From Terricaulis silvestris (GTDB taxonomy: Bacteria; Pseudomonadota; Alphaproteobacteria; Caulobacterales; Aquidulcibacteraceae), in assembly GCF_009792355.1 (NCBI RefSeq), contig NZ_CP047045.1:2444501-2508500 (forward strand): a stretch of DNA of 64,000 nt, given 5' to 3'. The stretch's first letter is position 1; each line of letters opens with the position of its first letter. Below the pieces are notes generated by a model that was given only the letters and a program-made list of their open reading frames with translations, did not search any database and was not told where the DNA came from. The position numbers and the translations under genes were made by a program. This document shows positions 1 through 64,000 of this stretch, in pieces.

Positions 1-2
1 CG

Positions 3-926
3 ACCACCACTGTCGACAACGAATTGGTGTTGATCACGGGCGTCGGCGCAGATGAGCTCGCGGTGCTGGCGGAGGCGGCCGAGGCTGACGGCATACCAAA
101 TGTGTCGGCGTTGCAGATCGAAGATTTGAAGGCAGCGACGCGAAGCGCTATTCCCTCGCTCATCTTTGTTGGCGACGCGATTCCGGGCGTTGATCCGATC
201 GCGCTCTGTCAGGAGTTGCGCGCACTGCAGGGCGAAGCGGCGCGCGAGATACCGATCATTGTTGTCACCGATCAGGCCGGCGTCGATGCGGAGCGCGGCG
301 CAGCCGCTGGCGTCACCGACTGGCTGACGCGGCCCTACAGCGTGCAGTACGCGCGCTCGCGCATGCGCGCGTGGCTGATGCGCTCGATGTTGCGCTGGCG
401 GAAGGCGATCCTGCCGCAAGACGAAGAAGCGCGTCTGGAAGCGGTGCATCGGCTCGGTTTGCTCGACACCGCCGCCGAAGAGCGTTTTGACCGGCACACC
501 CGCATCGCCGCCGCGGCGCTCGACGCGCCGATTGCGCTGGTGACGTTGGTCGATCGCGACCGGCAATGGTTCAAGTCGCATCTGGGCTTCGACTTCAGCG
601 AGACGCCGCGCGATATCGGATTTTGCTCGCACGCCATCCTCGAAGACGCGCCGCTCGTGGTGCCCGACGCGCTGCAGGACGATCGCTTCGCGGAGAACCC
701 CGCCGTGGTGGGCGACCCGCGCGTGCGGTTCTATGCCGGCATCCCGCTGCGCGGCGATGATGGCAGCCGTGTCGGCGCGTTGTGCATCGTTGATCACAAG
801 CCGCGCAATCTGAGCGCGGCTCAGATCGAGATGCTGCAGGACATAGCGCGGCTGGTGGAAGAAGAGCTGAAGCACCGGCCTGATGCGCCGGTGGCGTCGA
901 TCGCGCGGGTTTCCATAACGACGTAG
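3..926 (+). CDS. Receiver-like plus GAF domain signalling protein, 5' end cut off
   Basis: The frame is open to the left edge, so the gene begins before the window; the TTG at 24 is only the first possible start inside it. The first ~120 residues look like a response-regulator receiver fold (IPIIVVTDQ as strand 4, then AAGVTDWLTRPYS), followed by a linker and a GAF domain (about residues 135-290, from AVHRLGLLDTAAEERFDR to GALCIVDHKPRNLS). The receiver is degenerate: G or a shifted D sits where the phosphoacceptor Asp is expected (FVGDAIPG), and the usual KP pair is RP. GAF domains of this type bind small ligands or mediate dimerisation. No kinase or GGDEF follows, since the protein ends after the GAF. 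Upstream domains are unknown. Confidence 0.8.
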   Translation, partial: TTTVDNELVLITGVGADELAVLAEAAEADGIPNVSALQIEDLKAATRSAIPSLIFVGDAIPGVDPIALCQELRALQGEAAREIPIIVVTDQAGVDAERGAAAGVTDWLTRPYSVQYARSRMRAWLMRSMLRWRKAILPQDEEARLEAVHRLGLLDTAAEERFDRHTRIAAAALDAPIALVTLVDRDRQWFKSHLGFDFSETPRDIGFCSHAILEDAPLVVPDALQDDRFAENPAVVGDPRVRFYAGIPLRGDDGSRVGALCIVDHKPRNLSAAQIEMLQDIARLVEEELKHRPDAPVASIARVSITT

Positions 927-947
927 CGGCCGGTCGCCCTCGGGCCA

Positions 948-973
948 CCTTCTCGCGCAACAGCGGGAGAAGG
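948..973. repeat. Imperfect hairpin between convergent genes
   Basis: The arms CCTTCTCGCG and CGGGAGAAGG form a stem around a short loop, between the stops of the GAF gene and pccA. It may act as a bidirectional terminator or be a short member of the palindromic repeats seen elsewhere in the window. There is no T-run. Confidence 0.4.
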
Positions 974-993
974 GACAACTTCAACGCTGGAGG

Positions 994-2997
994 CTAAGCC
1001 AGCTCAAGCATCACCTCGTCCGCCGCAACGGATGCGCCGGCGGCGACGTGGACTTTGCTGACCACACCGTCGCGTTCGGCGCGGATGATGTTTTGCATCT
1101 TCATGGCTTCGACGACGGCGACACCCTCGCCGGTTTTCACTTCTTGGCCGGCTTTGGCGTCGATCGAGATGACGAGGCCGGGCATCGGCGAGACGATCAG
1201 CTTCGAAGTGTCGGCTTTTTGTTTTTCCGGGATCTTCTTGAACAACTCGGCGCCGCGCGGGGTGGCGACGAGTGCGAGCGCGGTGACGCCGCGATGGCGC
1301 AATGTGTAGCCACCAGGGGCGGTTTTGATTTTCACCGAGAACGGCTGGCCGTCGAACTTGCCTTCGATGATGCGCGCGCCGGGGCGCGTCACAGTGTCGA
1401 TGCGGTGCTTCTTGCCGTCGATGGTGACGTCGGCGCCGGTTTCGTCGAGATCGACGTTAGTGAGGTGGTGGACTTTGTCGAGAATGACGGTCCAGGCGCG
1501 CTGCCAATCGCCCTTAAGCCCGCCATTGAGCTGACCGCTGACTTCTGTGGCGCGGCGCGCGGTGAAGGAGCGCGCGAGAGCGGCGGCGGCGATCAGGAGC
1601 TTGTGTTGCTTCGGCGTGGGCGCGACGCCTTCGAAGCCATTCGGAAAATGGTCCTTGATGTAGCCGGTGGTGAAATCGCCTTTGCGGAAATCCTTTTCCT
1701 CCATCACCGCGCCGAGGAACGGGATGTTGTCGGCGATGCCGTCGATGAGGAAATTGTCGAGGGCGGCGGCCTGGGCGTCGATGGCGGCGATGCGCGTTGG
1801 CGCGTGGGTGATGAGCTTGGCGATCATCGGATCGTAGAACATCGAAATTTCGTCGCCCTCGCGGACGCCGGTTTCGTTGCGCAGCATGACGTCGCCGGTT
1901 TTGCCTTCGGCGGGCGCTTGGTAGGCGCGGAGGCGGCCGATGCTGGGGAGAAAGTTGCGGTACGGGTCTTCGGCGTAGATGCGGCTCTCGATGGCCCAGC
2001 CCTTGATCTTCAGATCCTTCTGCTTGAACGCCAGCTTCTCGCCGGCGGCGACGCGGATCATTTGCTCGACCAGGTCGAGGCCGGTGATCATCTCGCTGAC
2101 TGGGTGCTCGACTTGGAGACGCGTGTTCATCTCGAGGAAGAAGAAGCTCTTGTCGGCGCCGCTGGCGACGAACTCGACCGTGCCGGCGCTGTCGTAGTTC
2201 ACGGCTCGTGAGAGCGCGCAGGCCTGCTCGCCCATGGCCATGCGCGTCTTTTCATCGAGCAACGGCGACGGCGCTTCCTCGATGACTTTCTGGTTGCGGC
2301 GCTGGATCGAGCATTCGCGCTCGAACAGGTGCACGACGTTGCCGTGCTTGTCGCCCATCACTTGGATTTCGATGTGGCGCGGCGCGGTAACGAATTTCTC
2401 GATGAAAATGCGGTCGTCGCCGAACGCGCCCTTGGCTTCGGCGCGCACGGCGGGGAAGCCCTCTTCCACATCTTTCTTGTTGAACGCGACGCGGATGCCT
2501 TTGCCGCCACCGCCGGCGCTGGCCTTGATCATGACCGGGTAGCCGATCTCTTCCGAGATCTGCACGGCGTGCTCGACGCCTTCGATTTCGCCGATGAAGC
2601 CCGGCACGCAAGAGACGCCCGCTTCTTGCGCGGCCTTCTTGGACTCGATCTTGTCGCCCATAGCGCGGATGGCGTGGGGGTTGGGGCCGATGAAGGTGAT
2701 CTTCTCGGCCAGCAGTCGGTCGGCGAACTCGGCTTTCTCGGAGAGGAAGCCGAAGCCGGGGTGGATGGCTTGCGCGCCGGTCTTGCGCGCGGCGTCGACG
2801 ATCTTGTCAATGACGAGATAGCTTTGCGCAGCGGGCGGCGGTCCGATGAAGACGGCTTCGTCGGCCATATCGACAGCAAGGCTGTCGGCGTCGGCTTCGG
2901 AATAGACGATGGCGGTCTTGATGCCGAGCCGGCGCGCGGTGCGGATGATGCGGACGGCGACTTCGCCGCGGTTGGCGATGAGGATTTTGTCGAACAT
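994..2997 (-). CDS. pccA: Propionyl-CoA carboxylase alpha subunit (biotin carboxylase + BCCP)
   Basis: ATP-dependent carboxylation of biotin, passing CO2 to the beta subunit to make methylmalonyl-CoA from propionyl-CoA. The 667-residue chain has the biotin carboxylase N-domain (FDKILIANRGEVAVRI), the ATP-grasp glycine loop (KASAGGGGKGIRVA), FLEMNTRLQVEHPVSE, the PCC-type stretch GWAIESRIYAEDPYRNFLPS, a BT linker domain, and a C-terminal biotinyl domain with VVEAMKMQN; the biotinylated Lys is residue 633. Length and domain order match PccA rather than the shorter AccC. pccB is not in the window. Its start lies 40 bp from the divergent GH5 gene, so the two promoters are packed together. A methylcrotonyl-CoA carboxylase subunit is the main alternative. 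Confidence 0.95.
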   Translation of the reverse strand: MFDKILIANRGEVAVRIIRTARRLGIKTAIVYSEADADSLAVDMADEAVFIGPPPAAQSYLVIDKIVDAARKTGAQAIHPGFGFLSEKAEFADRLLAEKITFIGPNPHAIRAMGDKIESKKAAQEAGVSCVPGFIGEIEGVEHAVQISEEIGYPVMIKASAGGGGKGIRVAFNKKDVEEGFPAVRAEAKGAFGDDRIFIEKFVTAPRHIEIQVMGDKHGNVVHLFERECSIQRRNQKVIEEAPSPLLDEKTRMAMGEQACALSRAVNYDSAGTVEFVASGADKSFFFLEMNTRLQVEHPVSEMITGLDLVEQMIRVAAGEKLAFKQKDLKIKGWAIESRIYAEDPYRNFLPSIGRLRAYQAPAEGKTGDVMLRNETGVREGDEISMFYDPMIAKLITHAPTRIAAIDAQAAALDNFLIDGIADNIPFLGAVMEEKDFRKGDFTTGYIKDHFPNGFEGVAPTPKQHKLLIAAAALARSFTARRATEVSGQLNGGLKGDWQRAWTVILDKVHHLTNVDLDETGADVTIDGKKHRIDTVTRPGARIIEGKFDGQPFSVKIKTAPGGYTLRHRGVTALALVATPRGAELFKKIPEKQKADTSKLIVSPMPGLVISIDAKAGQEVKTGEGVAVVEAMKMQNIIRAERDGVVSKVHVAAGASVAADEVMLELA

Positions 2998-3037
2998 TGG
3001 GGCGGTGTTAGCGGGGGAATGGCGTAAGCTGCAACCG

Positions 3038-4057
3038 ATGAATCGCCGCGAGACCCTTCTTGGCGCCGCAGCAGCGCTGGCCGCGTGCGGGCCGGCGGGC
3101 GGTCAAGGGCCGGCGCCGCCCTTCCCGATGCGGCGCGGCGTGAACCTTGGCAACGCGCTCGAAGCGCCGAACGAGGGCGAGTGGGGCTATCGGATCGAGG
3201 ACGCGCACTTGCGCGCGATCGCCGATGCTGGGTTCGATGGCGTGCGGCTGCCGGTGCGATGGGACGCTCGTCCAGGTGGCGGGACTCTCATTCAGCGCGA
3301 TCTGATCAACCGCGTGTCGGAAGTTGCCGGTAAGGCGGCGAGTCTCGGCTTGTTTGTGCAGATCGACATGCACCACTACGACGCATTCAATGATGCAGGA
3401 CCGGACTCGGAGTTTCGGCAACGCTTCCTCGATATCTGGCGGATCATCGCGGAGTCGTATCGCTATGCGTCTGAGCGCGTCTTCTTCGAGCCCCTCAACG
3501 AGCCGAACGGCGCGCATTGGTCGGCGCAAGCGTTACGGGAGTTGCAGGCAGAGGTCGTGGGCGTCATTCGCGAGAGCAATCCGGAACGGCTGATCGTACT
3601 GGGGCCCGGCAATTGGCAGAACATCGACGCACTGCGCGATTGGCGCCCGCCCGAGGGAGAGAACATCGCGGTGAGCGTGCACTATTACGAGCCGCACGCG
3701 TTCACGCATCAGGGCGCGGAATGGTTGGGCGATGATGCGCCGACGTTTGATCGCGCGTGGGGCAATGGAGACGATCTTTCTCAATTGCGCCGACACATCG
3801 GCGCGGCGGCAAGTTGGGCGCGCCAGCACGGCTACGCCATGCAATTGGGAGAGTTTGGCGTGAATCGCGCTGTGGCGTTGGGTCAGCGCGCGCTTTGGAC
3901 CCGTGCGGTGCGCGACGCGTGCGAAGCAGAAGGCATGGGCTGGTGTGTTTGGGATTTTGCTGGCGCGTTTCCGATTTGGGATCGCGAGCGCGGAGAATGG
4001 ATCGAACAGATGCGCTCCGTCCTTCTCGACGAGCAAAGCTGGATCCACGAAAGTTAG
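3038..4057 (+). CDS. GH5-family glycoside hydrolase (endoglucanase-like), lipoprotein
   Basis: A 339-residue secreted hydrolase, probably acting on beta-1,4-glucan or a related polysaccharide. The N-terminus MNRRETLLGAAAALAACGP combines a twin-arginine-like motif with a lipobox (LAAC), suggesting Tat export and outer-membrane anchoring. The GH5 landmarks are RRGVNLGNALE, GFDGVRLPVRWD, DMHHYDAF, FFEPLNEPNG (acid/base Glu155), VHYYEPHAFTHQG and QLGEFGVN (nucleophile Glu272). The ATG at 3038 was chosen because it places the signal peptide at the N-terminus; a longer upstream frame overlaps pccA. Its stop overlaps the stop of the convergent gene at 4054. Substrate is not decidable from sequence. 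Confidence 0.9.
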   Translation: MNRRETLLGAAAALAACGPAGGQGPAPPFPMRRGVNLGNALEAPNEGEWGYRIEDAHLRAIADAGFDGVRLPVRWDARPGGGTLIQRDLINRVSEVAGKAASLGLFVQIDMHHYDAFNDAGPDSEFRQRFLDIWRIIAESYRYASERVFFEPLNEPNGAHWSAQALRELQAEVVGVIRESNPERLIVLGPGNWQNIDALRDWRPPEGENIAVSVHYYEPHAFTHQGAEWLGDDAPTFDRAWGNGDDLSQLRRHIGAAASWARQHGYAMQLGEFGVNRAVALGQRALWTRAVRDACEAEGMGWCVWDFAGAFPIWDRERGEWIEQMRSVLLDEQSWIHES

Positions 4058-4551
4058 TAGTCGAACATCTTCTCGTCGCGCTCGGCGCGGCGTTTGGCTT
4101 GGTCGACGATGTGGGCGGCGAGTTCGTCGCGCGTTAGCGTTGAGGTGACGCCGCTGGGGTCGAGATTGTGTTCGGTGACGAGAGCACGGAGCGCGGTGAG
4201 CTTTTGGCCTTGGAGTGCGGCGCTGAGGGCGGCTTCGCCTTCGCGCTTGTAGAGGCCGGCGGGATTGATGTCGGGCGCGGGTTCGCCCTTCTTGGTTTTC
4301 GCGGGTGCGGTGATTGGTTTTGGCGCTGGTGTTTCAGCTGGCGCAACGCGCCCCTCCGCTTCGCTGCGCTCAGCACCTCCCCCGCTTGCGGGGGAGTATG
4401 AAGCGACATCTTCCACGACGCCGTCCGGCACGTCGCGGCGGCTGTCGTGGAGTTGCAGCACCGCGTCTAGCCGATTGGCGAAATCGGGGTTGCGCTTCGC
4501 TTCGCGGCGAATTTCGTCAAACAAGCGGTCGAGCGTCTTGTTGAGACTCAT
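4054..4551 (-). CDS. ParA-coupled partner protein, unknown function, with a palindromic repeat read in frame
   Basis: A 165-residue protein whose ATG overlaps the TGA of the upstream ParA gene (ATGA), so the two are translationally coupled. The N-terminal ~40 residues are helical and charged (NKTLDRLFDEIRREAKRNPD). Residues ~50-95 are low-complexity Ala/Pro/Lys. The C-terminal ~60 residues form a predicted helical module (ALRALVTEHNLD..LTRDELAAHIVDQAKRR) resembling small SAP/Rho-N-like helical folds; that likeness is only by eye. The segment SPASGGGAERSEAEGRVA is the translation of a palindromic intergenic-type repeat. It may be a cargo or DNA adaptor for the ATPase. I do not recognise a named family. 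Confidence 0.75.
   Translation of the reverse strand: MSLNKTLDRLFDEIRREAKRNPDFANRLDAVLQLHDSRRDVPDGVVEDVASYSPASGGGAERSEAEGRVAPAETPAPKPITAPAKTKKGEPAPDINPAGLYKREGEAALSAALQGQKLTALRALVTEHNLDPSGVTSTLTRDELAAHIVDQAKRRAERDEKMFDY
4351..4396. repeat. Palindromic repeat inserted inside a coding region
   Basis: A perfect 9-bp inverted repeat CTCCCCCGC / GCGGGGGAG with a 2-nt loop (4377-4396) is followed, reading leftward, by a GAAGCGGAGGGG-type tail. The same hairpin-plus-tail pattern lies in intergenic DNA at 58468-58520. Here it is read as Ser/Gly/Glu-rich protein inside the ParA partner without breaking the frame. Confidence 0.75.
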
Positions 4552-5420
4552 ATGCTAGGGCCGAGCTCCACCTTGCTCTGGAATTCTTCGCCGAGCTTTT
4601 TGATGACGCCCGCCATCGCGCCGTACTTCTGTTCGAACGTGCGCGGGGTTTCCGACCATTCGGCGGCCTTCGCGATATCGACGTGCTGGGGAATGCGCAC
4701 GTCGAACATGGCCTCGCCGAGATTGTCTTTCAGCAGCTGCGCTTCGGAGCGGTGCAGCGAGAACGTGTCGTCGTACTTGGTGGCGAGCACCATGAGCTGC
4801 GACGGGCCACCCCGGCGCTCGTTGATCAAACGCAGCGCGCGCTTGCGGAAGGTGATGAGGCCGAGCCGCGACACATAATCCGGGATCGTCGGCACCAGGA
4901 TGGCGTCGGCGGCGATCAGGGCCGCTTCCGCGAACAGCGAAATGCCGGGCGGGCAATCGATCAGGATGTAGTCGTACTCGTTGACCACGTTCTTGATGCC
5001 GTTGGCGAAGCGCTCGCAAATCCATTTCTGAATCTGGTCGATCTGAAACCCGCGTTTGACGAAGCTTTCGATCATGTCGCGTTCGACGATGCGGAATTCC
5101 GGCGCCGAAGCGCAGAGCGCAACGTCGGCCTTGCCTTTCAGATCGCTGACGTTTTTCTCGATCAGCGATTTGAAGGGCTTGGCCTTCTGCTGAACGATGT
5201 AGCTCTCAAAGAAGAAGTCGAGCGTGCGCTCGGCTTCGCGCATCTTGTTCCACTTCTCCGGGCCGGCGATCATGATCGAACAATTGGTTTGCGGATCGAG
5301 GTCGATCACCAGGACGCGGCGGCGCTGGTGCAACGCCAACGATTCGGCGAGCGAAACGGTCGTCGTCGATTTACCGACGCCGCCCTTCATGTTGATCACC
5401 GAAACTAAACGCGCGGGCAT
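4548..5420 (-). CDS. ParA/Soj-family ATPase, orphan
   Basis: A 290-residue ATPase of the MinD/ParA class that dimerises on ATP, binds the nucleoid non-specifically and positions a cargo. The deviant Walker A is INMKGGVGKSTTTVS at residues ~9-23, with Walker A' LVIDLDPQTNC and Walker B YDYILIDCPPG. There is no ParB or parS-like repeat beside it, so this is probably not the chromosome-partitioning copy. Extra segments (EKWNKMREAERTLDFFFE, the VKRGFQIDQIQKWICERF helix) make it longer than Soj. Its stop overlaps the start of a 165-residue partner, which suggests an ATPase/adaptor pair for positioning a protein cargo. The cargo is unknown. Confidence 0.9.
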   Translation of the reverse strand: MPARLVSVINMKGGVGKSTTTVSLAESLALHQRRRVLVIDLDPQTNCSIMIAGPEKWNKMREAERTLDFFFESYIVQQKAKPFKSLIEKNVSDLKGKADVALCASAPEFRIVERDMIESFVKRGFQIDQIQKWICERFANGIKNVVNEYDYILIDCPPGISLFAEAALIAADAILVPTIPDYVSRLGLITFRKRALRLINERRGGPSQLMVLATKYDDTFSLHRSEAQLLKDNLGEAMFDVRIPQHVDIAKAAEWSETPRTFEQKYGAMAGVIKKLGEEFQSKVELGPSI

Positions 5421-5622
5421 TCGGCCCCCTCCGTCAAAACGGACCCGGACGGTCGGCCCGGAGGGTTAGTTTCTGGTAAATTTGGGTCAAGCGGCGCGGA
5501 CAGCCTCTCCACTGCAATACGAACAGGAAACTCAGTCGGGATTCAGCGCAGCGGCGCCAATCTGTGTCGCGAGGGAAGTTGAGACACACCGCTGCAAGGC
5601 GCGTCTCGGGAGCACTTCTGCT

Positions 5623-6210
5623 ATGAAAAACAAGCTGTTCGCGGCCGCGCTTGCCGCTTTGACACTGGCGTCCGCTGGCGTCGCCTCGGCCCAGGACTAC
5701 CGCCGCGGCGACCGCGGAGACTATCGCGGCGATTATCGCCACCGCGCCGAGATTACCATTCGCAAAGATGGCCGCACGTTCGATTTCGACCGCGGCGACC
5801 GCATGTTCTATCGCCTGCTCGACCGGCCGTTTCATTTCCGGCCCGGCATGACCTACGCCTACACCGACCGTTGCAACCGCCAAGGGTGCGTCGCGTTCGT
5901 GTTCGATGGCCGCTCCCGCCGGCCGGTGGACCGCATCTTCGCGCCGCACTTGCAGATGCGCGGCTGGGCCGTCCGCGAAACGCGCGGCTTCGACGGCCGC
6001 TACAATCGCTTCGGCCGCTACGACCGCGACGATCGCCGCTGGAATAACGACGACGAGCGCAATTATCGCGACGGACGCGATGGGCGCGGCGGCGACCGCG
6101 ATTGGAATGACGACGATCGCGATGGGCGTGATGGTCGCGGCGATCGGGACAACGATCGCGATGGACGGCGCGATGGCTCGGGCCTGCGCGGCGGGCCGTC
6201 GGGCAGCTAA
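5623..6210 (+). CDS. Exported protein with an Arg/Asp-rich repetitive tail
   Basis: 195 residues with a clean Sec signal peptide (MKNKLFAAALAALTLASAGVASA, cleavage before QDY). The mature protein opens with RGDRGDYRGDYRHR, has a ~95-residue globular core with two Cys (TDRCNRQGCVAFVF) that could form a disulfide, and ends in ~65 residues of DRD/DGR/NDD repeats, a highly charged polyampholyte. The ATG at 5623 was chosen for the signal peptide; a longer frame to 5482 lacks one. Function is unknown. The core pattern of a regulatory helper with surface charge resembles periplasmic RcnB-like proteins by composition only. Confidence 0.8.
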   Translation: MKNKLFAAALAALTLASAGVASAQDYRRGDRGDYRGDYRHRAEITIRKDGRTFDFDRGDRMFYRLLDRPFHFRPGMTYAYTDRCNRQGCVAFVFDGRSRRPVDRIFAPHLQMRGWAVRETRGFDGRYNRFGRYDRDDRRWNNDDERNYRDGRDGRGGDRDWNDDDRDGRDGRGDRDNDRDGRRDGSGLRGGPSGS

Positions 6211-6232
6211 GAGCTGAGACTCGGGAGCGCGA

Positions 6233-6262
6233 GCGAGGCGTTTGCGAAAGCAAGCGCCTCGT
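6233..6262 (+). terminator. Probable intrinsic terminator after the Arg/Asp-rich gene
   Basis: A 13-bp stem GCGAGGCGTTTGC / GCAAGCGCCTCGT with a GAAA tetraloop and one G-T-type mismatch, followed by a weakly T-rich GTTTGCTT. It sits 23 bp after the stop of the upstream gene. Confidence 0.6.
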
Positions 6263-6280
6263 TTGCTTGTGCGTGGCGTC

Positions 6281-6358
6281 GCCCTTCGACAGGCTCAGGG
6301 TGACGCCAATTCTGGCATACGGGCCAACCGCCAGCGTCAGCCTGAGCTTGTCGAAGGC
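6281..6358. repeat. Inverted pair of REP-like elements (CCTTCGAC..GCTCAGG type)
   Basis: Two ~25-bp copies in opposite orientation: CCTTCGACAGGCTCAGG at 6283-6299 and CCTGAGCTTGTCGAAGG at 6341-6357, each flanked by GTGACGC/GCGTCAG. This sequence type is a familiar dispersed repeat in alphaproteobacterial genomes. It lies between the Arg/Asp-rich gene and the end of gor and could fold into one long hairpin. Confidence 0.8.
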
Positions 6359-6373
6359 GGCGTCGCTACACGC

Positions 6374-7759
6374 TTAAGCCGGCGCTTCGTTGTCGTGCGC
6401 GACGGGCTCGCCCATGAGGACGAGTTCTTCGGCGCCAGTCGGGTGCACGGCGCAGGTGGCGTCCCACTGTGCTTTGGTAAGGCCAGCTTTCACCGCGATG
6501 GCGGCGAGTTGGATTTGCTCCGGTGAGTCCACGCCGGCGATGTGAACGCCGAGCACGCGATCACTCTCGGCATCCACCACCATCTTCATCAGCACGCGCT
6601 GCTCGTTGTTGGCGAGGATGTGCTTCATCGGGCGGAACACGCTGCGGAAGATTTGTAGCTTGTGCCCCTTCTCGCGCGCTTGCTCTTCGGTGAGGCCAAC
6701 AGATCCCACGGGCGGACGTGAGAACACGGCGCTGGCGACATCGGCGTGATCGAACGCCGTTGGGCGCGCCATGAATTCGGTTTCGATGAAGGCCATGGCT
6801 TCGCGGATGGCGACTGGCGTGAGGTTGACGCGATCAGTCACATCGCCGACGGCCCAGATCGATGGCACGCTGGTGCGGGAATATTCATCAACGGCGACGG
6901 CGCCGCGCGCAGTGAGGCGCACGCCGGCGGCTTCTAGGCCCATGTTTGCGGTGTTCGGCTCACGGCCGACCGCCCACATCACTTGATCAGTTTCGATCTT
7001 CATCGAATTCGAGAGGCTCACCAGCTTGCGGTCGCCGGTGAGCGCGGTGATTTCATCGATGGTGGAGCCGCAGATGATCTTGACGCCGGTGCGTTCGAGA
7101 TCGGCTTGGACGTGGGCGCGGATGTCGTGGTCGAAGCCGCGCAGGATACGCTCGCCGCGATAAACGATGGTGGTGTCGACGCCGAGGCCGGAGAATACGG
7201 TCGCGAACTCCACCGCGATGTAGCCGCCGCCGGCGATGACGATCTTGGACGGCAGCTCTTTCAGCGTGAACGCGTCCGTGGACGTGATGCCGAGCTCTTG
7301 GCCGCGGGTTTTGGTCGGCCGGAAGGTGTGGCCGCCGGTGGCGATCAGGATGCGCTCGGCGGTGAAATCGCGGCCGCTGCGGGAGAGGCGCACGGTGTGC
7401 GGATCGACGACGATGGCGCGGTCGTCGTGCATGGCGACGCCGGCGGCTTCGAGGTTCTTGGTGTAGAGGCCGGAGAGCCGGTTGACTTCGTTCTGCACGG
7501 TGTCGCGAAGCGTCGGCCAATCGAAGCGCGCCCAGTCGACGGTCCAGCCGAAACCCTTGGCGTCGCGGAAGTTTTGCGAAAATTCGCTGGCGTAAACGAA
7601 CAGCTTCTTCGGCACGCAGCCGCGCAACACGCAGGTGCCGCCGATCTGCACTTGCTCGGCAATGCCGACGCGCGCGCCAGACTTGGAGGCAAGCCGCGCC
7701 GCCCGCACGCCGCCGGAGCCCGCGCCGATGACGAAGAGATCGTAGTCGTATTGGGGCAT
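6374..7759 (-). CDS. gor: Glutathione-disulfide reductase
   Basis: NADPH-dependent FAD enzyme that regenerates reduced glutathione in the cytoplasm. 461 residues: the FAD dinucleotide fold DLFVIGAGSGGVRAA, the redox-active pair in GGTCVLRGCVPKK (Cys43/Cys48), the NADPH Rossmann segment KIVIAGGGYIAVEFA, the second FAD motif SIWAVGDVTDRVNLTPVA, and the dimer-interface catalytic His in AVHPTGAEELV. The VLRGCVPKK form is typical of glutathione reductase rather than lipoamide dehydrogenase. ATG 7759 is preceded by GGAG five bases upstream and is preferred over a GTG two codons earlier. It lies 49 bp downstream of purL on the same strand, separated by a hairpin. Confidence 0.95.
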   Translation of the reverse strand: MPQYDYDLFVIGAGSGGVRAARLASKSGARVGIAEQVQIGGTCVLRGCVPKKLFVYASEFSQNFRDAKGFGWTVDWARFDWPTLRDTVQNEVNRLSGLYTKNLEAAGVAMHDDRAIVVDPHTVRLSRSGRDFTAERILIATGGHTFRPTKTRGQELGITSTDAFTLKELPSKIVIAGGGYIAVEFATVFSGLGVDTTIVYRGERILRGFDHDIRAHVQADLERTGVKIICGSTIDEITALTGDRKLVSLSNSMKIETDQVMWAVGREPNTANMGLEAAGVRLTARGAVAVDEYSRTSVPSIWAVGDVTDRVNLTPVAIREAMAFIETEFMARPTAFDHADVASAVFSRPPVGSVGLTEEQAREKGHKLQIFRSVFRPMKHILANNEQRVLMKMVVDAESDRVLGVHIAGVDSPEQIQLAAIAVKAGLTKAQWDATCAVHPTGAEELVLMGEPVAHDNEAPA

Positions 7760-7778
7760 TGGCACTCCGTGGCGCCCG

Positions 7779-7799
7779 CCTCCCCGCGAAGCGGGGAGG
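7779..7799. repeat. Perfect 9-bp hairpin between purL and gor
   Basis: CCTCCCCGC / GCGGGGAGG around a GAA loop, in the 49 bp between two same-strand genes. The T-run is missing on both strands, so it is more likely a short palindromic repeat or RNA-stability element than a terminator. Confidence 0.65.
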
Positions 7800-7808
7800 A
7801 TAAAGAAA

Positions 7809-10040
7809 TTAGTGCGCCACCTTCATATAGGCGGGGAGCCAGCTTTCGTGAGCTTTGCGCAGGTCTTCGAGTGAGACGCGCTCGCGGTTGCCGGTGGCGC
7901 CGAGATAGCTGATCTCGCGCCCGCCCGCTTCGCCGACGAGGAGGTAGCTCACGCCCGCCGCGCGGGCGCGTTGATCGAGCGTGTCGGCTTTGTTGGCCGG
8001 GATGGCGATGAGGTAGCGGGCTTGGTCTTCCGCGTAGAGGAAGGCCGCGTCGCTGAGATCGCCCTGGTAGCCGAGTGAAACGCCGACGTCTGAGCCGAGC
8101 GCCATTTCGGCGGCGGCGATGCCGAGGCCGCCGTCGCTGAGATCGTGCGCGGCGCGGATTGTGCCGTCTGAGATCAGCGCGCGGACAAAGTCGCCGTTCT
8201 TCTTTTCCAGCGCGAGATCGACTTTAGGCGCCGCGCCGCCGAGTTTGTAGAGATCGCGCGCGTAGATCGATTGGCCGAGATGGCCTTCTGTTTCGCCGAT
8301 CAGCACCAGCACATCGCCCGGTTTCAGTGCATCGGCGGTGGCGCGGCGTTCCATGTTGTCGATAATGCCGACGCCGCCGATGGCGGGCGTGGGCAGAATG
8401 GCTTGGCCGTTGGTCTCGTTGTAGAGCGAGACATTGCCGCTGATCACCGGAAACTCCAGCGCGCGGCAGGCTTCGGCGAGGCCTTCGATCGCGTAGACGA
8501 TCTGACCCATGACTTCGGGGCGTTGCGGATTGCCGAAGTTGAGATTGTCGGTGACCGCGAGGGGGCGCGCGCCGGTGACGCTGAGATTGCGCCAGGCTTC
8601 GGCGACGGCTTGCTTGCCGCCTTCATAGGCGTCGGCTTCGACGTAGCGCGGGGTCACGTCGCACGTCATCGCGAGCGCGCGTTGTGAACCGTAAAGGCGG
8701 ACGATTGCGGCGTCGCCGCCGCTATCGGCCAGCGTGTCGCCCATGACGTGGCGATCGTACTGCTCCCAGATCCAGCGCTTCGAGGCTTGGTCCGGTTGCG
8801 AGAGCAAAGTGGTGAGCGATTTGGCGAAGCCGGGATATTCGTCGTTCAGGCGCTTGGTTTCGCCTTCGGTCAGCGGGATGGCTTTCAGCGGCTGCACGTA
8901 CGGGCGCTCGTACTTCGGCGCTTCGTCAGCGAGCGGGCCCAGCGGGATGTCGCAGACGATCTGGCCGTGCCAGCGGAGTGTGAGGTTTCCGGTGTCGGTG
9001 GTTTGGCCGATGACGGCGGCGTCGAGGCCCCACTTTTCGAAAATCGCTTTCGCCTCGGCTTCGCGGCCGGGCTTCAGCGTCATCAGCATGCGCTCTTGGC
9101 TTTCGCTGAGCATGAACTCGTAGGGCGTCATGCCCTCTTCGCGCGCGGGCACCGCGTCGAGATCGAGCAGGATGCCGGCCTCGCCTTTCGACGCCATTTC
9201 GACGGACGATGAGGTGAGACCCGCAGCGCCCATGTCTTGGATGCCGATGATGGCGTCTGTGGCCATCAGTTCGAGGCAGGCTTCGATCAAGAGCTTTTCG
9301 AGGAAGGGATCGCCGACTTGGACGGTCGGGCGTTGCGCGTCGGAATCATCGTCGAACTCCGCGCTTGCCATGGTGGCGCCGTGGATGCCGTCGCGGCCCG
9401 TCTTGGCGCCGACATAGACGACGGGATTGTTCGCGCCTTTGGCTGCGCTGGTGAAGATTTTGGTTTTGTCGGCGATGCCGAGGCAGAACACGTTGACCAG
9501 GATGTTGCCATTGTAGCGGGCGTCAAAATTGGTCTCGCCGCCGACCGTCGGTACGCCAACGCAATTGCCGTAAAAACTGATGCCGCTGACGACGCCGTCG
9601 ACCAGTTTGCGCGTCTTCGGGTGATCCGGTTCGCCAAAGCGCAGCGCGTTCATGATCGCCACTGGCCGCGCGCCCATGGTGAACACGTCGCGCAGGATGC
9701 CGCCGACGCCGGTCGCGGCGCCTTGGAACGGCTCGATGAAGCTCGGGTGGTTGTGGCTTTCCATCTTGAAGATGGCGGCGAGGCCCTCGCCGATATCGAT
9801 GGCGCCGGCGTTCTCGCCCGGCCCGTAGATCACGTGCGGCGCCGTGGTCGGAAATTTCGCGAGGTGGACACGGGTGGATTTGTACGAGCAGTGCTCGCTC
9901 CACATCACCGAGAAGATGCCCAGTTCGGTGACGTTCGGCGTGCGGCCAAGCTTTTCCAGGACGAGATCGTACTCATCTCGGGAGAGGCCGAATTCTTCGG
10001 CGAGCGCGAGGGTGCCTGGCGCGAGCGGGTCTAGGGACAT
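7809..10040 (-). CDS. purL: Phosphoribosylformylglycinamidine synthase subunit II
   Basis: Step four of purine synthesis: FGAR plus ATP plus glutamine-derived ammonia to FGAM. 743 residues match the small PurL that works with PurS and PurQ, which are not in the window. Visible are the N-terminal linker ([19 protein letters not shown]), [51 protein letters not shown] and [10 protein letters not shown], the paired AIRS-like halves of the family. ATG 10040 ([17 protein letters not shown]) matches the usual N-terminus; the 36-codon extension to 10148 would overlap the divergent antitoxin gene and is not expected in the family. Confidence 0.95.
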
Positions 10041-10147
10041 GGGCGCGAGATAGCGTGTGTCGCGGGGCCTGGGAAGTGCTGGGAAAACCCGTTTCGGCAT
10101 AGGTGCGCGGCGTTGCAGGCGGGGCGAAAACACGCCATCTTGTCGCA

Positions 10148-10366
10148 ATGGCGTTGGTTGTGAGCGATCCGGACATTTTGGGTGGTGAACCCGTCTTTGC
10201 CGGCACTCGCGTGCCGATCAAAAACCTCACCGATTACCTCGAGGGCGGCGATACGCTCGACACCTTCCTAGATCACTTCCCGAGTGTTCGCCGCGAACAA
10301 GCTGTCGCATTCCTCGAAGCAGCACGTGAGCACCTTGCGGCAGTGGCCGCAACTGCAGCGGAGTAG
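10148..10366 (+). CDS. DUF433-type antitoxin
   Basis: 72 residues with the DUF433 core: [54 protein letters not shown] is spread over residues 4-57. In this family the DP..GG.P...GTR..V pattern forms a small winged-helix-like DNA-binding domain, and members sit directly upstream of DUF5615 PIN-like toxins. The stop is 3 bp before the toxin GTG, so the two are one transcript. The ATG at 10148 starts exactly at the conserved core; an upstream start at 10103 adds an unconserved segment. Likely role: neutralise the downstream protein and repress the pair. Confidence 0.85.
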
Positions 10367-10369
10367 CCT

Positions 10370-10702
10370 GTGCGCGTCATCCTCGACGAGTGCCTACCAA
10401 GGGTTCTCGGGGACGACTTGACCGGTCACGACGTGCAGACAGTGCAACAAGCAGGATTCGACGGCCTCAAGAATGGTGAGTTGCTGAAACGGATCGCCGC
10501 CGCTCAGTTCGACGCCTTTGTCACAGTTGACAAGAACCTTCCAACCGAACAACGCGCCGCCAGTCTCTCCTTCGGGATCGTCGTATTGCGCGCCAAGTCG
10601 AACAGGATTCAAGACCTCCGGCCGCTCGCCAACAAGATTGTAGATGCCCTCACAACCTTGAAGCCCGGGCGTGTCGCGATTGTCGCCAAAGGCCGGCGCT
10701 AG
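10370..10702 (+). CDS. DUF5615-type PIN-like toxin
   Basis: 110 residues, GTG start. The family signature is visible: MRVILDECLPR with two acidic residues near the start, GHDVQTVQQAGFDGLKNGELLKRIAA, and QFDAFVTVDKNLPTEQ, where the Asp residues would complete an acidic PIN-like metal site. Families of this kind are predicted RNases. Only three bases separate it from the antitoxin stop. It lies between purL and a metabolic pair with no mobility genes nearby. Activity is inferred from family and context only. Confidence 0.85.
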   Translation: MRVILDECLPRVLGDDLTGHDVQTVQQAGFDGLKNGELLKRIAAAQFDAFVTVDKNLPTEQRAASLSFGIVVLRAKSNRIQDLRPLANKIVDALTTLKPGRVAIVAKGRR

Positions 10703-10787
10703 CGCCCGTCTGGCGCCCGGTACGTGGCGGCAACTCGACAACGCGAGCCCCTGGCCTTACCTCCAAATCGAGCCCGAGGGAGCAGCC

Positions 10788-11243
10788 ATGGCTATGCGCG
10801 AAATTCCGCTGTCGGAGATCCAGAGCCTGGTGGGCCAGGAGATCGGCGTCTCGGACTGGCTTGAGATCACCCAGGACCGGGTCAACCGTTTCGCCGACGC
10901 GACGGGTGACCACCAGTGGATCCACGTCGATATCGAGCGCGCAACCAAGGAGTTGGGCGGGCCGATCGCGCACGGCTACCTCGTGCTGTCGCTGATCCCG
11001 TTTTTGGCCAAGAACATCATTTCGTATTCCGGTGTTTCGCGCGGCATCAATTACGGCTCCAACAAGGTGCGCTTCACCAACGCGGTGCCGGTCGGTAAGC
11101 GCGTGCGCATGCGGACGACCATTCTGTCGTGTGAGATGCGCACCGGCGCCTATCAGGTGACCAACCAGTTTACGATCGAAATCGAAGGCGAAGAGCGGCC
11201 GGCGTGTGTCGCTGAAGTCGTGTCGCTGATGTATCCTGGCTGA
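10788..11243 (+). CDS. MaoC-family (R)-specific enoyl-CoA hydratase
   Basis: 151-residue single hot-dog domain. The hydratase-2 signature FADATGDHQWIHVD carries the catalytic Asp and His, followed by GPIAHGYLVLSLIPF. It hydrates trans-2-enoyl-CoA to (R)-3-hydroxyacyl-CoA, feeding beta-oxidation intermediates to side pathways such as polyhydroxyalkanoate; small MaoC proteins of other specificity cannot be excluded. ATG 10788 was chosen because it starts the conserved domain and has GAGGGAG upstream. Its TGA overlaps the ATG of the next gene (TGATG), an odd coupling of a fatty-acid enzyme with a phosphatase. Confidence 0.88.
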   Translation: MAMREIPLSEIQSLVGQEIGVSDWLEITQDRVNRFADATGDHQWIHVDIERATKELGGPIAHGYLVLSLIPFLAKNIISYSGVSRGINYGSNKVRFTNAVPVGKRVRMRTTILSCEMRTGAYQVTNQFTIEIEGEERPACVAEVVSLMYPG

Positions 11244-12094
11244 TGCTGACGCTGATCGAGGCGATCTCGCTCGCGGGCGATCGCAACAAACAGAATGACG
11301 ATGTTGCGGGGGCCTTCGGCTCGTTCGCTTGGGTGATCGATGGCGCGACGGACTTGGTGTCGCCTCCAATTTCACCATGGGCTTCCGACGCCGCGTGGAT
11401 TGCGTATCAACTTCACGACGAGTTCAACCGCAATGCGCCTCATACTGAAGTTTCCGCGCATCGGATTCGCTCACTGATCTGGCAAGCATCTGTGCAGGCC
11501 AAGATGGCGTTCGACAAGTTTGGTGGCGCTGACGAGCGCTGGAAAAGCCCCACCGCGTCCGTTCTGGCCGTGGGCGAAACCGGCGACGGTTTGATTGGCC
11601 TAGACCTCGGCGACTGCCGTTGCTTTGCATCGGACTCGGACGGGGGCGCCCACAGCGCAGGCTCGCGCGACAGTGGGACCGACGATGAGCGGGAGCGCGC
11701 GCGCGAAGCGTCGAAGCGAGCAGGTTCAGCGGCTTTGCTGCGCGATCCTGACACGATGACTATGCTGCGCAGTGTGCGGGCTCAACACAATTTGTCCGGC
11801 GGACATTACTGGGTGTTTGGGCTGCAGTCGGAATGCGCGGATCATGCGCGGGTGTGGACGTTGCCGCTGAAGCGTCCGGCGCATGTGCTGCTCTGCACCG
11901 ATGGTTTTTCCGCGCTGGTGGACCGCTACAAGGTCTATGACGCGGGCGGACTGGTGAAAGCCGCGCTCGACAAAGGGTTGCAGGAGCTTGGCCGCGAATT
12001 GCGGGCAATCGAGACCGCAGACGCGGGCGGCGCCAAGCATCCGCGCTTCAAATCCAGCGATGACGCAACGGCCCTGCTGCTACGGCTCACTTGA
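11243..12094 (+). CDS. PP2C-like serine/threonine phosphatase
   Basis: 283 residues with the metal-binding pattern of PPM/PP2C enzymes: an N-terminal GDRNKQNDD, the first metal Asp in WVIDGATD, LDLGDCRCF as the central GD motif, CTDGFSALVD, and a terminal SSDDATALLLRL. Known members dephosphorylate Ser/Thr residues using two Mn/Mg ions. Residues ~130-160 form an unusually charged insert (DSGTDDERERAREASKRAG). Starts inside the stop of the MaoC gene, so expression is coupled. There is no kinase or anti-sigma gene near it; substrate unknown. Confidence 0.8.
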   Translation: MLTLIEAISLAGDRNKQNDDVAGAFGSFAWVIDGATDLVSPPISPWASDAAWIAYQLHDEFNRNAPHTEVSAHRIRSLIWQASVQAKMAFDKFGGADERWKSPTASVLAVGETGDGLIGLDLGDCRCFASDSDGGAHSAGSRDSGTDDERERAREASKRAGSAALLRDPDTMTMLRSVRAQHNLSGGHYWVFGLQSECADHARVWTLPLKRPAHVLLCTDGFSALVDRYKVYDAGGLVKAALDKGLQELGRELRAIETADAGGAKHPRFKSSDDATALLLRLT

Positions 12095-12133
12095 GCGATT
12101 GACCGCGCCGCCGCCTTCGCCAAGAAAGCCGCC

Positions 12134-14323
12134 ATGAATCGCAGACAAATGCTCCAGGCCAGCGCTGCTGTGCCCACCCTCGCCCTCCTTCCCGCTTGCG
12201 CCTCAACGGATGCACCCATGACCGAACCTGTCGCGCCGCTTACGCCCCCTGTCGCGCGCATCGAGCCGAAGACGATCGAGCAACTCGGGCGCACGCGCGT
12301 CGACAATTATGCGTGGCTGAAAGACGAGAACTGGCAAGCGGTGATGCGTGATCCCACGCTGCTGCAGCCGGAGATTCGCTCCTATCTCGATGCGGAGAAC
12401 GCCTATCGCGAGCAAGTGATGGCACCGACAGCGGCGCTGCAGGAGCGACTCTATCAAGAGATGCGCGGGCGCACCAAGGAAGACGATAGCTCGGTGCCGG
12501 CGCCGGATGGGCCGTGGGAATATTATCGGCGCTTCGAGACCGGCGCTCAGCATCCGAAGTACGCGCGCCGCCCGCGCGGCAGCGAAGGCCCGGAGCAAGT
12601 GTTGCTCGACGTCGATGCGCAGGCGCAGGGCAAGACGTTCTACAAAGTCATCTCAGCGCAGCACTCGCCCGATCACACGATGCTGGCGTACGCGGTCGAT
12701 GAGCAAGGCTCGGAAATCTACACGGTCTACGTGAAGGATCTGGCCAGCGGCGCGACGCTTCCGGCTTCAATCGCAAACTGCACCGGCGATTTCGCTTGGG
12801 CGCCGGATTCTTCTTTGATCTTCTGGACTTTCCGCGATGACAACGGCCGGCCTGCGAAAATCTATCGCCGTCTTGCCCGCGGCGGTGAAGATACGCTGGT
12901 TTACGACGAGCCGGATGACGGCTTCTTCCTTGGCGTCGGCCCGACCGAGAGCCGCGAGTTTATGCTCATTACGGCGGGCAATGGCAGCCAGTCGGAATAC
13001 TACACCATCCCCGCGAGCAATTTGACGGCGGCGCCAACGCTGTTCAGCGCGCGCGAGGAAGATCTGCTTTACACGCCGACGCACTGGAATGGCCGCTGGT
13101 ACGTGCTGACCAACGCCGACAACGCGGTGGACTTCAAAGTGATGACGGCCGAGCCCGGCCGCACGGCGCGTGCGAACTGGCGCGAATTCCTGCCGCATCA
13201 GGAAGGCCGCTACATTCTGGGTCTGGGCGCGGCGAAGGATTATCTCGTCCGTGTGGAGCGGTCGAACGCGCTGCCGCAGATCGTGATCCATCATCGCGGC
13301 GGCGATGAACACGCCATCGCGCTGACCGAGCAAGCGTACAACCTCGAAATGGCCGGCGGCTATGAGTTCGACACCACGAACCTGCGCTACGTCTATGAAT
13401 CGCCGACCACGCCGATGCAGTGGTTTGACTATGACATGGCGGCGCGCACGCAGGTGTTGCGCAAGACGCAGGAAATCCCGTCGAGGCATAATCCCGCCGA
13501 CTATCTCACCGGGCGTTTCTTTGCGACGTCGAGCGATGGCAAGCGCATCCCGATCACCGTGCTGTTCAAGCGCGGCACGCCGCTCAACGGAACCGCGCCG
13601 CTGCTGCTCTACGGCTATGGCTCGTACGGCATCTCGATGGACGCGGATTTCTCGATCCGCCGCTTTAGCCTCGTCGACCGCGGCTGGATCTACGCCATCG
13701 CGCACGTGCGCGGCGGGTCGGAGATGGGCTTCGGCTGGTTTCAGGATGGGCGCCGGTTCAAGAAGAAGAACACGTTCAGCGATTTCATCACCGTCGCAGA
13801 AGAGCTGATCGGTGCTGGCTACGGCCGCGCCGGCAACATCGTGGCGCAAGGCGGTTCGGCTGGCGGATTGCTGATGGGCGCGATCGCGAACATGCGGCCG
13901 GACTTGTGGGCCGGCGTGATCGGGCAAGTGCCGTTCATCGATGTGCTGAACACGATGAGCGATACCTCGCTGCCACTGACGCCGCCGGAATGGCCTGAAT
14001 GGGGCAATCCGCTGGAGGATGCGGAGGCGTACGACTATATCGCGTCCTACTGCCCCTACACGAACATCAACGCCAAAGCGTATCCGGCGATGCTCTCAAC
14101 CGGCGGCCTCACCGATCCGCGCGTGACATATTGGGAGCCGGCGAAGTGGGCGGCGAAGTTGCGTCCGCACACCACGAGCGGGCGGCCTGTGCTGTTGAAG
14201 ATCAATATGGGCGCGGGACACGCTGGTTCGGCGGGACGCTTTGAATTCCTGCGCGAAGTCGCGCACGACTACGCGTTCGCGATCAAAGCGGTTGGCAGCG
14301 AAGAAGCTGGCGGGCCGTTCTAG
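12134..14323 (+). CDS. ptrB: Oligopeptidase B-like S9A prolyl oligopeptidase, exported
   Basis: 729 residues. The N-terminal beta-propeller starts after EPKTIEQLGRTRVDNYAWLKD; the C-terminal alpha/beta hydrolase holds the triad: Ser575 in QGGSAGGLLMGA, Asp in STGGLTDPRVTYWEP, and His in MGAGHAGSAGR. These phrases are those of oligopeptidase B, which cuts after basic residues in short peptides. Unlike the cytosolic E. coli enzyme, it starts with MNRRQMLQASAAVPTLALLPACAS, a twin-arginine-like lipoprotein signal, so it probably acts in the periplasm on scavenged peptides. The peptide importer genes lie just downstream on the other strand. Confidence 0.92.
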   Translation: MNRRQMLQASAAVPTLALLPACASTDAPMTEPVAPLTPPVARIEPKTIEQLGRTRVDNYAWLKDENWQAVMRDPTLLQPEIRSYLDAENAYREQVMAPTAALQERLYQEMRGRTKEDDSSVPAPDGPWEYYRRFETGAQHPKYARRPRGSEGPEQVLLDVDAQAQGKTFYKVISAQHSPDHTMLAYAVDEQGSEIYTVYVKDLASGATLPASIANCTGDFAWAPDSSLIFWTFRDDNGRPAKIYRRLARGGEDTLVYDEPDDGFFLGVGPTESREFMLITAGNGSQSEYYTIPASNLTAAPTLFSAREEDLLYTPTHWNGRWYVLTNADNAVDFKVMTAEPGRTARANWREFLPHQEGRYILGLGAAKDYLVRVERSNALPQIVIHHRGGDEHAIALTEQAYNLEMAGGYEFDTTNLRYVYESPTTPMQWFDYDMAARTQVLRKTQEIPSRHNPADYLTGRFFATSSDGKRIPITVLFKRGTPLNGTAPLLLYGYGSYGISMDADFSIRRFSLVDRGWIYAIAHVRGGSEMGFGWFQDGRRFKKKNTFSDFITVAEELIGAGYGRAGNIVAQGGSAGGLLMGAIANMRPDLWAGVIGQVPFIDVLNTMSDTSLPLTPPEWPEWGNPLEDAEAYDYIASYCPYTNINAKAYPAMLSTGGLTDPRVTYWEPAKWAAKLRPHTTSGRPVLLKINMGAGHAGSAGRFEFLREVAHDYAFAIKAVGSEEAGGPF

Positions 14324-14339
14324 TCTGGAAGCGCATTCC

Positions 14340-14513
14340 ATGCCGAAACCAACATTAGGACATGCGATTCTGCTGTTGTTTGCGATTGTTGGTTTCGGCA
14401 GCCTGGGAATTGCTGGCGTCGTGCCCCCGTGGCTCTACTGGATTCCAATGGGGCTCTTCCTCTGCCTGGTTGCATACGCCGCTTACAAACAACACGGCGG
14501 CCAAGACGATTAG
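14340..14513 (+). CDS. Small membrane protein with two transmembrane helices
   Basis: 57 residues: a first hydrophobic helix (ILLLFAIVGFGSLGIAGVV), a PPWLYWIP turn, a second helix (MGLFLCLVAYAAY) and a charged tail KQHGGQDD. ATG 14340 lies 16 bp after the ptrB stop and the last four bases overlap the convergent oppA gene. No recognised family; coding status is supported by the hydrophobic pattern and placement. Confidence 0.6.
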   Translation: MPKPTLGHAILLLFAIVGFGSLGIAGVVPPWLYWIPMGLFLCLVAYAAYKQHGGQDD

Positions 14514-16138
14514 GTTCGAATCCCGAACCAGCGCGCGCGGTGGATGTCTTCGAGGTTATCCTCGTAGCCAGTGATGTCCGGGTGCACGAGGTTGGTGGAG
14601 TTCATGAACACGCTGGTGCAGATCGGCGCGTCGTCCAGCACCATTTGCTCGGCTTGCATCATGATTTGCGCGCGGCGCAGGGCGTTCGGCTCAAAATCCG
14701 ATGCGTGCACGAGTTGATCGTATTCGGGGTTTGAGTAGCCCGGATAATTCTGCGGACCTGTGCGCGTTTCCAAGAGATAGAGATATTGTTTGGCGTCGTT
14801 GTAATCGGCGACCCAGCCGCCGTCGCCGGCATCGTAATTCTTCGAGCGCAGATTGGCGTAGTGCACTTGAGCCTCGACGCCGCGGAGCTCCACCGTGACC
14901 CACGGCGCAATCTCGCGCCAATCGGCTTGGACGACCACGGCGACGCGTGGGTTGTCGCTGGTGTTGCGGTGCGAGAATGCGAAGCGGAGCGGATTGTTGG
15001 GGCCGTAACCCGCTTCGCGCAGCAGGGCGACGGCATCCGCGCGACGGCGCGCGAGCGGGACGTTGGCCCACGAATAGCGCGCGTTTGAGATGTAGTTCGC
15101 GATCGCCGGCGGCACGAACGAATACGCGGGTTGCTCGCCGGTGCGATAGATCTGTTCGCACAGGAATTCGCGGTTCAGCGACATGGTGAGCGCGCGACGC
15201 ACGCGCGCATCGTTGAACGGCGCCTTGGTCATGTTGAACGAGAAATAATTGGTCAGCAGGTAAGGTGCTACGCGCACGAAGCCGGGCAGCGCGCGGCGCA
15301 GCTCTTCCACCTGGTTTGATGGAAACCGGTTCGACCACCCCGCCTCACCGCTCATCACCTTGCGCGCCGCGGCGTTCACATCGGTGGCGGGATAGAAGTA
15401 GAGGTGCTCGAGCACGACATTGTCGTTGTCCCAGAACACCGCGTTGCGTTCGAGGTGGACGACGTAGTTCGACCACCAGCGCACCAGCTTGTACGGGCCG
15501 TTGACGACACAATTGGCTGGATCGATCCAGTCCGCGCCGAGCCGTTCAACCACGTGCTTCGGCACCGGGAACGCGGTGTAGTGCTTCAGCAATTGCGGCA
15601 GGTATGGCGCCGGATGCTCTAGCTGAATCTCGAGTGTCAGATCGTCGAGCGCTCGGACACCGAGATTGGTGTACGACATGTCGCCCTTGTTGATCGCTTC
15701 TGCGTTCTTGATTGGGTAGAGGATCGCCGCGTATTCGGAGAGCGTTTCCGGATTGAGGATGCGCTTCAGGGCGAACTCAAAATCGTGTGCGTCACACGCT
15801 TCACCGTCCGACCAGGTCGCGCGGCGCAGATGGAAAGTCCAGGTACGGCCGTCTTCGCTGACATCCCAGCTTTCGGCCATGCCGGGGACCGGCTCACCGG
15901 CGGCGTTCTCGGTGGTGAGGCCGATGAACATGTTGCCGATGATGTTGTTTTCCCAGATGCCGTTGGCTTTGTGGGGATCGAGCGACAATGGCTCGCCCTG
16001 ATTGGCGCAATCGAGCGTGCGCTTTCCCTTGTCGAACCCGATCACGGAAGCATTGGCGCAAGCGCCAAGCGAGGCCGCGGCGGTCAAGCCGCCGGCTCCG
16101 GCCAATAAACGTCTGCGATTGGTCCAGAAGGCGGACAT
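14510..16138 (-). CDS. oppA: Peptide ABC transporter substrate-binding protein, SBP family 5
   Basis: 542 residues, periplasmic ligand-binding subunit of an oligopeptide importer. The N-terminus carries RRRLLAGAGGLTAAASLGACAN (twin-arginine-like with lipobox), then LDCANQGEPLSLDPHKANGIWEN and GMAESWDVSEDGRTWTFHLR, the standard family 5 opening, and GWVADYNDAKQYLYLLETRTG late in the chain, typical of OppA/MppA. ATG 16138 overlaps the last base of the oppC TAA (TAATG), so it is translated with the permeases. A longer reading frame to 16522 is only antisense sequence within oppC. Confidence 0.92.
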   Translation of the reverse strand: MSAFWTNRRRLLAGAGGLTAAASLGACANASVIGFDKGKRTLDCANQGEPLSLDPHKANGIWENNIIGNMFIGLTTENAAGEPVPGMAESWDVSEDGRTWTFHLRRATWSDGEACDAHDFEFALKRILNPETLSEYAAILYPIKNAEAINKGDMSYTNLGVRALDDLTLEIQLEHPAPYLPQLLKHYTAFPVPKHVVERLGADWIDPANCVVNGPYKLVRWWSNYVVHLERNAVFWDNDNVVLEHLYFYPATDVNAAARKVMSGEAGWSNRFPSNQVEELRRALPGFVRVAPYLLTNYFSFNMTKAPFNDARVRRALTMSLNREFLCEQIYRTGEQPAYSFVPPAIANYISNARYSWANVPLARRRADAVALLREAGYGPNNPLRFAFSHRNTSDNPRVAVVVQADWREIAPWVTVELRGVEAQVHYANLRSKNYDAGDGGWVADYNDAKQYLYLLETRTGPQNYPGYSNPEYDQLVHASDFEPNALRRAQIMMQAEQMVLDDAPICTSVFMNSTNLVHPDITGYEDNLEDIHRARWFGIRT

Positions 16139-17049
16139 TAGCGCTCCTTCGGATCGAGTGCGTCGCGCAAGCCGTCGCCCAGGAAATTGAGCGCGAGCAG
16201 CGTGACCAGCATCAATAACGCCGGCGAGATCAGCATCCACGGCGCGACGATCATCTGGCGGGCGCCGTAGGAGATGAGGCTGCCAAGCGACGCCAGCGGC
16301 TCCTGCACGCCAAGGCCGATAAACGACAGGAAGCTCTCGGCCAGGATGATAACGGGGATGTTGAGCGTCGCGAACACGATCACCGGGCCTAGCACATTCG
16401 GCACGATGTGGCGGAACACGATCTGCAACGGCTTCGCGCCCGACGCGCGCGCGGCTTCCACGAACTCGCGGCTCCGCAGCGCAATGGTCTGTCCGCGCAC
16501 GATGCGGGCCATGGTCAGCCATTCCACGGCGCCGATGGCGCAGAACACGAGGATGAGCTTCAGGCCTGGATCCGGTACATTGACGACTGTCATCAGCACG
16601 ATGACGAAGAATACGAACGGAATGGCGTAGAGCACGTCGACGATGCGCATCATCAGATCGTCAAGCCAGCCGCCGATGAACCCGGCGATTGCGCCCCAGG
16701 CGACGCCGATGGTGAGCGCCACCACTGTCGCGCAGGCTCCGACGAGCAGCGAAATGCCAAGCCCGCCAATCAAGCGCGCAACCATGTCGCGCCCTTCAGT
16801 GTCGGTGCCGAGGACGTGCATGTGATCCCAGGTCGGCGGAACGCCGACGCGATCGCGGAAGATCACATCCGCGTCGTGAACCCAAAGCAGCGGTCCGAAC
16901 ACTGCGATCAGAACCAGGATGGTGACGACGTAGAGGCTCGTCACCGCCGCCGGGTTGCGCATGAGACGCCGCCAAGCGTCCTCTCCGAGCGAGCGGCCCT
17001 TGATCGTGGCCGGCGCCGGCGCGGTGTCTTCGATGAAAATGTCGCTCAT
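16138..17049 (-). CDS. oppC: Peptide ABC transporter permease, OppC type
   Basis: 303 residues. One N-terminal helix (SLYVVTILVLIAVFGPLLWV), a periplasmic stretch with HVLGTDTEGRDMVARLIGG typical of OppC/DppC, then five helices and the coupling-loop EAA motif EFVEAARASGAKPLQIVFRHIVPN. Its start overlaps the oppB stop by four bases (ATGA). It forms the import channel with OppB. Confidence 0.93.
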   Translation of the reverse strand: MSDIFIEDTAPAPATIKGRSLGEDAWRRLMRNPAAVTSLYVVTILVLIAVFGPLLWVHDADVIFRDRVGVPPTWDHMHVLGTDTEGRDMVARLIGGLGISLLVGACATVVALTIGVAWGAIAGFIGGWLDDLMMRIVDVLYAIPFVFFVIVLMTVVNVPDPGLKLILVFCAIGAVEWLTMARIVRGQTIALRSREFVEAARASGAKPLQIVFRHIVPNVLGPVIVFATLNIPVIILAESFLSFIGLGVQEPLASLGSLISYGARQMIVAPWMLISPALLMLVTLLALNFLGDGLRDALDPKER

Positions 17050-17993
17050 GCCGTGCGCGCCCGCGGATCAAGGACACGATACATGAGGTCCGAGCAGAGG
17101 TTCAGGACAATGATGAGCACCGAATAGACCAACACCACGCCCATCACGACCGTGTAGTCGCGCCCCAGAGCAGCGATAACGAATTGCTTGCCGATGCCCG
17201 GCAGGGCGTAGACGGTTTCAACCACGAATGAGCCGGACATCACCGCGGCCAAAGCCGGTCCCGCGTAGGAGACGATCGGCAAAAGCGCGATCGGCAGCGC
17301 GTGGCGCCACACGATCTGCGCTTCGGGCAATCCCTTGGCGCGCGCGGTGCGGATGGCATTGGAGCGCATGGTCTCGATCATGCTGGCGCGCATCAGCCGC
17401 GAGACGATAGCCGTCAGCGGCAGCGCCAAGGTCAGGATCGGCAGCAACAAATAGCGGATGCCGAACTCGTCGCGGTAGAGCCCCTGCGTGGGCAAGATGC
17501 GCCACTCGACGCCGAACAAGAGCTGTAGAAGCGGCCCGACCACAAGGGGCGGCAAACACACCCCCAAAATGGCGATCGCCATGACGGCGTAGTCTTGCGC
17601 CTTGTTCTGTCGGAGCGCCGCCAGGATGCCGAGAGAGCCGCCAACGATGAGCGCGACCGCCATAGCGCCGAGGCCGAGCAGTAGGCTCGTCGGCGCGCCC
17701 TCGGCCAGAATGTCGGCGACGTCCTTGTCCTTGTAAGTCATGGACGGCCCAAGATCGCCGCGCAGCAAGCCGCCGCCTTCTTCGGCCCCCACCAGATAAC
17801 GGATCAATTGCTGCTCGATCGGCAGGTCGAGGCCGAACTTGGCTTCCAGGCGCTGCTCGATCTCACGTGGGACTTGCCGCTCCTTCGTGAACGGCCCGCC
17901 CGGCGCGAGGTGCATCAGCACAAACGCGGCGGCGACGATGCAGAGTAGCGTAGGTATCGCGACGATAAGGCGCCGAACGACTTGTGCGAGCAT
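17046..17993 (-). CDS. oppB: Peptide ABC transporter permease, OppB type
   Basis: 315 residues starting RRLIVAIPTLLCIVAAAFVLMHLAPGGPF, the hallmark OppB/DppB opening, with the EAA loop NAIRTARAKGLPEAQIVWRHALP and YALPGIGKQFVIAALGRDYTVVMG near the end. First gene of a three-gene unit B-C-A. No OppD or OppF ATPase is encoded anywhere in the window, so the importer must borrow ATPases from another locus. Confidence 0.93.
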   Translation of the reverse strand: MLAQVVRRLIVAIPTLLCIVAAAFVLMHLAPGGPFTKERQVPREIEQRLEAKFGLDLPIEQQLIRYLVGAEEGGGLLRGDLGPSMTYKDKDVADILAEGAPTSLLLGLGAMAVALIVGGSLGILAALRQNKAQDYAVMAIAILGVCLPPLVVGPLLQLLFGVEWRILPTQGLYRDEFGIRYLLLPILTLALPLTAIVSRLMRASMIETMRSNAIRTARAKGLPEAQIVWRHALPIALLPIVSYAGPALAAVMSGSFVVETVYALPGIGKQFVIAALGRDYTVVMGVVLVYSVLIIVLNLCSDLMYRVLDPRARTA

Positions 17994-18074
17994 CCCTACG
18001 TCCTAATTGCGCCGAAGCGGCGAAAAGCGGGCGAACCTTGCGTCCCCGGTAAGCCGTGTCAACGTGGCGAAGGC

Positions 18075-18509
18075 ATGACTGAGTACATCCGCGTCACACC
18101 CGAATTCGCCGTCGCTGGCCAGCTGGAGCCCACTGATATCGCGCGTGCTAGTTCTGAGGGCTTTGCCGCCGTCATCGTCAATCGGCCTGACGGCGAAGAC
18201 CCGGGCCAACCGCGCGAAGCCGAAATGAAGGCGGCCGCCGAGGCGGCCGGGATGCGGTTCGTGAGCCTCCCCTATACCGGGCGCACCCCCCCCGGCGTCG
18301 TCGCTGAGACGGCCGCCCTGCTGGATGAGACGAAAGGCCCTGTCCTGGCCTATTGCCGGACCGGCAAGCGGTCGATTATGGCGTGGGCCCTGGCGCAGGC
18401 CCTGTCCGGGGCGCGGCGTCCTGATGAAATAATCGCCTTGGCCGCCAGGGCGGGCTACGATCTACAAGGGGCGCGGGGGGCGCTCGACACGCTGGCGCCC
18501 AAGTCCTAG
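18075..18509 (+). CDS. DUF442/TIGR01244-type sulfur-transferase or phosphatase-like protein
   Basis: 144 residues. The sequence follows the DUF442 pattern: RVTPEFAVAGQLEPTDIARASSEGFAAVIVNRPDGED, then PYTGRTPP and the catalytic loop LAYCRTGKRSIMAWALAQA. The C-(x)4-R loop resembles the rhodanese/PTP-like active site of Blh family proteins, where related domains act with sulfide-oxidising MBL enzymes. Another MBL hydrolase is encoded 1.6 kb away on the same strand. ATG 18075 was chosen over an upstream frame at 17982 because the family begins here. Enzymatic substrate unknown. Confidence 0.82.
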   Translation: MTEYIRVTPEFAVAGQLEPTDIARASSEGFAAVIVNRPDGEDPGQPREAEMKAAAEAAGMRFVSLPYTGRTPPGVVAETAALLDETKGPVLAYCRTGKRSIMAWALAQALSGARRPDEIIALAARAGYDLQGARGALDTLAPKS

Positions 18510-18628
18510 CCGACAGGCGTCATCAGGACCCAAACCGTCTTCAGCAAGACGATCAAGGACAAGGCGACCAGCACCGTGCGAACGCGATCCAACGCGAACA
18601 TACCGATATTGAACGCAGCGGCGGCCAT
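18506..18628 (-). CDS. Possible 40-residue membrane protein
   Basis: A short frame with a single hydrophobic segment: after MAAAAFNIGMFALDRVR comes VLVALSLIVLLKTVWVLM, a likely membrane helix, ending TPVG. A stop lies 33 bases upstream in frame, and GAGCAGG precedes the ATG. Its stop overlaps the stop of the DUF442 gene. It fills the 156-bp gap between two plus-strand genes. Coding is plausible but unproven. Confidence 0.4.
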   Translation of the reverse strand: MAAAAFNIGMFALDRVRTVLVALSLIVLLKTVWVLMTPVG

Positions 18629-18665
18629 GGCCTGCTCGTCTGCAAACGCCGGGCCGTTTTAACCG

Positions 18666-19625
18666 ATGACGGACGCAACCCCACGGGTGTTCCAGACCTC
18701 GGGCAAGGTCTGGCTCAAGGATTTCGAGTTCGGGCTGACCGGCCTGACCGTGCGCAAGACCGGCGCGCGCGTCCCTTATTCACCATCAGTGCTGAAGCAG
18801 GTCTCGGCCTGGTTCGCGTATTTCTTCGCGGCCCAACGCATCGAGGCGCTGACGCCGAACTTCACCATTAGCTTCACGCCCGAACGCGCGCGGCCTTGGT
18901 ATTTAATCTGGGCCGTCTCACGCGCCGCGGGCGCGAAATACACGAAGGATGCGTCCGCCGCTGACGTCGTGATGCACTTCGAAGACGCCACCTATAGCCC
19001 CAACGATGCGCCCGCGCGGATAAAGAGCGGCGCGCACTTGGTGAATTTCCGCTGCAACGACGTTTCAAAAACTAACGTCTCGCGCGCCAGCGCCGTCGCT
19101 TTCGGTCGAACGCTTGCGGTTGATCCCCGCACGCATGTCGGCCCCGCGGTCGAGAAGTCTGAGATTAACGCGGCGCATGATGGCCGCATCGTGCAGTGCC
19201 CGACGCAGGCCATTCCCGGCCGCGTTTACCAGCGCGTGATCGACAATCGCATGGCCGCGCATCCGGACCTGGTGGAAGATCTCCGCACCTGCACGGTTGG
19301 CGGCAAGGCCGTGTGTGTGTTCATCAAGCGCCGGCAAGTAACCAAGCGCTTCCTCAACACGAATACCGAAGTGCTGCTCCGGCAGCCCGAGGAGGTGTTC
19401 AGCCCCGCGGAACTCGAACAGATCAGCGCGTTCACGCGCGAGATCGGCTTGGATTGGGGCGGCGTGGACGTGTTGCGCGATAAGGCGGATGGCGCACTGA
19501 CCATTGTTGACGCCAACAAGACCGACATGGGCCCGCCCATCGGCTTGAACCTGCCCGACAAAGTGGTGGCGACGCGGATGCTGGCAAAGGCCTTCCGCGC
19601 CTTCGTCCGCGGCGAGAACGCCTGA
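18666..19625 (+). CDS. ATP-grasp-like protein of unknown function
   Basis: 319 residues. The C-terminal half looks like an ATP-grasp catalytic core: KAVCVFIKRRQVTKRF as the nucleotide-binding strands, then EIGLDWGGVDVLRDKADGALTIVDANKTDMGPPIGL, where D..R....G...IVDAN replaces the usual E..N of the metal site. The first ~90 residues contain VWLKDFEFGLTGL and a Trp/Arg-rich stretch not known to me. ATP-grasp enzymes join a carboxylate to an amine or thiol. It is followed 9 bp later by an MBL hydrolase, so the two are probably one operon. Product unknown. Confidence 0.7.
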   Translation: MTDATPRVFQTSGKVWLKDFEFGLTGLTVRKTGARVPYSPSVLKQVSAWFAYFFAAQRIEALTPNFTISFTPERARPWYLIWAVSRAAGAKYTKDASAADVVMHFEDATYSPNDAPARIKSGAHLVNFRCNDVSKTNVSRASAVAFGRTLAVDPRTHVGPAVEKSEINAAHDGRIVQCPTQAIPGRVYQRVIDNRMAAHPDLVEDLRTCTVGGKAVCVFIKRRQVTKRFLNTNTEVLLRQPEEVFSPAELEQISAFTREIGLDWGGVDVLRDKADGALTIVDANKTDMGPPIGLNLPDKVVATRMLAKAFRAFVRGENA

Positions 19626-19634
19626 GGCGCTGCC

Positions 19635-20546
19635 ATGGCTTCCAAAATCCCGTTCGTGCACGAGATGGACTTTGTCTACGAGGAGGCCCAGCAGGTCAGC
19701 CCGCTGATCCGCCGGCTCGTGGCCAACAATCCCGGCCCGTTCACGTTCAAGGGCACCGGCGTCTACATCGTCGGCAAGGGCGAGGTCGCGATCATCGATC
19801 CCGGCCCCGATGACGATGCACACATCGAAGCGCTGCTGCGCGCCGTCGAAGGCGAGCGCGTTACGCACATCCTCGTCACGCACCGCCACATGGATCACAG
19901 CCCGGCGGCGCATCCGCTGGCGGCGCGCACGGGCGCCAAAGTCTATTCCAGCACTATTCCGCCGAAGCCGAGCGAATGCGATGAGCTCCGCTTGGAAGCA
20001 TCGGATGACCGCAGTTTCCAGCCGGACATCAACGTGCAAGACGGCGATCGCTTCAGCGGCCCAGGCTGGACCATCGAAGCGGTGTTCACGCCCGGCCACA
20101 CCACCAATCACATGGCCTACGCGCTGATCGAAGAGAACGCGCTCTTCCCCGGCGACCACATCATGGGCTGGTCCACCACCGTCATCGGGCCGCCCGACGG
20201 TGACATGACCGACTATTTCAACAGCCTCGAAAAAGTGCGCGACCGCGACTTCACCACGCTGTGGCCGACGCATGGCCCGCCGGTGCGCGATGTGCGCCCG
20301 TTCGTGCAGGCCTTCATCGATCACCGCCTCGATCGCGAAGCGCAAATCCTGGCGCAACTGCAAGCCGGCCAGCGCCGCATCAAGGATATGGTCAGCGTGA
20401 TCTACGCCGACGTGGACAAGCGGCTGCATCCGGCCGCGTGCCACTCGGTGCTTGCGCACATGATCCGGCTGGTGGAGTTGGGCCGCGTCGGCTGCGAGGG
20501 GCCGCCGTGCGTCGAGAACGAGTATTGGCTGAAGCGCGCGGCTTAG
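19635..20546 (+). CDS. Metallo-beta-lactamase-fold hydrolase (LACTB2-like)
   Basis: 303 residues. Metal ligands: THRHMDHSPAA (HxHxDH), a later PGHTTNHMAYALIEENALFPGDHIMGW (His and Asp), and a final His in WPTHGPPV. A C-terminal winged-helix-like region (HPAACHSVLAHMIRLVELGRV) matches LACTB2-type MBL proteins, which include ribonucleases and thioesterases. ATG 19635 is nine bases after the ATP-grasp stop. The substrate could be the product of the ATP-grasp enzyme; that is inference. Confidence 0.88.
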   Translation: MASKIPFVHEMDFVYEEAQQVSPLIRRLVANNPGPFTFKGTGVYIVGKGEVAIIDPGPDDDAHIEALLRAVEGERVTHILVTHRHMDHSPAAHPLAARTGAKVYSSTIPPKPSECDELRLEASDDRSFQPDINVQDGDRFSGPGWTIEAVFTPGHTTNHMAYALIEENALFPGDHIMGWSTTVIGPPDGDMTDYFNSLEKVRDRDFTTLWPTHGPPVRDVRPFVQAFIDHRLDREAQILAQLQAGQRRIKDMVSVIYADVDKRLHPAACHSVLAHMIRLVELGRVGCEGPPCVENEYWLKRAA

Positions 20547-20773
20547 TGGACCGACTGCACCGGGCCGTCGAAGGTCTCGAGCGCGATGATGCGGCCGTTG
20601 TCAGCCAGGTCACGGATTTGGAAGCCGCCCGCGCCGAATTTGGAGCGCGGCCGCGCGCTCCAGGCGTGCGCTTGCATCGACACCAGCAACAGATTTCTCT
20701 CGCCCAACGAGCGCGTGTGGCAGACCGAGTTCTGCTCGGTGGTTTCCACTAGATATTCGATCCGAAAGCGCAT
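20543..20773 (-). CDS. Conserved-looking hypothetical protein, 76 residues
   Basis: ATG 20773 has GGGGAG eight bases upstream. The sequence opens MRFRIEYLVETTEQNSVCHTRS and contains SKFGAGGFQIRDLADNGRIIAL, a compact beta-rich pattern without signal or helix. Its stop overlaps the stop of the MBL gene (convergent). No family recognised. Confidence 0.6.
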   Translation of the reverse strand: MRFRIEYLVETTEQNSVCHTRSLGERNLLLVSMQAHAWSARPRSKFGAGGFQIRDLADNGRIIALETFDGPVQSVH

Positions 20774-20962
20774 CCCACTCCCCAGTGTGAGGCGCAAATA
20801 TCCAACCTTTCCAACGCGCGCGGTATCAGGCGCACGGGCTAGCCAAACGGCCTACGCCTCCGTGAAAAAATTGCAGCGGACGCGCGGAACGAATTGCCTG
20901 TCGACGTGTTCTCTCCCTGCTGAAGCAGAACGGTAGCAATACTGGGACGCGAAAGCAGAAAG

Positions 20963-20992
20963 CGGCGCCGGGTCAAACCGGCGCCGTTTTTT
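20963..20992 (+). terminator. Strong intrinsic terminator
   Basis: Perfect 9-bp stem CGGCGCCGG / CCGGCGCCG with a six-base loop, directly followed by six T on the plus strand. Textbook Rho-independent form. Confidence 0.85.
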
Positions 20993-21020
20993 CCTGTCCG
21001 GGCACCCGGCGCACAAACGA

Positions 21021-21048
21021 AAACGGCCCCGATTGCTCGGGGCCGTTT
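21021..21048. terminator. Second, bidirectional terminator
   Basis: Stem AAACGGCCCC / GGGGCCGTTT with an eight-base loop. The T side runs GTTTCTTTG on the plus strand and GTTTTCG on the minus strand. On the minus strand it lies about 100 bp after the stop of the lipoprotein gene at 21147, which it probably ends. Confidence 0.75.
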
Positions 21049-21146
21049 CTTTGTGGGCGTCGACCTAGTCCGGAAGGGTGTGGCCGTGGGTTAGTGCCTT
21101 GCGTTTCGGTTCGCGAGGAAAACGCGGAACCTAGAGCGCGGTTCCA

Positions 21147-21593
21147 TCAAGCGCATCCGCCGACCGGCTCCACCGGAAACCCTTCTGGTTGCTGGGGCCA
21201 CATCTCGACGGGACGCTCATGGGATCGGCCGGCATCCCAAACGTTCTCAGCGACGAGATAGAGTTTGTGGTCTGACTCAAGTTGAACCACTGCGGCCGCG
21301 TTGGATGATGTCACCGTTGGAGGCAATGCATATCGCAAGGTGCAACGACCGATTTTCAACTCAACGCGTACCTCGAGGTCACTGGAGCGATACAGAATCT
21401 CCTGCCCTGATCGATCCCTTATCCGGACGCCACCGAAAAACGACCTGCCAACCGGGCCGTAGTAATCCCGGTCCGCCTCAACGCGCAGAACTTCAACGAC
21501 ACCGCCGCTGTTGTTGATGAGGTAAACGCACGGAAACTTGCTGCACGCGGACAGCACCAAGGTGGCGGCGAAGAGCGCACAAACGAACCGCAT
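21147..21593 (-). CDS. Hypothetical lipoprotein
   Basis: 148 residues from ATG 21593. MRFVCALFAATLVLSACSKF is a lipoprotein signal (LSAC). The mature part reads as a small beta domain (VYLINNSGGVVEVLRVEADRD, LKIGRCTLRYALPPTV) with four further Cys. A GTG at 21617 immediately follows the stop of the upstream acyl-CoA ligase gene, so translation may begin there (156 residues), but the ATG gives a better signal peptide. Same strand and directly downstream of the ligase. Function unknown. Confidence 0.7.
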   Translation of the reverse strand: MRFVCALFAATLVLSACSKFPCVYLINNSGGVVEVLRVEADRDYYGPVGRSFFGGVRIRDRSGQEILYRSSDLEVRVELKIGRCTLRYALPPTVTSSNAAAVVQLESDHKLYLVAENVWDAGRSHERPVEMWPQQPEGFPVEPVGGCA

Positions 21594-21617
21594 TGGCGAT
21601 CGCACTTGCGTCGCCAC

Positions 21618-23273
21618 CTACTCCGCCGCCTGCGTGTTCGGCAGCCGATAGTCTTTGAACAACTCGCGCAGCGCCAGCTTGTTGATCTTGCCGGTGGCGC
21701 CGAGCGGGATTTTCTCCACCAGCACCACGTCATCCGGCGTCCACCATTTGGCGATCTTGCCTTCGAGATATTTGAGCAGCTGTTCTTTGGTCGGCTGCGC
21801 GCCGGGCTTCGGCTCGATGACCAGCAGCGGGCGCTCATCCCACTTTGGGTGATAGACGCCGATCACCGCTGCGTTGGCGACGCCCTCCGCGCCGATCGCG
21901 ATGTTCTCGATGTCGATCGAGCTGATCCACTCGCCGCCGGATTTGATGACATCCTTGGCGCGGTCGGTGATCTGCATGATGCCAAGCTCGTCGAGCGTGG
22001 CGACATCGCCAGTATCGAAGAACCCGCACGGTTGCAGGCACTCGCCCTTCTCATTCAAGGCGCCGGCGTTCTTGAAGTACGAGCGCGCCACAGCGGGGCC
22101 ACGCACCATCAAGCGCCCGAACGCCTTGCCGTCGTGCGGCTTTTCTACGCCTTCGTCGTCGGTGATCTTCAGCTCCACGCCGAACGGCGCACGGCCTTGC
22201 TTCAACTTAGCCTTGATGCGGCCTTCGTGATCGAGCTTGGCGTGTTCGGGATGGAGTTTGCCGAAGGTGCCGATCGGGCTCATCTCGGTCATGCCCCAGG
22301 CATGGATCACTTCGACGCCGTAATCCTCCTCGTAAGCGCGCAACACCGCTTCCGGAATCGCTGAGCCGCCCACCGCGACGCGCTTCAAGGTCGAGAGCTT
22401 CAAATTGTTCTCGCGCATGAAGTTCAGCAGCATGATCTGCACCGTCGGCACGGCGCAGGAGAACGTCACGCCTTCGGTCTCCATCATCTCGTAGATGCTG
22501 GCGCCGTCGAGCTTCGGCCCCGGCATCACCAGCTTCGCCCCGCACATCGGCGCCACAAACGCGATGGCCCAGGCGTTGGCGTGAAACATCGGCGCGATCG
22601 GCAGCACGGTATCCGCGGCGCCGCAGCCGAAACCATCGGTCTGGTTGGCCATCATGGCGTGCAGGATGTTGGAGCGGTGCGAGTAGAGCACGCCCTTCGG
22701 GTCGCCCGTTGTGCCCGACGTGTAGCAGAGCCCACAGGCGGTCTGTTCGTCGAACCCGCCCCACTGCGCCTGCGTGGACAGTCCAGCGATGAAGTCTTCG
22801 TAGCTGGTGGCGTTCGGCAACGCCGTCTTCGGCATGTCGCTGCGATCGGAGAGGATGACGTAGCCTTCGACGCTCTTCAGCAGCGGCGCGATCTTTTCGA
22901 CGATGGGCAGGAACGTCGCGTCGAAGAACAGCACCTTGTCTTCGGCGTGGTTGATGATCCAGGCGATCTGCTCGGGGAACAAGCGTGGATTTACGGTGTG
23001 AAGCACCGCGCCCATGTTCATCGCGCCGTACCAGACCTCCATGTGACGGTCGGTGGTCCAGGCCAACGTCGCGACGCGGTCGCCCAGTTTGACGCCCCGC
23101 GCTCTGAGGGTGTTGGTGACCCGCTTGGCGTTGGCCCAGACCGTAGCATAGTCGCTGCGCGTGATCGGGCCAGCGACGCTACGGGTCACCACCTCGCGGC
23201 GCGGGAAGTTGGCCTTGGCGTGGTCGATCACCTTCTCGACCGTCAGCGGCCAGTCCTGCATCAGCCCAAGCAT
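21618..23273 (-). CDS. Acyl-CoA ligase, medium/long-chain (AlkK-like)
   Basis: 551-residue adenylating enzyme converting a fatty acid, ATP and CoA to acyl-CoA. It starts [19 protein letters not shown], the opening typical of AlkK-like ligases. P-loop [31 protein letters not shown], adenylate site [25 protein letters not shown], and the C-terminal lysine in [17 protein letters not shown] lies ahead of the ATG. Adjacent to a lipoprotein gene on the same strand; no fad regulator is near. Confidence 0.92.
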
Positions 23274-23384
23274 CGTCGCGTCTCCCGTTTATGTTTGTTG
23301 GCGCCAATAAAGCGCGGTTGCGCCGCCGCCGCAAATGTCCTGTCAGGCGGCGCGAACTTGAACGGCGCCCTCCGGCTACGTCAG

Positions 23385-24050
23385 CTACGGGTAAAGGCGG
23401 CTTCTGGACCACGGCCCCACCGGCGTCTCGCGCTTGAACACGAGCCGGTCGTGCAGACGGAACGGTCGATTGCGCCAGAACTCGAACGAGAGCGGCGTCA
23501 GCCGATACCCACGCCAATGCGGCGGCCGAGGAACCTCGCCGACGCCGTATTTTAGCGCGTACTCGGCAATGCGCTTTTCCAACGCCAACCGATCCTCCAG
23601 CGGCCGCGATTGCGTGCTGGCCCACGCCCCTAACCGCGCGCCACGGTCGCGCGTCTTGAAGTAGGCGTCCGCCTCAGCGTCCAACACGAAGCTCACGACA
23701 CACCGCGCGCGCACTTGGCGGCCGAGACTTTTCCAATGGAAGCAAATGGCGGCTTGGCTGTTATAGGCCAGCTGCGTTCCTTTGGCGCTTTCCGTGTTGG
23801 AGTAGAACACGAACGCGCCGTCCTCGAACGCCTTCATCAGCACCATGCGCACATCGGGCAGGCCCGATGCGTCCGCCGTCGCCAGCGCCATGGCGTTGGG
23901 ATCGTTCGGCTCTTTCTCGCGCGCCTCTTTGAACCAGCGTTCGAACAGCGCGAACGGCTCGCCCTCGGCGAACAGCGTGGCGTCATCCGGCGGCGGCGTG
24001 GCCGTCGGATCGTAATGGGGCGAAGGCGGGATCAGGTCGTCACCGGACAA
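23385..24050 (-). CDS. pdxH: Pyridoxamine 5'-phosphate oxidase
   Basis: FMN-dependent oxidation of pyridoxine- or pyridoxamine-phosphate to pyridoxal phosphate. The family phrases are present: [78 protein letters not shown] and a terminal WSRSRLYP. No ATG is available; I prefer the TTG at 24050 (221 residues) because AAGGGGAG lies nine bases before it, over the TTG at 24077 (230 residues). Divergent from aroC with only about 50 bp between starts. Confidence 0.93.
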
Positions 24051-24100
24051 GGAATCGTGCTCCCCTTCTTTGTCCAATCGATATAAGCCCTTCCACGCTC

Positions 24101-25195
24101 ATGTCCCACAACACGTTCGGCCACCTTTTCCGCGTCACCACCTGGGGCGAAAGCCATGGGCCGGCGTTGGGCTGCGTGGTTGACGGCTGCCCGCCGGGTC
24201 TGCCGCTGACGGCGGCGGACATTCAGTTCTGGCTCAATCGCCGCAAACCAGGGCAAAGCCGCTTCGTCACGCAGCGGCGCGAACCGGATGAAGTGAAAAT
24301 CCTCTCTGGCGTGTTCGAGGACGATCGCACCGAAGGCCTCGTGACCACCGGTGCGCCGATCTCGCTGGTGATCGACAACGTCGACGAGCGCAGCAAGGAT
24401 TACGACGCGATCCGCGATCTCTATCGGCCCGGTCACGCCGACTACACCTACGACGCCAAATACGGCCTGCGCGACTATCGCGGCGGCGGGCGTTCGTCGG
24501 CGCGCGAAACCGCCGCGCGTGTCGCCGCCGGCGCGGTGGCTCGACGGGTGCTCGGCGACGGCGTGCAAATCCGCGCGGCGCTGGTGCAGATCGGCAAGAT
24601 CGCAATCGACCGCGCCAAGTGGGATTGGAACGAAGTCGAGAACAACCCGTTCTGGTCGCCTGACGCCGATGCGGCGAAGCAGTGGGAGACACTGCTCGAT
24701 GAGACGCGCGGCGCCGGCAATTCGGTGGGCGCGATCGTTGAAGTTGAAGCGACAGGCATACCTGCCGGCTGGGGCGCACCGGTTTACGCCAAGCTCGACG
24801 CGGAGATCGCGGGCGCGTTGATGGGCATCAACGCAGTGAAGGGTGTCGAGATCGGCGCGGGATTCGCTGCGGCCGCGCTCACCGGCGTCGAGAACGCCGA
24901 CGAAATGCGCGCCGGCAATGACGGCAAACCGGTGTTTCTCTCCAACGCCGCCGGCGGCGTGCTTGGCGGCATCTCTACTGGACAGCCAATCGTGGCGCGC
25001 GTGGCGATCAAGCCCACCTCGTCCATCCTCACACCGCGCCGCACCATCGACCGCAGCGGCCAGAACGCCGAGGTCAGCACCAAGGGCCGCCACGATCCGT
25101 GCGTCGGCATTCGCGGCGCGCCAGTCGTCGAAGCGATGTTGGCGTGCGTGTTGGCCGATGCGATGCTGCGCCATCGCGGGCAAACGGGGCGCTGA
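24101..25195 (+). CDS. aroC: Chorismate synthase
   Basis: Last step of the shikimate pathway: EPSP to chorismate, using reduced FMN. 364 residues with [19 protein letters not shown] (signature 1), [22 protein letters not shown], and [15 protein letters not shown] near the C-terminus, along with [19 protein letters not shown]. Length is typical. No clear ribosome site upstream of the ATG. The last bases lie 22 bp before the GTG of a lipoprotein gene that may be cotranscribed. Confidence 0.96.
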
Positions 25196-25217
25196 GCGCA
25201 CCGGGCGGTGGGGTGCA

Positions 25218-25844
25218 GTGTTGCGCAGTCTTGGACGATCTCTGATCGCGCTGGCGCTGCTTGCGCTCGGCGCCTGCGCAACGCCTCAAGGCAGCAGCGG
25301 CATTCTTACGTCTGCGAACGTGAGCGTTTCGAACGGCCGCACCTACGTGCTCGAGACGTACTTTGCAGCCGCGGACCACGCAGCTTTGCGGCAGACGCGG
25401 CCGAATGGCGAAGTGCAAATCTCCGGCATATTAGGGACGCTCGCCTCGACCAGCGCCGCCCCGGACGAGGTCGGCGGCCAGATGTTGCGTACAATTGTGC
25501 TTGGCCATCAATTTCGCGCGCTGCTGCTGAACTTCGACGCTATTCATAACAACCTCCGCGCTGGCGAGATCGAGGATGCGGGGGAGCGCCGCGCAACCCG
25601 CGATGGCGATTGGCCTTATGGCGGGGTCTCGCACCTCGTGCTTGGCGCGGCGCCTGATCGCCCAACGGCCTTCGTTTTCAAATATACGGGCGCGCCCGAG
25701 ATTCGCGTCGCGTTCTCCGATTGGCGCGAGGCCGGCGGTGAGACACTACCCTTTCACATCGTGATCGACGACGGCTCGAATAGGTACGACTACTCGTTTA
25801 CGGTGATTGCGACAGACGCCGCGGCGCCCGATTGGGCAAACTAG
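25218..25844 (+). CDS. Hypothetical lipoprotein, 208 residues
   Basis: GTG 25218 (or TTG 25221) gives LRSLGRSLIALALLALGACAT, a lipoprotein signal (LGAC). The mature sequence is rich in beta-type patterns and ends DDGSNRYDYSFTVIATDAAAPDWAN. No known domain is recognised. It follows aroC by 22 bp on the same strand and precedes an amidase lipoprotein by 21 bp, so the three may share a transcript. Confidence 0.7.
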   Translation: MLRSLGRSLIALALLALGACATPQGSSGILTSANVSVSNGRTYVLETYFAAADHAALRQTRPNGEVQISGILGTLASTSAAPDEVGGQMLRTIVLGHQFRALLLNFDAIHNNLRAGEIEDAGERRATRDGDWPYGGVSHLVLGAAPDRPTAFVFKYTGAPEIRVAFSDWREAGGETLPFHIVIDDGSNRYDYSFTVIATDAAAPDWAN

Positions 25845-25868
25845 GCGGCGAGGCAGGCGGAGGGAATG

Positions 25869-27473
25869 ATGCGGGTATTCATTGCGGCGGCGGCGGCGTT
25901 GATGCTGGTCGCGTGCGGGCAGCGTACGCCGGCCTATGAGGTCGAAGAAAAATCCATCGCGCAGCTGCAAGCGGATCTGGCCTCCGGCGTGGTGACGAGC
26001 GAGCAGCTGGTGCAGGCTTATCTCAACCGCATCGCCGAGATCGACGACGCCGGACACACTCTCAACAGCGTGCTTTCGCTCAACCAGCAGGCGCTCGAAC
26101 AAGCGCGTGCATTGGACGCCGAGCGCGCGGCTGGTCAAGTGCGCGGGCCGCTGCATGGGATTCCGATCCTGCTGAAGGACAATATCGAAACCGTCGAGAA
26201 CGCCACCACGGCGGGCTCGCTGGCGTTGGCGCAGAATATGACGGGGCGCGATGCACCGTTGGTGGCGCGCTTGCGCGAAGCCGGCGCGATCATTCTCGGC
26301 AAAACCAATCTCTCCGAGTGGGCCAACATTCGCTCCAGCGCATCGACCAGCGGTTGGAGCGCGGTCGGCGGTCTCACGCGCAATCCTTACGCGCTTGACC
26401 GCAACGCCTGCGGATCAAGTTCGGGGTCCGGCAGCGCGGCAGCTGCGAGCTTGGCCGCGATCACCATCGGCACCGAGACGGATGGATCGATCGTCTGCCC
26501 CTCTTCGGCCGCTGGCCTTGTCGGCATCAAGCCGACGGTTGGCCTGGTTTCGCGCACGCATGTGGTGCCGATCAGCCACTCCCAGGACACCGCAGGCCCG
26601 ATGGGCCGAAGTGTTTCCGACGTTGCGGCGGTGCTGACTGCCATCGCAGGCACGGATGCAGCTGACGCCGCCACGGCCGAGGCCGATGCGCGCCGCGCCG
26701 ATTATTCCGCAGCCCTTGATGTCAACGCACTGCAGGGCCGACGCATCGGCGTGCTCCGTTTCATGGCGGGCTTCCATACTGGCGTGGATGAGCGCTTTGA
26801 AGCTGCACTGGAGCAAATGCGCGCGGCGGGCGCCGAAATCGTCGAAATCGAAGCCGCGCCCGCGGGCATGGATGCGCTCGGCGCCGACGAACTCACCATC
26901 CTGCTCGCGGAACTGAAGACCGATCTCGACGCCTATCTCGCCACCACGCCGACGCAGGTGACAACGCGCACGCTCGAACAAGTCATAGCGTTCAATACGG
27001 CCACCCCAGCCGAGTTGGCGCTGTTCGGCCAGGACTTGTTCGAGCAGGCGCAGGCCACGCAGGGCGTCAACGATCCGCGCTACATCGCGGCCCAAGGCCG
27101 CGCCGCACGCACGGCGCGCCAGATGCTGGACGGGTTGATGCAGAACAATCGCGTCGATGCGCTGGTCGCGCCGACGCAAGGCGCAGCGTGGGTGACAGAT
27201 ATCGTCAACGGCGATCACTTCGTCGGCGGCGGCGCCAGTTCGTTGCCGGCGGTGTCCGGCTATCCGCACGTCACCGTGCCGATGGGGATGGTCAACGGCT
27301 TGCCGGTGGGGCTTTCGTTCCTTGGCGAAGCGTGGTCGGAAGCGAAGCTCTTGTCGTTCGCCTATGCCTACGAACAACGCGCCAACGCGCGCGTCGCGCC
27401 GACCTATGTGCGCAGCGTGGAAGACTTGGAACCGCTTGCCGGCGCGCTCCGGCAGCAAGCGCCGTCGCGCTGA
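25869..27473 (+). CDS. Amidase-signature family hydrolase, lipoprotein
   Basis: 534 residues. The Ser-cisSer-Lys triad is visible: Lys in PILLKDNIET, the Ser-rich glycine loop ACGSSSGSGSAAAAS, and the nucleophile in GTETDGSIVCPSSAAG. MRVFIAAAAALMLVACGQ is a lipoprotein signal, so this amidase acts outside the cytoplasm. GGAGG sits five bases before the second ATG (25869), preferred over 25866. Closest general resemblance is to glutamyl-tRNA amidotransferase A-like amidases. The next gene, 53 bp on, is an AbgT-type aminobenzoyl-glutamate transporter, which suggests hydrolysis of an amide whose product is then taken up. Confidence 0.9.
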   Translation: MRVFIAAAAALMLVACGQRTPAYEVEEKSIAQLQADLASGVVTSEQLVQAYLNRIAEIDDAGHTLNSVLSLNQQALEQARALDAERAAGQVRGPLHGIPILLKDNIETVENATTAGSLALAQNMTGRDAPLVARLREAGAIILGKTNLSEWANIRSSASTSGWSAVGGLTRNPYALDRNACGSSSGSGSAAAASLAAITIGTETDGSIVCPSSAAGLVGIKPTVGLVSRTHVVPISHSQDTAGPMGRSVSDVAAVLTAIAGTDAADAATAEADARRADYSAALDVNALQGRRIGVLRFMAGFHTGVDERFEAALEQMRAAGAEIVEIEAAPAGMDALGADELTILLAELKTDLDAYLATTPTQVTTRTLEQVIAFNTATPAELALFGQDLFEQAQATQGVNDPRYIAAQGRAARTARQMLDGLMQNNRVDALVAPTQGAAWVTDIVNGDHFVGGGASSLPAVSGYPHVTVPMGMVNGLPVGLSFLGEAWSEAKLLSFAYAYEQRANARVAPTYVRSVEDLEPLAGALRQQAPSR

Positions 27474-27480
27474 GGCTTGC

Positions 27481-27519
27481 CTCTCCCGCCGATTGCGGTC
27501 ATTCGGATCGGCGGGAGAG
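27481..27519 (+). promoter_or_regulatory. Hairpin covering the abgT ribosome-binding site
   Basis: A perfect 13-bp inverted repeat, CTCTCCCGCCGAT / ATCGGCGGGAGAG, with a 13-nt loop. The 3' arm contains the GGGAG Shine-Dalgarno of the transporter gene whose ATG is at 27527. If folded, it would hide the ribosome site. There is no T-run, so it is not a standard terminator. It lies wholly in the gap after the amidase stop. Confidence 0.8.
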
Positions 27520-27526
27520 ATGACGC

Positions 27527-29113
27527 ATGGCGGAAACGCAAAAGGGCATCCTTGGTTGGGTCGAGCGCTCGGGCAACAAATTGCCCGATCCGGTTTTCAT
27601 CTTCTTCTATCTCATCGGCCTGCTGATCCTGGTTAGCGTATTCACGTCGCTCGCCGGCTATTCGGCGTTGCACCCGACGCAAGTTGATGAGAGCGGCGCG
27701 CCCGTCGTCATCACCGCCGCCAGTCTGCTCTCGCCGGACAACATTCGCCGCCTCTGGGTCGACATGCCGGCGACGTTCACGCACTTCCATCCGCTCGGCT
27801 ACGTGCTGCTGGTGATGCTGGGCGCCGGCGTCGCCGAACGCTCCGGTCTGTTCGCCAGCGCCATGCGCCAGGCCGTGCGCAATGCGCCGAAGTTTTTGCT
27901 CACGCCTGTCGTGGTTGTCGTCGCCATGCTTGGCCACCTCGCGGCGGACGCGGGCTACGTTGTGCTGATCCCGCTTGCGGGCGTGCTCTACGCTGCTGCT
28001 GGCCGCCACCCGATAGCCGGCATTGCAGCTGGGTTCGCGGGTGTCTCCGGCGGCTTCGGCGCCAACTTTGTGCCGGGCCAACTTGATGCGCTGTTGTTCG
28101 GCATCACCGAGACCGCAGCGGAGACCATCGATCCAAGCTGGGACGCCAACATCGCGGGCAATTGGTACTTTATCGTCGGCATGGCGCTGCTCTTTCTGCC
28201 GCTGATCTGGTGGCTGACCGACGCCGTGATTGAGCCGCGTTTGAAGCGCTTCTCGCCGCCTGACGACGCACCGATGGCCAACATCGGCGACAGCAACGCG
28301 CCGCTCGCGCCGGAGCAGCGCAAAGGCCTCGGCCGTGCGGGACTCGCCGCCGTGATCGTGTGCGCGCTGTGGGGCGCGTTCCTGTTCATGCCGGGTACGC
28401 CGCTGATCGACGAGGAAGCGGCGACGCCGCAAGGGCGGCTCACGCCGTTCTATCAATCGCTGGTCGCGTTCTTCTTCATTCTGTTTTTCGTCTGCGGCTG
28501 GGCCTACGGCGCGGCGGCTGGCACGGTGAAGAACCATCGCGAAGCCGTGAAGCTGATGGCCGCGGCCATGGGCGACATGTCGTACTACCTCGTGCTCGCG
28601 TTTGCGGCGTCGCACTTCGTGGCGATGTTCGAGTGGTCGAACTTGGGCCTCATTGTCGCGGTGCAGGGTTCCGACGCGATCGAGGCGTCGAACCTTTCCT
28701 TGCCGGTGCTGCTGGTGCTGATCGTGGTGTTCTCCGCGATCGTGAACCTGTTCGTCGGCTCGGCCAGCGCCAAGTGGGCGCTGATGTCGCCGGTGCTGGT
28801 GCCGATGATGATGTTGCTGGGCGTCAGCCCTGAGATGACCACGGCCGCCTACCGTGTCGGCGACAGCACCACCAACATCATCACGCCGCTGATGACCTAC
28901 TTCCCGCTGGTGCTGACGTTCTGCCAACGCTGGCGCGCCGACTTCGGGCTGGGCTCGCTCACCGCCATGATGATCCCGTTCTCGATGTGGCTGACCATCG
29001 CGGGCATCGCGCTGACGTTTGCGTGGGTATTCCTCGACCTGCCGCTCGGGCCGGGCGCTGTTGTGGATTACCAACTGCCCGCGCAAACGACAGCGCCGGC
29101 GCCCGTACAATAA
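27527..29113 (+). CDS. abgT: AbgT-family aminobenzoyl-glutamate-type transporter
   Basis: 528 residues, many membrane helices. The AbgT pattern is clear: GWVERSGNKLPDPVFIFFYLIGLLI, then FHPLGYVLLVMLGAGVAERSG, LTPVVVVVAMLGHLAADAGYVVLIPL, GVSGGFGANFVPGQLD, and late helices with SASAKWALMSPVLVPMMML and TTNIITPLMTYFPL. AbgT proteins move p-aminobenzoyl-glutamate (folate breakdown) or, for MtrF-like members, export sulfonamides. With an upstream periplasmic amidase, the pair could salvage amide-linked aminobenzoates; that role is inferred from context. Its ribosome site lies in a hairpin. Confidence 0.9.
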   Translation: MAETQKGILGWVERSGNKLPDPVFIFFYLIGLLILVSVFTSLAGYSALHPTQVDESGAPVVITAASLLSPDNIRRLWVDMPATFTHFHPLGYVLLVMLGAGVAERSGLFASAMRQAVRNAPKFLLTPVVVVVAMLGHLAADAGYVVLIPLAGVLYAAAGRHPIAGIAAGFAGVSGGFGANFVPGQLDALLFGITETAAETIDPSWDANIAGNWYFIVGMALLFLPLIWWLTDAVIEPRLKRFSPPDDAPMANIGDSNAPLAPEQRKGLGRAGLAAVIVCALWGAFLFMPGTPLIDEEAATPQGRLTPFYQSLVAFFFILFFVCGWAYGAAAGTVKNHREAVKLMAAAMGDMSYYLVLAFAASHFVAMFEWSNLGLIVAVQGSDAIEASNLSLPVLLVLIVVFSAIVNLFVGSASAKWALMSPVLVPMMMLLGVSPEMTTAAYRVGDSTTNIITPLMTYFPLVLTFCQRWRADFGLGSLTAMMIPFSMWLTIAGIALTFAWVFLDLPLGPGAVVDYQLPAQTTAPAPVQ

Positions 29114-29203
29114 ATTTTCGTGGCGCGCGGCTGATCCCCTGGCCTCATTCGCCCTTGGGGCGTAAGGTTCGTTTCGATCTCGCGCGCGCCGGGAGGACGC
29201 GAC

Positions 29204-29791
29204 ATGCTCGAACGCTCCGCAACACTTCAGTCCCGCATCCAGCAGCTACGGCCCTATGCGGCCGCCGCGAAGGCGCACGCTGCGCGCGGCTGGGCGTGGA
29301 CGAAGCGATGGAGCGCTTGGGCGTGGGCAACCGCCAAGGTGCTGGCGCGACGGGCCTTTATTCTCTTCAAGCGCGCGCTGGTCGCCACGCTCGGCGTGAT
29401 CGAACGCACCCTGCTCAGCGAACGTGGCCGCGAGCGCGTGCACGCGACGGCTGTTTTCACGCTCATCTTTGCGTTCGGGGTCACCAGCGTTGATTACCTG
29501 CTGACCGGCGGGCCGGAGCTCAGCCAAGGCGCGCGAGCCGCACCTTACACCGCCCAGGCCAGCTTGATCTCGGCGCGTTCGCCGCGGCCGGCCGCCGACC
29601 TGGCGTTCGCCGCGCCAGTGCAAACAACGGTCGACGAAGGCGTGATCGAAGACGCGACGGTGACGCCGCTCTCCGCGCGTGCTCCTGCTCAGGCTTCGGA
29701 ACTGGCGGACGCGGCGGAACCGCCGAAGCCTGAAGTTGAGCGGACCGAAGCGCCGGCGTCCGAGCGCACCAAGGTGAAGGACGAGGCGTAG
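29204..29791 (+). CDS. Unknown membrane-anchored protein with a Trp-rich N-terminus
   Basis: 195 residues. Residues 1-70 form a long Ala/Arg/Trp-rich amphipathic helix region (RGWAWTKRWSAWAWATAKVLARR), followed by one predicted membrane helix (TAVFTLIFAFGVTSVDYLLTG), then a ~95-residue Ala/Pro/Glu-rich periplasmic or extracytoplasmic tail ending in PPKPEVERTEAPASERTKVKDEA. GGGAGG precedes the ATG. It is followed by another unknown protein of similar architecture. No family recognised. Confidence 0.75.
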   Translation: MLERSATLQSRIQQLRPYAAAAKAHAARGWAWTKRWSAWAWATAKVLARRAFILFKRALVATLGVIERTLLSERGRERVHATAVFTLIFAFGVTSVDYLLTGGPELSQGARAAPYTAQASLISARSPRPAADLAFAAPVQTTVDEGVIEDATVTPLSARAPAQASELADAAEPPKPEVERTEAPASERTKVKDEA

Positions 29792-29879
29792 CCGCTCCGT
29801 TCCAATGCGGGGTTCCCTTCTGCTGCGAACGTTTGGAACAGCAGAGCCATGCGCGCCGTTTTCCCGCGTGGAGCTGAGC

Positions 29880-30383
29880 ATGTTGGACGACCGCCCTATC
29901 CTCAAAGATCGCCTGATGGCGTTTGGAACTTTCAGCGGCATCGCCGTTGCGGCGGTGGCGGGCTTTGAAATGGTGATCGGCGGTGGGATGGATTTTCTGA
30001 TGCCGGGTCAAGAAATCCGCGCTGTGGCGCCGTCGTCGTACGTGCGCGTCGTCGATACGCCGTGGGCGGATCAGACGCGGTTGGTTCCGTTGTCGTCGAA
30101 CGAATACATGTTCGCCGGCGAAGCGCCGGTCGCCGAAGAGCGCTTGGCCGGCGCCCGGGACGATGCCGACGCCCCGCGAGGCAGCTATCCCGAAGTGAGC
30201 GAAGACGATCTCTACGCCGACATCGACGCGCTCTATCAACGCCAAGGGGCGGATGCGCTCGCTGTCGAGGATATTGACGCAAATTCGGGCGCGGATGAGG
30301 AAGAGCCTTACGTGCTTTATGTCGACGAGAAGAAGGCTGAAGGTGCTGCTACCGGCGTCGGCGAAAGCGCATCACCTTGGTGA
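29880..30383 (+). CDS. Unknown single-pass membrane protein with an acidic tail
   Basis: 167 residues from ATG 29880 (GGAG nearby). LKDRLMAFGTFSGIAVAAVAGFEMVIGGG provides one membrane helix, then SSYVRVVDTPWADQTRLVPLSSNEYMF and a highly acidic C-terminal half (EVSEDDLYADIDALYQ, VEDIDANSGADEEEPYVLYV). Its 3' end overlaps the convergent methyltransferase gene by 35 bp. Together with the previous gene it forms a pair of unknown membrane proteins. Function unknown. Confidence 0.72.
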   Translation: MLDDRPILKDRLMAFGTFSGIAVAAVAGFEMVIGGGMDFLMPGQEIRAVAPSSYVRVVDTPWADQTRLVPLSSNEYMFAGEAPVAEERLAGARDDADAPRGSYPEVSEDDLYADIDALYQRQGADALAVEDIDANSGADEEEPYVLYVDEKKAEGAATGVGESASPW

Positions 30384-31407
30384 GGAAGGCGAGTTCGTTT
30401 TGCTCCAGGTCAAAGCCCGCTTCGCCGAACAGCGCAGCGAAATCTTCTTTTAGGTAGCTGCTGAAGTAGGGCTCGTGGAAGCCGACGGGGAAGTATTCCA
30501 GCATGCGGTCGAGGTCGGCGGAGTCGCCGGTCTGGATTGAATCCGCCAGCACGAAGACGCCACCGGGTTTGACGATGCGGGCGATCTCGCGCGCGGCGTC
30601 GCGGCGGATGCGTGGTGGCAGTTCGTGGAAGAGGTAGACGCAGGTGGCGGCATCGAAGCTGCCGTCTTCGAAGGGCGCCTGCTCCACGGCGCCGGTGACG
30701 ATTTCCACTTGCGGCCAGTCTTCCAGGCGCTTGCGGGCTTCGTCGCAATAGGCGGGTGAGAGATCGAGGCCGGTTGCGGGGATGCGCGGGAATGCGGCGA
30801 GGACTTGCAGCAAGAAGCGGCCGTTGCCGCTGGCGAGATCGGCGAGCTTTACGCGGCGCTGGTCCGTGCCTTTGATGCCGCGCGCGAGTGAGCCCAGCGC
30901 AATGCGGCGCATCGCGTCGGCGGCGCCGCCGAACAGGATCTCGACTTGGGTGTCGTAGAGCTTGGCGCTGTCTTCCGAGAGCCAGCCGCCGGTTTGGTAG
31001 TGGAAGTTCTGCAGATAATAGTTCGGGTAGCGGCCGTCGCCTTTGGCGACTTCGCGCACTTCGGTGCCGTCGCGTTCTAAACGGCGCTGATCGACTTGCG
31101 GCAGATCGCGGAAGAAGTTCGCGGAGTTGCGGAGCGCCGAGATGGCGCGCTCGACGCGGATGTCTTGGGGCGCGGGATAGAGGCCGGCTTCGATGTTCTT
31201 TCGGTCTTGCGCGAAGAGATCGAGGAATGCCGTACGAATTTGCGTGCTGTCGCCTTCGGGCGCTTGCGGTTCGAACTTGGGATCGCCGGGGCGGTTGAAG
31301 GGGCCGGAGATGCGGCGCGCGAGCAGATACTGGCTCATGTACCAAGCCACGCGCGCGCCCTGGGCGGCGGCATAACGGGCGCGGCCGATATCGCGCATCA
31401 AGCTCAT
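30349..31407 (-). CDS. Class I SAM-dependent methyltransferase
   Basis: 352 residues. Motif I is KLADLASGNGRFLLQVLAAF, motif II-like ATGLDLSPAYCDEARKRLE, motif IV DGSFDAATCVYLFHELPP, then IARIVKPGGVFVLADSIQTGDSADLDRMLEYFP, typical of small-molecule methyltransferases. The ~150-residue N-terminus (RRISGPFNRPGDPKFEPQ, NYYLQNFHYQTGGWLSEDSAKLYD) is an extra lid or substrate domain. The YDTQVEILFGGAADAMRR stretch is also found in methyltransferases annotated in photosynthetic and other proteobacteria. Substrate unknown. Confidence 0.85.
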   Translation of the reverse strand: MSLMRDIGRARYAAAQGARVAWYMSQYLLARRISGPFNRPGDPKFEPQAPEGDSTQIRTAFLDLFAQDRKNIEAGLYPAPQDIRVERAISALRNSANFFRDLPQVDQRRLERDGTEVREVAKGDGRYPNYYLQNFHYQTGGWLSEDSAKLYDTQVEILFGGAADAMRRIALGSLARGIKGTDQRRVKLADLASGNGRFLLQVLAAFPRIPATGLDLSPAYCDEARKRLEDWPQVEIVTGAVEQAPFEDGSFDAATCVYLFHELPPRIRRDAAREIARIVKPGGVFVLADSIQTGDSADLDRMLEYFPVGFHEPYFSSYLKEDFAALFGEAGFDLEQNELAFLTKVMRFRRRR

Positions 31408-31890
31408 GGGATGGAATGTAGGGCAGACAGGCGTGCGCCTCTAGCGGCGCGAGCGTCGCAGCCGCCGGTTCCTGTGACTTTCGCTCACACGCAAGTGGGA
31501 GCCGGGGCGCGTGGTTCGCGCTGAGTAGTCTCTAGGGTTGCTGCATTGCTGCAGCCTGCGCGTTGCACGCGCCCCGTAACCGAATCGTTTTTCCCGGCCT
31601 GGGACGAGGAGTTGTGGAACGCTGACGATGGCCAGCTCGCCTCCGCACGGTGCGCTTCCGGGCCGACCCTTCACCGAAGGATTTGCCCTTGGGGCTTAGC
31701 TCCAATCCCAATTCGCCGGTGCTGTGGGCGGAGTGTCCGTCACTCCGGGCTTCGCGGTTTCACTCCCCGCAAACATTAAGTTGATCTCCGCGAAACATCG
31801 CTTCGATCGCTTCCCACCGACCGTGTCCACACATTCCAAAGTTTCGGACGTCTCAGAAATCTCCCGTGCGCGGACGGACGCACCGTAGGC
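31408..31890. other. 483-bp stretch without a convincing gene
   Basis: Short frames on both strands here lack ribosome sites and domain sense and look random. The composition becomes less GC-rich toward 31750-31890 (TTAAGTTGATC, AAACATCGCTTCGATCGC). I see no terminator, tRNA or repeat with confidence. Confidence 0.5.
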
Positions 31891-32388
31891 ATGGAGACAA
31901 TCCGGTCGGATAGATTCTGGCATGAGGCCGGATTTTCATGGCGATCGCGGCGCAAGGTGTTGGATAGATTGCATCTCTATCCGCCTAATTTCTGCCCTTG
32001 GCCCTTTGCAGACAGCCGCTTGCTGGGCAAATTGATGCCGATGTATCGATCACCAATACCCACCGATCTTTTCACCTGGCTCGCCTGCGTTGACGTCAAT
32101 GCTCTCAGTGATGAGGAGGCGCGAGCGTTAACAAGCGTGGATATCGAAGTTGACGCGCAGCTCGACGCTCTGGTGACAAACTGGATTCGGCCTTGGTTTA
32201 TGCGGCACGACGAACAAAACCGAACAGAGCTCCGCGAAATACTAACGGCATCGGATAGCTGGCCGCCAGCCGATCTGCGCGCGATATTTGACGACGTCTG
32301 GCTTCCTGCTCAGCAAGGCATCAAAGACATCCCTCGATTTCTCGCGGCCTTGAAGAAGGCAGCGCGAGCGTCAGAAGCTAGCGAATGA
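31891..32388 (+). CDS. Hypothetical protein with codon use unlike its neighbours
   Basis: 165 residues, soluble. The sequence is aromatic-rich (DRFWHEAGFSWRSRRK, YPPNFCPWPFADSR), with predicted helices later (DEEARALTSVDIEVDAQLDALVTNWIRPW). Its DNA uses more A/T-ending codons than neighbours, which hints at recent transfer. No family is recognised. The region upstream is gene-poor. Coding status rests on length and a plausible ATG. Confidence 0.6.
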   Translation: METIRSDRFWHEAGFSWRSRRKVLDRLHLYPPNFCPWPFADSRLLGKLMPMYRSPIPTDLFTWLACVDVNALSDEEARALTSVDIEVDAQLDALVTNWIRPWFMRHDEQNRTELREILTASDSWPPADLRAIFDDVWLPAQQGIKDIPRFLAALKKAARASEASE

Positions 32389-32493
32389 CCGCTCCCGGCG
32401 GATAGCGGGCAATGCGGCGGCGCGAGCCATTCAATGATGGCGGTCGGCCGCCGCCTTAGGCATGAACGATCCAAGCACAGGAGTGAGCCGACG

Positions 32494-33285
32494 GTGGAGC
32501 CCTACCTCAAGCTAGATCGCGATGGCGCGATCGCGACGGTCACCATCAATCGCGCCGAGCGGCGCAACGCCATCACCAACGACATGATGGAGGCGCTGGC
32601 CGCAATCGCCGGTGATTTCGCCAAGGATGAGCAAACCCGCGCCGTCATATTCCGCGGCGAAGGGACCGACTTCTCCGTCGGCGCTGACCTCAACCAGCCG
32701 CGGTTTCAAGGCCAAGCCGCCGCGTCATTGCTGATGCGGAGACGCCGCGCTGAACTGGGCGCGACGCTACTGCGCGCCATCCAAGAGATTCACCAGCCAA
32801 CGATATGCGCCGTGCAAGGGGTAGCGACAGGCGCCGGCGCCTGCATCGCGTCGGCCTGCGACTTCCGCATTGGCACCGACGATGCCCGCGTCGGCTATGG
32901 CGAGGTCAAGCTCGGCATCAATCTGATGTGGAACGCCTTGCCGCTCTGCGTTCACCTGATCGGCCCCGCGCGGGCCAAGCAAATGATCATGACCGGTCAA
33001 CTCTTCGACGCCGCCACGCTTGAGCGATGGGGTTTCTTCGATGCGCTGGCGCCGGCGTCCGAACTCTCAACGACCGCCCGCGCTTGGGCCGAGACTTACG
33101 CGGCGTTGCCGCCGCTCGCGGTTCAGATGATCAAGCGCAGCGTCAATCAGGTCTCAGGCGCGCTCGATCGCGCGGTCATGCACATGGACGCCGACCAATG
33201 GCTGCTCGCCAGCCAAAGCGATGACTTCCGCGAAGGCGTCTCTGCATTCTTCGAGCGCCGGAAGCCTGAGTTCAAAGGCAATTGA
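32494..33285 (+). CDS. Enoyl-CoA hydratase/isomerase family protein
   Basis: 263-residue crotonase-fold protein. Key parts are ATVTINRAERRNAITNDMM, FRGEGTDFSVGADLNQPRF (first oxyanion-hole element), QPTICAVQGVATGAGACIASACDFRIGTDDARVGYGEVKLGINLMWNALPL, and GQLFDAATLERWGFFDAL. The second element carries GATGAGAC rather than the common GGG. GTG 32494 has AGGAG about ten bases upstream and starts the conserved domain; the longer frame from 32434 adds non-family residues. Likely fatty-acid or aromatic-acid catabolism; exact reaction unknown. Confidence 0.88.
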   Translation: MEPYLKLDRDGAIATVTINRAERRNAITNDMMEALAAIAGDFAKDEQTRAVIFRGEGTDFSVGADLNQPRFQGQAAASLLMRRRRAELGATLLRAIQEIHQPTICAVQGVATGAGACIASACDFRIGTDDARVGYGEVKLGINLMWNALPLCVHLIGPARAKQMIMTGQLFDAATLERWGFFDALAPASELSTTARAWAETYAALPPLAVQMIKRSVNQVSGALDRAVMHMDADQWLLASQSDDFREGVSAFFERRKPEFKGN

Positions 33286-33327
33286 GAGACGCGCTTTCGA
33301 TGGGACAGAGCGCCCTTCCATCCCCCT

Positions 33328-33438
33328 ATTCCGTCATTCCGGACGCGCGGAGCGTGGTCCGGAATCCAGGGGCGACCAGCGCGTCGTTTGCCCCTGGGTT
33401 CCGGGCTCATCGCTGCGCGATGCCCCGGAATGACGAAT
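33328..33438. repeat. Long inverted intergenic repeat (GTCATTCCGG type)
   Basis: The outer arms ATTCCGTCATTCCGG (33328-33342) and CCGGAATGACGAAT (33425-33438) are near-perfect inverses; internal segments GGTCCGGAATCCAGGGG and CCCCTGGGTTCCGGGC also pair. The unit could form one long hairpin of ~110 nt. This is a dispersed intergenic repeat type common in alphaproteobacteria, not seen elsewhere in this window. Confidence 0.8.
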
Positions 33439-33489
33439 GTCACCCGTTGGCCCAAAGCGGACGAACGCCCGTGCTAGAGGTCCCTCATC

Positions 33490-33867
33490 ATGACTCGCGA
33501 CCCCCGGCAGATCGAGCAGGCATTCAGGCGAGTGAGGTGGCAGGACTTCGTCCTTGACTTCAAGCGCTCCTGGTTTGTGTGGGCAGCGGTCGTCACGCTG
33601 GTGTTTGGCTTCGCCTACTACAGCATGATGCCCGTCCACGTCGCCGAGGTAGTCCATGGGACGGCGATAGGAGCCCATCAACCCCCATCCGAAGACAACA
33701 GCGCTCCACTGACAATCGCCGTTCGACTTGAAACAGATGCAACCGCGAACGTCCCGCTCCCGCGCGGCACGCTGTACAGAGCAGGCTCACAAGTTGAAGT
33801 CGCGATCATTCGCGGCGATTGGCCCCCACACCCCGTACGCTACAGGTTTGTGCGTTACGTCGAATGA
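33490..33867 (+). CDS. Hypothetical single-pass membrane protein
   Basis: 125 residues: a basic cytoplasmic head (QIEQAFRRVRWQDFVLDFKRS), one helix (WFVWAAVVTLVFGFAYYSMM) and a ~70-residue outer domain (LTIAVRLETDATANVPLPRGTLYRAGSQVEVAIIRGDWPPHPVRYRF), beta-rich and possibly a small barrel like HlyD-type or secretion helper domains. No family recognised. ATG 33490 is supported by the helix location. Confidence 0.65.
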   Translation: MTRDPRQIEQAFRRVRWQDFVLDFKRSWFVWAAVVTLVFGFAYYSMMPVHVAEVVHGTAIGAHQPPSEDNSAPLTIAVRLETDATANVPLPRGTLYRAGSQVEVAIIRGDWPPHPVRYRFVRYVE

Positions 33868-33890
33868 TTGTTCTCGGCGAAAAGCGGACG

Positions 33891-34451
33891 CTAGCGCCGC
33901 TCGCGTTTGCGTCTTGGCTTTGATGGCGGCCGTTCCATCGGATCAGGCCACTTGGTGATGCGCTTGATCAGGCCGGCCATTTTTAGGCGGCCCTCTGGCC
34001 GCGTTTTGTCGCGGACGGAGGCGTTCGACGTGTGCACGGTTTCGGGATCGCCCGAGATCAGCGGGTGCCACCAGTAGAGGTCCTTGCCTTCGGCGACGAG
34101 GCGATAGGCGCAGGTGCGCGGCAGCCAATCCAGTTTGGGCACGTTCTTCGGCGTGAGCTTCACGCAATCCGGCACGTATTGTTTGCGGTTGGCGTAATCG
34201 CTGCAGCCGCATGTTTTGGTGTCAAACAGTTTGCAGGAGACGTCGGTGAGATAGAGCACGTTGGTGTCGGTGTCTTCGATGGAGATGACGCAGCATTTGC
34301 TGCAGCGGTCGCACAGCGCTTCCCATTCGCGCTCGTTCATTTGCGTCAGCGTTTTGCGGCGCCAGTAGCCGGGTTCCAGCGGCGCTGCGTCGGCTGTCGC
34401 GTCGCGTTTGCGGCGGGAGTTTTGGTAATCGAGGAGCGTGGTTTTGGTCAT
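33891..34451 (-). CDS. YcgN/YkgJ-like Cys-rich protein (UPF0260 type)
   Basis: 186 residues. The CxxCxx pattern LCDRCSKCCVISI, then DVSCKLFDTKTCGCSDYANRKQYVPDCVKL and LPRTCAYRLVAEGKDLYWWHPLISGDPETVH match the YcgN family, whose clustered cysteines bind zinc or an iron-sulfur centre. Starts at ATG 34451, overlapping the stop of the RNA methyltransferase (ATGA), so it is translationally coupled. The extended reading frame to 35159 is only antisense-like sequence of the neighbour. Biochemical role unknown. Confidence 0.88.
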   Translation of the reverse strand: MTKTTLLDYQNSRRKRDATADAAPLEPGYWRRKTLTQMNEREWEALCDRCSKCCVISIEDTDTNVLYLTDVSCKLFDTKTCGCSDYANRKQYVPDCVKLTPKNVPKLDWLPRTCAYRLVAEGKDLYWWHPLISGDPETVHTSNASVRDKTRPEGRLKMAGLIKRITKWPDPMERPPSKPRRKRERR

Positions 34452-35770
34452 CTTTCCAACGCCCCTACCACTTCGACGTGCGGACTCCAGCGGAATTGAT
34501 CGACTGGGGTGACGCGGGTCAGCTGGAAGCCGTGTTCGATCATGACTTTGACGTCGCGGGCGAAGCTGCCGGCGTCGCAGGAGACGTAGGCCACCTTGCG
34601 CACCGGCGAGCGCGCGATCTGCTCGGCTTGCAGGCGGGCGCCGGAGCGTGGGGGATCGATGACGGCGGCGTCGAACTTTTTCATCTCCAGGCTGGAGAGC
34701 GGCGTGCGCAGCAAATCGCGGCGGAGGATCTGCACGTCGCGCAATGCGCTGCCGGCGCTGTCGGCGGCTTTCTTGAGCGCGGAGAGCATGTCGGCGTCGG
34801 ACTCGGCGGCGACGACGTCGGTGAATTCGGCGGCGCGCAACGCAAAGGTGCCGATGCCGGAGAAGAGATCGATGACGCGCTCGGCGCCAGCGAGCGCCTC
34901 CATGGCGAGCCGCGAAAGCGTCTCCTCGCCTTGCGCCGTGGGTTGCAGGAAGGCGCCGGGCGGCGGGTGTACGACGGCGCGGCCCATGCGCAGCGCGGGC
35001 TTGGCGCGCTCGACGACGACTTCGCCGTCCATGGAGAGACGCGCGAGGTTCAGGTCGTTGGCGGCATTGCTCAAGGCTTCGAGCGCGGCGCGGTGCAAAG
35101 CTTGCGGGCGCCCCGCGCCCTTGATCGCGACATCGACGCCCGCGTCGGTCGCCAAGCATTGCAGCGTGATCTCGCCGCGTTGCGGCAGTATGAGCTCAGC
35201 GAGGGGGCCAAGCTTCAGTGCGAGAGCTTCCAACGCAGGCACGAGCACGGGACATTGCGTGATCGGCGTCAGCCGCGCGCCGCCGCGTTCGATGAAACCG
35301 ATGCGGGCTTGGCCTTTGAAGCGCGCGGCGTGGAAGGCGGCGCGGCGGCGGCCTTCGCCCCAGGCGGGGATGGTTGCATCGACGACGGCGCCGCCGAGGC
35401 CGCGCCGTTCGAGCGCTTCGACCACCTGCTCGCGCTTCCAGGCGAGGTACGGCCCGTCCTTCCAGTGCTGCAGCTGGCAGCCGCCGCAGCGGCCGAAATG
35501 GCGGCAGGCGGCGGCTTGGCGGTCGGCGCTCGGTTCCAGCACCTCGACCACGTCGGCGCGGCCGCCTGTGACCAAGGCGCGCACCTTTTCGCCCGGCAGC
35601 GCGAACGGCGCATAGATTGGGCCTTCGGCGCCCGCGGTAACCGCGTCGCCCCGGCCACCGATGGCCGAAATCTCCAGGATTCGCTCCTCAGGGGCGGCCG
35701 GTGGGGCCGATCTCCCCTGTCGGGCGGCCTGGAAGGGCCTGGCCCGTGCGAGGCGGTTCATACGCTTCAT
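34448..35770 (-). CDS. RNA (uracil-C5)-methyltransferase of the RlmD/TrmA type
   Basis: 440 residues, methylates uridine to m5U. A TRAM-like N-terminal domain (ILEISAIGGRGDAVTAG) is followed by an Fe-S Cys cluster CRHFGRCGGCQLQHW, the SAM site VIDLFSGIGTFALRAAE, IDPPRSGARLQ, and the catalytic Cys in VAYVSCDAGSFARDV. The Cys cluster and TRAM domain point to RlmD (23S) rather than TrmA. It precedes and couples to the Cys-rich YcgN-like gene. An inner ATG four codons in is an alternative start. Confidence 0.92.
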   Translation of the reverse strand: MKRMNRLARARPFQAARQGRSAPPAAPEERILEISAIGGRGDAVTAGAEGPIYAPFALPGEKVRALVTGGRADVVEVLEPSADRQAAACRHFGRCGGCQLQHWKDGPYLAWKREQVVEALERRGLGGAVVDATIPAWGEGRRRAAFHAARFKGQARIGFIERGGARLTPITQCPVLVPALEALALKLGPLAELILPQRGEITLQCLATDAGVDVAIKGAGRPQALHRAALEALSNAANDLNLARLSMDGEVVVERAKPALRMGRAVVHPPPGAFLQPTAQGEETLSRLAMEALAGAERVIDLFSGIGTFALRAAEFTDVVAAESDADMLSALKKAADSAGSALRDVQILRRDLLRTPLSSLEMKKFDAAVIDPPRSGARLQAEQIARSPVRKVAYVSCDAGSFARDVKVMIEHGFQLTRVTPVDQFRWSPHVEVVGALER

Positions 35771-35823
35771 GTGCCGTTCAGATGGGGTCTGCCAAATCTC
35801 CTGCCGACAGACAGGAGCATGTC

Positions 35824-36375
35824 ATGCGAGGTCAAGCTTTGTTCGCCGCTTCCGCGTTCGCCATGATGGCGTTCGCCCAGCCGGCGTCAGCCCAACAATA
35901 CCGCACCTATCACGACGAGCACGTCTCGACGCAACAATGTCAGCAGTCGCGCCAGAACCGCACGGCCGGTGGCGCCGTGATCGGCGGCATCTTGGGCGCG
36001 GTGCTTGGGCACAACGTCGCTGGCGGCCATGGCTCGCGCGATGAAGGCACGGCGCTTGGCGCTGTTGTCGGCGCGGTGGCGGGCGGCGCGATTGGGCGCA
36101 ACTCGGCGCAATGCGACCGCCAAGTGCGCGGTTCGTATGACCCGTATTACGGCCAGAACCAGTATCCGGACCAAGGCTATTACGGCAACGAAGACTATCG
36201 CGACGATCGCTATCGTGACGACCGTTATCGCGACACGCAATATCGCGGCGGCGACGACTACTATCGCGGCGAGTGCCGTCCTGGCGAAGTGATCACCGAA
36301 GATCGCTGGGGCCGTGAAGTGCGCGAGCAAGTCACGCTGTGCCGCGGCTCGGACGGCCGCTGGCGCCCGGAATAA
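35824..36375 (+). CDS. Exported glycine-zipper protein with a Tyr/Asp/Arg tail
   Basis: 183 residues. Signal peptide MRGQALFAASAFAMMAFAQPASAQQ; a glycine-zipper 2TM-like segment AGGAVIGGILGAVLGHNVAGGHG with DEGTALGAVVGAVAGGAIGRN; then a tail rich in YRDDRYRDDRYRD repeats, and a terminal domain REQVTLCRGSDGRWRPE. CAGGAGC sits eight bases before the ATG. Its repeats resemble those of the Arg/Asp-rich protein at 5623, though the cores differ. Likely an outer-membrane or envelope protein. A terminator follows. Confidence 0.82.
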   Translation: MRGQALFAASAFAMMAFAQPASAQQYRTYHDEHVSTQQCQQSRQNRTAGGAVIGGILGAVLGHNVAGGHGSRDEGTALGAVVGAVAGGAIGRNSAQCDRQVRGSYDPYYGQNQYPDQGYYGNEDYRDDRYRDDRYRDTQYRGGDDYYRGECRPGEVITEDRWGREVREQVTLCRGSDGRWRPE

Positions 36376-36407
36376 GTTTTTTACCCTCGTACGTACGCAG
36401 TGACTTC

Positions 36408-36435
36408 AGCCCCAGTGGAAACACCGGGGCTTTTT
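36408..36435 (+). terminator. Intrinsic terminator after the glycine-zipper gene
   Basis: Stem AGCCCC / GGGGCT with inner pairing GTG / CAC across one mismatch and a GAAA loop, followed by TTTTT CTTTG on the plus strand. It lies about 30 bp after the stop. Confidence 0.8.
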
Positions 36436-36443
36436 CTTTGCGC

Positions 36444-37169
36444 TTAGCGGCGCGCGTGGAGCAGCAGTTCAAGATTGCCGTCGCCGCCGCGGATGGGGGA
36501 ATCGATCACGGCGACGGTTCGGAAGTTTTCGACGCCGTCGAGCGCTGCGATGGTGGCCTGCGCGGCGGCGCGGGCGACGTCTTCGGTGAGGACGCCGGCG
36601 CGGCCGGCGTTGGGGCCGGCTTCGAATTGCGGTTTGATCAGCGCGATGAGATCGGCGTTGGGCGCTGCGAGCGCGAGTGGTGTCGCCAGTACTTTGGCGG
36701 CGCCGATGAAGCTGGCGTCGCAGACGATGAGCGTTGGCGGTTCGGTGATCTGCGCCGGCGTGAGGGTGCGGGCGTCGGTGCGTTCTAGGTTGATGATGCG
36801 CGGGTCGTCGCGGAGTGAGACGTGGAGCTGGGCGCTGCCGACGTCGACGGCGTAGACGCGGGCCGCGCCGCGCGTGAGCAGGACTTGCGTGAAGCCGCCG
36901 GTGGAGGCGCCGACATCGAGGCAGATGCGGGCCGCGGGATCGACGCCGAAGGCGTCTAGCGCCGCTGCCAACTTCACGCCGCCGCGTGACACCCATGGGT
37001 GTGGTGGCGTGACAGCCAGCGCGGCGGTTTCCTCGATCAGGTCGGACGGTTTTTGCACAAGCGCGCCGTCCGCCAGAACACCGCCCGCTTCGATCGCGGC
37101 GCGCGCTTTGGCGCGGCTCTCGACGAGGCCGCGTGACACGAGCAGCAGATCGGCGCGGATGCGTGCCAT
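36444..37169 (-). CDS. tlyA: TlyA-family rRNA 2'-O-methyltransferase / haemolysin-like
   Basis: 241 residues: an S4 RNA-binding domain (RADLLLVSRGLVESRAKARAAIEAGGVLADG), a linker, and an FtsJ-like methyltransferase fold (WVSRGGVKLAAALDAFG, ICLDVGASTGGFTQVLLTRGAARVYAVDVG, PTLIVCDASFIGA, ALIKPQFEAG). TlyA methylates cytidines in 16S and 23S rRNA in actinobacteria; some are described as haemolysins. Convergent with the glycine-zipper gene. Confidence 0.9.
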   Translation of the reverse strand: MARIRADLLLVSRGLVESRAKARAAIEAGGVLADGALVQKPSDLIEETAALAVTPPHPWVSRGGVKLAAALDAFGVDPAARICLDVGASTGGFTQVLLTRGAARVYAVDVGSAQLHVSLRDDPRIINLERTDARTLTPAQITEPPTLIVCDASFIGAAKVLATPLALAAPNADLIALIKPQFEAGPNAGRAGVLTEDVARAAAQATIAALDGVENFRTVAVIDSPIRGGDGNLELLLHARR

Positions 37170-37293
37170 GGCTCGTCTTGCCCGAAGCTAGATGCGAGGC
37201 AAAGCCGCCTTCACGCGGCGTCAGCGCCTTGCTTGCGGGGCGTGGTCGGGCAAATCTCCGGCAAACCGCGGGACGGCGGATGGGGGAAACGCG

Positions 37294-38787
37294 ATGACGA
37301 TTTCACGACGCGAGTTGGTGGCAAGCGCTGCAGCCTTGAGCAGCCTCACCGTGGCCTGCGCCAGCCCGGCGGCGGACACCGCCGCGCCATCCGACGCGCT
37401 GGGCGATTCTGACGCCACCGCGATCGCCGCGCGTATCCGCAACCGCGAGATCACGGCGACGGAAGCGTTGGAGGCCGCGATCGCGCGCGCGGAGCGCGTG
37501 AACCCGCAGCTGAACTTTATCGCGTCGCCGATGTATGATGCTGCGCGCGAGCGTGCGCAAACGGCGTTGAGCGGGCCGTTCGCGGGCGTGCCGACTTTGA
37601 TCAAGGATCTGCTGCCGGTCACCGGCTGGCCGACCAAGTACGGAAGCCGCGCGTTCGAGCGCTTCGTGCCGACCGAGCAATCCCCCTATGCTGACGCGCT
37701 GTTCGCGTCTGGCCTGGTGCCGTTCGGCAAATCGACGACGCCGGAGTTCGGCCTCACCGCGACGACTGAATCGCTGTTGCAAGGCGCGACGCGCAATCCT
37801 TGGGATGTCACCCGCTCCAGCGGCGGGTCATCCGGCGGCGCGGCCGTCGCGGTTGCGGCGCGCGTTGTGCCGGTGGCGCATGCGAGTGATGGCGGCGGGT
37901 CGATCCGCATTCCCGCGTCGTGCAACGGCCTGTTTGGCTTGAAGCCGTCGCGCGGTCGCACGTTTGTGTCTGGCACGCCCGATCCCGGCATTCAAATTTC
38001 GGTCAACGGCTGCGTCAGCCGTAGCGTCCGCGATAGCGCCGCATGGCTGGCCGCGACGGAGCAAACCGGCGCGGGTGCGGCGCTGCCGGCGACGGGTGTT
38101 GTTAGCGGGCCGAACCGTCAGCGCTTGCGCATCATCGTCGACATCCCGAATGCGCTCGGCAACGAGCCCGACCTGGAAGTCCGCGCCGCCGTAGAATCTG
38201 CCGCCGAACTTTGCCGCTCGCTCGGCCATGAAGTCCGCGAGCAGCGCGCGGCGTTCAACGGGCGCCAGTTCAGCGAAGACTTCATTCTGATCTGGGCCAA
38301 CGGTTCGCTCGAAGTGGTTGAGCTGGTTCGCGGCATGGCGCCGGCGGGGACACCGCTTGAGGCGCTGCTTGAGCCGCTGACGCTGGAACTTGCCGCGCAT
38401 GCTCGCGCTCAGGGCCCGGCCGCTGTTGTAGCGGCGGTTGCGCGGCTGCGGCAGGTCGAGGTCCAGTATGCGGCCATGTTCAGCAACGCCGACATTTACT
38501 TGACGCCGGTCTTGGCCAAGCCGCCGATCGCGCTGGGCCAGATTGACGGCTCGAAGGGCATGGCCGTGTTCGCCACGCTATCGGACTATGTGGGCTACAC
38601 CCCGCTCCAGAACGTGGCCGGTGCGCCGGCCATGAGCGTGCCGTTGGCGTGGTCGGCCGGCGGGCTGCCGATCGGCAGCCACTTCTCGGCGCCCGCCGGT
38701 CAGGAGCGGCGCCTGCTTGAATTGGCGTACGAATTGGAACAAGCACAGCCATGGGCCTCGCGGAGGCCCACCGTGAACGCAGGCTGA
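37294..38787 (+). CDS. Amidase-signature hydrolase, exported (nylA-like)
   Basis: 497 residues. Triad: Lys in [64 protein letters not shown], which contains the Ser-rich loop and the nucleophile. These phrases resemble 6-aminohexanoate-cyclic-dimer hydrolase and related amidases. [26 protein letters not shown] is twin-arginine-like with a lipobox-like AC, so it is probably exported. ATG 37294 is preceded by GGGGGAAACGCG. Substrate cannot be assigned. Only 125 bp from divergent tlyA. Confidence 0.88.
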
Positions 38788-38833
38788 ACCCGTGCTCCAC
38801 ACTCCCGCCCTGTTTCCAGGCTACCGGCGGCAC

Positions 38834-39259
38834 ATGAAAATCCGCACCGCTTTCTGCGTGCTGGCGCTGGTTTTTAGCGTCGCCGCCGCGCCCGCTTTTG
38901 CGCAGCAACAACAGCAACCGCGCGCTCAGCAAGAAGGCCCGGTGCGCGGCGAGGAATGGTATCGCGCTCAGCTGGTCGAACTTTCCGAAGTGCTGGGCGG
39001 CTCGCACTATCTGCGCATCTTATGCGACGGACGCGGCGATCAGCGTTGGCGCGATTATATGCGCGGCGTGATCGAGCGCGAACCGCAACACAATGCGGCT
39101 TTGGTCGAGGGGTTCAACCGCGGCTACCGCAACGAGGAAGCGCGCTTCCCGGTGTGCGACTCCAACACGCGCCAGATGGAAGCTGAACTGCGCGCGCGCG
39201 GGCTTCGGGTGGCGCAGGGCTTGAGCGCCCGGCACGCGTCGCCCCGTGCCGAACACTGA
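38834..39259 (+). CDS. TIGR02301-type exported protein
   Basis: 141 residues with signal peptide MKIRTAFCVLALVFSVAAAPAFA. The mature protein keeps the family pattern LVELSEVLGGSHYLRILCDGRGDQRWRDYMRGVIEREPQHNAALVEGFNRGYRNEEARFPVC with two Cys. A conserved periplasmic family of alphaproteobacteria with no known function. ATG 38834 was chosen for the signal peptide. Overlaps the next gene by 14 bp. Confidence 0.85.
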   Translation: MKIRTAFCVLALVFSVAAAPAFAQQQQQPRAQQEGPVRGEEWYRAQLVELSEVLGGSHYLRILCDGRGDQRWRDYMRGVIEREPQHNAALVEGFNRGYRNEEARFPVCDSNTRQMEAELRARGLRVAQGLSARHASPRAEH

Positions 39260-39476
39260 CGATCCCGACAAGAAGGGCCGCGCGCTTCAGCTCGTGCTGG
39301 ACGCGTGGGAGAAGGCGTTAGCCGAAGGCGCGGAGCCGGAGGTTATCGCGTCTGTCGCGATCTATGCAGCGCTTGCGGATATGGTGGATCGCTACGGCGA
39401 GGAAGCGGTGGCTGAGTTTTGTGCATCGCTGCCGGAGCGGGCGCGCAAGGGTGAGTTCACGCTGAAGCAGGACTAG
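39246..39476 (+). CDS. Small helical hypothetical protein
   Basis: 76 residues, GTG start, overlapping the TIGR02301 gene by 14 bp and therefore likely coupled. ALQLVLDAWEKALAEGAEPEVIASVAIYAALADMVDRYGEEAVAEFCASLPERA is helical and acidic. Its stop overlaps the stop of the convergent peptidase-like gene. No family recognised. Confidence 0.68.
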   Translation: MPNTDDPDKKGRALQLVLDAWEKALAEGAEPEVIASVAIYAALADMVDRYGEEAVAEFCASLPERARKGEFTLKQD

Positions 39477-39955
39477 CTTCGGCGCTTCTTCCAAATCTCT
39501 TCGAGCCACCCAAGCGGCGGTTGACCTGGCTCACTTACGCCGGCGCGCGCGATGTAGAGATGCCGCGCGATCTCGGCTTGGCGTTCGATGTTGTAGTGCT
39601 TCAGCGTCGCGGCGGGATTGGGTTTGTAGGCGTAGGCGCCCTTGCCCAATGCGCCGAGTTTGGCGCCGGCGAGGACGACGCCGTGCGCGGCCTGCCAGAC
39701 GTGCATCAGCTCGTGCACGAACCAGCCCTGCTCATCGACGCTCGACTGCGCGAAATCGCGCGCGGCGGTCCATTTCGAAAACACGATGGTGCGGCCGAGC
39801 GGCACCATCGCGCCGAAGCCAAGCTTCGGACCCTGCAGCACACGGATTTTCGGCCAGTCGATTTCGTCTTGAAACACGGTGCGGCCGAGCGCGATTTCGC
39901 CGGCCGTGAGGGCGCGGCGTTCGCCCGGTTTCATCAAGTCCGCCCGCATGTGCAT
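39473..39955 (-). CDS. Zinc-peptidase-like protein with an HExxH motif
   Basis: 160 residues. FVHELMHVWQAAHGVVL contains a HELMH zinc-binding motif and sits in a small fold with GRTIVFSKWTAARDFAQSSVDEQGWF before and NIERQAEIARHLYIARAG after it. It resembles short proteins annotated as Vgr-related or DUF4157-like in alphaproteobacteria; neither the substrate nor activity is known. No signal peptide. The first ATG (39955) is used; ATGs at 39949 and 39934 are alternatives. Confidence 0.72.
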   Translation of the reverse strand: MHMRADLMKPGERRALTAGEIALGRTVFQDEIDWPKIRVLQGPKLGFGAMVPLGRTIVFSKWTAARDFAQSSVDEQGWFVHELMHVWQAAHGVVLAGAKLGALGKGAYAYKPNPAATLKHYNIERQAEIARHLYIARAGVSEPGQPPLGWLEEIWKKRRS

Positions 39956-40008
39956 CGCCCGCCAGTATAGCGGGACATTTTTCGCCGGCGCCCCTAAAAG
40001 CTTCGCTC

Positions 40009-40527
40009 ATGAATGCACCGTTCGAAGTTCTGGTGGGACGGATTGAGACGCTGGTTGTTGACGCCGTCGTCAACGCCGCGAACCGCCGGCTGTTGCCGGG
40101 TTCCGGCGTCGATGGCTCATTGCGCGAAGCGGCCGGGCCGGAGCTCACCAAGCATACTGCGCGCATGCCTGCTTTGAGCGATGGCGAGGCGGTGATCACG
40201 CCGGCGTTCAAAGCGCCCGCGCGGTTCATCATCCATGTCGCGGCGCCGGTGTGGACCGAGCCTGGGCCGGAGGGCGAGAAGGTGAAGGGGCTGGCGGGCT
40301 GCTACACGTCGGCGATCAAGATGGCAGCTTCGCGCGCGTTCAAGTCGATCGCGTTTCCGTGCTTGGGCACCGGGAATTTTGGTTGGCCGCGCGGGTTTGC
40401 GTGCGCAATTGCAATTGCGGCGTGTGAGGAAGCGGCGGCGAGCGCGCCGACGCTGGAGCGCGTTGTGTTTTGCTGTTTCACCGAAGACGACGCCGCGCTT
40501 TATCGCACGGGTCTAAGTGACGCTTAG
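40009..40527 (+). CDS. Macro-domain ADP-ribose-binding protein
   Basis: 172 residues. VVDAVVNAANRRLLPGSGVDGSLREAAGPEL is the macro-domain NAAN signature with a glycine-rich loop altered from the usual GGGV; then FIIHVAAPVW and SIAFPCLGTGNFGWP. Macro domains bind ADP-ribose and some remove O-acetyl or mono-ADP-ribose. Convergent with pyrC. No PARP-like gene nearby. Confidence 0.88.
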   Translation: MNAPFEVLVGRIETLVVDAVVNAANRRLLPGSGVDGSLREAAGPELTKHTARMPALSDGEAVITPAFKAPARFIIHVAAPVWTEPGPEGEKVKGLAGCYTSAIKMAASRAFKSIAFPCLGTGNFGWPRGFACAIAIAACEEAAASAPTLERVVFCCFTEDDAALYRTGLSDA

Positions 40528-40543
40528 ACGCGCGACGCGGCGG

Positions 40544-41590
40544 TCAAGCCGCCGTCGCGCCAGCAAGGCGCCAGCCGAGTGTGGCGTCGGCGTGGAACGG
40601 CACGATCTCCGTTTCGCCGGCGCTGATGCGTGCGGGTACGGATTGAGCCGCGCGTTCCAGCGCTATCTGGTCTTCGTTCAAAGGAAGCCCGTAAAAGCGC
40701 GGACCGTTCTCGGATGCGAAAGCCTCAAAACGGTCCATCGCGTTTTCTTCGTCGAAGACCTTCGCGTAACTTTCGAGCGCATGCGGCGCGCTGAAAACGC
40801 CTGCGCAACCGCAAGCCGTTTCCTTGGCGCTGACCGCATGCGGCGCTGAATCGGTGCCAAGGAAGAACTTGGCGGACCCTGACGTCGCGGCTTTGCGCAG
40901 CGCCAAACGGTGATGTTCGCGCTTGGCGACAGGAAGACAATAATAGTGCGGACGTATGCCGCCCTCGAACATGGCGTTGCGATTGTAGTCGAGATGATGC
41001 GCCGTAATCGTCGCCGCGAGCGTGGTGGGTCCTTCCGCGACGAACGTCGCCGCCTCTTCGGTTGTGATGTGCTCAAGCACGATCTTCAGCGCGGGAAAAT
41101 CGCTAACAAGCTTTGACAAGACGCGATCTATGAACACGGCTTCGCGGTCAAAAATATCGACGTTTTTGTCCGTCACCTCACCATGCAGCAGCAATGGCAT
41201 GCCGATGCGCTGCATCGCCTCCAAGGCGCCGCGAATATTTTTGATGTCGGTCACGCCATGGCTGGAATTGGTTGTCGCGTGCGCGGGATAAAGCTTGCAC
41301 GCGGTAAAGACGCCAGCGGCGAAACCGCGCTCGATCTCGCCAGCGTCGCTATCGTCAGTCAGGTAGCACGTCATCAACGGGGTGAAGGAAAGCCCCGGCG
41401 CAAGCGCCGCCAAGATGCGCGATCGATAGGCTTCGGCCGCCGCAACCGTGGTGATCGGCGGAGCAAGGTTAGGCATGACAATGGCGCGCGCAAATTGCCG
41501 CGCGGTGAAATTGACCACGGCCTCGAGCATTGAGCCGTCTCTGAGATGGACGTGCCAGTCGTCGGGCCGGCGCATCACGAACGTACTCAT
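40544..41590 (-). CDS. pyrC: Dihydroorotase, class II
   Basis: 348 residues; third step of pyrimidine synthesis, ring closure of carbamoyl-aspartate. Zinc ligands are in [12 protein letters not shown], the carboxylated Lys in [17 protein letters not shown], His in LLLHGEVTD and [12 protein letters not shown], and Asp in [11 protein letters not shown]. Length and motifs match E. coli-type PyrC. Its ATG overlaps the TGA of the GT9 gene (ATGA), so the two are coupled; an unusual partner for a nucleotide gene. Confidence 0.95.
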
Positions 41591-42516
41591 CTCAAGCCTC
41601 CGGCATGCAGCAGATCAGTTGCGGCAGCTTCCACCGCGTCGATGCTGACATCCTCCATTGCAGCGCCCGCGTCCAGCGTTGGGAGCGCTGCAATCTCTTC
41701 CAAGCTCCTGCCCCGCAAGGTTCGCGCACGTGGGCCGTACGGCGCGCGGACGCGTTCGTCGGTGGGGCCGAACAAAGTCAGCGTCGGCGCACCCATGGCG
41801 GCGGCGATGTGGGTCAGCGCGTTGTCGTTGCCGATGCAGAGCGTGGCGCGTTCCATCAAGGCGGCGGCGGCGAGCAGGTCGAGCGCTTCGCCGCGCGCGG
41901 TGATGCCGTCGGCGTCAAGGCTAGAGACGATGGCGCGTACGGTTTCGGCGTCGCGCGCGCCGGCGCCGAGGACGACGACTTGTGCGCTTGAGATTGGGCC
42001 ACCCGCTAAGCGCCGCGCGACGGCGGCGAAGCGTTCGCGTGGCCAGCGTTTGTCAGCGGTGACACCGCCGGGTGCGATCACCAACACAGGCGCAGTGTCG
42101 TTCGCGAGACGGGCGGCATCGGTGCGGGCTTGGTCGTCGAGCGTGATGACCGGCGTGAGCGCCTTTGGCGCGCCCGCGGCTTCCGTCCATTCTTCGACAC
42201 GGTGGCGCAGCACTTTGGCGTCGTCCAGACGGATGCGTCGGCGCGCCGGCATGATGCGGCCAGGCCAACCGCCCCGCGCGTCGATCACGGCGTCGTAGCG
42301 CACGCCGCGCAGCAGAGCGAAGAACACGAAGCGTCCCGCGCGCTTCCATGGTGTGAACACGCGCAAACCTGGCACCGCGCGAAACAATGGCCGCGCTTCA
42401 TCGGCCACGCAGAGCGAAACCAGATCGCGCTCGTCGCTCAGCGCATGCGCCAACGCGCCCGAAGCGAGCACGGTCTCGCCGAGGTCGGCGGGGGCGAGGA
42501 AAAGGACGGTGGCCAT
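41587..42516 (-). CDS. Glycosyltransferase family 9 (heptosyltransferase-like)
   Basis: 309 residues. GT9 features: [92 protein letters not shown]. Members transfer ADP-heptose to LPS inner core or related sugars. ATG 42516 begins the family fold; an upstream frame from 42612 adds unrelated residues and lies over the start of the divergent YgfZ gene. Stop overlaps the pyrC start. Confidence 0.88.
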
Positions 42517-42611
42517 TTCTGTCTTGCGGTTAGGACCGAGACCGGTAAATGCCAAGTCAACACAAGCAGCCAGGGTTGCGGGAAGCTGCGGAGAAGGCCA
42601 AGTGAGGCGCA

Positions 42612-43433
42612 ATGACCGGCCCCACCCGCCTCGATCGCGCGCTGATCCGCATTTCCGGACCGGACGCGCGGAATTTTCTGAATAATCTGCTGACTCAGAG
42701 TTTGGACCATTTGGTTTGGCCAGGCTTGCGCTATGGCGCGCTGCTGACGCCGCAAGGCAAAGTGATTGCCGACATGATGATCTGGGCTGCTGGCGATGAC
42801 GCGGTTGTGCTCGATGCTGACCCGAGCCGTGGCGCCGATCTGTTGCGGCGGCTTACGATGTATAAGTTGCGGTCTCAGGTCGAGATCGCGGACGTTTCGG
42901 ATAAGCACAACGTGCTGGTGGCTGACGACGTGTTCGGCGAAGCGCAGCTTGATCCGCGTTTGCCGGCGCTGGGCTGGCGTGCACTCTCCGCCATTCGGTC
43001 GCCAGATGGCGCGGCAGCGTATGAATCGAAACGCATCGCACTCGGCGTCCCCGATCTGGCGCGCGACGCTGGGCTTGATGAAGTGTTTGCCGGCGAGGCA
43101 CTGCTCGACGAGTTGAACGGCATCGATTTCCAGAAGGGCTGTTTCGTCGGGCAGGAGAATGTCAGCCGCATGAAGCGGCGCGCGACGACGCGGAAGAAGT
43201 TCTGTCCGGTCGTGTTTGAGGGCGAGGCGTTGGCACCGACGACGCCAGTCCTCGCCGGTCAAGCCCAGATTGGTACGATTCGTACGGGCGCGTCGAGGCG
43301 CGCCATTGCGCTGCTGCGGCTCGACCGGGCGCTGGAGGCGGCACAAACGGGCAAAATATTGACTGCTGGAGGCCGCGTCATTCGCCTTGATCCGCCCGCT
43401 TGGCTGATCTTGCCGCAACGCGATCCGGCCTGA
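42612..43433 (+). CDS. ygfZ: YgfZ/GcvT-like folate-binding Fe-S maintenance protein
   Basis: 273 residues with RALIRISGPDARNFLNNLLTQ, LLTPQGKVIADMMIW and the YgfZ signature NGIDFQKGCFVGQENVSRMK, where the Cys is the conserved residue. YgfZ uses tetrahydrofolate and supports repair or assembly of certain Fe-S enzymes such as MiaB. About 95 bp lies between its start and the divergent GT9 gene. Confidence 0.9.
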   Translation: MTGPTRLDRALIRISGPDARNFLNNLLTQSLDHLVWPGLRYGALLTPQGKVIADMMIWAAGDDAVVLDADPSRGADLLRRLTMYKLRSQVEIADVSDKHNVLVADDVFGEAQLDPRLPALGWRALSAIRSPDGAAAYESKRIALGVPDLARDAGLDEVFAGEALLDELNGIDFQKGCFVGQENVSRMKRRATTRKKFCPVVFEGEALAPTTPVLAGQAQIGTIRTGASRRAIALLRLDRALEAAQTGKILTAGGRVIRLDPPAWLILPQRDPA

Positions 43434-43450
43434 CGCAGCGCCTGCGGCGC

Positions 43451-43481
43451 GCGCCCGATTGACGCTTTCCAGACCGGGCGC
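43451..43481. repeat. Small inverted repeat after ygfZ
   Basis: GCGCCCG (43451-43457) and CGGGCGC (43475-43481) could form a 7-bp stem with a 17-nt loop in the 96-bp gap. No T-run; weak terminator at best. Confidence 0.4.
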
Positions 43482-43529
43482 TAAGGCGCCGTCCGCGCAC
43501 GAGAAAACGCACTTGAACGGGGACCAGCT

Positions 43530-44645
43530 TTGACCGTCGTCATCTCCGCAACCGGCTTGTGGACGCCTGAAGCGTCGATCAGCAACGCCGAATTGGTCGC
43601 CAGCTACAACGCTTACGTTGAGCGGTACAACGCGGAGCATTCCGCTGAAATCCGCGATGGGCTGCGCGCGGCGCTGCAACCGTCGAGCGTCGAGTTCATC
43701 GAGAAAGCCTCCGGCATCAAGCATCGCTTTGTGCTGGATAAGGAAGGCTCGCTCGATGTGAACCGTATGGTTCCGCGCATTCCGGAGCGGCCGAACGAGC
43801 AGATTTCGCTGATGGCGGAAGTGTCGGTGAAGGCGGCCAAGCGGGCGCTGGAGCGCGCTGGCCGAAATGTCGCGGACGTCGGCGCGGTGATTTGTTCGTG
43901 CTCGTCACTGCAACGCCCCTATCCGGCGCTGGCGATCGAAGTCCAGGACGCGCTGGGCGCCGGGGGCTTCGGTTATGACATGAACGTCGCGTGCTCATCG
44001 GCGACGTTCGCGATTCAGAACGCGATCGACATTGTGCGGGCTGGGCATGCGCGTTCGGTGCTGGTCGTGAATCCGGAACTCACCACTGGCCACCTCAACT
44101 TCCGCGATCGCGACAGCCACTTCATCTTTGGCGACGCGGCGGTAGCGATCCTCGTTGAGCACGCTGACATCGCCCCGCCTGGCGCGTGGAGCGTTCTTGG
44201 CACCAAACTGAAGACCATCTTCTCGAACAACATTCGCAACAATTTCGGTTTCTTGAACCGCGCCGACGAAGCTCATCGCGACGATCCGGATAAGCTGATC
44301 ACTCAGCAAGGGCGCAAGGTGTTCAAGGAAGTGGTGCCGCTGGTGAGCGAGATGATCCTTGAGCACATGGCGCAGTTGAATCTGAGACCCAGCGACATGC
44401 GCCGGCTTTGGCTGCACCAGGCCAATTCCAACATGAACCGGCTGATCGCCGAACGGGTGTTGGGACACGAAGCGTCGCAGGATGAAGCGCCGACTGTGCT
44501 CGATGTTTACGGCAACACCGCTGGCGCCGGCTCGATCATCGCGTTCCACAATCACAGCGATGATCTGAAAGCCGGCGACAAGGGGCTGATCTGCTCGTTC
44601 GGCGCTGGCTATAGTGCGGGTTCCATCTTCGTGCAGAAGGTCTAA
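43530..44645 (+). CDS. FabH-like beta-ketoacyl-ACP synthase III
   Basis: 371 residues, longer than the ~317 of E. coli FabH because of an insert (ASYNAYVERYNAEHSAEIRDGLRAALQPSS). Catalytic Cys in NVACSSATFAIQNA, His in LWLHQANSNMN, Asn in VYGNTAGAGSII. This longer form resembles the FabH2/FabY-like enzymes of pseudomonads that accept longer acyl-CoA. Start is TTG 43530 with GGGGA upstream; no ATG is available. It may join beta-oxidation products to fatty-acid synthesis; specificity not provable here. Confidence 0.88.
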   Translation: MTVVISATGLWTPEASISNAELVASYNAYVERYNAEHSAEIRDGLRAALQPSSVEFIEKASGIKHRFVLDKEGSLDVNRMVPRIPERPNEQISLMAEVSVKAAKRALERAGRNVADVGAVICSCSSLQRPYPALAIEVQDALGAGGFGYDMNVACSSATFAIQNAIDIVRAGHARSVLVVNPELTTGHLNFRDRDSHFIFGDAAVAILVEHADIAPPGAWSVLGTKLKTIFSNNIRNNFGFLNRADEAHRDDPDKLITQQGRKVFKEVVPLVSEMILEHMAQLNLRPSDMRRLWLHQANSNMNRLIAERVLGHEASQDEAPTVLDVYGNTAGAGSIIAFHNHSDDLKAGDKGLICSFGAGYSAGSIFVQKV

Positions 44646-46840
44646 AGCGACGTCACCACGCGGCAATCGCCGTCGCGCGCCGCGACATGCACCAACACAT
44701 CATGATCGGCGCGCTGTAGTGAGAGATCGAGCGTGTTCTTGCCCATACGGAGGCGACGCAGCGTCACGCCATCGACGAAGTCCGGCAGGATCGGGCGATG
44801 TAAGCGGATGACGTTCTCGCGTGGCTCAAACTTCAGGCCGAGGCAGATCTGCATCATGTAGAGCATCGACCCTGTGGCCCATGCCTGCGGCGAGCACGCG
44901 ACAGGATAGAACACCGGACCCGTGCCACGGCGGCGCGGGAAGCCGCAGAAGAGTTCAGGCAAGCGGCGCAGATCCATGTGCGTCGACGCGGCGAACAATG
45001 CTTCGAACACGCGCGCGGCTTCGTGACGGAAGCCGTAGCGCGCGAAGCCGGCGGCGACGAGCGTGGTGTCGTGCGGCCAGACTGAGCCATTGTGGTAGCT
45101 CATCGGATTGTAGCGCGCTTCGGTGGTGGCGATGGTGCGGATGCCGAAGCCGGAGAACGACGCGCCGGACATCAAGGACGTCGCCACCGATGCCGCCCGC
45201 TCCGGCAACGCCAGTCCCGTGAACAGCACATGCCCTGCATTCGAGCTACGCACGCGGCACGGCCGCTTCTCGCCGTCCAGCGCCAGCACGTATGTGCCCA
45301 ACTCTTCATCGAAAAATTGCGCATCGAACCTACGTCGAAGCGCATCGGCGCGCGCGTCGAGTTGCGCGGCGCGCTCCATGAAGCCTAAGCGTGCGGCGAT
45401 CGTCGCAGCGGCGCGCCAGGCGCCGTAGGCATAGGCCTGCACTTCCACCAACGCGATCGAGCCGCGTGCGAGGGCGCCGTCGGCGTGGAAGATGGAATCG
45501 TGACTATCTTTCCAGCCTTGGTTGGCGAGCCCGGTTTCGGAGCGGCGACCGTATTCGATCCAGCCGTCGCCGTCGCGATCGCCGTACTTGTCCATCCACA
45601 ACAGCGCCGCTTCGATGTTGGGCCAGAGCGCGCGCACATGCTCGGCTTCGTCGGTGCGTTCGAGGTAAGCGCCGGCGAGGATGACGAAGAGCGGCGTGGA
45701 ATCGATGCTGCCGTAATAGCGGCGGAACGGCACCTCGCCGAGTTCGGCCATTTCGCTGCGGCGGAGTTCGTGGAGGATCTTGCCGGGCTCTGCATCGGAG
45801 AAATCGTCGAAGTCCTCGGCTTGGTTTGCGGCGAGGTGGCGCAGCACGCCGAGGGCGATGTGCGGATCGAGCCACAGCGTTTGCAGCGCGGCGATCAAGC
45901 CATCGCGGCCGAATACGGTGCTGAACCAGGGAATGCCGGCGTAGGGATACGGTCCCTCAGGCGTTTCCGTGATCAGCATGTAGAGATCGGAGACGCTGCG
46001 GCGCATGGCTTCGTTCAGCGTGTCGTTTGAGGTCGCGATCGACGCTGCCGCCGAAGACGAGACGCGGAGCGCGCGGCGGGCGTTGCGCATGGCGACAAAG
46101 AATGAGCGCCGCACCGGTTGCTCTTGCGCCGGCGCGCGGCAACCGGCCTGCATGAAGAGAATGCGCGTTTCGCCAGCGGCGAGATCGAGAAGGAAGTCCG
46201 CGCGCTCAGCTGTCAGCGCGGTCGGCGCGGGATCGAAGCGCAGATGCGTTTCGCGTCTTGTGGCGTCGAGGCCGATATAGGCGAAGGTGACGGCGTCGGC
46301 GCCAACAACGGGCGGCAGGTCCTTGCCACGATGCGGGCGGGTGTCGCCGCGGACTTCGAACACGTCGGCGAAATCGGCGCCATAGGCGAACGACAGCGTG
46401 AGGCGGCGCGGGCAGTCGTCAAAATTGCGGATCACGACGCGCTCGTACGCCGTCGCGTCCCATAGGATGCGGACGCGGCGTATGTGGATGTGGTCGTGGC
46501 GGAGGATTGGGCCGCCGTTCTCGCCCTCGAAATCTGGGTTGGTGAGGTCGCAAATCAGTGCCGCGTTGTCGTCGCGCAGGCCCGAGCTCAGCAGCAACGG
46601 GCGGACGCCGTTGAGCGCGAGATGAAGCTTCGAGAGGTGGCGGGTGTCGCGAAAGTAGAGCCCGTCCGGGCTGCCGGGCGCGCTGATGATGTCGCCGTTG
46701 GCGTCGTACACGGCAAAGCAATCGCCGTGTTTCAGCGTGCGCGGGCGCCGCTCCTGCAGCGATGTCGCCGCGCCAATCTGGAATTGCGCGCCGTCTTCAC
46801 GCGCAGGCAGCGCGGCAGGTTCTATGGCAGCGGCGGTCAC
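44642..46840 (-). CDS. Amylo-alpha-1,6-glucosidase-like glycogen debranching protein
   Basis: 732 residues. The N-terminal GDE_N-like domain (LKHGDCFAVYDANGDIISAPGSPDGLYFRDTRHLSKL) is followed by an (alpha/alpha)6 barrel: YPYAGIPWFSTVFGRDGLIAALQTLWL, DKYGDRDGDGWIEYGRRSETGLANQGWKDSHDS, and NPMSYHNGSVWPHDTTLVAAGFARYG. Family members hydrolyse alpha-1,6-linked glucose or related short oligosaccharides. Next to and on the same strand as a GT4 glycosyltransferase gene (15 bp gap), a repeated pairing, which suggests a role in storage or stress sugar metabolism. Confidence 0.9.
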   Translation of the reverse strand: MTAAAIEPAALPAREDGAQFQIGAATSLQERRPRTLKHGDCFAVYDANGDIISAPGSPDGLYFRDTRHLSKLHLALNGVRPLLLSSGLRDDNAALICDLTNPDFEGENGGPILRHDHIHIRRVRILWDATAYERVVIRNFDDCPRRLTLSFAYGADFADVFEVRGDTRPHRGKDLPPVVGADAVTFAYIGLDATRRETHLRFDPAPTALTAERADFLLDLAAGETRILFMQAGCRAPAQEQPVRRSFFVAMRNARRALRVSSSAAASIATSNDTLNEAMRRSVSDLYMLITETPEGPYPYAGIPWFSTVFGRDGLIAALQTLWLDPHIALGVLRHLAANQAEDFDDFSDAEPGKILHELRRSEMAELGEVPFRRYYGSIDSTPLFVILAGAYLERTDEAEHVRALWPNIEAALLWMDKYGDRDGDGWIEYGRRSETGLANQGWKDSHDSIFHADGALARGSIALVEVQAYAYGAWRAAATIAARLGFMERAAQLDARADALRRRFDAQFFDEELGTYVLALDGEKRPCRVRSSNAGHVLFTGLALPERAASVATSLMSGASFSGFGIRTIATTEARYNPMSYHNGSVWPHDTTLVAAGFARYGFRHEAARVFEALFAASTHMDLRRLPELFCGFPRRRGTGPVFYPVACSPQAWATGSMLYMMQICLGLKFEPRENVIRLHRPILPDFVDGVTLRRLRMGKNTLDLSLQRADHDVLVHVAARDGDCRVVTSL

Positions 46841-46855
46841 GCCGGGCTCCGCGGC

Positions 46856-47944
46856 TTAGCTCGCTTGCATGAATGGCGGGCCTGAACGACCGCCCGCGAG
46901 TGCTGCAACGCCGCGGAGTGCGGGCCGGCGGCTGTAGAGATCCACATAATCGCGCGCCATCCGCTCAACGGTAAAACGTTCTTCAAATCTGGCGCGGACG
47001 CCGCGACGGTCCAGGGCAAAGGCGCGTTCAACGGCCGCAACAGCATCGTCGATACTATCCACGATGAAGCCACTGACGCCGTCATCGATCACCTCGGGCA
47101 CGGAGCCGCAGTTCCATCCGATCACCGGCGTACCACAAGCCATGGCCTCAATCATGACGAGGCCGAACGGTTCGCACCAATCGATCGGAAACAAAAGCGC
47201 GCGCGCTTCGCCAAGGAATTTTGCCTTCTCGCGCTCGCCGATCTCTCCGACATATTCGACGTTCGGGTGAGCGCGGATCATGGGCTCGATGACTTCGTCC
47301 CAATATTCCTGATCCGCGTTATCCACCTTCGCCGCGATTTTCAGCGGCAGGCCCAAGCGCGCGGCGATCTCGATCGCGCGGTCGGGGCGCTTCTCTGGAG
47401 AAATGCGGCCGAGGAAGGCGAGATAGCCGTGCTCGCCGCTCGGGTTGAACGGCAGCAGATCGCGTGGCAGGCCGTGATAAATCGTGCCTAGCCAATTCAC
47501 CGGCGGCATCGGCCGGCGTTGGGCGTTGGAGATCGACACCAGCGGCAAGCGCGGGAATTGGCGATAGAACGCGCGTAAATCCGGCAGATCCAAGCGGCCA
47601 TGGAGCGTGGTCAGCGTTTTGTGGGCATAAGTGCGCACGACCGGCGCGTGGAAGAGATCGATGTGGAAATGTAGCAGGTCGAACTCGTGGGCGCGCCGCG
47701 AGACCTGCTCCAGCATCACCATGAGATGGGGAAAGTGATCCTTCACGTCGGGATTGAGCCGCAGCGCCTGCTCTGAACACGGCACCAGCTCGGCCGCTGT
47801 GATGGAGTCGCCGCTCGCGAACAGCGTCACGTCGTGGCCCTGCTCGACCAATTCTTCCGTGAGATACGAAACCACGCGTTCGGTGCCGCCATAGAGTGCA
47901 GGCGGGCAGCGCTCCGCCAGTGGCGCGATCTGCGCGATTTTCAT
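46856..47944 (-). CDS. Glycosyltransferase family 4
   Basis: 362 residues. GT4 features: MKIAQIAPLAERCPPALYGGTERVVSYLTEEL, LLHFHIDLFHAPV, LAFLGRISPEKRPDRAIEIA, the E-x7-E motif CEPFGLVMIEAMACGTPVIGWNCGSVPEVIDDGVSG. Transfers a sugar from a nucleotide donor. Precedes the debranching-enzyme gene by 15 bp in the same operon. Donor and acceptor unknown. AAGGCGG lies ahead of the ATG. Confidence 0.9.
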   Translation of the reverse strand: MKIAQIAPLAERCPPALYGGTERVVSYLTEELVEQGHDVTLFASGDSITAAELVPCSEQALRLNPDVKDHFPHLMVMLEQVSRRAHEFDLLHFHIDLFHAPVVRTYAHKTLTTLHGRLDLPDLRAFYRQFPRLPLVSISNAQRRPMPPVNWLGTIYHGLPRDLLPFNPSGEHGYLAFLGRISPEKRPDRAIEIAARLGLPLKIAAKVDNADQEYWDEVIEPMIRAHPNVEYVGEIGEREKAKFLGEARALLFPIDWCEPFGLVMIEAMACGTPVIGWNCGSVPEVIDDGVSGFIVDSIDDAVAAVERAFALDRRGVRARFEERFTVERMARDYVDLYSRRPALRGVAALAGGRSGPPFMQAS

Positions 47945-48135
47945 GAAGACACCGCCTTTTGGTCAACCGGAGAGAAAAGCGGCGAGGCCCGCTCAAGTTC
48001 CAGCGGCTAAACAGCCTGCGTTCGCGGGCGCCATATGGTACCGGCGAAAAAAAGTTAATGACGTAGGGAAGATTACCGCACGGCCATCCGTTCGGCAGCC
48101 CAGAGGACGCGTGTGTCGCGTCTGGAGGGCATATC

Positions 48136-50829
48136 ATGTATTTCAACCATCGCGCCCAGCTTCTACTTGGCGCCGATCTCGACCTGATCTCGCGCAAATT
48201 GCACCCGTTGGATGACGCCTGGGGCACGGTGGATCCGCTGCGCTCGCTTGGCGTAGGGGAAACCACCCGCACGCCCGCGCCGTTTGGCGCCGGACATCGC
48301 GTTAGCCAGCGCAAGCTGCTGGACGCGTTCCAGGTCGATGGCGTCGGCGACGACAAGGATATTCCCGCCGGGCCGCTGTTGCTGCTGACGCTCGACCAGC
48401 AGCCGGGTGACACCAGCACGCAGGCAGAACTCACGGTTGACGGCCCGCACGTCGTCTCGACGATCGACGCGATCGGAGACTTCGACTTCTTCAGCGTCGA
48501 ACTGGAGGCCGGCCAATACTACAATATCGGCCAGTTTCTCGTTGTGGGCGGTCCGAGCGGCGTACCGCTCAGCGATGCCTACATCGAACTTTACAATGCC
48601 GACGGCGAGCTGATCGTGACGGCGGACGGCGGCGGCGCGAACACGCCGTCTGGGCTCGACGCGCTGCTCACCTATCAGGCCACGTACACAGGCACTTACT
48701 TCATCAACGCGCGTGCATTCGATCAGGACGGCACGAACGGTACCGGCGGAGATGCCGTCGGCGACTACGAAGTGTTCGTGCAGAAGATCGACTATGTGGC
48801 CGATCCTTACGCCTACAAGCCGTTCTACTCGCCCGACAGCCCGCTGCACTCGATCGACTGGGGCACGCAGCTCGACCACACCAGCCGCAATCCGGATGGA
48901 AACAACGGCACGCGCGACAACGGCGTGCCGAACACCGGCACTTACGTCGATCCTGCCACCGGCATCGTTGGCAAGAACGTCATCACCTATTACTTCGCCA
49001 AGACCGGCGAACTCTTCATCGACGAAGACCCGACCACGCCGGGCTCCACCGACACGATGATCGCCAAGGGCTTCGAGCAATGGGAGAAGGACGCGTTCCG
49101 CCTGGCGCTCGACCAATACGAAAAGGTCGCCGACATTATCTATCTTGAGGTCGATAACCGGGCTGAGGCTGACTTCAATTTCGTCACCTATCCCGGCACG
49201 CCGGGCGTCGGCGCCAGTCTGCTTGGCCGCATGAGCCCGCCGGATGAAGAAAACGAGGGCCAGGCCGAGTTCAACGCCGGCGATGTGCGCTGGACGCAGG
49301 AGGGCTTGCAGCAAGGCGGCTTCTACTTCCCGACACTGCTGCACGAGTTCGGCCACGGCCACGGCATGGCGCACCCGCACGACAATGGCGGCCACTCAAG
49401 CATCATGCGCGGCGCTGGCGGCGGCACGGCTGGCATCGGTGGCGGCCTCGGCGACTTTGGCTTGAGCCAGCAAGTCTTCACCATCATGTCCTACAATGAC
49501 GGTTGGCAAACTTCGCCCTACGGCCAATCGCGCTCGGGCGGCATCACCGGCACGGAAGTTGATCACTTCGGCTGGGTTGGCACGCTCGCGGCGCTCGACA
49601 TCGCGGTGATCCAGGACAAATACGGCGTCAACGAAGAATGGGCGGCTGGCAACGACGTCTACACACTGAAGGACGTCAACGCCGCCGGCACGTTTTACGC
49701 CACCATCTGGGACGGCGGCGGCACCGACGAGATCCGCTATGACGGCGCCAAGAACGCCAGCATCGATCTTCGCGCGGCGACGCTGCAATACGAAGAAGGC
49801 GGCGGCGGCTGGGTCTCCTACGCCTATGGAATCTATGGCGGCTACACCATCGCCAACGGCGTCACCATCGAGAACGCAACTGGCGGCGCAGGCGCCGATA
49901 CGTTGGTCGGCAACGACGCCGCCAACGTGCTCAGCGGCAATGACGGCGACGATGTGTTCCTCGGCAACGCGGGCGCGGACACGCTGAACGGCGGCGCGGG
50001 CGCCGACACGTTCTTCGGCGGCGCCGGGGCCGATCGGTTCAATGGCGGCGACGGCGTCGATACGGTTTCGTACGCCGAGGCGGCGTCGGGCGTCACCGCT
50101 TACATCTCCGGCAAGGCCGGCGTCGGCGGCGAGGCCCAGGGCGATGTCGCCTCGGGCGTCGAGGTGCTCGTGGGTTCGGCGCACGCCGACAAACTCTATG
50201 GCGACGCCGTGACGAACGATCTGCGCGGCGGCGACGGCGCCGACACGGTGGACGGTGCGGCCGGAAACGACCGCGTCGATGGCGGCAATGGCGATGATTT
50301 CGTGCTTGGCGGCGCGGGTGATGATTTCGTCATTGGCGGCTCTGGCGCGGACCGCGTCAACGGCGGCGCAGGCAACGACATCGCGGACTATTCCGGTTCG
50401 GAGTCCGGCGTCGTGATCAACCTGCAGTCTGGCGCAACGTCCGGCGGCCATGCCCAAGGCGACATGCTGATCGGGATCGAGGGCCTGAGCGGTTCCGCCT
50501 TCGGCGACACGCTCTACGGCAACAGCACGGCAAACACGCTGAATGGCGGCGGCGGCGCCGACATTCTCTCAGGCGGCGCGGCGAACGACCGGTTCGTGTT
50601 CCAAGCCGGCCAAGCCAACGGCGACATCGCACTCGACTTTGCCGGCGCAGGTGAGGCGCTGGGCGATGCGATCACGTTCGAGGGCTACGGCTCGGCGGCC
50701 GACGGCGCGCACGTCACGCGCATCGACCTGACGCACTGGCAGGTCACGTCCGCCGACGGTCTGATCAACGACATCATCACGCTGGCGAACGGCGCGACGA
50801 TCGATCAGAGCGATTACATGTTCAGCTAG
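48136..50829 (+). CDS. Serralysin-like M10 metalloprotease with RTX repeats, secreted
   Basis: 897 residues. An N-terminal region (~residues 100-215: DAIGDFDFFSVELEAGQYYNIGQFLV) looks like a PPC-type calcium domain. The catalytic core has ITYYFAKTGELFID, LLHEFGHGHGMAHPHDNG with HExxHxxxxxH (His403, Glu404, His407, His413), and the Met-turn VFTIMSYNDG. From ~residue 585 the chain is built of GGAGADTL-type nonapeptides (calcium-binding RTX), with a hydrophobic YMFS end as in type I secretion substrates. GGAGG lies six bases before the ATG. No T1SS genes are in the window. Confidence 0.9.
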   Translation: MYFNHRAQLLLGADLDLISRKLHPLDDAWGTVDPLRSLGVGETTRTPAPFGAGHRVSQRKLLDAFQVDGVGDDKDIPAGPLLLLTLDQQPGDTSTQAELTVDGPHVVSTIDAIGDFDFFSVELEAGQYYNIGQFLVVGGPSGVPLSDAYIELYNADGELIVTADGGGANTPSGLDALLTYQATYTGTYFINARAFDQDGTNGTGGDAVGDYEVFVQKIDYVADPYAYKPFYSPDSPLHSIDWGTQLDHTSRNPDGNNGTRDNGVPNTGTYVDPATGIVGKNVITYYFAKTGELFIDEDPTTPGSTDTMIAKGFEQWEKDAFRLALDQYEKVADIIYLEVDNRAEADFNFVTYPGTPGVGASLLGRMSPPDEENEGQAEFNAGDVRWTQEGLQQGGFYFPTLLHEFGHGHGMAHPHDNGGHSSIMRGAGGGTAGIGGGLGDFGLSQQVFTIMSYNDGWQTSPYGQSRSGGITGTEVDHFGWVGTLAALDIAVIQDKYGVNEEWAAGNDVYTLKDVNAAGTFYATIWDGGGTDEIRYDGAKNASIDLRAATLQYEEGGGGWVSYAYGIYGGYTIANGVTIENATGGAGADTLVGNDAANVLSGNDGDDVFLGNAGADTLNGGAGADTFFGGAGADRFNGGDGVDTVSYAEAASGVTAYISGKAGVGGEAQGDVASGVEVLVGSAHADKLYGDAVTNDLRGGDGADTVDGAAGNDRVDGGNGDDFVLGGAGDDFVIGGSGADRVNGGAGNDIADYSGSESGVVINLQSGATSGGHAQGDMLIGIEGLSGSAFGDTLYGNSTANTLNGGGGADILSGGAANDRFVFQAGQANGDIALDFAGAGEALGDAITFEGYGSAADGAHVTRIDLTHWQVTSADGLINDIITLANGATIDQSDYMFS
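49884..50604 (+). repeat. RTX-type nonapeptide coding repeats
   Basis: Repeated codons for GGxGxDxLx units (for example GGAGADTLNGGAGADTF) in the protease gene, interrupted by non-repeat spacers such as AEAASGVTAYISGKAG. Not a separate genetic element. Confidence 0.85.
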
Positions 50830-50858
50830 GATCGGGACACACCCGATCTTGGGGCGAA

Positions 50859-50895
50859 CCGGCGCCGGGAATTCGTGCTGCGATCCCGGCGCCGG
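50859..50895. terminator. Long hairpin between convergent protease genes
   Basis: A perfect 12-bp inverted repeat CCGGCGCCGGGA / TCCCGGCGCCGG with a 13-nt loop, in the 75-bp gap between the RTX protease and M2 peptidase stops. No T-run, so termination, if any, may be Rho-dependent or structural. Confidence 0.55.
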
Positions 50896-50904
50896 AAGCT
50901 CAAC

Positions 50905-52749
50905 TCACCAACCGCAGGTCCGGCCGCGGTTTTGCTCCTGCATGTATGTCATCAGCGGCGCGAAATAGCGGCTCATGGCGCCGCCATCCATTTGGCGCGT
51001 GCCGGTGAAGGCTTCCAGTGCATCCGGCCACGGACGCGAGGCGCCCATTTCCATCATGCGGTTGAAACGCTCGCCGACTTCGCGGTTGCCGTACACCGTG
51101 CAGCGATGCAGTGGGCCTTCCCAACCGGCTTGCTGGCAGGCCGCTTCGTAGAATTGAAACTGCAGCACGAAAGAGAGGAAGTAGCGCAGGTACGGGACGT
51201 TGTTGGCGATGTGATACTTGGCGCCCGGATCGAACATGGTTTCGTCGCGCGCGTTCGGCGGACGGATGCCTTGATAGCGTTCGCGTAACTCCCACCAGGC
51301 CGCGTTGTAGCGATCCGGGGTGATGCGGCCGTCGAACACTTGCCAGCGCCACTGATCGACGGTGAGCGCGAACGGCAGGAACGAGATTTTCTCAAGCGCC
51401 CGCTCCATGAGCAAGCTGTTGTCGGCGGACGCCGGCGGGATTTGGTTTTCACGCAGCAGGTTAATATCGACCAGATACTGCGGCGTGATGTTTAGCGCGA
51501 TGAAATCGCCGATGGCTTCGTGGAAGCCGTCATTGGCGCCGTTGCGATAGAGGAACGGCTGCTGATTGTAGGCGCGCTGGTAGAAATTGTGGCCGAGTTC
51601 GTGGTGGATGGTCTGGAAGTGCTCGGCGTTGATCTGGATGCATTGCTTCACGCGGAGATCTTCGACGTTGTCGATGTCCCAGGCTGAGGCGTGGCAGACA
51701 ACATCTCGATCGCGCGGGCGCGTCAGCAGCGAGCGTTCCCAGAACGTGTCCGGCAACTCCGCCATGCCGAGCGAGGTGTAGAACCGCTCGGCCGTTTCCG
51801 TCATCGACACCGGCGTGTAGCGCGCGCGGGTTAGCAGCTGCGTGGTATCGTAGGTCGCGCGTCCGCCTTGCGGGCGCACGAGGGGCATCAACGTGGACCA
51901 ATCCTGCGCCCACATATTGCCGAGAAGGTCGGCGCGGATCGGTTGATCCAGCGGCACAACTGTATCGCCGTAGGTCTGGTTGAGTCGTGCCCGGGTGTAG
52001 CAATGCAGCTGTTCGTAGAACGGCTGCAGCTGGCCCCATAGGCGCTCGACCTCGCGCTCCATGTCGGCAGCCGGCATGTCGTAGTTCGAGAGCCACATCT
52101 GGCCGACGTCTTCGAAGCCCAGATCACGTGCGCCTTCGTTGGCGATCTCGACCATGCGCGCATAGTCCTGGCGCATGGGCGCCGCAACGGCGTGCCACTC
52201 GGTCCACATCTCTTCGAGCCGCGCTGGGTTGCGCTCTGTGCCCATCAGGGTTTCGAGTTCGTCGAGTGTGACTTGGCGGCCTTGGTAATCGATGCGGCCA
52301 GTCGAATAGGTCGAAGCCAGGCGCGTGGTGATTTCCGAGAGCTGGCTTGCAGCGCCTTCGCGCTGCGGCGCGGGCAGCGTCAGGGCCAGGCGAAGCAGAT
52401 CGATCTTGCGGCGGGTATCCGCGGGCATTTCGGTGTCGGCGAAGCGCGCCGCGCCGCTGGCCAGACGCACGCGCGCTTCGGTGCCCTCCGCGTCGGTGCG
52501 CTGGAGCAGCCATTCGGTGTCGTAATTGATATTGGTATTATAAACCCACGCGACGCGGCCCTCGTACTCCGAGCGCCGCAGCAATTCCGCCTCGGCCGCT
52601 TCGACATATTGTTGCGCCGCTTCGGCGGTGGCGGGGCCGTCGCTTGGCGCGCTTCCTGTCGCGCCTGGCGTTGTCGTTGTGGCGCACGCCGCGAACGCGG
52701 CAATGGCGATCCAGGATGCTGCCATCCTCAGAAGCGGTTTCGCGAGCAT
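50905..52749 (-). CDS. M2-family peptidase (bacterial ACE-like), lipoprotein
   Basis: 614 residues. MLAKPLLRMAASWIAIAAFAACAT is a lipoprotein signal. The gluzincin site is NAEHFQTIHHELGHNFYQRAYN with His383-Glu384-x-x-His387 and third ligand Glu411 in GFHEAIGDF. The YDTEWLLQR..TEARVRLASGAARFAD and AWDIDNVEDLRVKQC stretches are those of the ACE/peptidyl-dipeptidase A family. These enzymes remove C-terminal dipeptides. Being an envelope protein, it probably trims scavenged peptides. AAGGGAGAG lies ahead of the ATG. Confidence 0.92.
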   Translation of the reverse strand: MLAKPLLRMAASWIAIAAFAACATTTTPGATGSAPSDGPATAEAAQQYVEAAEAELLRRSEYEGRVAWVYNTNINYDTEWLLQRTDAEGTEARVRLASGAARFADTEMPADTRRKIDLLRLALTLPAPQREGAASQLSEITTRLASTYSTGRIDYQGRQVTLDELETLMGTERNPARLEEMWTEWHAVAAPMRQDYARMVEIANEGARDLGFEDVGQMWLSNYDMPAADMEREVERLWGQLQPFYEQLHCYTRARLNQTYGDTVVPLDQPIRADLLGNMWAQDWSTLMPLVRPQGGRATYDTTQLLTRARYTPVSMTETAERFYTSLGMAELPDTFWERSLLTRPRDRDVVCHASAWDIDNVEDLRVKQCIQINAEHFQTIHHELGHNFYQRAYNQQPFLYRNGANDGFHEAIGDFIALNITPQYLVDINLLRENQIPPASADNSLLMERALEKISFLPFALTVDQWRWQVFDGRITPDRYNAAWWELRERYQGIRPPNARDETMFDPGAKYHIANNVPYLRYFLSFVLQFQFYEAACQQAGWEGPLHRCTVYGNREVGERFNRMMEMGASRPWPDALEAFTGTRQMDGGAMSRYFAPLMTYMQEQNRGRTCGW

Positions 52750-52800
52750 TGTCTCTCCCTTTACTGCCAGCGCGCGCTCTGACGGCGCGCGTTCCCCCGG

Positions 52801-53289
52801 TCACAAACCTTCCGCAGCGAGCCACTCGATGCCGTCCGCCGACATCATGAACACGGCCGCCTGGCGCGGACGCGCGCCGACAGCGGCGAAGAATTTCTGC
52901 GCCACCTCGTTTTCGACGCCCGTCGTGATGGCGAGTTCTCGCGCGCCAAGTTCACTCGCCCGGCGCGCCACGGCGGACATCATCTTGCGCGCCAGCCCGC
53001 CACGGCGGTGCGACGGCGCGACGTAGAGTTCGCACAGCACCACGGTGGGTGCGGCGCGGCGCATGTCGTAGCTCTTGGTGATGATGGCGTGCGCGATGAT
53101 GGGCGCATTGTTCCGTTCTTGCGCCACCCAGGCTTCGAACAGCGCGGTCGAACCAAAAGCATGGGCCTTGATCCGATCAGCTTCCAAGCCCGAGACCGCG
53201 CCTTCCTCGGCGGCCGCGTCAGCCGCGAGTTTGGCGATAGCGTCGGCGTCGCGCGGGACCGCGCGGCGAATTTGCATCGGAGTATCCAT
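52801..53289 (-). CDS. GNAT-family N-acetyltransferase
   Basis: 162 residues. IRRAVPRDADAIAKLAAD is the first strand and helix; LCELYVAPSHRRGGLARKMMSAVARRASELGARELAITTG holds the acetyl-CoA-binding loop (here RRGGLA rather than the usual RGxGIG). Acetylates an unknown amine. ATG 53289 is the N-terminus before IRRA. Downstream (by 51 bp) on the same strand as the M2 peptidase gene's start region. Confidence 0.85.
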   Translation of the reverse strand: MDTPMQIRRAVPRDADAIAKLAADAAAEEGAVSGLEADRIKAHAFGSTALFEAWVAQERNNAPIIAHAIITKSYDMRRAAPTVVLCELYVAPSHRRGGLARKMMSAVARRASELGARELAITTGVENEVAQKFFAAVGARPRQAAVFMMSADGIEWLAAEGL

Positions 53290-53355
53290 GCGTTGGCGTC
53301 ATGTAAGGCGCCTCAACCGACGCGAGGCAAGCGAAAGCCGACTGAAACCGGACGC

Positions 53356-53481
53356 TTAGTGGTCCGCCCAAGGGCCCATCGGCCCATCATCGTGCCAACC
53401 GCTGTCGCCGCGCGCGATGAAGGCGCCGACCAAAGTTAGGCCCACCACAATTCCGACCGCGACGAGGAACCAGAAGAACAT
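53356..53481 (-). CDS. Small membrane protein, 41 residues
   Basis: MFFWFLVAVGIVVGLTLVGAF forms one membrane helix; the tail IARGDSGWHDDGPMGPWADH is charged and Trp/Gly-rich. GGAG lies eight bases before the ATG. It follows the acyltransferase gene by 40 bp on the same strand, with a hairpin in between, so it is probably cotranscribed. A good small-protein candidate. Confidence 0.65.
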   Translation of the reverse strand: MFFWFLVAVGIVVGLTLVGAFIARGDSGWHDDGPMGPWADH

Positions 53482-53494
53482 CGCTCGCTCCAGC

Positions 53495-53514
53495 GGCGGA
53501 CGTTTCTGTCCGCC
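53495..53514 (-). promoter_or_regulatory. Short hairpin between the acyltransferase and the small membrane gene
   Basis: A perfect 7-bp stem GGCGGAC / GTCCGCC with a six-base loop, just ahead of the ribosome site of the 41-residue protein. Could affect translation or processing of the second gene. No T-run. Confidence 0.5.
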
Positions 53515-53521
53515 AGAGGCA

Positions 53522-54730
53522 TCATGTGGCCTCCCCAGCTACGATGTCGATGTTTTTAGCACGGATTTCTTTTTGCTTCGAGGGCAAGCCGATCCATACG
53601 CGCAGTACGGGAACCCGGCGCCCCAGATCGAAGAAAAGCCAGCAGCCAAGCGCAGTGATGCAGACGAGCAGCGCGCCTTCCAAAGCGATCGGCAGCCGCA
53701 ACTCATCCAGATAGTGGCCGGCGACAACGATGATGGTCTGGTGGATCAGGTAGAACGGGAAGATCGCTTGCGTCAGCGTCTGGCGGATCGGGCCGTCGGC
53801 GTTGCGCAGATAGCGGTGCGCGTAACCAACGGTGGCGATGATCGCGGTCCATGCCAGCATCTCGCGCACACCGCGGACGAGGACGTACATCCAGTCCGGC
53901 GGCGTCGCCTCACCCGGATATTGCGCGTTGACGGCAATCAGCACCAGCCATGTCACGATCGCTGCGATCAGCGCTGGCAAACGCCACTTCAAGCAACGCG
54001 CGAAGAACGGCTCGTACTTCGCAATCGCGAAGCCGAACAGGAACGCCGCAAAGTATGCGGTGTGCGCGTAGGGATCGGCGCGGAAGTCGTGGGTTTCGCC
54101 GTAGATCGTGTAAAGTATCGCGCGGGTTGCGAACAGGAAGAGCCATGGCGTGATGAGCAGCCCCGGCCCCGCGATGAGCCATGCTACGCCTTTCGGCGCG
54201 CGCCGCAGCAGCGGCAGCAACAGCACCAATGCCAGCGTGTAGAGGATGAGGTAGGCGACGAACCACATATGGTTGTAGGTCGGCGTGGTGAGGCAGCCGT
54301 CTGGACCGCACCAATTGCCGGAACCAGTGGCGTAGCGGACCCAGAAATTGTCCACCGCCCCGGCGTACTGAGCGGCGACATCCGCCGGCAGCGCCTGCAC
54401 CACTTCGACGATCTCGTAATAAGTCTGCGGCGGCACGATCACGAACATGGCCAAGAGCAGCGGCGGCCAGAGCCGGCCCATCCGCGCCCAGGTGAATTGC
54501 CCGACGCTCATCTTGTCGGCCATGAACCGGGTCGCCGCGCCAGAAACGAGGAAGAGCAGCGTGAGGCGCCAGGGGTTGGTGAGCAGCATCAACGGCTCGA
54601 TCGCGTCGCTGGCCCGGCTCGACTTCACGTGCCAGTCCCAGGTCACGTAGAACATGCCGCAATGGTAGAGGATCAGCATCACGAAGGCGGCGATGCGGAT
54701 CCAGTCCATGTCGTAACGGCGGTCGGTCAT
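53522..54730 (-). CDS. Acyltransferase 3 family membrane protein
   Basis: 402 residues with about ten membrane helices. The opening RRYDMDWIRIAAFVMLILYHCGMFYVTWDWH has the conserved early His; LLFLVSGAATRFMADKM and TYNHMWFVAYLILYTL are typical of OafA/MdoC-like acyltransferases, which add acetyl or succinyl groups to exported glycans. Two genes (this one and a LytTR regulator) diverge with about 100 bp between their starts. Substrate unknown; OPG modification (MdoC-like) is possible. Confidence 0.86.
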   Translation of the reverse strand: MTDRRYDMDWIRIAAFVMLILYHCGMFYVTWDWHVKSSRASDAIEPLMLLTNPWRLTLLFLVSGAATRFMADKMSVGQFTWARMGRLWPPLLLAMFVIVPPQTYYEIVEVVQALPADVAAQYAGAVDNFWVRYATGSGNWCGPDGCLTTPTYNHMWFVAYLILYTLALVLLLPLLRRAPKGVAWLIAGPGLLITPWLFLFATRAILYTIYGETHDFRADPYAHTAYFAAFLFGFAIAKYEPFFARCLKWRLPALIAAIVTWLVLIAVNAQYPGEATPPDWMYVLVRGVREMLAWTAIIATVGYAHRYLRNADGPIRQTLTQAIFPFYLIHQTIIVVAGHYLDELRLPIALEGALLVCITALGCWLFFDLGRRVPVLRVWIGLPSKQKEIRAKNIDIVAGEAT

Positions 54731-54834
54731 GCGTGCGTCTCTCCAGTTCGGCGACCGCTTCTTTCGCGCGCCGGCGCCGCCCGCTAGGCTGAAGCCGCGT
54801 CCGGCGGCTGGCTGGGACGAGTGGGGAGCCTCTG

Positions 54835-55686
54835 GTGACGAGCGGCGACGATGGCGGGACGAGCGGCGGGGCGGGCAAATCCCGCTGGCGACCGAGCCCG
54901 TGGCTTGCGGTGACGCTGGTTACCTTGGTCGTCGTCGCGGTGAACGCGACCTCCGACTATCTCGACATGAGCCGCGACGGCTCGGACTTCGACTGGTGGG
55001 AGCCGTTCGTCTGGGAGCTTTCGAGCGCAGTCGCCATCGTCGCCATGGCGCCCGCGATCGGATGGGCTGTGCAACGCTGGTCGTTCACGCGCGACAGCCT
55101 AGTCCGGCCGGCGCTGATCCATCTGGGGCTGACCATCCCGTTTTCGGCGATCCACATCGTCGGGATCTTCCTAATCCGGAACGCGATCTACGCGATTCTG
55201 GGCGGCCGCTATGGCTTCTTCGACGACGGCGTCGGGCTGGTGCTGGTTTACGAGTGGCGCAAGGACGTCTTGAGCTACGCGGCCATCGCGTCGTTTTATT
55301 GGATATTCCAGTACATCGAAGCACGGCGCGCGGCGGCGGCGGATGCCGCGCGGTCTACCGCCGGCGATCAGCGGATCGAAATTCGCGACGGCGGCGGCGC
55401 CGTTTTCCTCAACCCCCACGACATTCTCTTGGTTGAGGCCGCTGGCAACTACATCGAGTTTCACACCGCCGGTCGCGCACATCTTGTGCGCGGCACGTTG
55501 GCGTCGTGGGAAGCGCGCCTTGCCGCACGGGGATTTGTCCGTGTGCATCGCTCCCGGTTGGTGAACCGCACCGCCATCGGCGCGATCAAACCAACGCCAA
55601 GCGGCGATGTTGAAATCGTGCTTACAGATGGCCGCTTGATCGCCGGCAGCCGACGCTATCGCTCGGACCTTCAGCAAACCCCCTAA
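54835..55686 (+). CDS. Membrane-bound LytTR transcriptional regulator
   Basis: 283 residues. Four hydrophobic helices in the first ~165 residues (PWLAVTLVTLVVVAVNATS; WELSSAVAIVAMAPAIGWAV; LVRPALIHLGLTIPFSAIHIVGIFLI; VLSYAAIASFYWIFQYIEA) and a C-terminal LytTR DNA-binding domain ([59 protein letters not shown]). GTG 54835 has GGGGAG upstream. No kinase partner; it may sense a signal in its membrane part directly. Divergent from the acyltransferase gene, its likely target. Confidence 0.9.
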   Translation: MTSGDDGGTSGGAGKSRWRPSPWLAVTLVTLVVVAVNATSDYLDMSRDGSDFDWWEPFVWELSSAVAIVAMAPAIGWAVQRWSFTRDSLVRPALIHLGLTIPFSAIHIVGIFLIRNAIYAILGGRYGFFDDGVGLVLVYEWRKDVLSYAAIASFYWIFQYIEARRAAAADAARSTAGDQRIEIRDGGGAVFLNPHDILLVEAAGNYIEFHTAGRAHLVRGTLASWEARLAARGFVRVHRSRLVNRTAIGAIKPTPSGDVEIVLTDGRLIAGSRRYRSDLQQTP

Positions 55687-55762
55687 CTTCTTGGCCACCT
55701 TTCAGTGCCTCTGCTTTACGCTGCGCCGCCGCGGGTGCAGCGTGCGCAGGTGGGAGAAGGTC

Positions 55763-56110
55763 ATGGCGCGTCGGCGCTCGATCTTGGGTGATTTGTGGCT
55801 GCAGCTTTCGCTGCAGGCGGCTCTTGCTGTCACCGCCGCGCATGCGGCCGCAGCCGCAGAAAGCGTTTACGCCCAGCAAGTCTTCTTGAGCGCCCCAGCG
55901 GACGACGCCTTCGTCTATACTGGCGCGGCACTTGAGAGCGCCATCGCGCAGCCGCAGCAACCATCGTTTGAGGATTTCTCGCTCTCCTTCTACCTGCCGC
56001 CCGGGCCGCGCGATGCGAACGAGTACGTGATGCTGCCGGACCTCGACGCCGCGCTCCTTGGCGGTCCTGAGCGGACCTACGATTGGCACGCGGACGACTT
56101 CCTCCTCTGA
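55763..56110 (+). CDS. Hypothetical exported or membrane-associated protein
   Basis: 115 residues from ATG 55763 (GGGAGAAGG upstream). An Ala-rich hydrophobic segment (LSLQAALAVTAAHAAAAAES) may be a signal peptide, followed by a Pro/Asp-rich mature part (QPSFEDFSLSFYLPPGPRDANEYVMLPDLDAALLGG). No family recognised. Follows the LytTR gene on the same strand. Confidence 0.55.
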   Translation: MARRRSILGDLWLQLSLQAALAVTAAHAAAAAESVYAQQVFLSAPADDAFVYTGAALESAIAQPQQPSFEDFSLSFYLPPGPRDANEYVMLPDLDAALLGGPERTYDWHADDFLL

Positions 56111-56201
56111 ACCATTTGCGCACGACTTGTCGCAGCGACAGCGTGGCTTGCAGACCAATTCAAGAGTCCAGCTAATCTCACGCCGTCACTGGGGGTGAGC
56201 C

Positions 56202-57221
56202 ATGGCGTCGACTGAGCAACGTGAGCCAACTGCATCGCTAAACCCGCAGCGCAAGGCGATCGTCATTGCGATCGGGCTGGCGGCCGGCATCCTGTTCGTG
56301 CTCGGGCCTTACGGCATGCGCTGGCTGATGTCGGCAGCCAGCGGTAACGCGGCGCCGAGCTTCACGTCCGCATCGGGCTTCACCACCGGCTTGGTGCTGC
56401 TGTTTCCGCTGGTTCAGGGCTTGGCGATGGGGCTGGCGATCGGGCGGGGCAAGCACGATTTCGGCGAGACCGCCATCCTCATCGTCATCCTCACGGGGAT
56501 CGAACTCGTGGCTGCGTTTGTCTTGCTGCGAGAAGGCGTTATCTGCCTGATTATTCTGTCGCCGCTGATCTTTGTGATGGTCGCGGCGGGCGCTTTTCTC
56601 GGCCGCGTCATCGTGCGCGCAACGCCGAAGCGCTCGCTGCAGGTGAGCCTCATTCCGCTCATCGCGCTCGCCGTGTTCGCCGAAGCGAGTGGGCCGAAGC
56701 CTGATTATTCGGGATCGGTGGCGGATTCCGTCACGATCAACGCACCGCCGGAATATGTGTGGCGCTACGTGGTGCAGTATCCGGAGAACGAGACACCGTC
56801 AGAATACTGGCTCTGGAACGTCGGTCTGCCGCGCCCGATCCAATCGGTGGCGGAAACGCCGGAAGTCGGCGGCACGCGACTCTGCCGCTTCAGCGACGGC
56901 ATCGTGTTCGAGGAGCGCATCACCGAACTGGTCCCGAACCAAGTCATGACGTTCGACGTCACGCGTCAGCCCAACCATCCCGAGGTCATCGGCCACTTCC
57001 AGTTCGATCGCGGCCAAATCCGCCTCACGCCGAATGCCAACGGCACCACCACAATCACAGCGACAAGCTGGTATCGCCTCTTCGTGCGCCCGGCGCCCTA
57101 TTTCGATTGGTGGACCGCCGACATCACCCGCAACATCCATTTCCGTGTGCTGAACCACATGAAGCGGCTCGCCGAACAGGATTACGCGCGTGACCAGGCC
57201 GCGGGCGCGGCGCCGCTCTAG
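56202..57221 (+). CDS. Membrane protein with a C-terminal SRPBCC domain
   Basis: 339 residues. About five membrane helices in the first ~165 residues (VIAIGLAAGILFVLGPYG; GLVLLFPLVQGLAMGLAIG; ILIVILTGIELVAAFVLL; CLIILSPLIFVMVAAGAFL; SLIPLIALAVFAEAS), followed by a ~150-residue START/SRPBCC-like fold (SVTINAPPEYVWRYVV, WELD-like stretch, TTTITATSWYRLFVRPAPYFDWWTADITRNIHFRVLNHMKRLAE). Such domains bind hydrophobic ligands. No known name. Confidence 0.75.
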   Translation: MASTEQREPTASLNPQRKAIVIAIGLAAGILFVLGPYGMRWLMSAASGNAAPSFTSASGFTTGLVLLFPLVQGLAMGLAIGRGKHDFGETAILIVILTGIELVAAFVLLREGVICLIILSPLIFVMVAAGAFLGRVIVRATPKRSLQVSLIPLIALAVFAEASGPKPDYSGSVADSVTINAPPEYVWRYVVQYPENETPSEYWLWNVGLPRPIQSVAETPEVGGTRLCRFSDGIVFEERITELVPNQVMTFDVTRQPNHPEVIGHFQFDRGQIRLTPNANGTTTITATSWYRLFVRPAPYFDWWTADITRNIHFRVLNHMKRLAEQDYARDQAAGAAPL

Positions 57222-57291
57222 CGTTTGTATCGGCTCGTAAACGGCGAATGCGCTTAGCGCGCCGAGCACGAGCCCCTACATTCCGAGTCAT

Positions 57292-57909
57292 ATGGCGACA
57301 CCGCGCACCAAGATTGGCTCACGTCCCGAGGCGCCGCGCGCCTGGCAGCGCATGCTGTCGGGGCGGCGGCTCGATTTGCTCGATCCCTCGCCGCTCGACA
57401 TCGAGATCGAGGACATCGCGCACGGCCTCTCCCGCGTCGCGCGCTGGAACGGGCAGACCGTTGGCGCGCACGCCTTCTCCGTCGCACAGCACTCGATGAT
57501 CGTGGAGGAGATCTGCCGCAAGCTCGCGCCCGGTTGGGACAAGAAGCGCCGGCTGCTGGCGCTGCTGCACGATGCGCCGGAGTATGTGATCGGCGACATG
57601 ATCAGTCCGTTCAAGGCGGCGCTGGGGCTGGACTACAAGGAGTTCGAGCTGAAGCTGGAATCCGCGATCCATCTCCGCTTCGGCCTGCCCGCGCACCCGC
57701 CCGCCGCGATCAAGGCCGTCATCAAGCGCGCCGACATTATCTGCGCGTATTTCGAAGCGGTGCAGCTGGCCGGCTTCTCCGAGGCCGAGGCCAAGCGCTT
57801 TTTCGGGGCCCCGCCTCGGGGGATGGCGCTCAAAATCAAGCCTGCGCCGGTCTCGGACGTGCAAGAAGCTTTCCTGAAGCGCTTCCGGTCGCTGATCGAT
57901 CCGGCGTAA
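57292..57909 (+). CDS. HD-domain phosphohydrolase (YfbR-like)
   Basis: 205 residues. Metal residues: GAHAFSVAQHSMIV (His), LLALLHDAPEYVIGDMISPFKAALG (HD pair and later acidic residue), AIKAVIKRADIIC (Asp). The arrangement resembles 5'-nucleotidase YfbR-type HD proteins acting on deoxynucleotides. The next gene, 12 bp on, is a tyrosine-phosphatase-like protein, suggesting a two-phosphatase unit. Confidence 0.85.
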   Translation: MATPRTKIGSRPEAPRAWQRMLSGRRLDLLDPSPLDIEIEDIAHGLSRVARWNGQTVGAHAFSVAQHSMIVEEICRKLAPGWDKKRRLLALLHDAPEYVIGDMISPFKAALGLDYKEFELKLESAIHLRFGLPAHPPAAIKAVIKRADIICAYFEAVQLAGFSEAEAKRFFGAPPRGMALKIKPAPVSDVQEAFLKRFRSLIDPA

Positions 57910-57921
57910 ACTCCGGCCCAC

Positions 57922-58449
57922 ATGGACATCATCGTTTGCCCCCTGTCGCGCGCTTCCGAGATCGCGCGAGACCGAAAGCCCGCACGCGTCGTGAGCCTGC
58001 TCGATCCGGGCTCGCGGTTTCCGATCCTCGATGGCTATGGCTTCGACCGCCACCTGCGCCTCGAGATCCACGACATCGAAGCCGAGAGCGAAGGCATGGA
58101 CGCGCTTTGCGACAAGCGCATGAGCGCGATCCTGGATTTCGTTGGCGGCTGGGAGCGGAGCGATCCGATCCTGATCCATTGCTACGCCGGCATCTCACGC
58201 TCGACGGCGACGGCCTACATCACCGCGTGCGCACACAATCCAGATCAGGATGAAGAAGAGATTGCGCTGGCGCTCCGCGCCGCATCTTCAACTGCTAGTC
58301 CCAACCGCCGCTTCATCGCGCTTGCGGACGCTGCGCTGGGACGTGGTGGCCGAATGACGCGCGCGATCGAAAGCATCGGGCGCGGGCCGCCGTGGTACGA
58401 AGTTGGGGAAGCCAATCCGTTCATGCTCAACGTGCGGAGAACAACGTGA
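57922..58449 (+). CDS. Protein tyrosine phosphatase-like protein
   Basis: 175 residues. The PTP loop LIHCYAGISRSTATAYITAC has the C-x5-R signature with a preceding His; the general-acid Asp could be in EIHDIEAES. DUSP-like proteins of this kind remove phosphate from tyrosine or small molecules. Follows the HD hydrolase gene by 12 bp. Substrate unknown. Confidence 0.85.
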   Translation: MDIIVCPLSRASEIARDRKPARVVSLLDPGSRFPILDGYGFDRHLRLEIHDIEAESEGMDALCDKRMSAILDFVGGWERSDPILIHCYAGISRSTATAYITACAHNPDQDEEEIALALRAASSTASPNRRFIALADAALGRGGRMTRAIESIGRGPPWYEVGEANPFMLNVRRTT

Positions 58450-58467
58450 CGCGCATCGCGTTACAAA

Positions 58468-58520
58468 CCTCCCCCCTTGCGGGGGAGGTGGCCGCGAAGC
58501 GGTCGGAGGGGGGGCGCTCA
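58468..58520. repeat. Palindromic intergenic repeat (GCGGGGGAGG type)
   Basis: Hairpin CCTCCCCCC TTGC GGGGGAGG (58468-58488) followed by GTGGCCGCGAAGCGGTCGGAGGGGG, the same hairpin plus GAAGCG...GGAGGGG tail as the copy inside the ParA partner gene at 4351-4396. Confidence 0.8.
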
Positions 58521-58571
58521 GTCGCGCCGCTGCCTGCAAGCATTTGCACGACTGAACGCCCCCCACCCCCT

Positions 58572-58598
58572 GCCCCCGCCCCGCAAGGGGGCGGGGGT
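58572..58598 (+). repeat. Palindrome overlapping the ribosome site of the NAD regulator
   Basis: GCCCCCGCCCC GCAAG GGGGCGGGGGT: a stem of about 10 bp whose 3' arm is the only purine-rich (GGGGGCGGGGG) sequence ahead of the ATG at 58604. It belongs to the same repeat cluster as 58468-58520. Confidence 0.7.
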
Positions 58599-58603
58599 TC
58601 GCT

Positions 58604-59590
58604 ATGACCAGCGCCGCGCGCATCGTCATCGGGCTTTCGGCCGCCATCGTGGCGGTGACGGAGGACGGTCCGTTCGTCGTTGTGACGCGCGAAGCCGATG
58701 GCGACACGCCGGGCTTGCCGTTCGGCCAGTTCGATCCGGCGGGCGACCGCACGCTAGAACTTTCGCTGCGCGGTTGGGTGAAGGAGCAAACCAGCTTCGA
58801 CATTGGCTATGCCGAACAGCTCTACACGTTCGGTGATCGCGGGCGCGAAACGCCGCTCGCCGACATTGGCGGCAGTCCGGATCGCGTCATCTCGATCTCC
58901 TATTTGGCGCTGACGCCATCACGCGCGGTGCTTGAGCGCGTCGGGGCGCGGTGGCGCTCTTGGTACGAGTTTTTTCCCTGGGAAGATTGGCGCGACGGCC
59001 GACCGCGCATCATCGACGACGTCATCGCGCCAAAACTCAGAGCCTGGGCGCAGGCGGGTCGCGACGCTGACACCATCGCGCAACGCCGCTCCCGAGTACG
59101 GCTTGCGTTTGCGCTCGACGGCGCCGTGTGGAACGAAGAACGCGCGCTCGATCGCTATGAATTGCTCTACGAAGCCAACCTCGCGCCCGAAGCCGCGCGC
59201 GATCGCGCACGGTTCGACGGAAAGCCTGCGCCTTCCATCACTGCAGCGCCGGGGTTGGGCGAGCCGATGGCGTCCGACCACCGCCGCATCCTCTCCACGG
59301 CGATCGGGCGTTTGCGCGCCAAGATCAAATACCGCCCCGTCGTGTTCGAGCTGGCGCCGGAGCGCTTCACGCTGCTGCACCTGCAGCGGCTGGTGGAATC
59401 CATTGCCGGCCTCGAACTGCATAAGCAGAACTTCCGCCGCTTGCTCGATCGCACCGGCCTGGTCGAAGGCACGCGCGAGTTCGACACCAGCGCCGGTGGG
59501 CGGCCCGCCGAACTCTTTCGCGCCCGCCGCGAAACTCTGAACGAACGCCCCGTCGGCGGCGTCCACGTACCGGCGCCGCGCGGCGAATAA
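58604..59590 (+). CDS. NrtR/NadQ-like NAD biosynthesis regulator
   Basis: 328 residues. The N-terminal ~160 residues have a Nudix-like fold (IGLSAAIVAVTEDGPFVVVTREADGDTPGLPFGQFDPAGDRTLELSLRGWVKEQTSFDIGYAEQLYTFGD), but the Nudix box REx2EExG is replaced by RGWVKEQTS, so hydrolysis is unlikely. The C-terminal region FELAPERFTLLHLQRLVESIAGLELHKQNFRRLLDRTGLVEGTREFDTSAGGRPAELFRARRE is the winged-helix seen in NrtR-type regulators that sense ADP-ribose or other NAD metabolites. nadA lies 2.7 kb downstream with two inverted repeats in front, a natural target. Confidence 0.87.
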   Translation: MTSAARIVIGLSAAIVAVTEDGPFVVVTREADGDTPGLPFGQFDPAGDRTLELSLRGWVKEQTSFDIGYAEQLYTFGDRGRETPLADIGGSPDRVISISYLALTPSRAVLERVGARWRSWYEFFPWEDWRDGRPRIIDDVIAPKLRAWAQAGRDADTIAQRRSRVRLAFALDGAVWNEERALDRYELLYEANLAPEAARDRARFDGKPAPSITAAPGLGEPMASDHRRILSTAIGRLRAKIKYRPVVFELAPERFTLLHLQRLVESIAGLELHKQNFRRLLDRTGLVEGTREFDTSAGGRPAELFRARRETLNERPVGGVHVPAPRGE

Positions 59591-59658
59591 TCACGCGCTT
59601 GTGCCTTCGCGCGCGCGACGCCTTGCGCCAATCTCCGCGCTTCACTCGGGGGATTCAC

Positions 59659-60117
59659 ATGCGCTTCGCCGCACTCATCGTCATCGCCGCGCTCGCGGCT
59701 TGCACGCAGCAGGCGCCCGCACCTGCTGTCACACCATCCGGCGAAATGTCGGAAGCGCTCGCCGCAGCGGCGGCCGCCTACGAGGAAGCCCAGATCGACG
59801 GCGACGCCGCGACGTTGGAGCGTCTCATCGCCGACGACTATCAGCTCGTCGGCAGCGACGGCTCGCGCGACACCAAAGCAGGCCTAATCGCCTTTTGGAC
59901 CGCCGATGGCTTTGACCCTTCACCGATCACCGTCGTCGAGCCAATCGAGCACGTTTGGACCGACGGCGCAGCGCTCGGCGGCACCGTCACGCTCTCGGGC
60001 GTCATGGGTGGCGAAAGCTTCAGCACCACGATCCGCTACATCGACATCTGGGCGCTGCGCGACGGCGAATGGCGCGTCATCTACGGCCAAACTACGCGCG
60101 TGCCCGACGTTCAGTAG
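59659..60117 (+). CDS. NTF2/SnoaL-like lipoprotein (DUF4440-type)
   Basis: 152 residues. Signal with lipobox MRFAALIVIAALAACTQ. The mature region has the small NTF2-like alpha-beta fold: EALAAAAAAYEEAQIDGDAATLERLIADDYQLVGSDGSRDTKAGLIAFWT, later HVWTDGAALGGTVTLSG and RYIDIWALRDGEWRVIYGQTTRV. ATG 59659 was chosen for the signal peptide. Its stop overlaps the convergent M23 gene by a few bases. Function unknown; such domains bind small molecules. Confidence 0.8.
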   Translation: MRFAALIVIAALAACTQQAPAPAVTPSGEMSEALAAAAAAYEEAQIDGDAATLERLIADDYQLVGSDGSRDTKAGLIAFWTADGFDPSPITVVEPIEHVWTDGAALGGTVTLSGVMGGESFSTTIRYIDIWALRDGEWRVIYGQTTRVPDVQ

Positions 60118-60836
60118 TCTGCGTCTTCTGGCGAAATCTCAGGCAAGGCCGCATCTTCCGGCGCCGGCGCCGACACATAAGTCGGCGGGCGGCCGTAGTG
60201 CAGTGGGTCGACCAGCATGCCGCCGATGTATACTTCGTAGTGCAGGTGCACGCCGGTGGCGTTGCCGGTCATCCCCATGCGGCCCATTGGCGTGCCGCTG
60301 GCGATGTGATCGCCTGGGCGCAGATTGGTGTCGATCTCGCTCATGTGGGCGTAGAGCGTGCGTACGCCGCGACCGTGATCAATGATCACCGTGTTGCCGA
60401 AACCGCCGCGATAATCGGCGTACTCGACGCGGCCGTCGCCAGCTGCGTAGATGAAGCCGCCTTCGGGATTGGCGAGATCGAGCCCGTTATGCGCGCGCCC
60501 GCCCTCAAGTGAACCACGCCAGCCGAAGCCGGATGAGAGACAGCCTACTTCAACCGGCACGCGCAAGAGCGCGCCAGCTGGCGTATCGATGTACGGCGTG
60601 TAGAGCATCGTTTCGCCGCGATAGCCGATTTCGCCGATGTTCTGGCCGCGGTTGCGGCACGCGAAGAGTTCGCTGTGCACGGCGGCATGCGGCGTGGTGT
60701 CGTAAATGTTGGGGCCAGGCGGTGGCGCGGTCGCTGCGCCATATTGCACGGGCGCGCGATAGCCGTATTCGGCCTCAGGCGTGATGCAGCCGGCAAGCGC
60801 CGTTGCAGCGAGCAAAACAGATAGATTGCGAACCAC
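60111..60836 (-). CDS. M23-family peptidoglycan endopeptidase, lipoprotein
   Basis: 241 residues from GTG 60836 (GAGG eight bases upstream), giving RNLSVLLAATALAGC as a lipoprotein signal; the first possible GTG is at 60863. M23 metal residues: GGRAHNGLDLANPEGG (His, Asp) and TGVHLHYEVYIGG (HxH). LSSGFGWR opens the domain. Cuts peptide cross-links of peptidoglycan or acts as an activator if inactive, but all three ligands are present. Near mltA on the same strand. Confidence 0.9.
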   Translation of the reverse strand: MVRNLSVLLAATALAGCITPEAEYGYRAPVQYGAATAPPPGPNIYDTTPHAAVHSELFACRNRGQNIGEIGYRGETMLYTPYIDTPAGALLRVPVEVGCLSSGFGWRGSLEGGRAHNGLDLANPEGGFIYAAGDGRVEYADYRGGFGNTVIIDHGRGVRTLYAHMSEIDTNLRPGDHIASGTPMGRMGMTGNATGVHLHYEVYIGGMLVDPLHYGRPPTYVSAPAPEDAALPEISPEDADY

Positions 60837-60902
60837 CGCCCAAACCTCGTTCGCAGCCCCCACGCCAGTTAGCGTCGCGGGTGATGAATCGTAGCTGAAC
60901 GA

Positions 60903-62105
60903 CTACGAGATCGGAATGCCGCGTGGCAGTAGCGTCCACCAACGCGCTGGTGCGTTCATGCCTTCAGCGGCGCGGCCTGCTTCCGGTCCCGAACCCCAGA
61001 AAACATCGCCGCGCAACGGCCCGCGCCGGATCGCGCCGCCGGTATCCTGCGCCACCAGCAAACGCTGAAACACTTGGCCCTGGTATTCGCCGGCGACAAA
61101 CACGACGGCGCCGTAGGGGTGATACGCGGGATCGACCGCGATCGAACCCATGGGCGTCAGCGGCACGCCTGCGGCGCCGCGTGGGCCTGCCGCGTAGTCG
61201 GTGATCTGCTCTTCTTGGAAGAAGACGTAGGATGGATCGGCGCTGAGCGCTTCTTGTGTCGCGGCGGCGCCGTTTTGATCGCTCCAGGCGCGGAAGTTCT
61301 GCCACGTTGCGCCGCCTTGCAGACGGCCGCTGTCGCGCAACGCGCCGAGCGCGGAGCGCCAGCGATAGCCGTTCTGCGATGCGAACGCCGCGCGCGCTTG
61401 CGTCCCGTCCGGAAACGACAAGCGCCCCGAACCTTGGATCTGCAGATTGTAGACATCGACCGGGTGCGCATACGCGAAGGCTTGGCCTTGGTATGGCGTC
61501 AACTCCCCACGCTTCGGATAAGGACGCACTTGCGTGCCATTGATCTGACCTGTGAGCGCACGCGGCGCGCCGCGTAGCGCTTCGTTGTCGTAGGCTTCAG
61601 CAAACGCGGCGATGTCGACTGTGACCATGTCACTCGGCTTCGTCAGCAGCGGCGCGGAGTACACCGGATCGGGAAAGCGGCGCGCTTCGATGATTGGCTC
61701 GTAGTAGGCGGTGATGCGCGCCTCGCCTTCGCCGCGCACTTGGTACGGTTGGAAGTTCGCTTCGAAGAAGGCGCGCTCACCGCCGGGCGTTACGCTTTGC
61801 GCCGCTGTGCACGCCGGCGCCCAATCGGCGACCGTGCCGCCGTAGCGCCCGCCGCCTGGTAACGCTGCGGTTGGATCGCGTTGGCGGCGGCCATCGCAGG
61901 CGCGACGGAATGCGGTGAGCGCTGGTGAGAGATCGGCGCTTGCCCATCCGGGCACGTCGCCAAAGCGCGCGGGCTGCAGCGCGAACTCGACTGCGGGCTG
62001 GCTCGGTTCGGTGACGCCGGTCGGCGGGCGCGTCGTTGTTTCGGACGTGCTGGCGCAGCCGGCGATGGCCAGTCCCGTACACACGAGCAGCAAAGCACGG
62101 CGCAT
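60903..62105 (-). CDS. mltA: MltA-type lytic transglycosylase, lipoprotein
   Basis: 400 residues. MRRALLLVCTGLAIAGCAST is a lipoprotein signal. MltA features: FFEANFQPYQVRGEGEARITAYYEPIIEARR, then the 3D-domain region DVYNLQIQGSGRLSFPDG and the catalytic Asp segment RLLVAQDTGGAIRRGPLRGDVFWGSG. Cleaves the glycan strand with 1,6-anhydro bond formation. AGGGGAGAC lies ahead of the ATG. The M23 gene follows on the same strand after 39 bp, pairing glycan and peptide cleavage. Confidence 0.93.
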   Translation of the reverse strand: MRRALLLVCTGLAIAGCASTSETTTRPPTGVTEPSQPAVEFALQPARFGDVPGWASADLSPALTAFRRACDGRRQRDPTAALPGGGRYGGTVADWAPACTAAQSVTPGGERAFFEANFQPYQVRGEGEARITAYYEPIIEARRFPDPVYSAPLLTKPSDMVTVDIAAFAEAYDNEALRGAPRALTGQINGTQVRPYPKRGELTPYQGQAFAYAHPVDVYNLQIQGSGRLSFPDGTQARAAFASQNGYRWRSALGALRDSGRLQGGATWQNFRAWSDQNGAAATQEALSADPSYVFFQEEQITDYAAGPRGAAGVPLTPMGSIAVDPAYHPYGAVVFVAGEYQGQVFQRLLVAQDTGGAIRRGPLRGDVFWGSGPEAGRAAEGMNAPARWWTLLPRGIPIS

Positions 62106-62232
62106 GCGGCGTCTCCCCTTGTCTGGTCGCCGTTCTTACCGCGCCCCTTGCCGCCCCGCAGCTTGGAACAGCGGCGGCCGTTCGGTCGGGTTTTGCTTGC
62201 GTGACGATTCTGTTGGGGGTAACTTTCAGGGG

Positions 62233-62253
62233 TTATGCTCACTTGAAGCATAA
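62233..62253. promoter_or_regulatory. Inverted repeat operator, upstream copy, ahead of nadA
   Basis: Perfect 7-bp arms TTATGCT and AGCATAA separated by 7 bp (CACTTGA). A copy differing mainly in the spacer is centred 63 bp downstream. Such a pair in front of nadA suits an NAD-responsive repressor, for which the 58604 gene is a good candidate. Confidence 0.7.
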
Positions 62254-62295
62254 GGGTGGGGTCGGGCTCTTTCCCGGCCATTTTCTACGCCCTAT

Positions 62296-62316
62296 ATATG
62301 CTCCGAACGAGTATAA
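62296..62316. promoter_or_regulatory. Inverted repeat operator, downstream copy, ahead of nadA
   Basis: Arms ATATGCTC and GAGTATAA around CGAAC, with one mismatch in symmetry. It ends 29 bp before the nadA ATG and overlaps the most -10-like sequence (TATATG/TATAAG), so binding would block transcription. Confidence 0.68.
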
Positions 62317-62345
62317 GCCGCCTTCCCGGCGCAAGGAGGCCGCCC

Positions 62346-63506
62346 ATGGCCCGGATTATCGACGCCCTTCTCACCGCCTCGGAAAGTGGCTGCGACCCCC
62401 GCGCCGTGCACGGGACTTGGGGCGCGCTCGACGCCGCCGCACGCCGGGGCTTGGCGTACACACCCGAAGTTCGGGCTAAGACCGACCACCTCTACGAGAA
62501 GGTGAAGCACGTCATTCCCGCCGTGGAGTGGCCGGCGTACGCGCCGCTGATCGCGGCGATCAATGAGATGAAGGCCGCCAAGGGCGCCGTCATCCTCGCG
62601 CACAATTACATGACCTCGGAGATCTTCCACTGCGTCGGCGACTTCCGCGGTGACTCGCTCCAGCTCGCACGCGAAGCGGCTGAGACCGACGCGAAGGTGA
62701 TCGTGCAAGCTGGCGTCCACTTCATGGCCGAGACGTCGAAGATTTTGGCGCCGGAGAAGACGGTGCTGATCCCGGACATGCGCGCGGGTTGCTCGCTCGC
62801 GGCGTCAATCACGGGCGCGGATGTGCGCTTGATCAAGGAGCGCTTTCCTGGCGTGCCGGTGGTTACGTACGTGAACACGTCGGCTGACGTGAAGGCCGAG
62901 AGCGATGTGTGCTGCACGTCGTCGAACGCCGCCGCCGTTGTGGAATGGGCGGCGCGCGAGTGGAATACCGATCGCGTCATCCTGCTGCCGGATGAGTTCT
63001 TGGCTAAGAACGTCGCGACGCAGACCGGCATCAAGATCATCTCGTGGCACGGCCGCTGCGAAGTGCACGAGCGCTTCACGGCCGAAGACATCACCGAACT
63101 GCGCGCCGCACATCCGGGCGTTGTCGTACTGGCGCACCCGGAATGCCCGCCGGACGTGATGGCGGCCGCTGACTTTGCGGGCTCGACGGCGGCGTTGCAG
63201 CACTACGTCGAAGAGAAGCGCCCGGGCAAAGTGGTGTTGCTGACCGAGTGCTCGATGAGCGACAACGTTGCGGCGACGGCGCCGGACGTCGACTTCATCC
63301 GTCCGTGCAATCTCTGCCCGCACATGAAGCGGATCACGCTCGAAGGCATCTACGACGCGCTCGCCAACATGCAGCATGAGGTGGTGATCCCCGAGGACAT
63401 CCGCGTCCGCGCCAAGCAGGCGATCCAGCGCATGTTGGACCTGCCCAAGGAGAAACCGCGCGCCTTTGCGACGGGCCGCGCGCCTGTTGCGGTGGAATTG
63501 GTCTAA
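62346..63506 (+). CDS. nadA: Quinolinate synthase
   Basis: De novo NAD synthesis: condenses iminoaspartate and DHAP to quinolinate with a [4Fe-4S] cluster. 386 residues with [49 protein letters not shown] (Cys ligand), [18 protein letters not shown] (Cys), [11 protein letters not shown], and [14 protein letters not shown] (Cys). AAGGAGG lies eight bases before ATG 62346; a start at 62256 would run through the operators. nadB and nadC are not adjacent. Two matching inverted repeats lie upstream. Confidence 0.96.
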
Positions 63507-63582
63507 CCGGCCGCGTTCGCCAAATTGCCGCCCCACTCGCCGCCCACCACCGCCCGCGAAAGTCGCGGACAGAGGACGGATG

Positions 63583-64000
63583 ATGCGTGCATTTATGACG
63601 GGTGCGGTGATAGCGGCGGCGATGCTCGCGGCGCCGGCGAACGCACAGGACACGACGGACCTCTCCGGCACGTGGGCGTTTCAGACCAATTCCTATGGCA
63701 ACGAGCAGTTCGGCGTCATCATGAGCGGCGCCGCGACGTTCACGGCGACCGCGCCCAATCGCTACGACGTGCGACTCATCGCCAACGAGCTGATCGTGCA
63801 ACGCGAGACCAGCGCGTCGCAGTTGCTGACGGCACGGCAGAACTGCACGGGCGAGAACACGGATGGTCAGCTGACGCTGACGTGTCAGTTGAGCGAAGCA
63901 GTCGAGGGCTACGAGCCGGACAATTTCTTGCTGCAGGCCGGAACGAGCGCGGACGAATTAGTTGGCGCGCTGACGTCGGGCTCGAGTCCGCAAGTGACGT
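63583..64000 (+). CDS. Exported hypothetical protein, 3' end beyond window
   Basis: The frame is open to the right edge. ATG 63583 (or 63580) with AGAGG upstream gives MRAFMTGAVIAAAMLAAPANAQ, a Sec signal with cleavage after ANA. The mature part, WAFQTNSYGNEQFGVIMSGAAT, TAPNRYDVRLIANELIVQ and RQNCTGENTDGQLTLTCQLSEA, looks like a beta-rich secreted domain with a Cys pair. No family recognised. Confidence 0.7.
   Translation, partial: MRAFMTGAVIAAAMLAAPANAQDTTDLSGTWAFQTNSYGNEQFGVIMSGAATFTATAPNRYDVRLIANELIVQRETSASQLLTARQNCTGENTDGQLTLTCQLSEAVEGYEPDNFLLQAGTSADELVGALTSGSSPQVT

Follow-up and report, generated by a model that had tools for sequence, protein, structure and literature searches.

In the window, by which we mean the whole 64,000-nucleotide stretch of Terricaulis silvestris DNA analysed here, two inverted repeats lie ahead of the quinolinate synthase gene nadA, and the gene for a regulator of NAD synthesis is located upstream on the same strand. 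The main elements are given below; P1 denotes a predicted promoter that is described further on.

58604–59590, plus strand: nadQ, encoding a transcriptional repressor of NAD synthesis of 328 aa (phmmer match to 7q91; Pfam NrtR_WHD at residues 247–306)
62233–62253, plus strand: distal NadQ operator (Od), near +1 of P1, agreeing with the motif at 16 of 18 positions, present in 29/29 genus genomes
62296–62316, plus strand: proximal NadQ operator (Op), matching 15 of 18 motif positions, present in 29/29 genus genomes
62333–62339, plus strand: nadA ribosome-binding site AAGGAGG, recognized from the sequence, with GGAG invariant in the genus alignment
62346–63506, plus strand: nadA, quinolinate synthase (PF02445 at E 6.6e-109; NF006878 above its cut-off)

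Results of the homology searches indicated that the product of 58604–59590 is NadQ itself. With phmmer, residues 11–326 of its 328 aligned to the solved NadQ (7q91_A) at E 9.4e-83, and the protein carries the NrtR-type C-terminal winged helix PF21906 at residues 247–306 (65.7 bits vs. a cut-off of 27). NrtR has a homologous C-terminal winged helix and shares NAD gene targets with NadQ, yet against the NrtR equivalog model of NCBIfam the 58604 protein scored 56.7 bits, below the cut-off of 400, and its full-length match is to NadQ. The first-pass annotation had described this protein as NrtR/NadQ-like; the NadQ part of that description stands and the NrtR part falls. NadQ is said to have been called ATP-responsive by Minazzato in 2022. 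We detected NadQ in 57 of 61 genomes, our own counted. Three of the four genomes without it belong to a single genus, g18 (G051, G055, and G059), and are also devoid of operator sites (L198, L200, and L199), while the fourth, G016, is 65% complete and yielded no nadA either. Genus g18 (family f4) has kept nadA with the NadQ site absent from all four upstream regions (L198–L201), a pattern suggestive of natural loss of the NadQ regulon.

Two genes stand ahead of nadQ in the segment 57292–59590, one with an HD domain and one phosphatase-like (its DSPc match is weak and falls short of the cut-off), and the same order of HD, phosphatase-like, and nadQ genes was found again ahead of nadA in several distant loci (among them L069, L072, L078, and L111). 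A GC-rich element resembling an inverted repeat fills the DNA that separates nadQ from the phosphatase-like gene (58465–58600, by eye). Downstream of nadA, on the same strand, we found a small ORF, nadB (match at genome position 2508666), and nadC (match at 2510143), so the NadQ sites may govern the whole nadA group. The small ORF (63580–64000), between nadA and nadB in this presumed operon, has a signal-like start.

The distal repeat, TTATGCTCACTTGAAGCATAA (62233–62253), is symmetric at 7 of 10 pairs and the proximal one, ATATGCTCCGAACGAGTATAA (62296–62316), at 6 of 10; the two are identical at 13 of 21 positions, or at 15 of 21 after inverting one. The coordinates of both repeats and the 63 bp between their centres, as reported in the first-pass annotation, were borne out by the sequence. 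Its view that they are operators of the NadQ type was likewise upheld. Scored against the published NadQ consensus ttATRCTCannntGAGYATaa (PMC5343134; 18 positions counted), the distal repeat agrees at 16/18 and the proximal at 15/18. The nadA pair are the only sites of at least 15/18 within the 64 kb; in 40 dinucleotide-shuffled copies of the window no site reached this level, and four in total scored 14.

When the whole genome was searched for WTATGCTCNNNNNGAGYATAW with at most one mismatch, three matches were obtained, namely the nadA pair and one site ahead of nadE. The latter agrees with the excerpted text of PMC5343134, according to which the NadQ regulon of Rhodobacterales and Caulobacterales also takes in nadE and nadD. 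At up to three mismatches the genome-wide search returned noise (24 matches vs. 29 for a backward control pattern). The nadE site (L002:1501–1521), with one mismatch to the search pattern, is separated by 7 bp from the earliest potential start codon, an arrangement that may give nadE a very short, NadQ-controlled leader. Two further sites were taken as chance: a 14/18 site at 58421, inside the ORF preceding nadQ, and a site with two mismatches near genome position 3022276, in front of an ORF that by eye resembles dnaG.

Conservation and spacing of the operator pair

Both sites are present in all 29 genus genomes examined, the own one included, at a distance of 61–64 bp. For loci from titled genome contigs we accepted sites of at least 14/18 within 700 bp or up to the contig end; of 80 such loci, 48 had two or more sites, 22 had one, and 10 had none. 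A further 78 upstream regions, one of them from the own genus, gave two sites in 47 cases, one in 26, and none in 5. Across these wider sets, which share some genomes and hence partly overlap, the pair occurs at a frequency of about 60%. Conservation of the repeats in related nadA promoters had been proposed as a check in the first-pass annotation, and the repeats were indeed retained there, throughout the genus and in about 60% of cases more widely. The gene upstream of the pair varies: in the genus it is mltA, in divergent orientation, and in other lineages nadQ or a different gene. As the pair is kept while this neighbor differs, it most likely belongs to nadA.

The spacing between the centres ranges from 59 to 141 bp across 41 lineage values, which were picked by hand as genus medians or single loci and are partly non-independent. 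One Phenylobacterium value was entered as 74, L109 having 75, and the phase analysis did not include genus g5 (167 bp), locus L128 (197 bp), the g16 pairs (32–34 bp), or any class-wide locus. No helical phase was found among the 41 values (Rayleigh p 0.26, 0.32, and 0.12 at 10.0, 10.5, and 11.0 bp, respectively), the phase vector at 10.5 bp being R 0.17. The idea that a spacing of six helical turns acts through phase thus did not survive comparison, and loops or stacked dimers that need a fixed helix face are unlikely as a general reason for the pair. In f5, a group of 18 sequences so labelled and 7 contigs added by name or likeness, which corresponds by its named members to Parvularculaceae, the proximal site occurs without a distal one in 22 of 25 sequences. 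A different architecture, with pairs of NadQ sites only 22–29 bp apart, was seen ahead of nadA in other alphaproteobacterial families (L246, L250, L257, L260, L269, and L271).

Between Op and the start of nadA, an SD-like string begins no more than 5 nt past the end of Op in 68 of 195 sequences. Many genus relatives have a small inverted repeat of the GCCC-ATTC-GGGC type between Op and the ribosome-binding site (62318–62332), followed by a near-constant GGAGGCC (both by eye).

Predicted promoter, hairpin, and T-run around the operators

The DNA upstream of and between the two operators contains the following additional elements.

62197–62202, plus strand: predicted −35 element of P1, TTGCGT, within a cTTGC conserved in the genus alignment
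62220–62225, plus strand: predicted −10 element of P1, TAACTT, after a 17-bp spacer, within a conserved TANNNT and ending 7 bp before Od
62254–62295, plus strand: inter-operator segment with a stem-loop made of an outer GGGTG/CGCCC stem and an inner hairpin (cis-pairing test and fold)
62260–62279, plus strand: terminator-like hairpin GGTCGGG-CTCTTT-CCCGGCC, with a 7-bp stem of which 6 pairs are GC (−12.8 kcal/mol, z −2.1)
62270–62298, plus strand: candidate weak promoter P2, drawn by eye as TTTCCC (62270–62275), 17 bp, and TATATA (62293–62298)
62281–62284, plus strand: T-run TTTT, ending 11 nt before Op (sequence and T-run position statistics)

The genus alignment contains a conserved cTTGC followed after about 17 bp by TANNNT, which ends 7–11 bp ahead of Od where the pattern matched. 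The strict P1 pattern was present in 24 of 29 genus sequences, the own one included, vs. a mean of 0.2 and a maximum of 2 in shuffles. In f5, TTGAC..TANNNT stands directly ahead of the hairpin in 18 of 25 sequences (shuffle mean 0.3). At ten further loci, counted with no shuffle control, TTGAC (once TTGAT) abuts Od and a −10 TAGCAT falls inside Od, which would account for the right half of Od often deviating from the consensus. Elsewhere the strict pattern was recovered in 1/23 f2 sequences, 4/49 double-site contigs, 4/10 other f1, 2/5 f3, and 0/2 f4. The low counts in Caulobacteraceae and f2, where P1 was assigned by eye only, can be explained by degenerate −10 boxes that the strict pattern overlooks. 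In some lineages a single operator sits at +1 of a plain promoter (by eye).

On these alignments, the best-supported promoter is predicted upstream of Od and not beneath Op. The first-pass annotation had placed the second repeat over the likely promoter; a poor promoter (TTTCCC-17-TATATA) can be drawn there, but the conserved one lies upstream of Od. If P1 is used, Op would be inside the transcribed leader, about 65 bp downstream of a start that is itself a prediction; transcription may also begin at P2.

A GC-rich stem of at least five pairs followed immediately by a T-run was found between the operators (62260–62279, then ATTTTCT). Its folding energy was computed for the window alone; stretches chosen by guess in L109, L251, and L223 missed or truncated the hairpin and were set aside. 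In a terminator scan of 62100–62400 we obtained two matches vs. 0.3 in shuffles, this one and 62175–62188. The latter is another terminator-like stem with a T-run, on the nadA strand upstream of P1. With arm limits that were set after viewing the alignment, the inner arms of the own genus paired better with their own partners than with those of another genome (0 of 20000 permutations), as did the outer arms (p 0.016); plain halves gave p 0.00065. In two further sets, one of 63 other double-site sequences and one of 23 from f2, the outcome was again 0 of 20000 permutations, and no significance was reached in control regions, whether upstream (p 0.23) or within coding sequence (p 0.996). For the f5 stem it was non-significant as well, and the pair counts were without significant covariation. 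RNAalifold, applied to the own-genus alignment, folded each operator on itself, missed the inner stem, and found no significant covariation; nor did it find any in the f5 alignment (20 of 25 sequences, with L211, L212, L214, L215, and L216 omitted). A long RNA stem uniting both operators was dropped as evidence, since it is expected wherever a palindrome occurs twice. The Rfam search of 62000–62500 returned only mir-5912 at E 5.8, below the gathering score, and seven relatives gave nothing at the gathering score. Stem sequences vary between clades (by eye).

Four or more consecutive T occur no farther than 30 nt from Op in 100 of 194 distinct sequences and are lacking there in 94. The position of the run is narrow: in 85 of the 100 it ends 8–12 nt before Op (86 of 101 when one duplicate is counted), and among the 63 sequences of this kind that have no P2-like TTG the same position is kept in 52. 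Of 162 sequences, 75 have TTTT in the interval from −24 to −8 of Op and 8 have AAAA, which indicates that the element is oriented with nadA. Shuffles for this interval covered TTTT only, and in f2, other f1, and f4 its occurrence there does not exceed them.

To view the arrangement at the level of the class, we drew 134 genomes, found NadA in 60, and examined the upstream DNA of 43 matches; this set excludes 16 weaker NadA matches, the own genome, and a Caulobacterales genome that had been treated before. A NadQ site was present in 33 of the 43 regions and absent from 10. The full terminator signature, placed 6–13 nt before a NadQ site, was detected in 12 of these 33 leaders (shuffle mean 0.25, maximum 2), spread over 10 of 27 families. 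In the own genus it occurs in 13 of 29 sequences, the own window among them (shuffles 0.13), and is missing from 16; f5 has it in 12/25 (shuffles 0.41) and other contigs in 19/64 (0.49), while it is scarce in f2 (3/24), other f1 (1/11), f3 (2/6), and f4 (0/3). In 39 of 61 distinct leaders with the signature, the 75 nt preceding the hairpin contain a P1 pattern, with about 2 expected; L233 of the class set has the same sequence as L082 (with the duplicate, 40/62, about 2.2 expected). In the eight class-wide signature leaders with P1, the −10 element ends 6–19 nt before the hairpin, so that an aptamer or leader peptide could hardly be accommodated.

Possible roles of NadQ at initiation and early termination

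We propose, as a tentative reading whose likelihood comes close to even, that the NadQ operators control nadA, and probably also nadB and nadC, at two steps, initiation and early termination. NadQ on Od would cover the start site of P1 and block initiation. Polymerases that escape this block would transcribe the short hairpin and then the U-tract, which together may form a leaky intrinsic terminator. NadQ on Op, with its edge about 8–12 bp past the U-tract, would act as a roadblock that keeps the polymerase in the U-tract, and the transcript would be released. The front edge of an elongating polymerase lies about 14–18 bp ahead of the active site. Given this reach, a protein 8–12 bp past the T-run should hold the RNA end within the T-run for release by the hairpin. 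With NadQ off the DNA, initiation and read-through would both be free. The computed basis of this proposal consists of the operators, the identity of NadQ, the conserved P1 pattern, the hairpin with its cis-specific pairing, and the narrow distance from T-run to Op; NadQ binding, use of P1, termination, and roadblocking are inferred. Speaking against it are the patchy occurrence of the terminator signature and of the strict P1 pattern, the short T-run (TTTT) of this leader, the P2-like elements in several clades, the RNAalifold result, and the lineages with a single operator or none. It is plausible, if on balance somewhat doubtful, that this amounts to a repressor-gated terminator, in which bound NadQ makes a leaky terminator efficient and one protein serves initiation and early termination in many alphaproteobacterial families.

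As the main alternative, the same elements could be read as tandem promoters, P1 with Od and P2 with Op, both repressed at initiation, the hairpin only keeping P1 transcripts off P2. The −35 of P2 would then be CTTG in the hairpin loop and its −10 would lie at the left edge of Op. This fits the TTG found at −26 or −27 of Op throughout f2 (24/24) and at −24 to −26 in most of f5 (23/25), and some f2 loci have a near-perfect P2 (TTGAAA-18-TATAAT in L184). In the own genus only TT is conserved at the corresponding place, and P2 itself is poor (TTTCCC-17-TATATA). Since 63 of the 100 T-run sequences have no P2-like TTG and 52 of them keep the placement of the T-run, and since Op directly adjoins the ribosome-binding site at many loci of Caulobacteraceae, with little space left for a start (by eye), we regard tandem promoters as rather unlikely to be the explanation. 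The first-pass annotation had favored contact between NadQ dimers on Od and Op, side by side or through a DNA loop, giving cooperative repression. Retention of the pair over many genera and its confinement to 61–64 bp in the genus speak for such contact, which is nevertheless very unlikely given that spacings of 59–141 bp over 41 lineage values are unphased (R 0.17, p about 0.32 at 10.5 bp), that 22/25 f5 sequences have Op without Od, and that the distance held tight is the one from T-run to Op, not from Od to Op.

It is also conceivable that the hairpin with its T-run is a mere insulator against upstream read-through and that Op is a plain leader operator, where NadQ would form a roadblock with no help from a terminator. 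Repression by roadblock is documented for PurR, CcpA, CodY, and LacI (PMC10310618 and PMC4132739, in excerpt). In the own genus, however, mltA lies upstream in divergent orientation, which leaves transcripts from P1 as the evident candidates to arrive at the hairpin, a P1 pattern precedes the hairpin in 39 of the 61 distinct signature leaders, and an insulator would not require a fixed distance to Op; we consider this explanation distinctly unlikely. A NadQ-independent RNA sensor, such as a riboswitch or attenuator responding to NAD or a precursor, would be in keeping with a conserved stem-loop and U-tract in the nadA leader. Rfam includes NAD riboswitch families and gave no match here, the stems are unlike between clades (by eye), and the 6–19 nt from −10 to hairpin in the eight class-wide leaders mean scarcely any preceding RNA, all of which makes a sensor of this kind extremely improbable.

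Returning to repression at initiation combined with gated termination, the operators and the repressor are already known, and the new part is the layout of promoter, Od, hairpin with T-run, and Op. The locus shares with the NadQ (COG4111) regulon of PMC5343134 and structures 7q91–7q94 the repressor family, the palindrome, and the nadABC targets, with nadE added in Caulobacterales; as excerpted, that account describes motif and targets and does not mention operator pairs, an upstream promoter, or an inter-site terminator. Likewise, in the excerpts of PMC10310618 and PMC4132739, a DNA-bound repressor downstream of the start halts polymerase (PurR on purB, CcpA on sigL, CodY, LacI), whereas nadA leaders often add a terminator-like hairpin and a T-run 8–12 nt before the operator. 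Neither in these excerpts nor among titles and abstract openings in the open-access collection searched did we find a repressor coupled to an intrinsic terminator like this. A terminator-like hairpin between the promoter and the first gene is also a feature of attenuators and riboswitches in the leaders of biosynthetic genes; unlike these, the eight class-wide leaders contain no apparent aptamer, antiterminator, or leader peptide, and the candidate switch is a DNA operator behind the hairpin.

If this proposal is correct, repressor roadblock and intrinsic terminator, usually treated as separate topics, would be united in one compact module shared by many families. It would account for the many nadA genes that have two NadQ sites at variable distance, and the design rule of a T-run 8–12 nt before an operator could be searched for in other regulons. 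The control of NAD synthesis would in this way gain a second layer.
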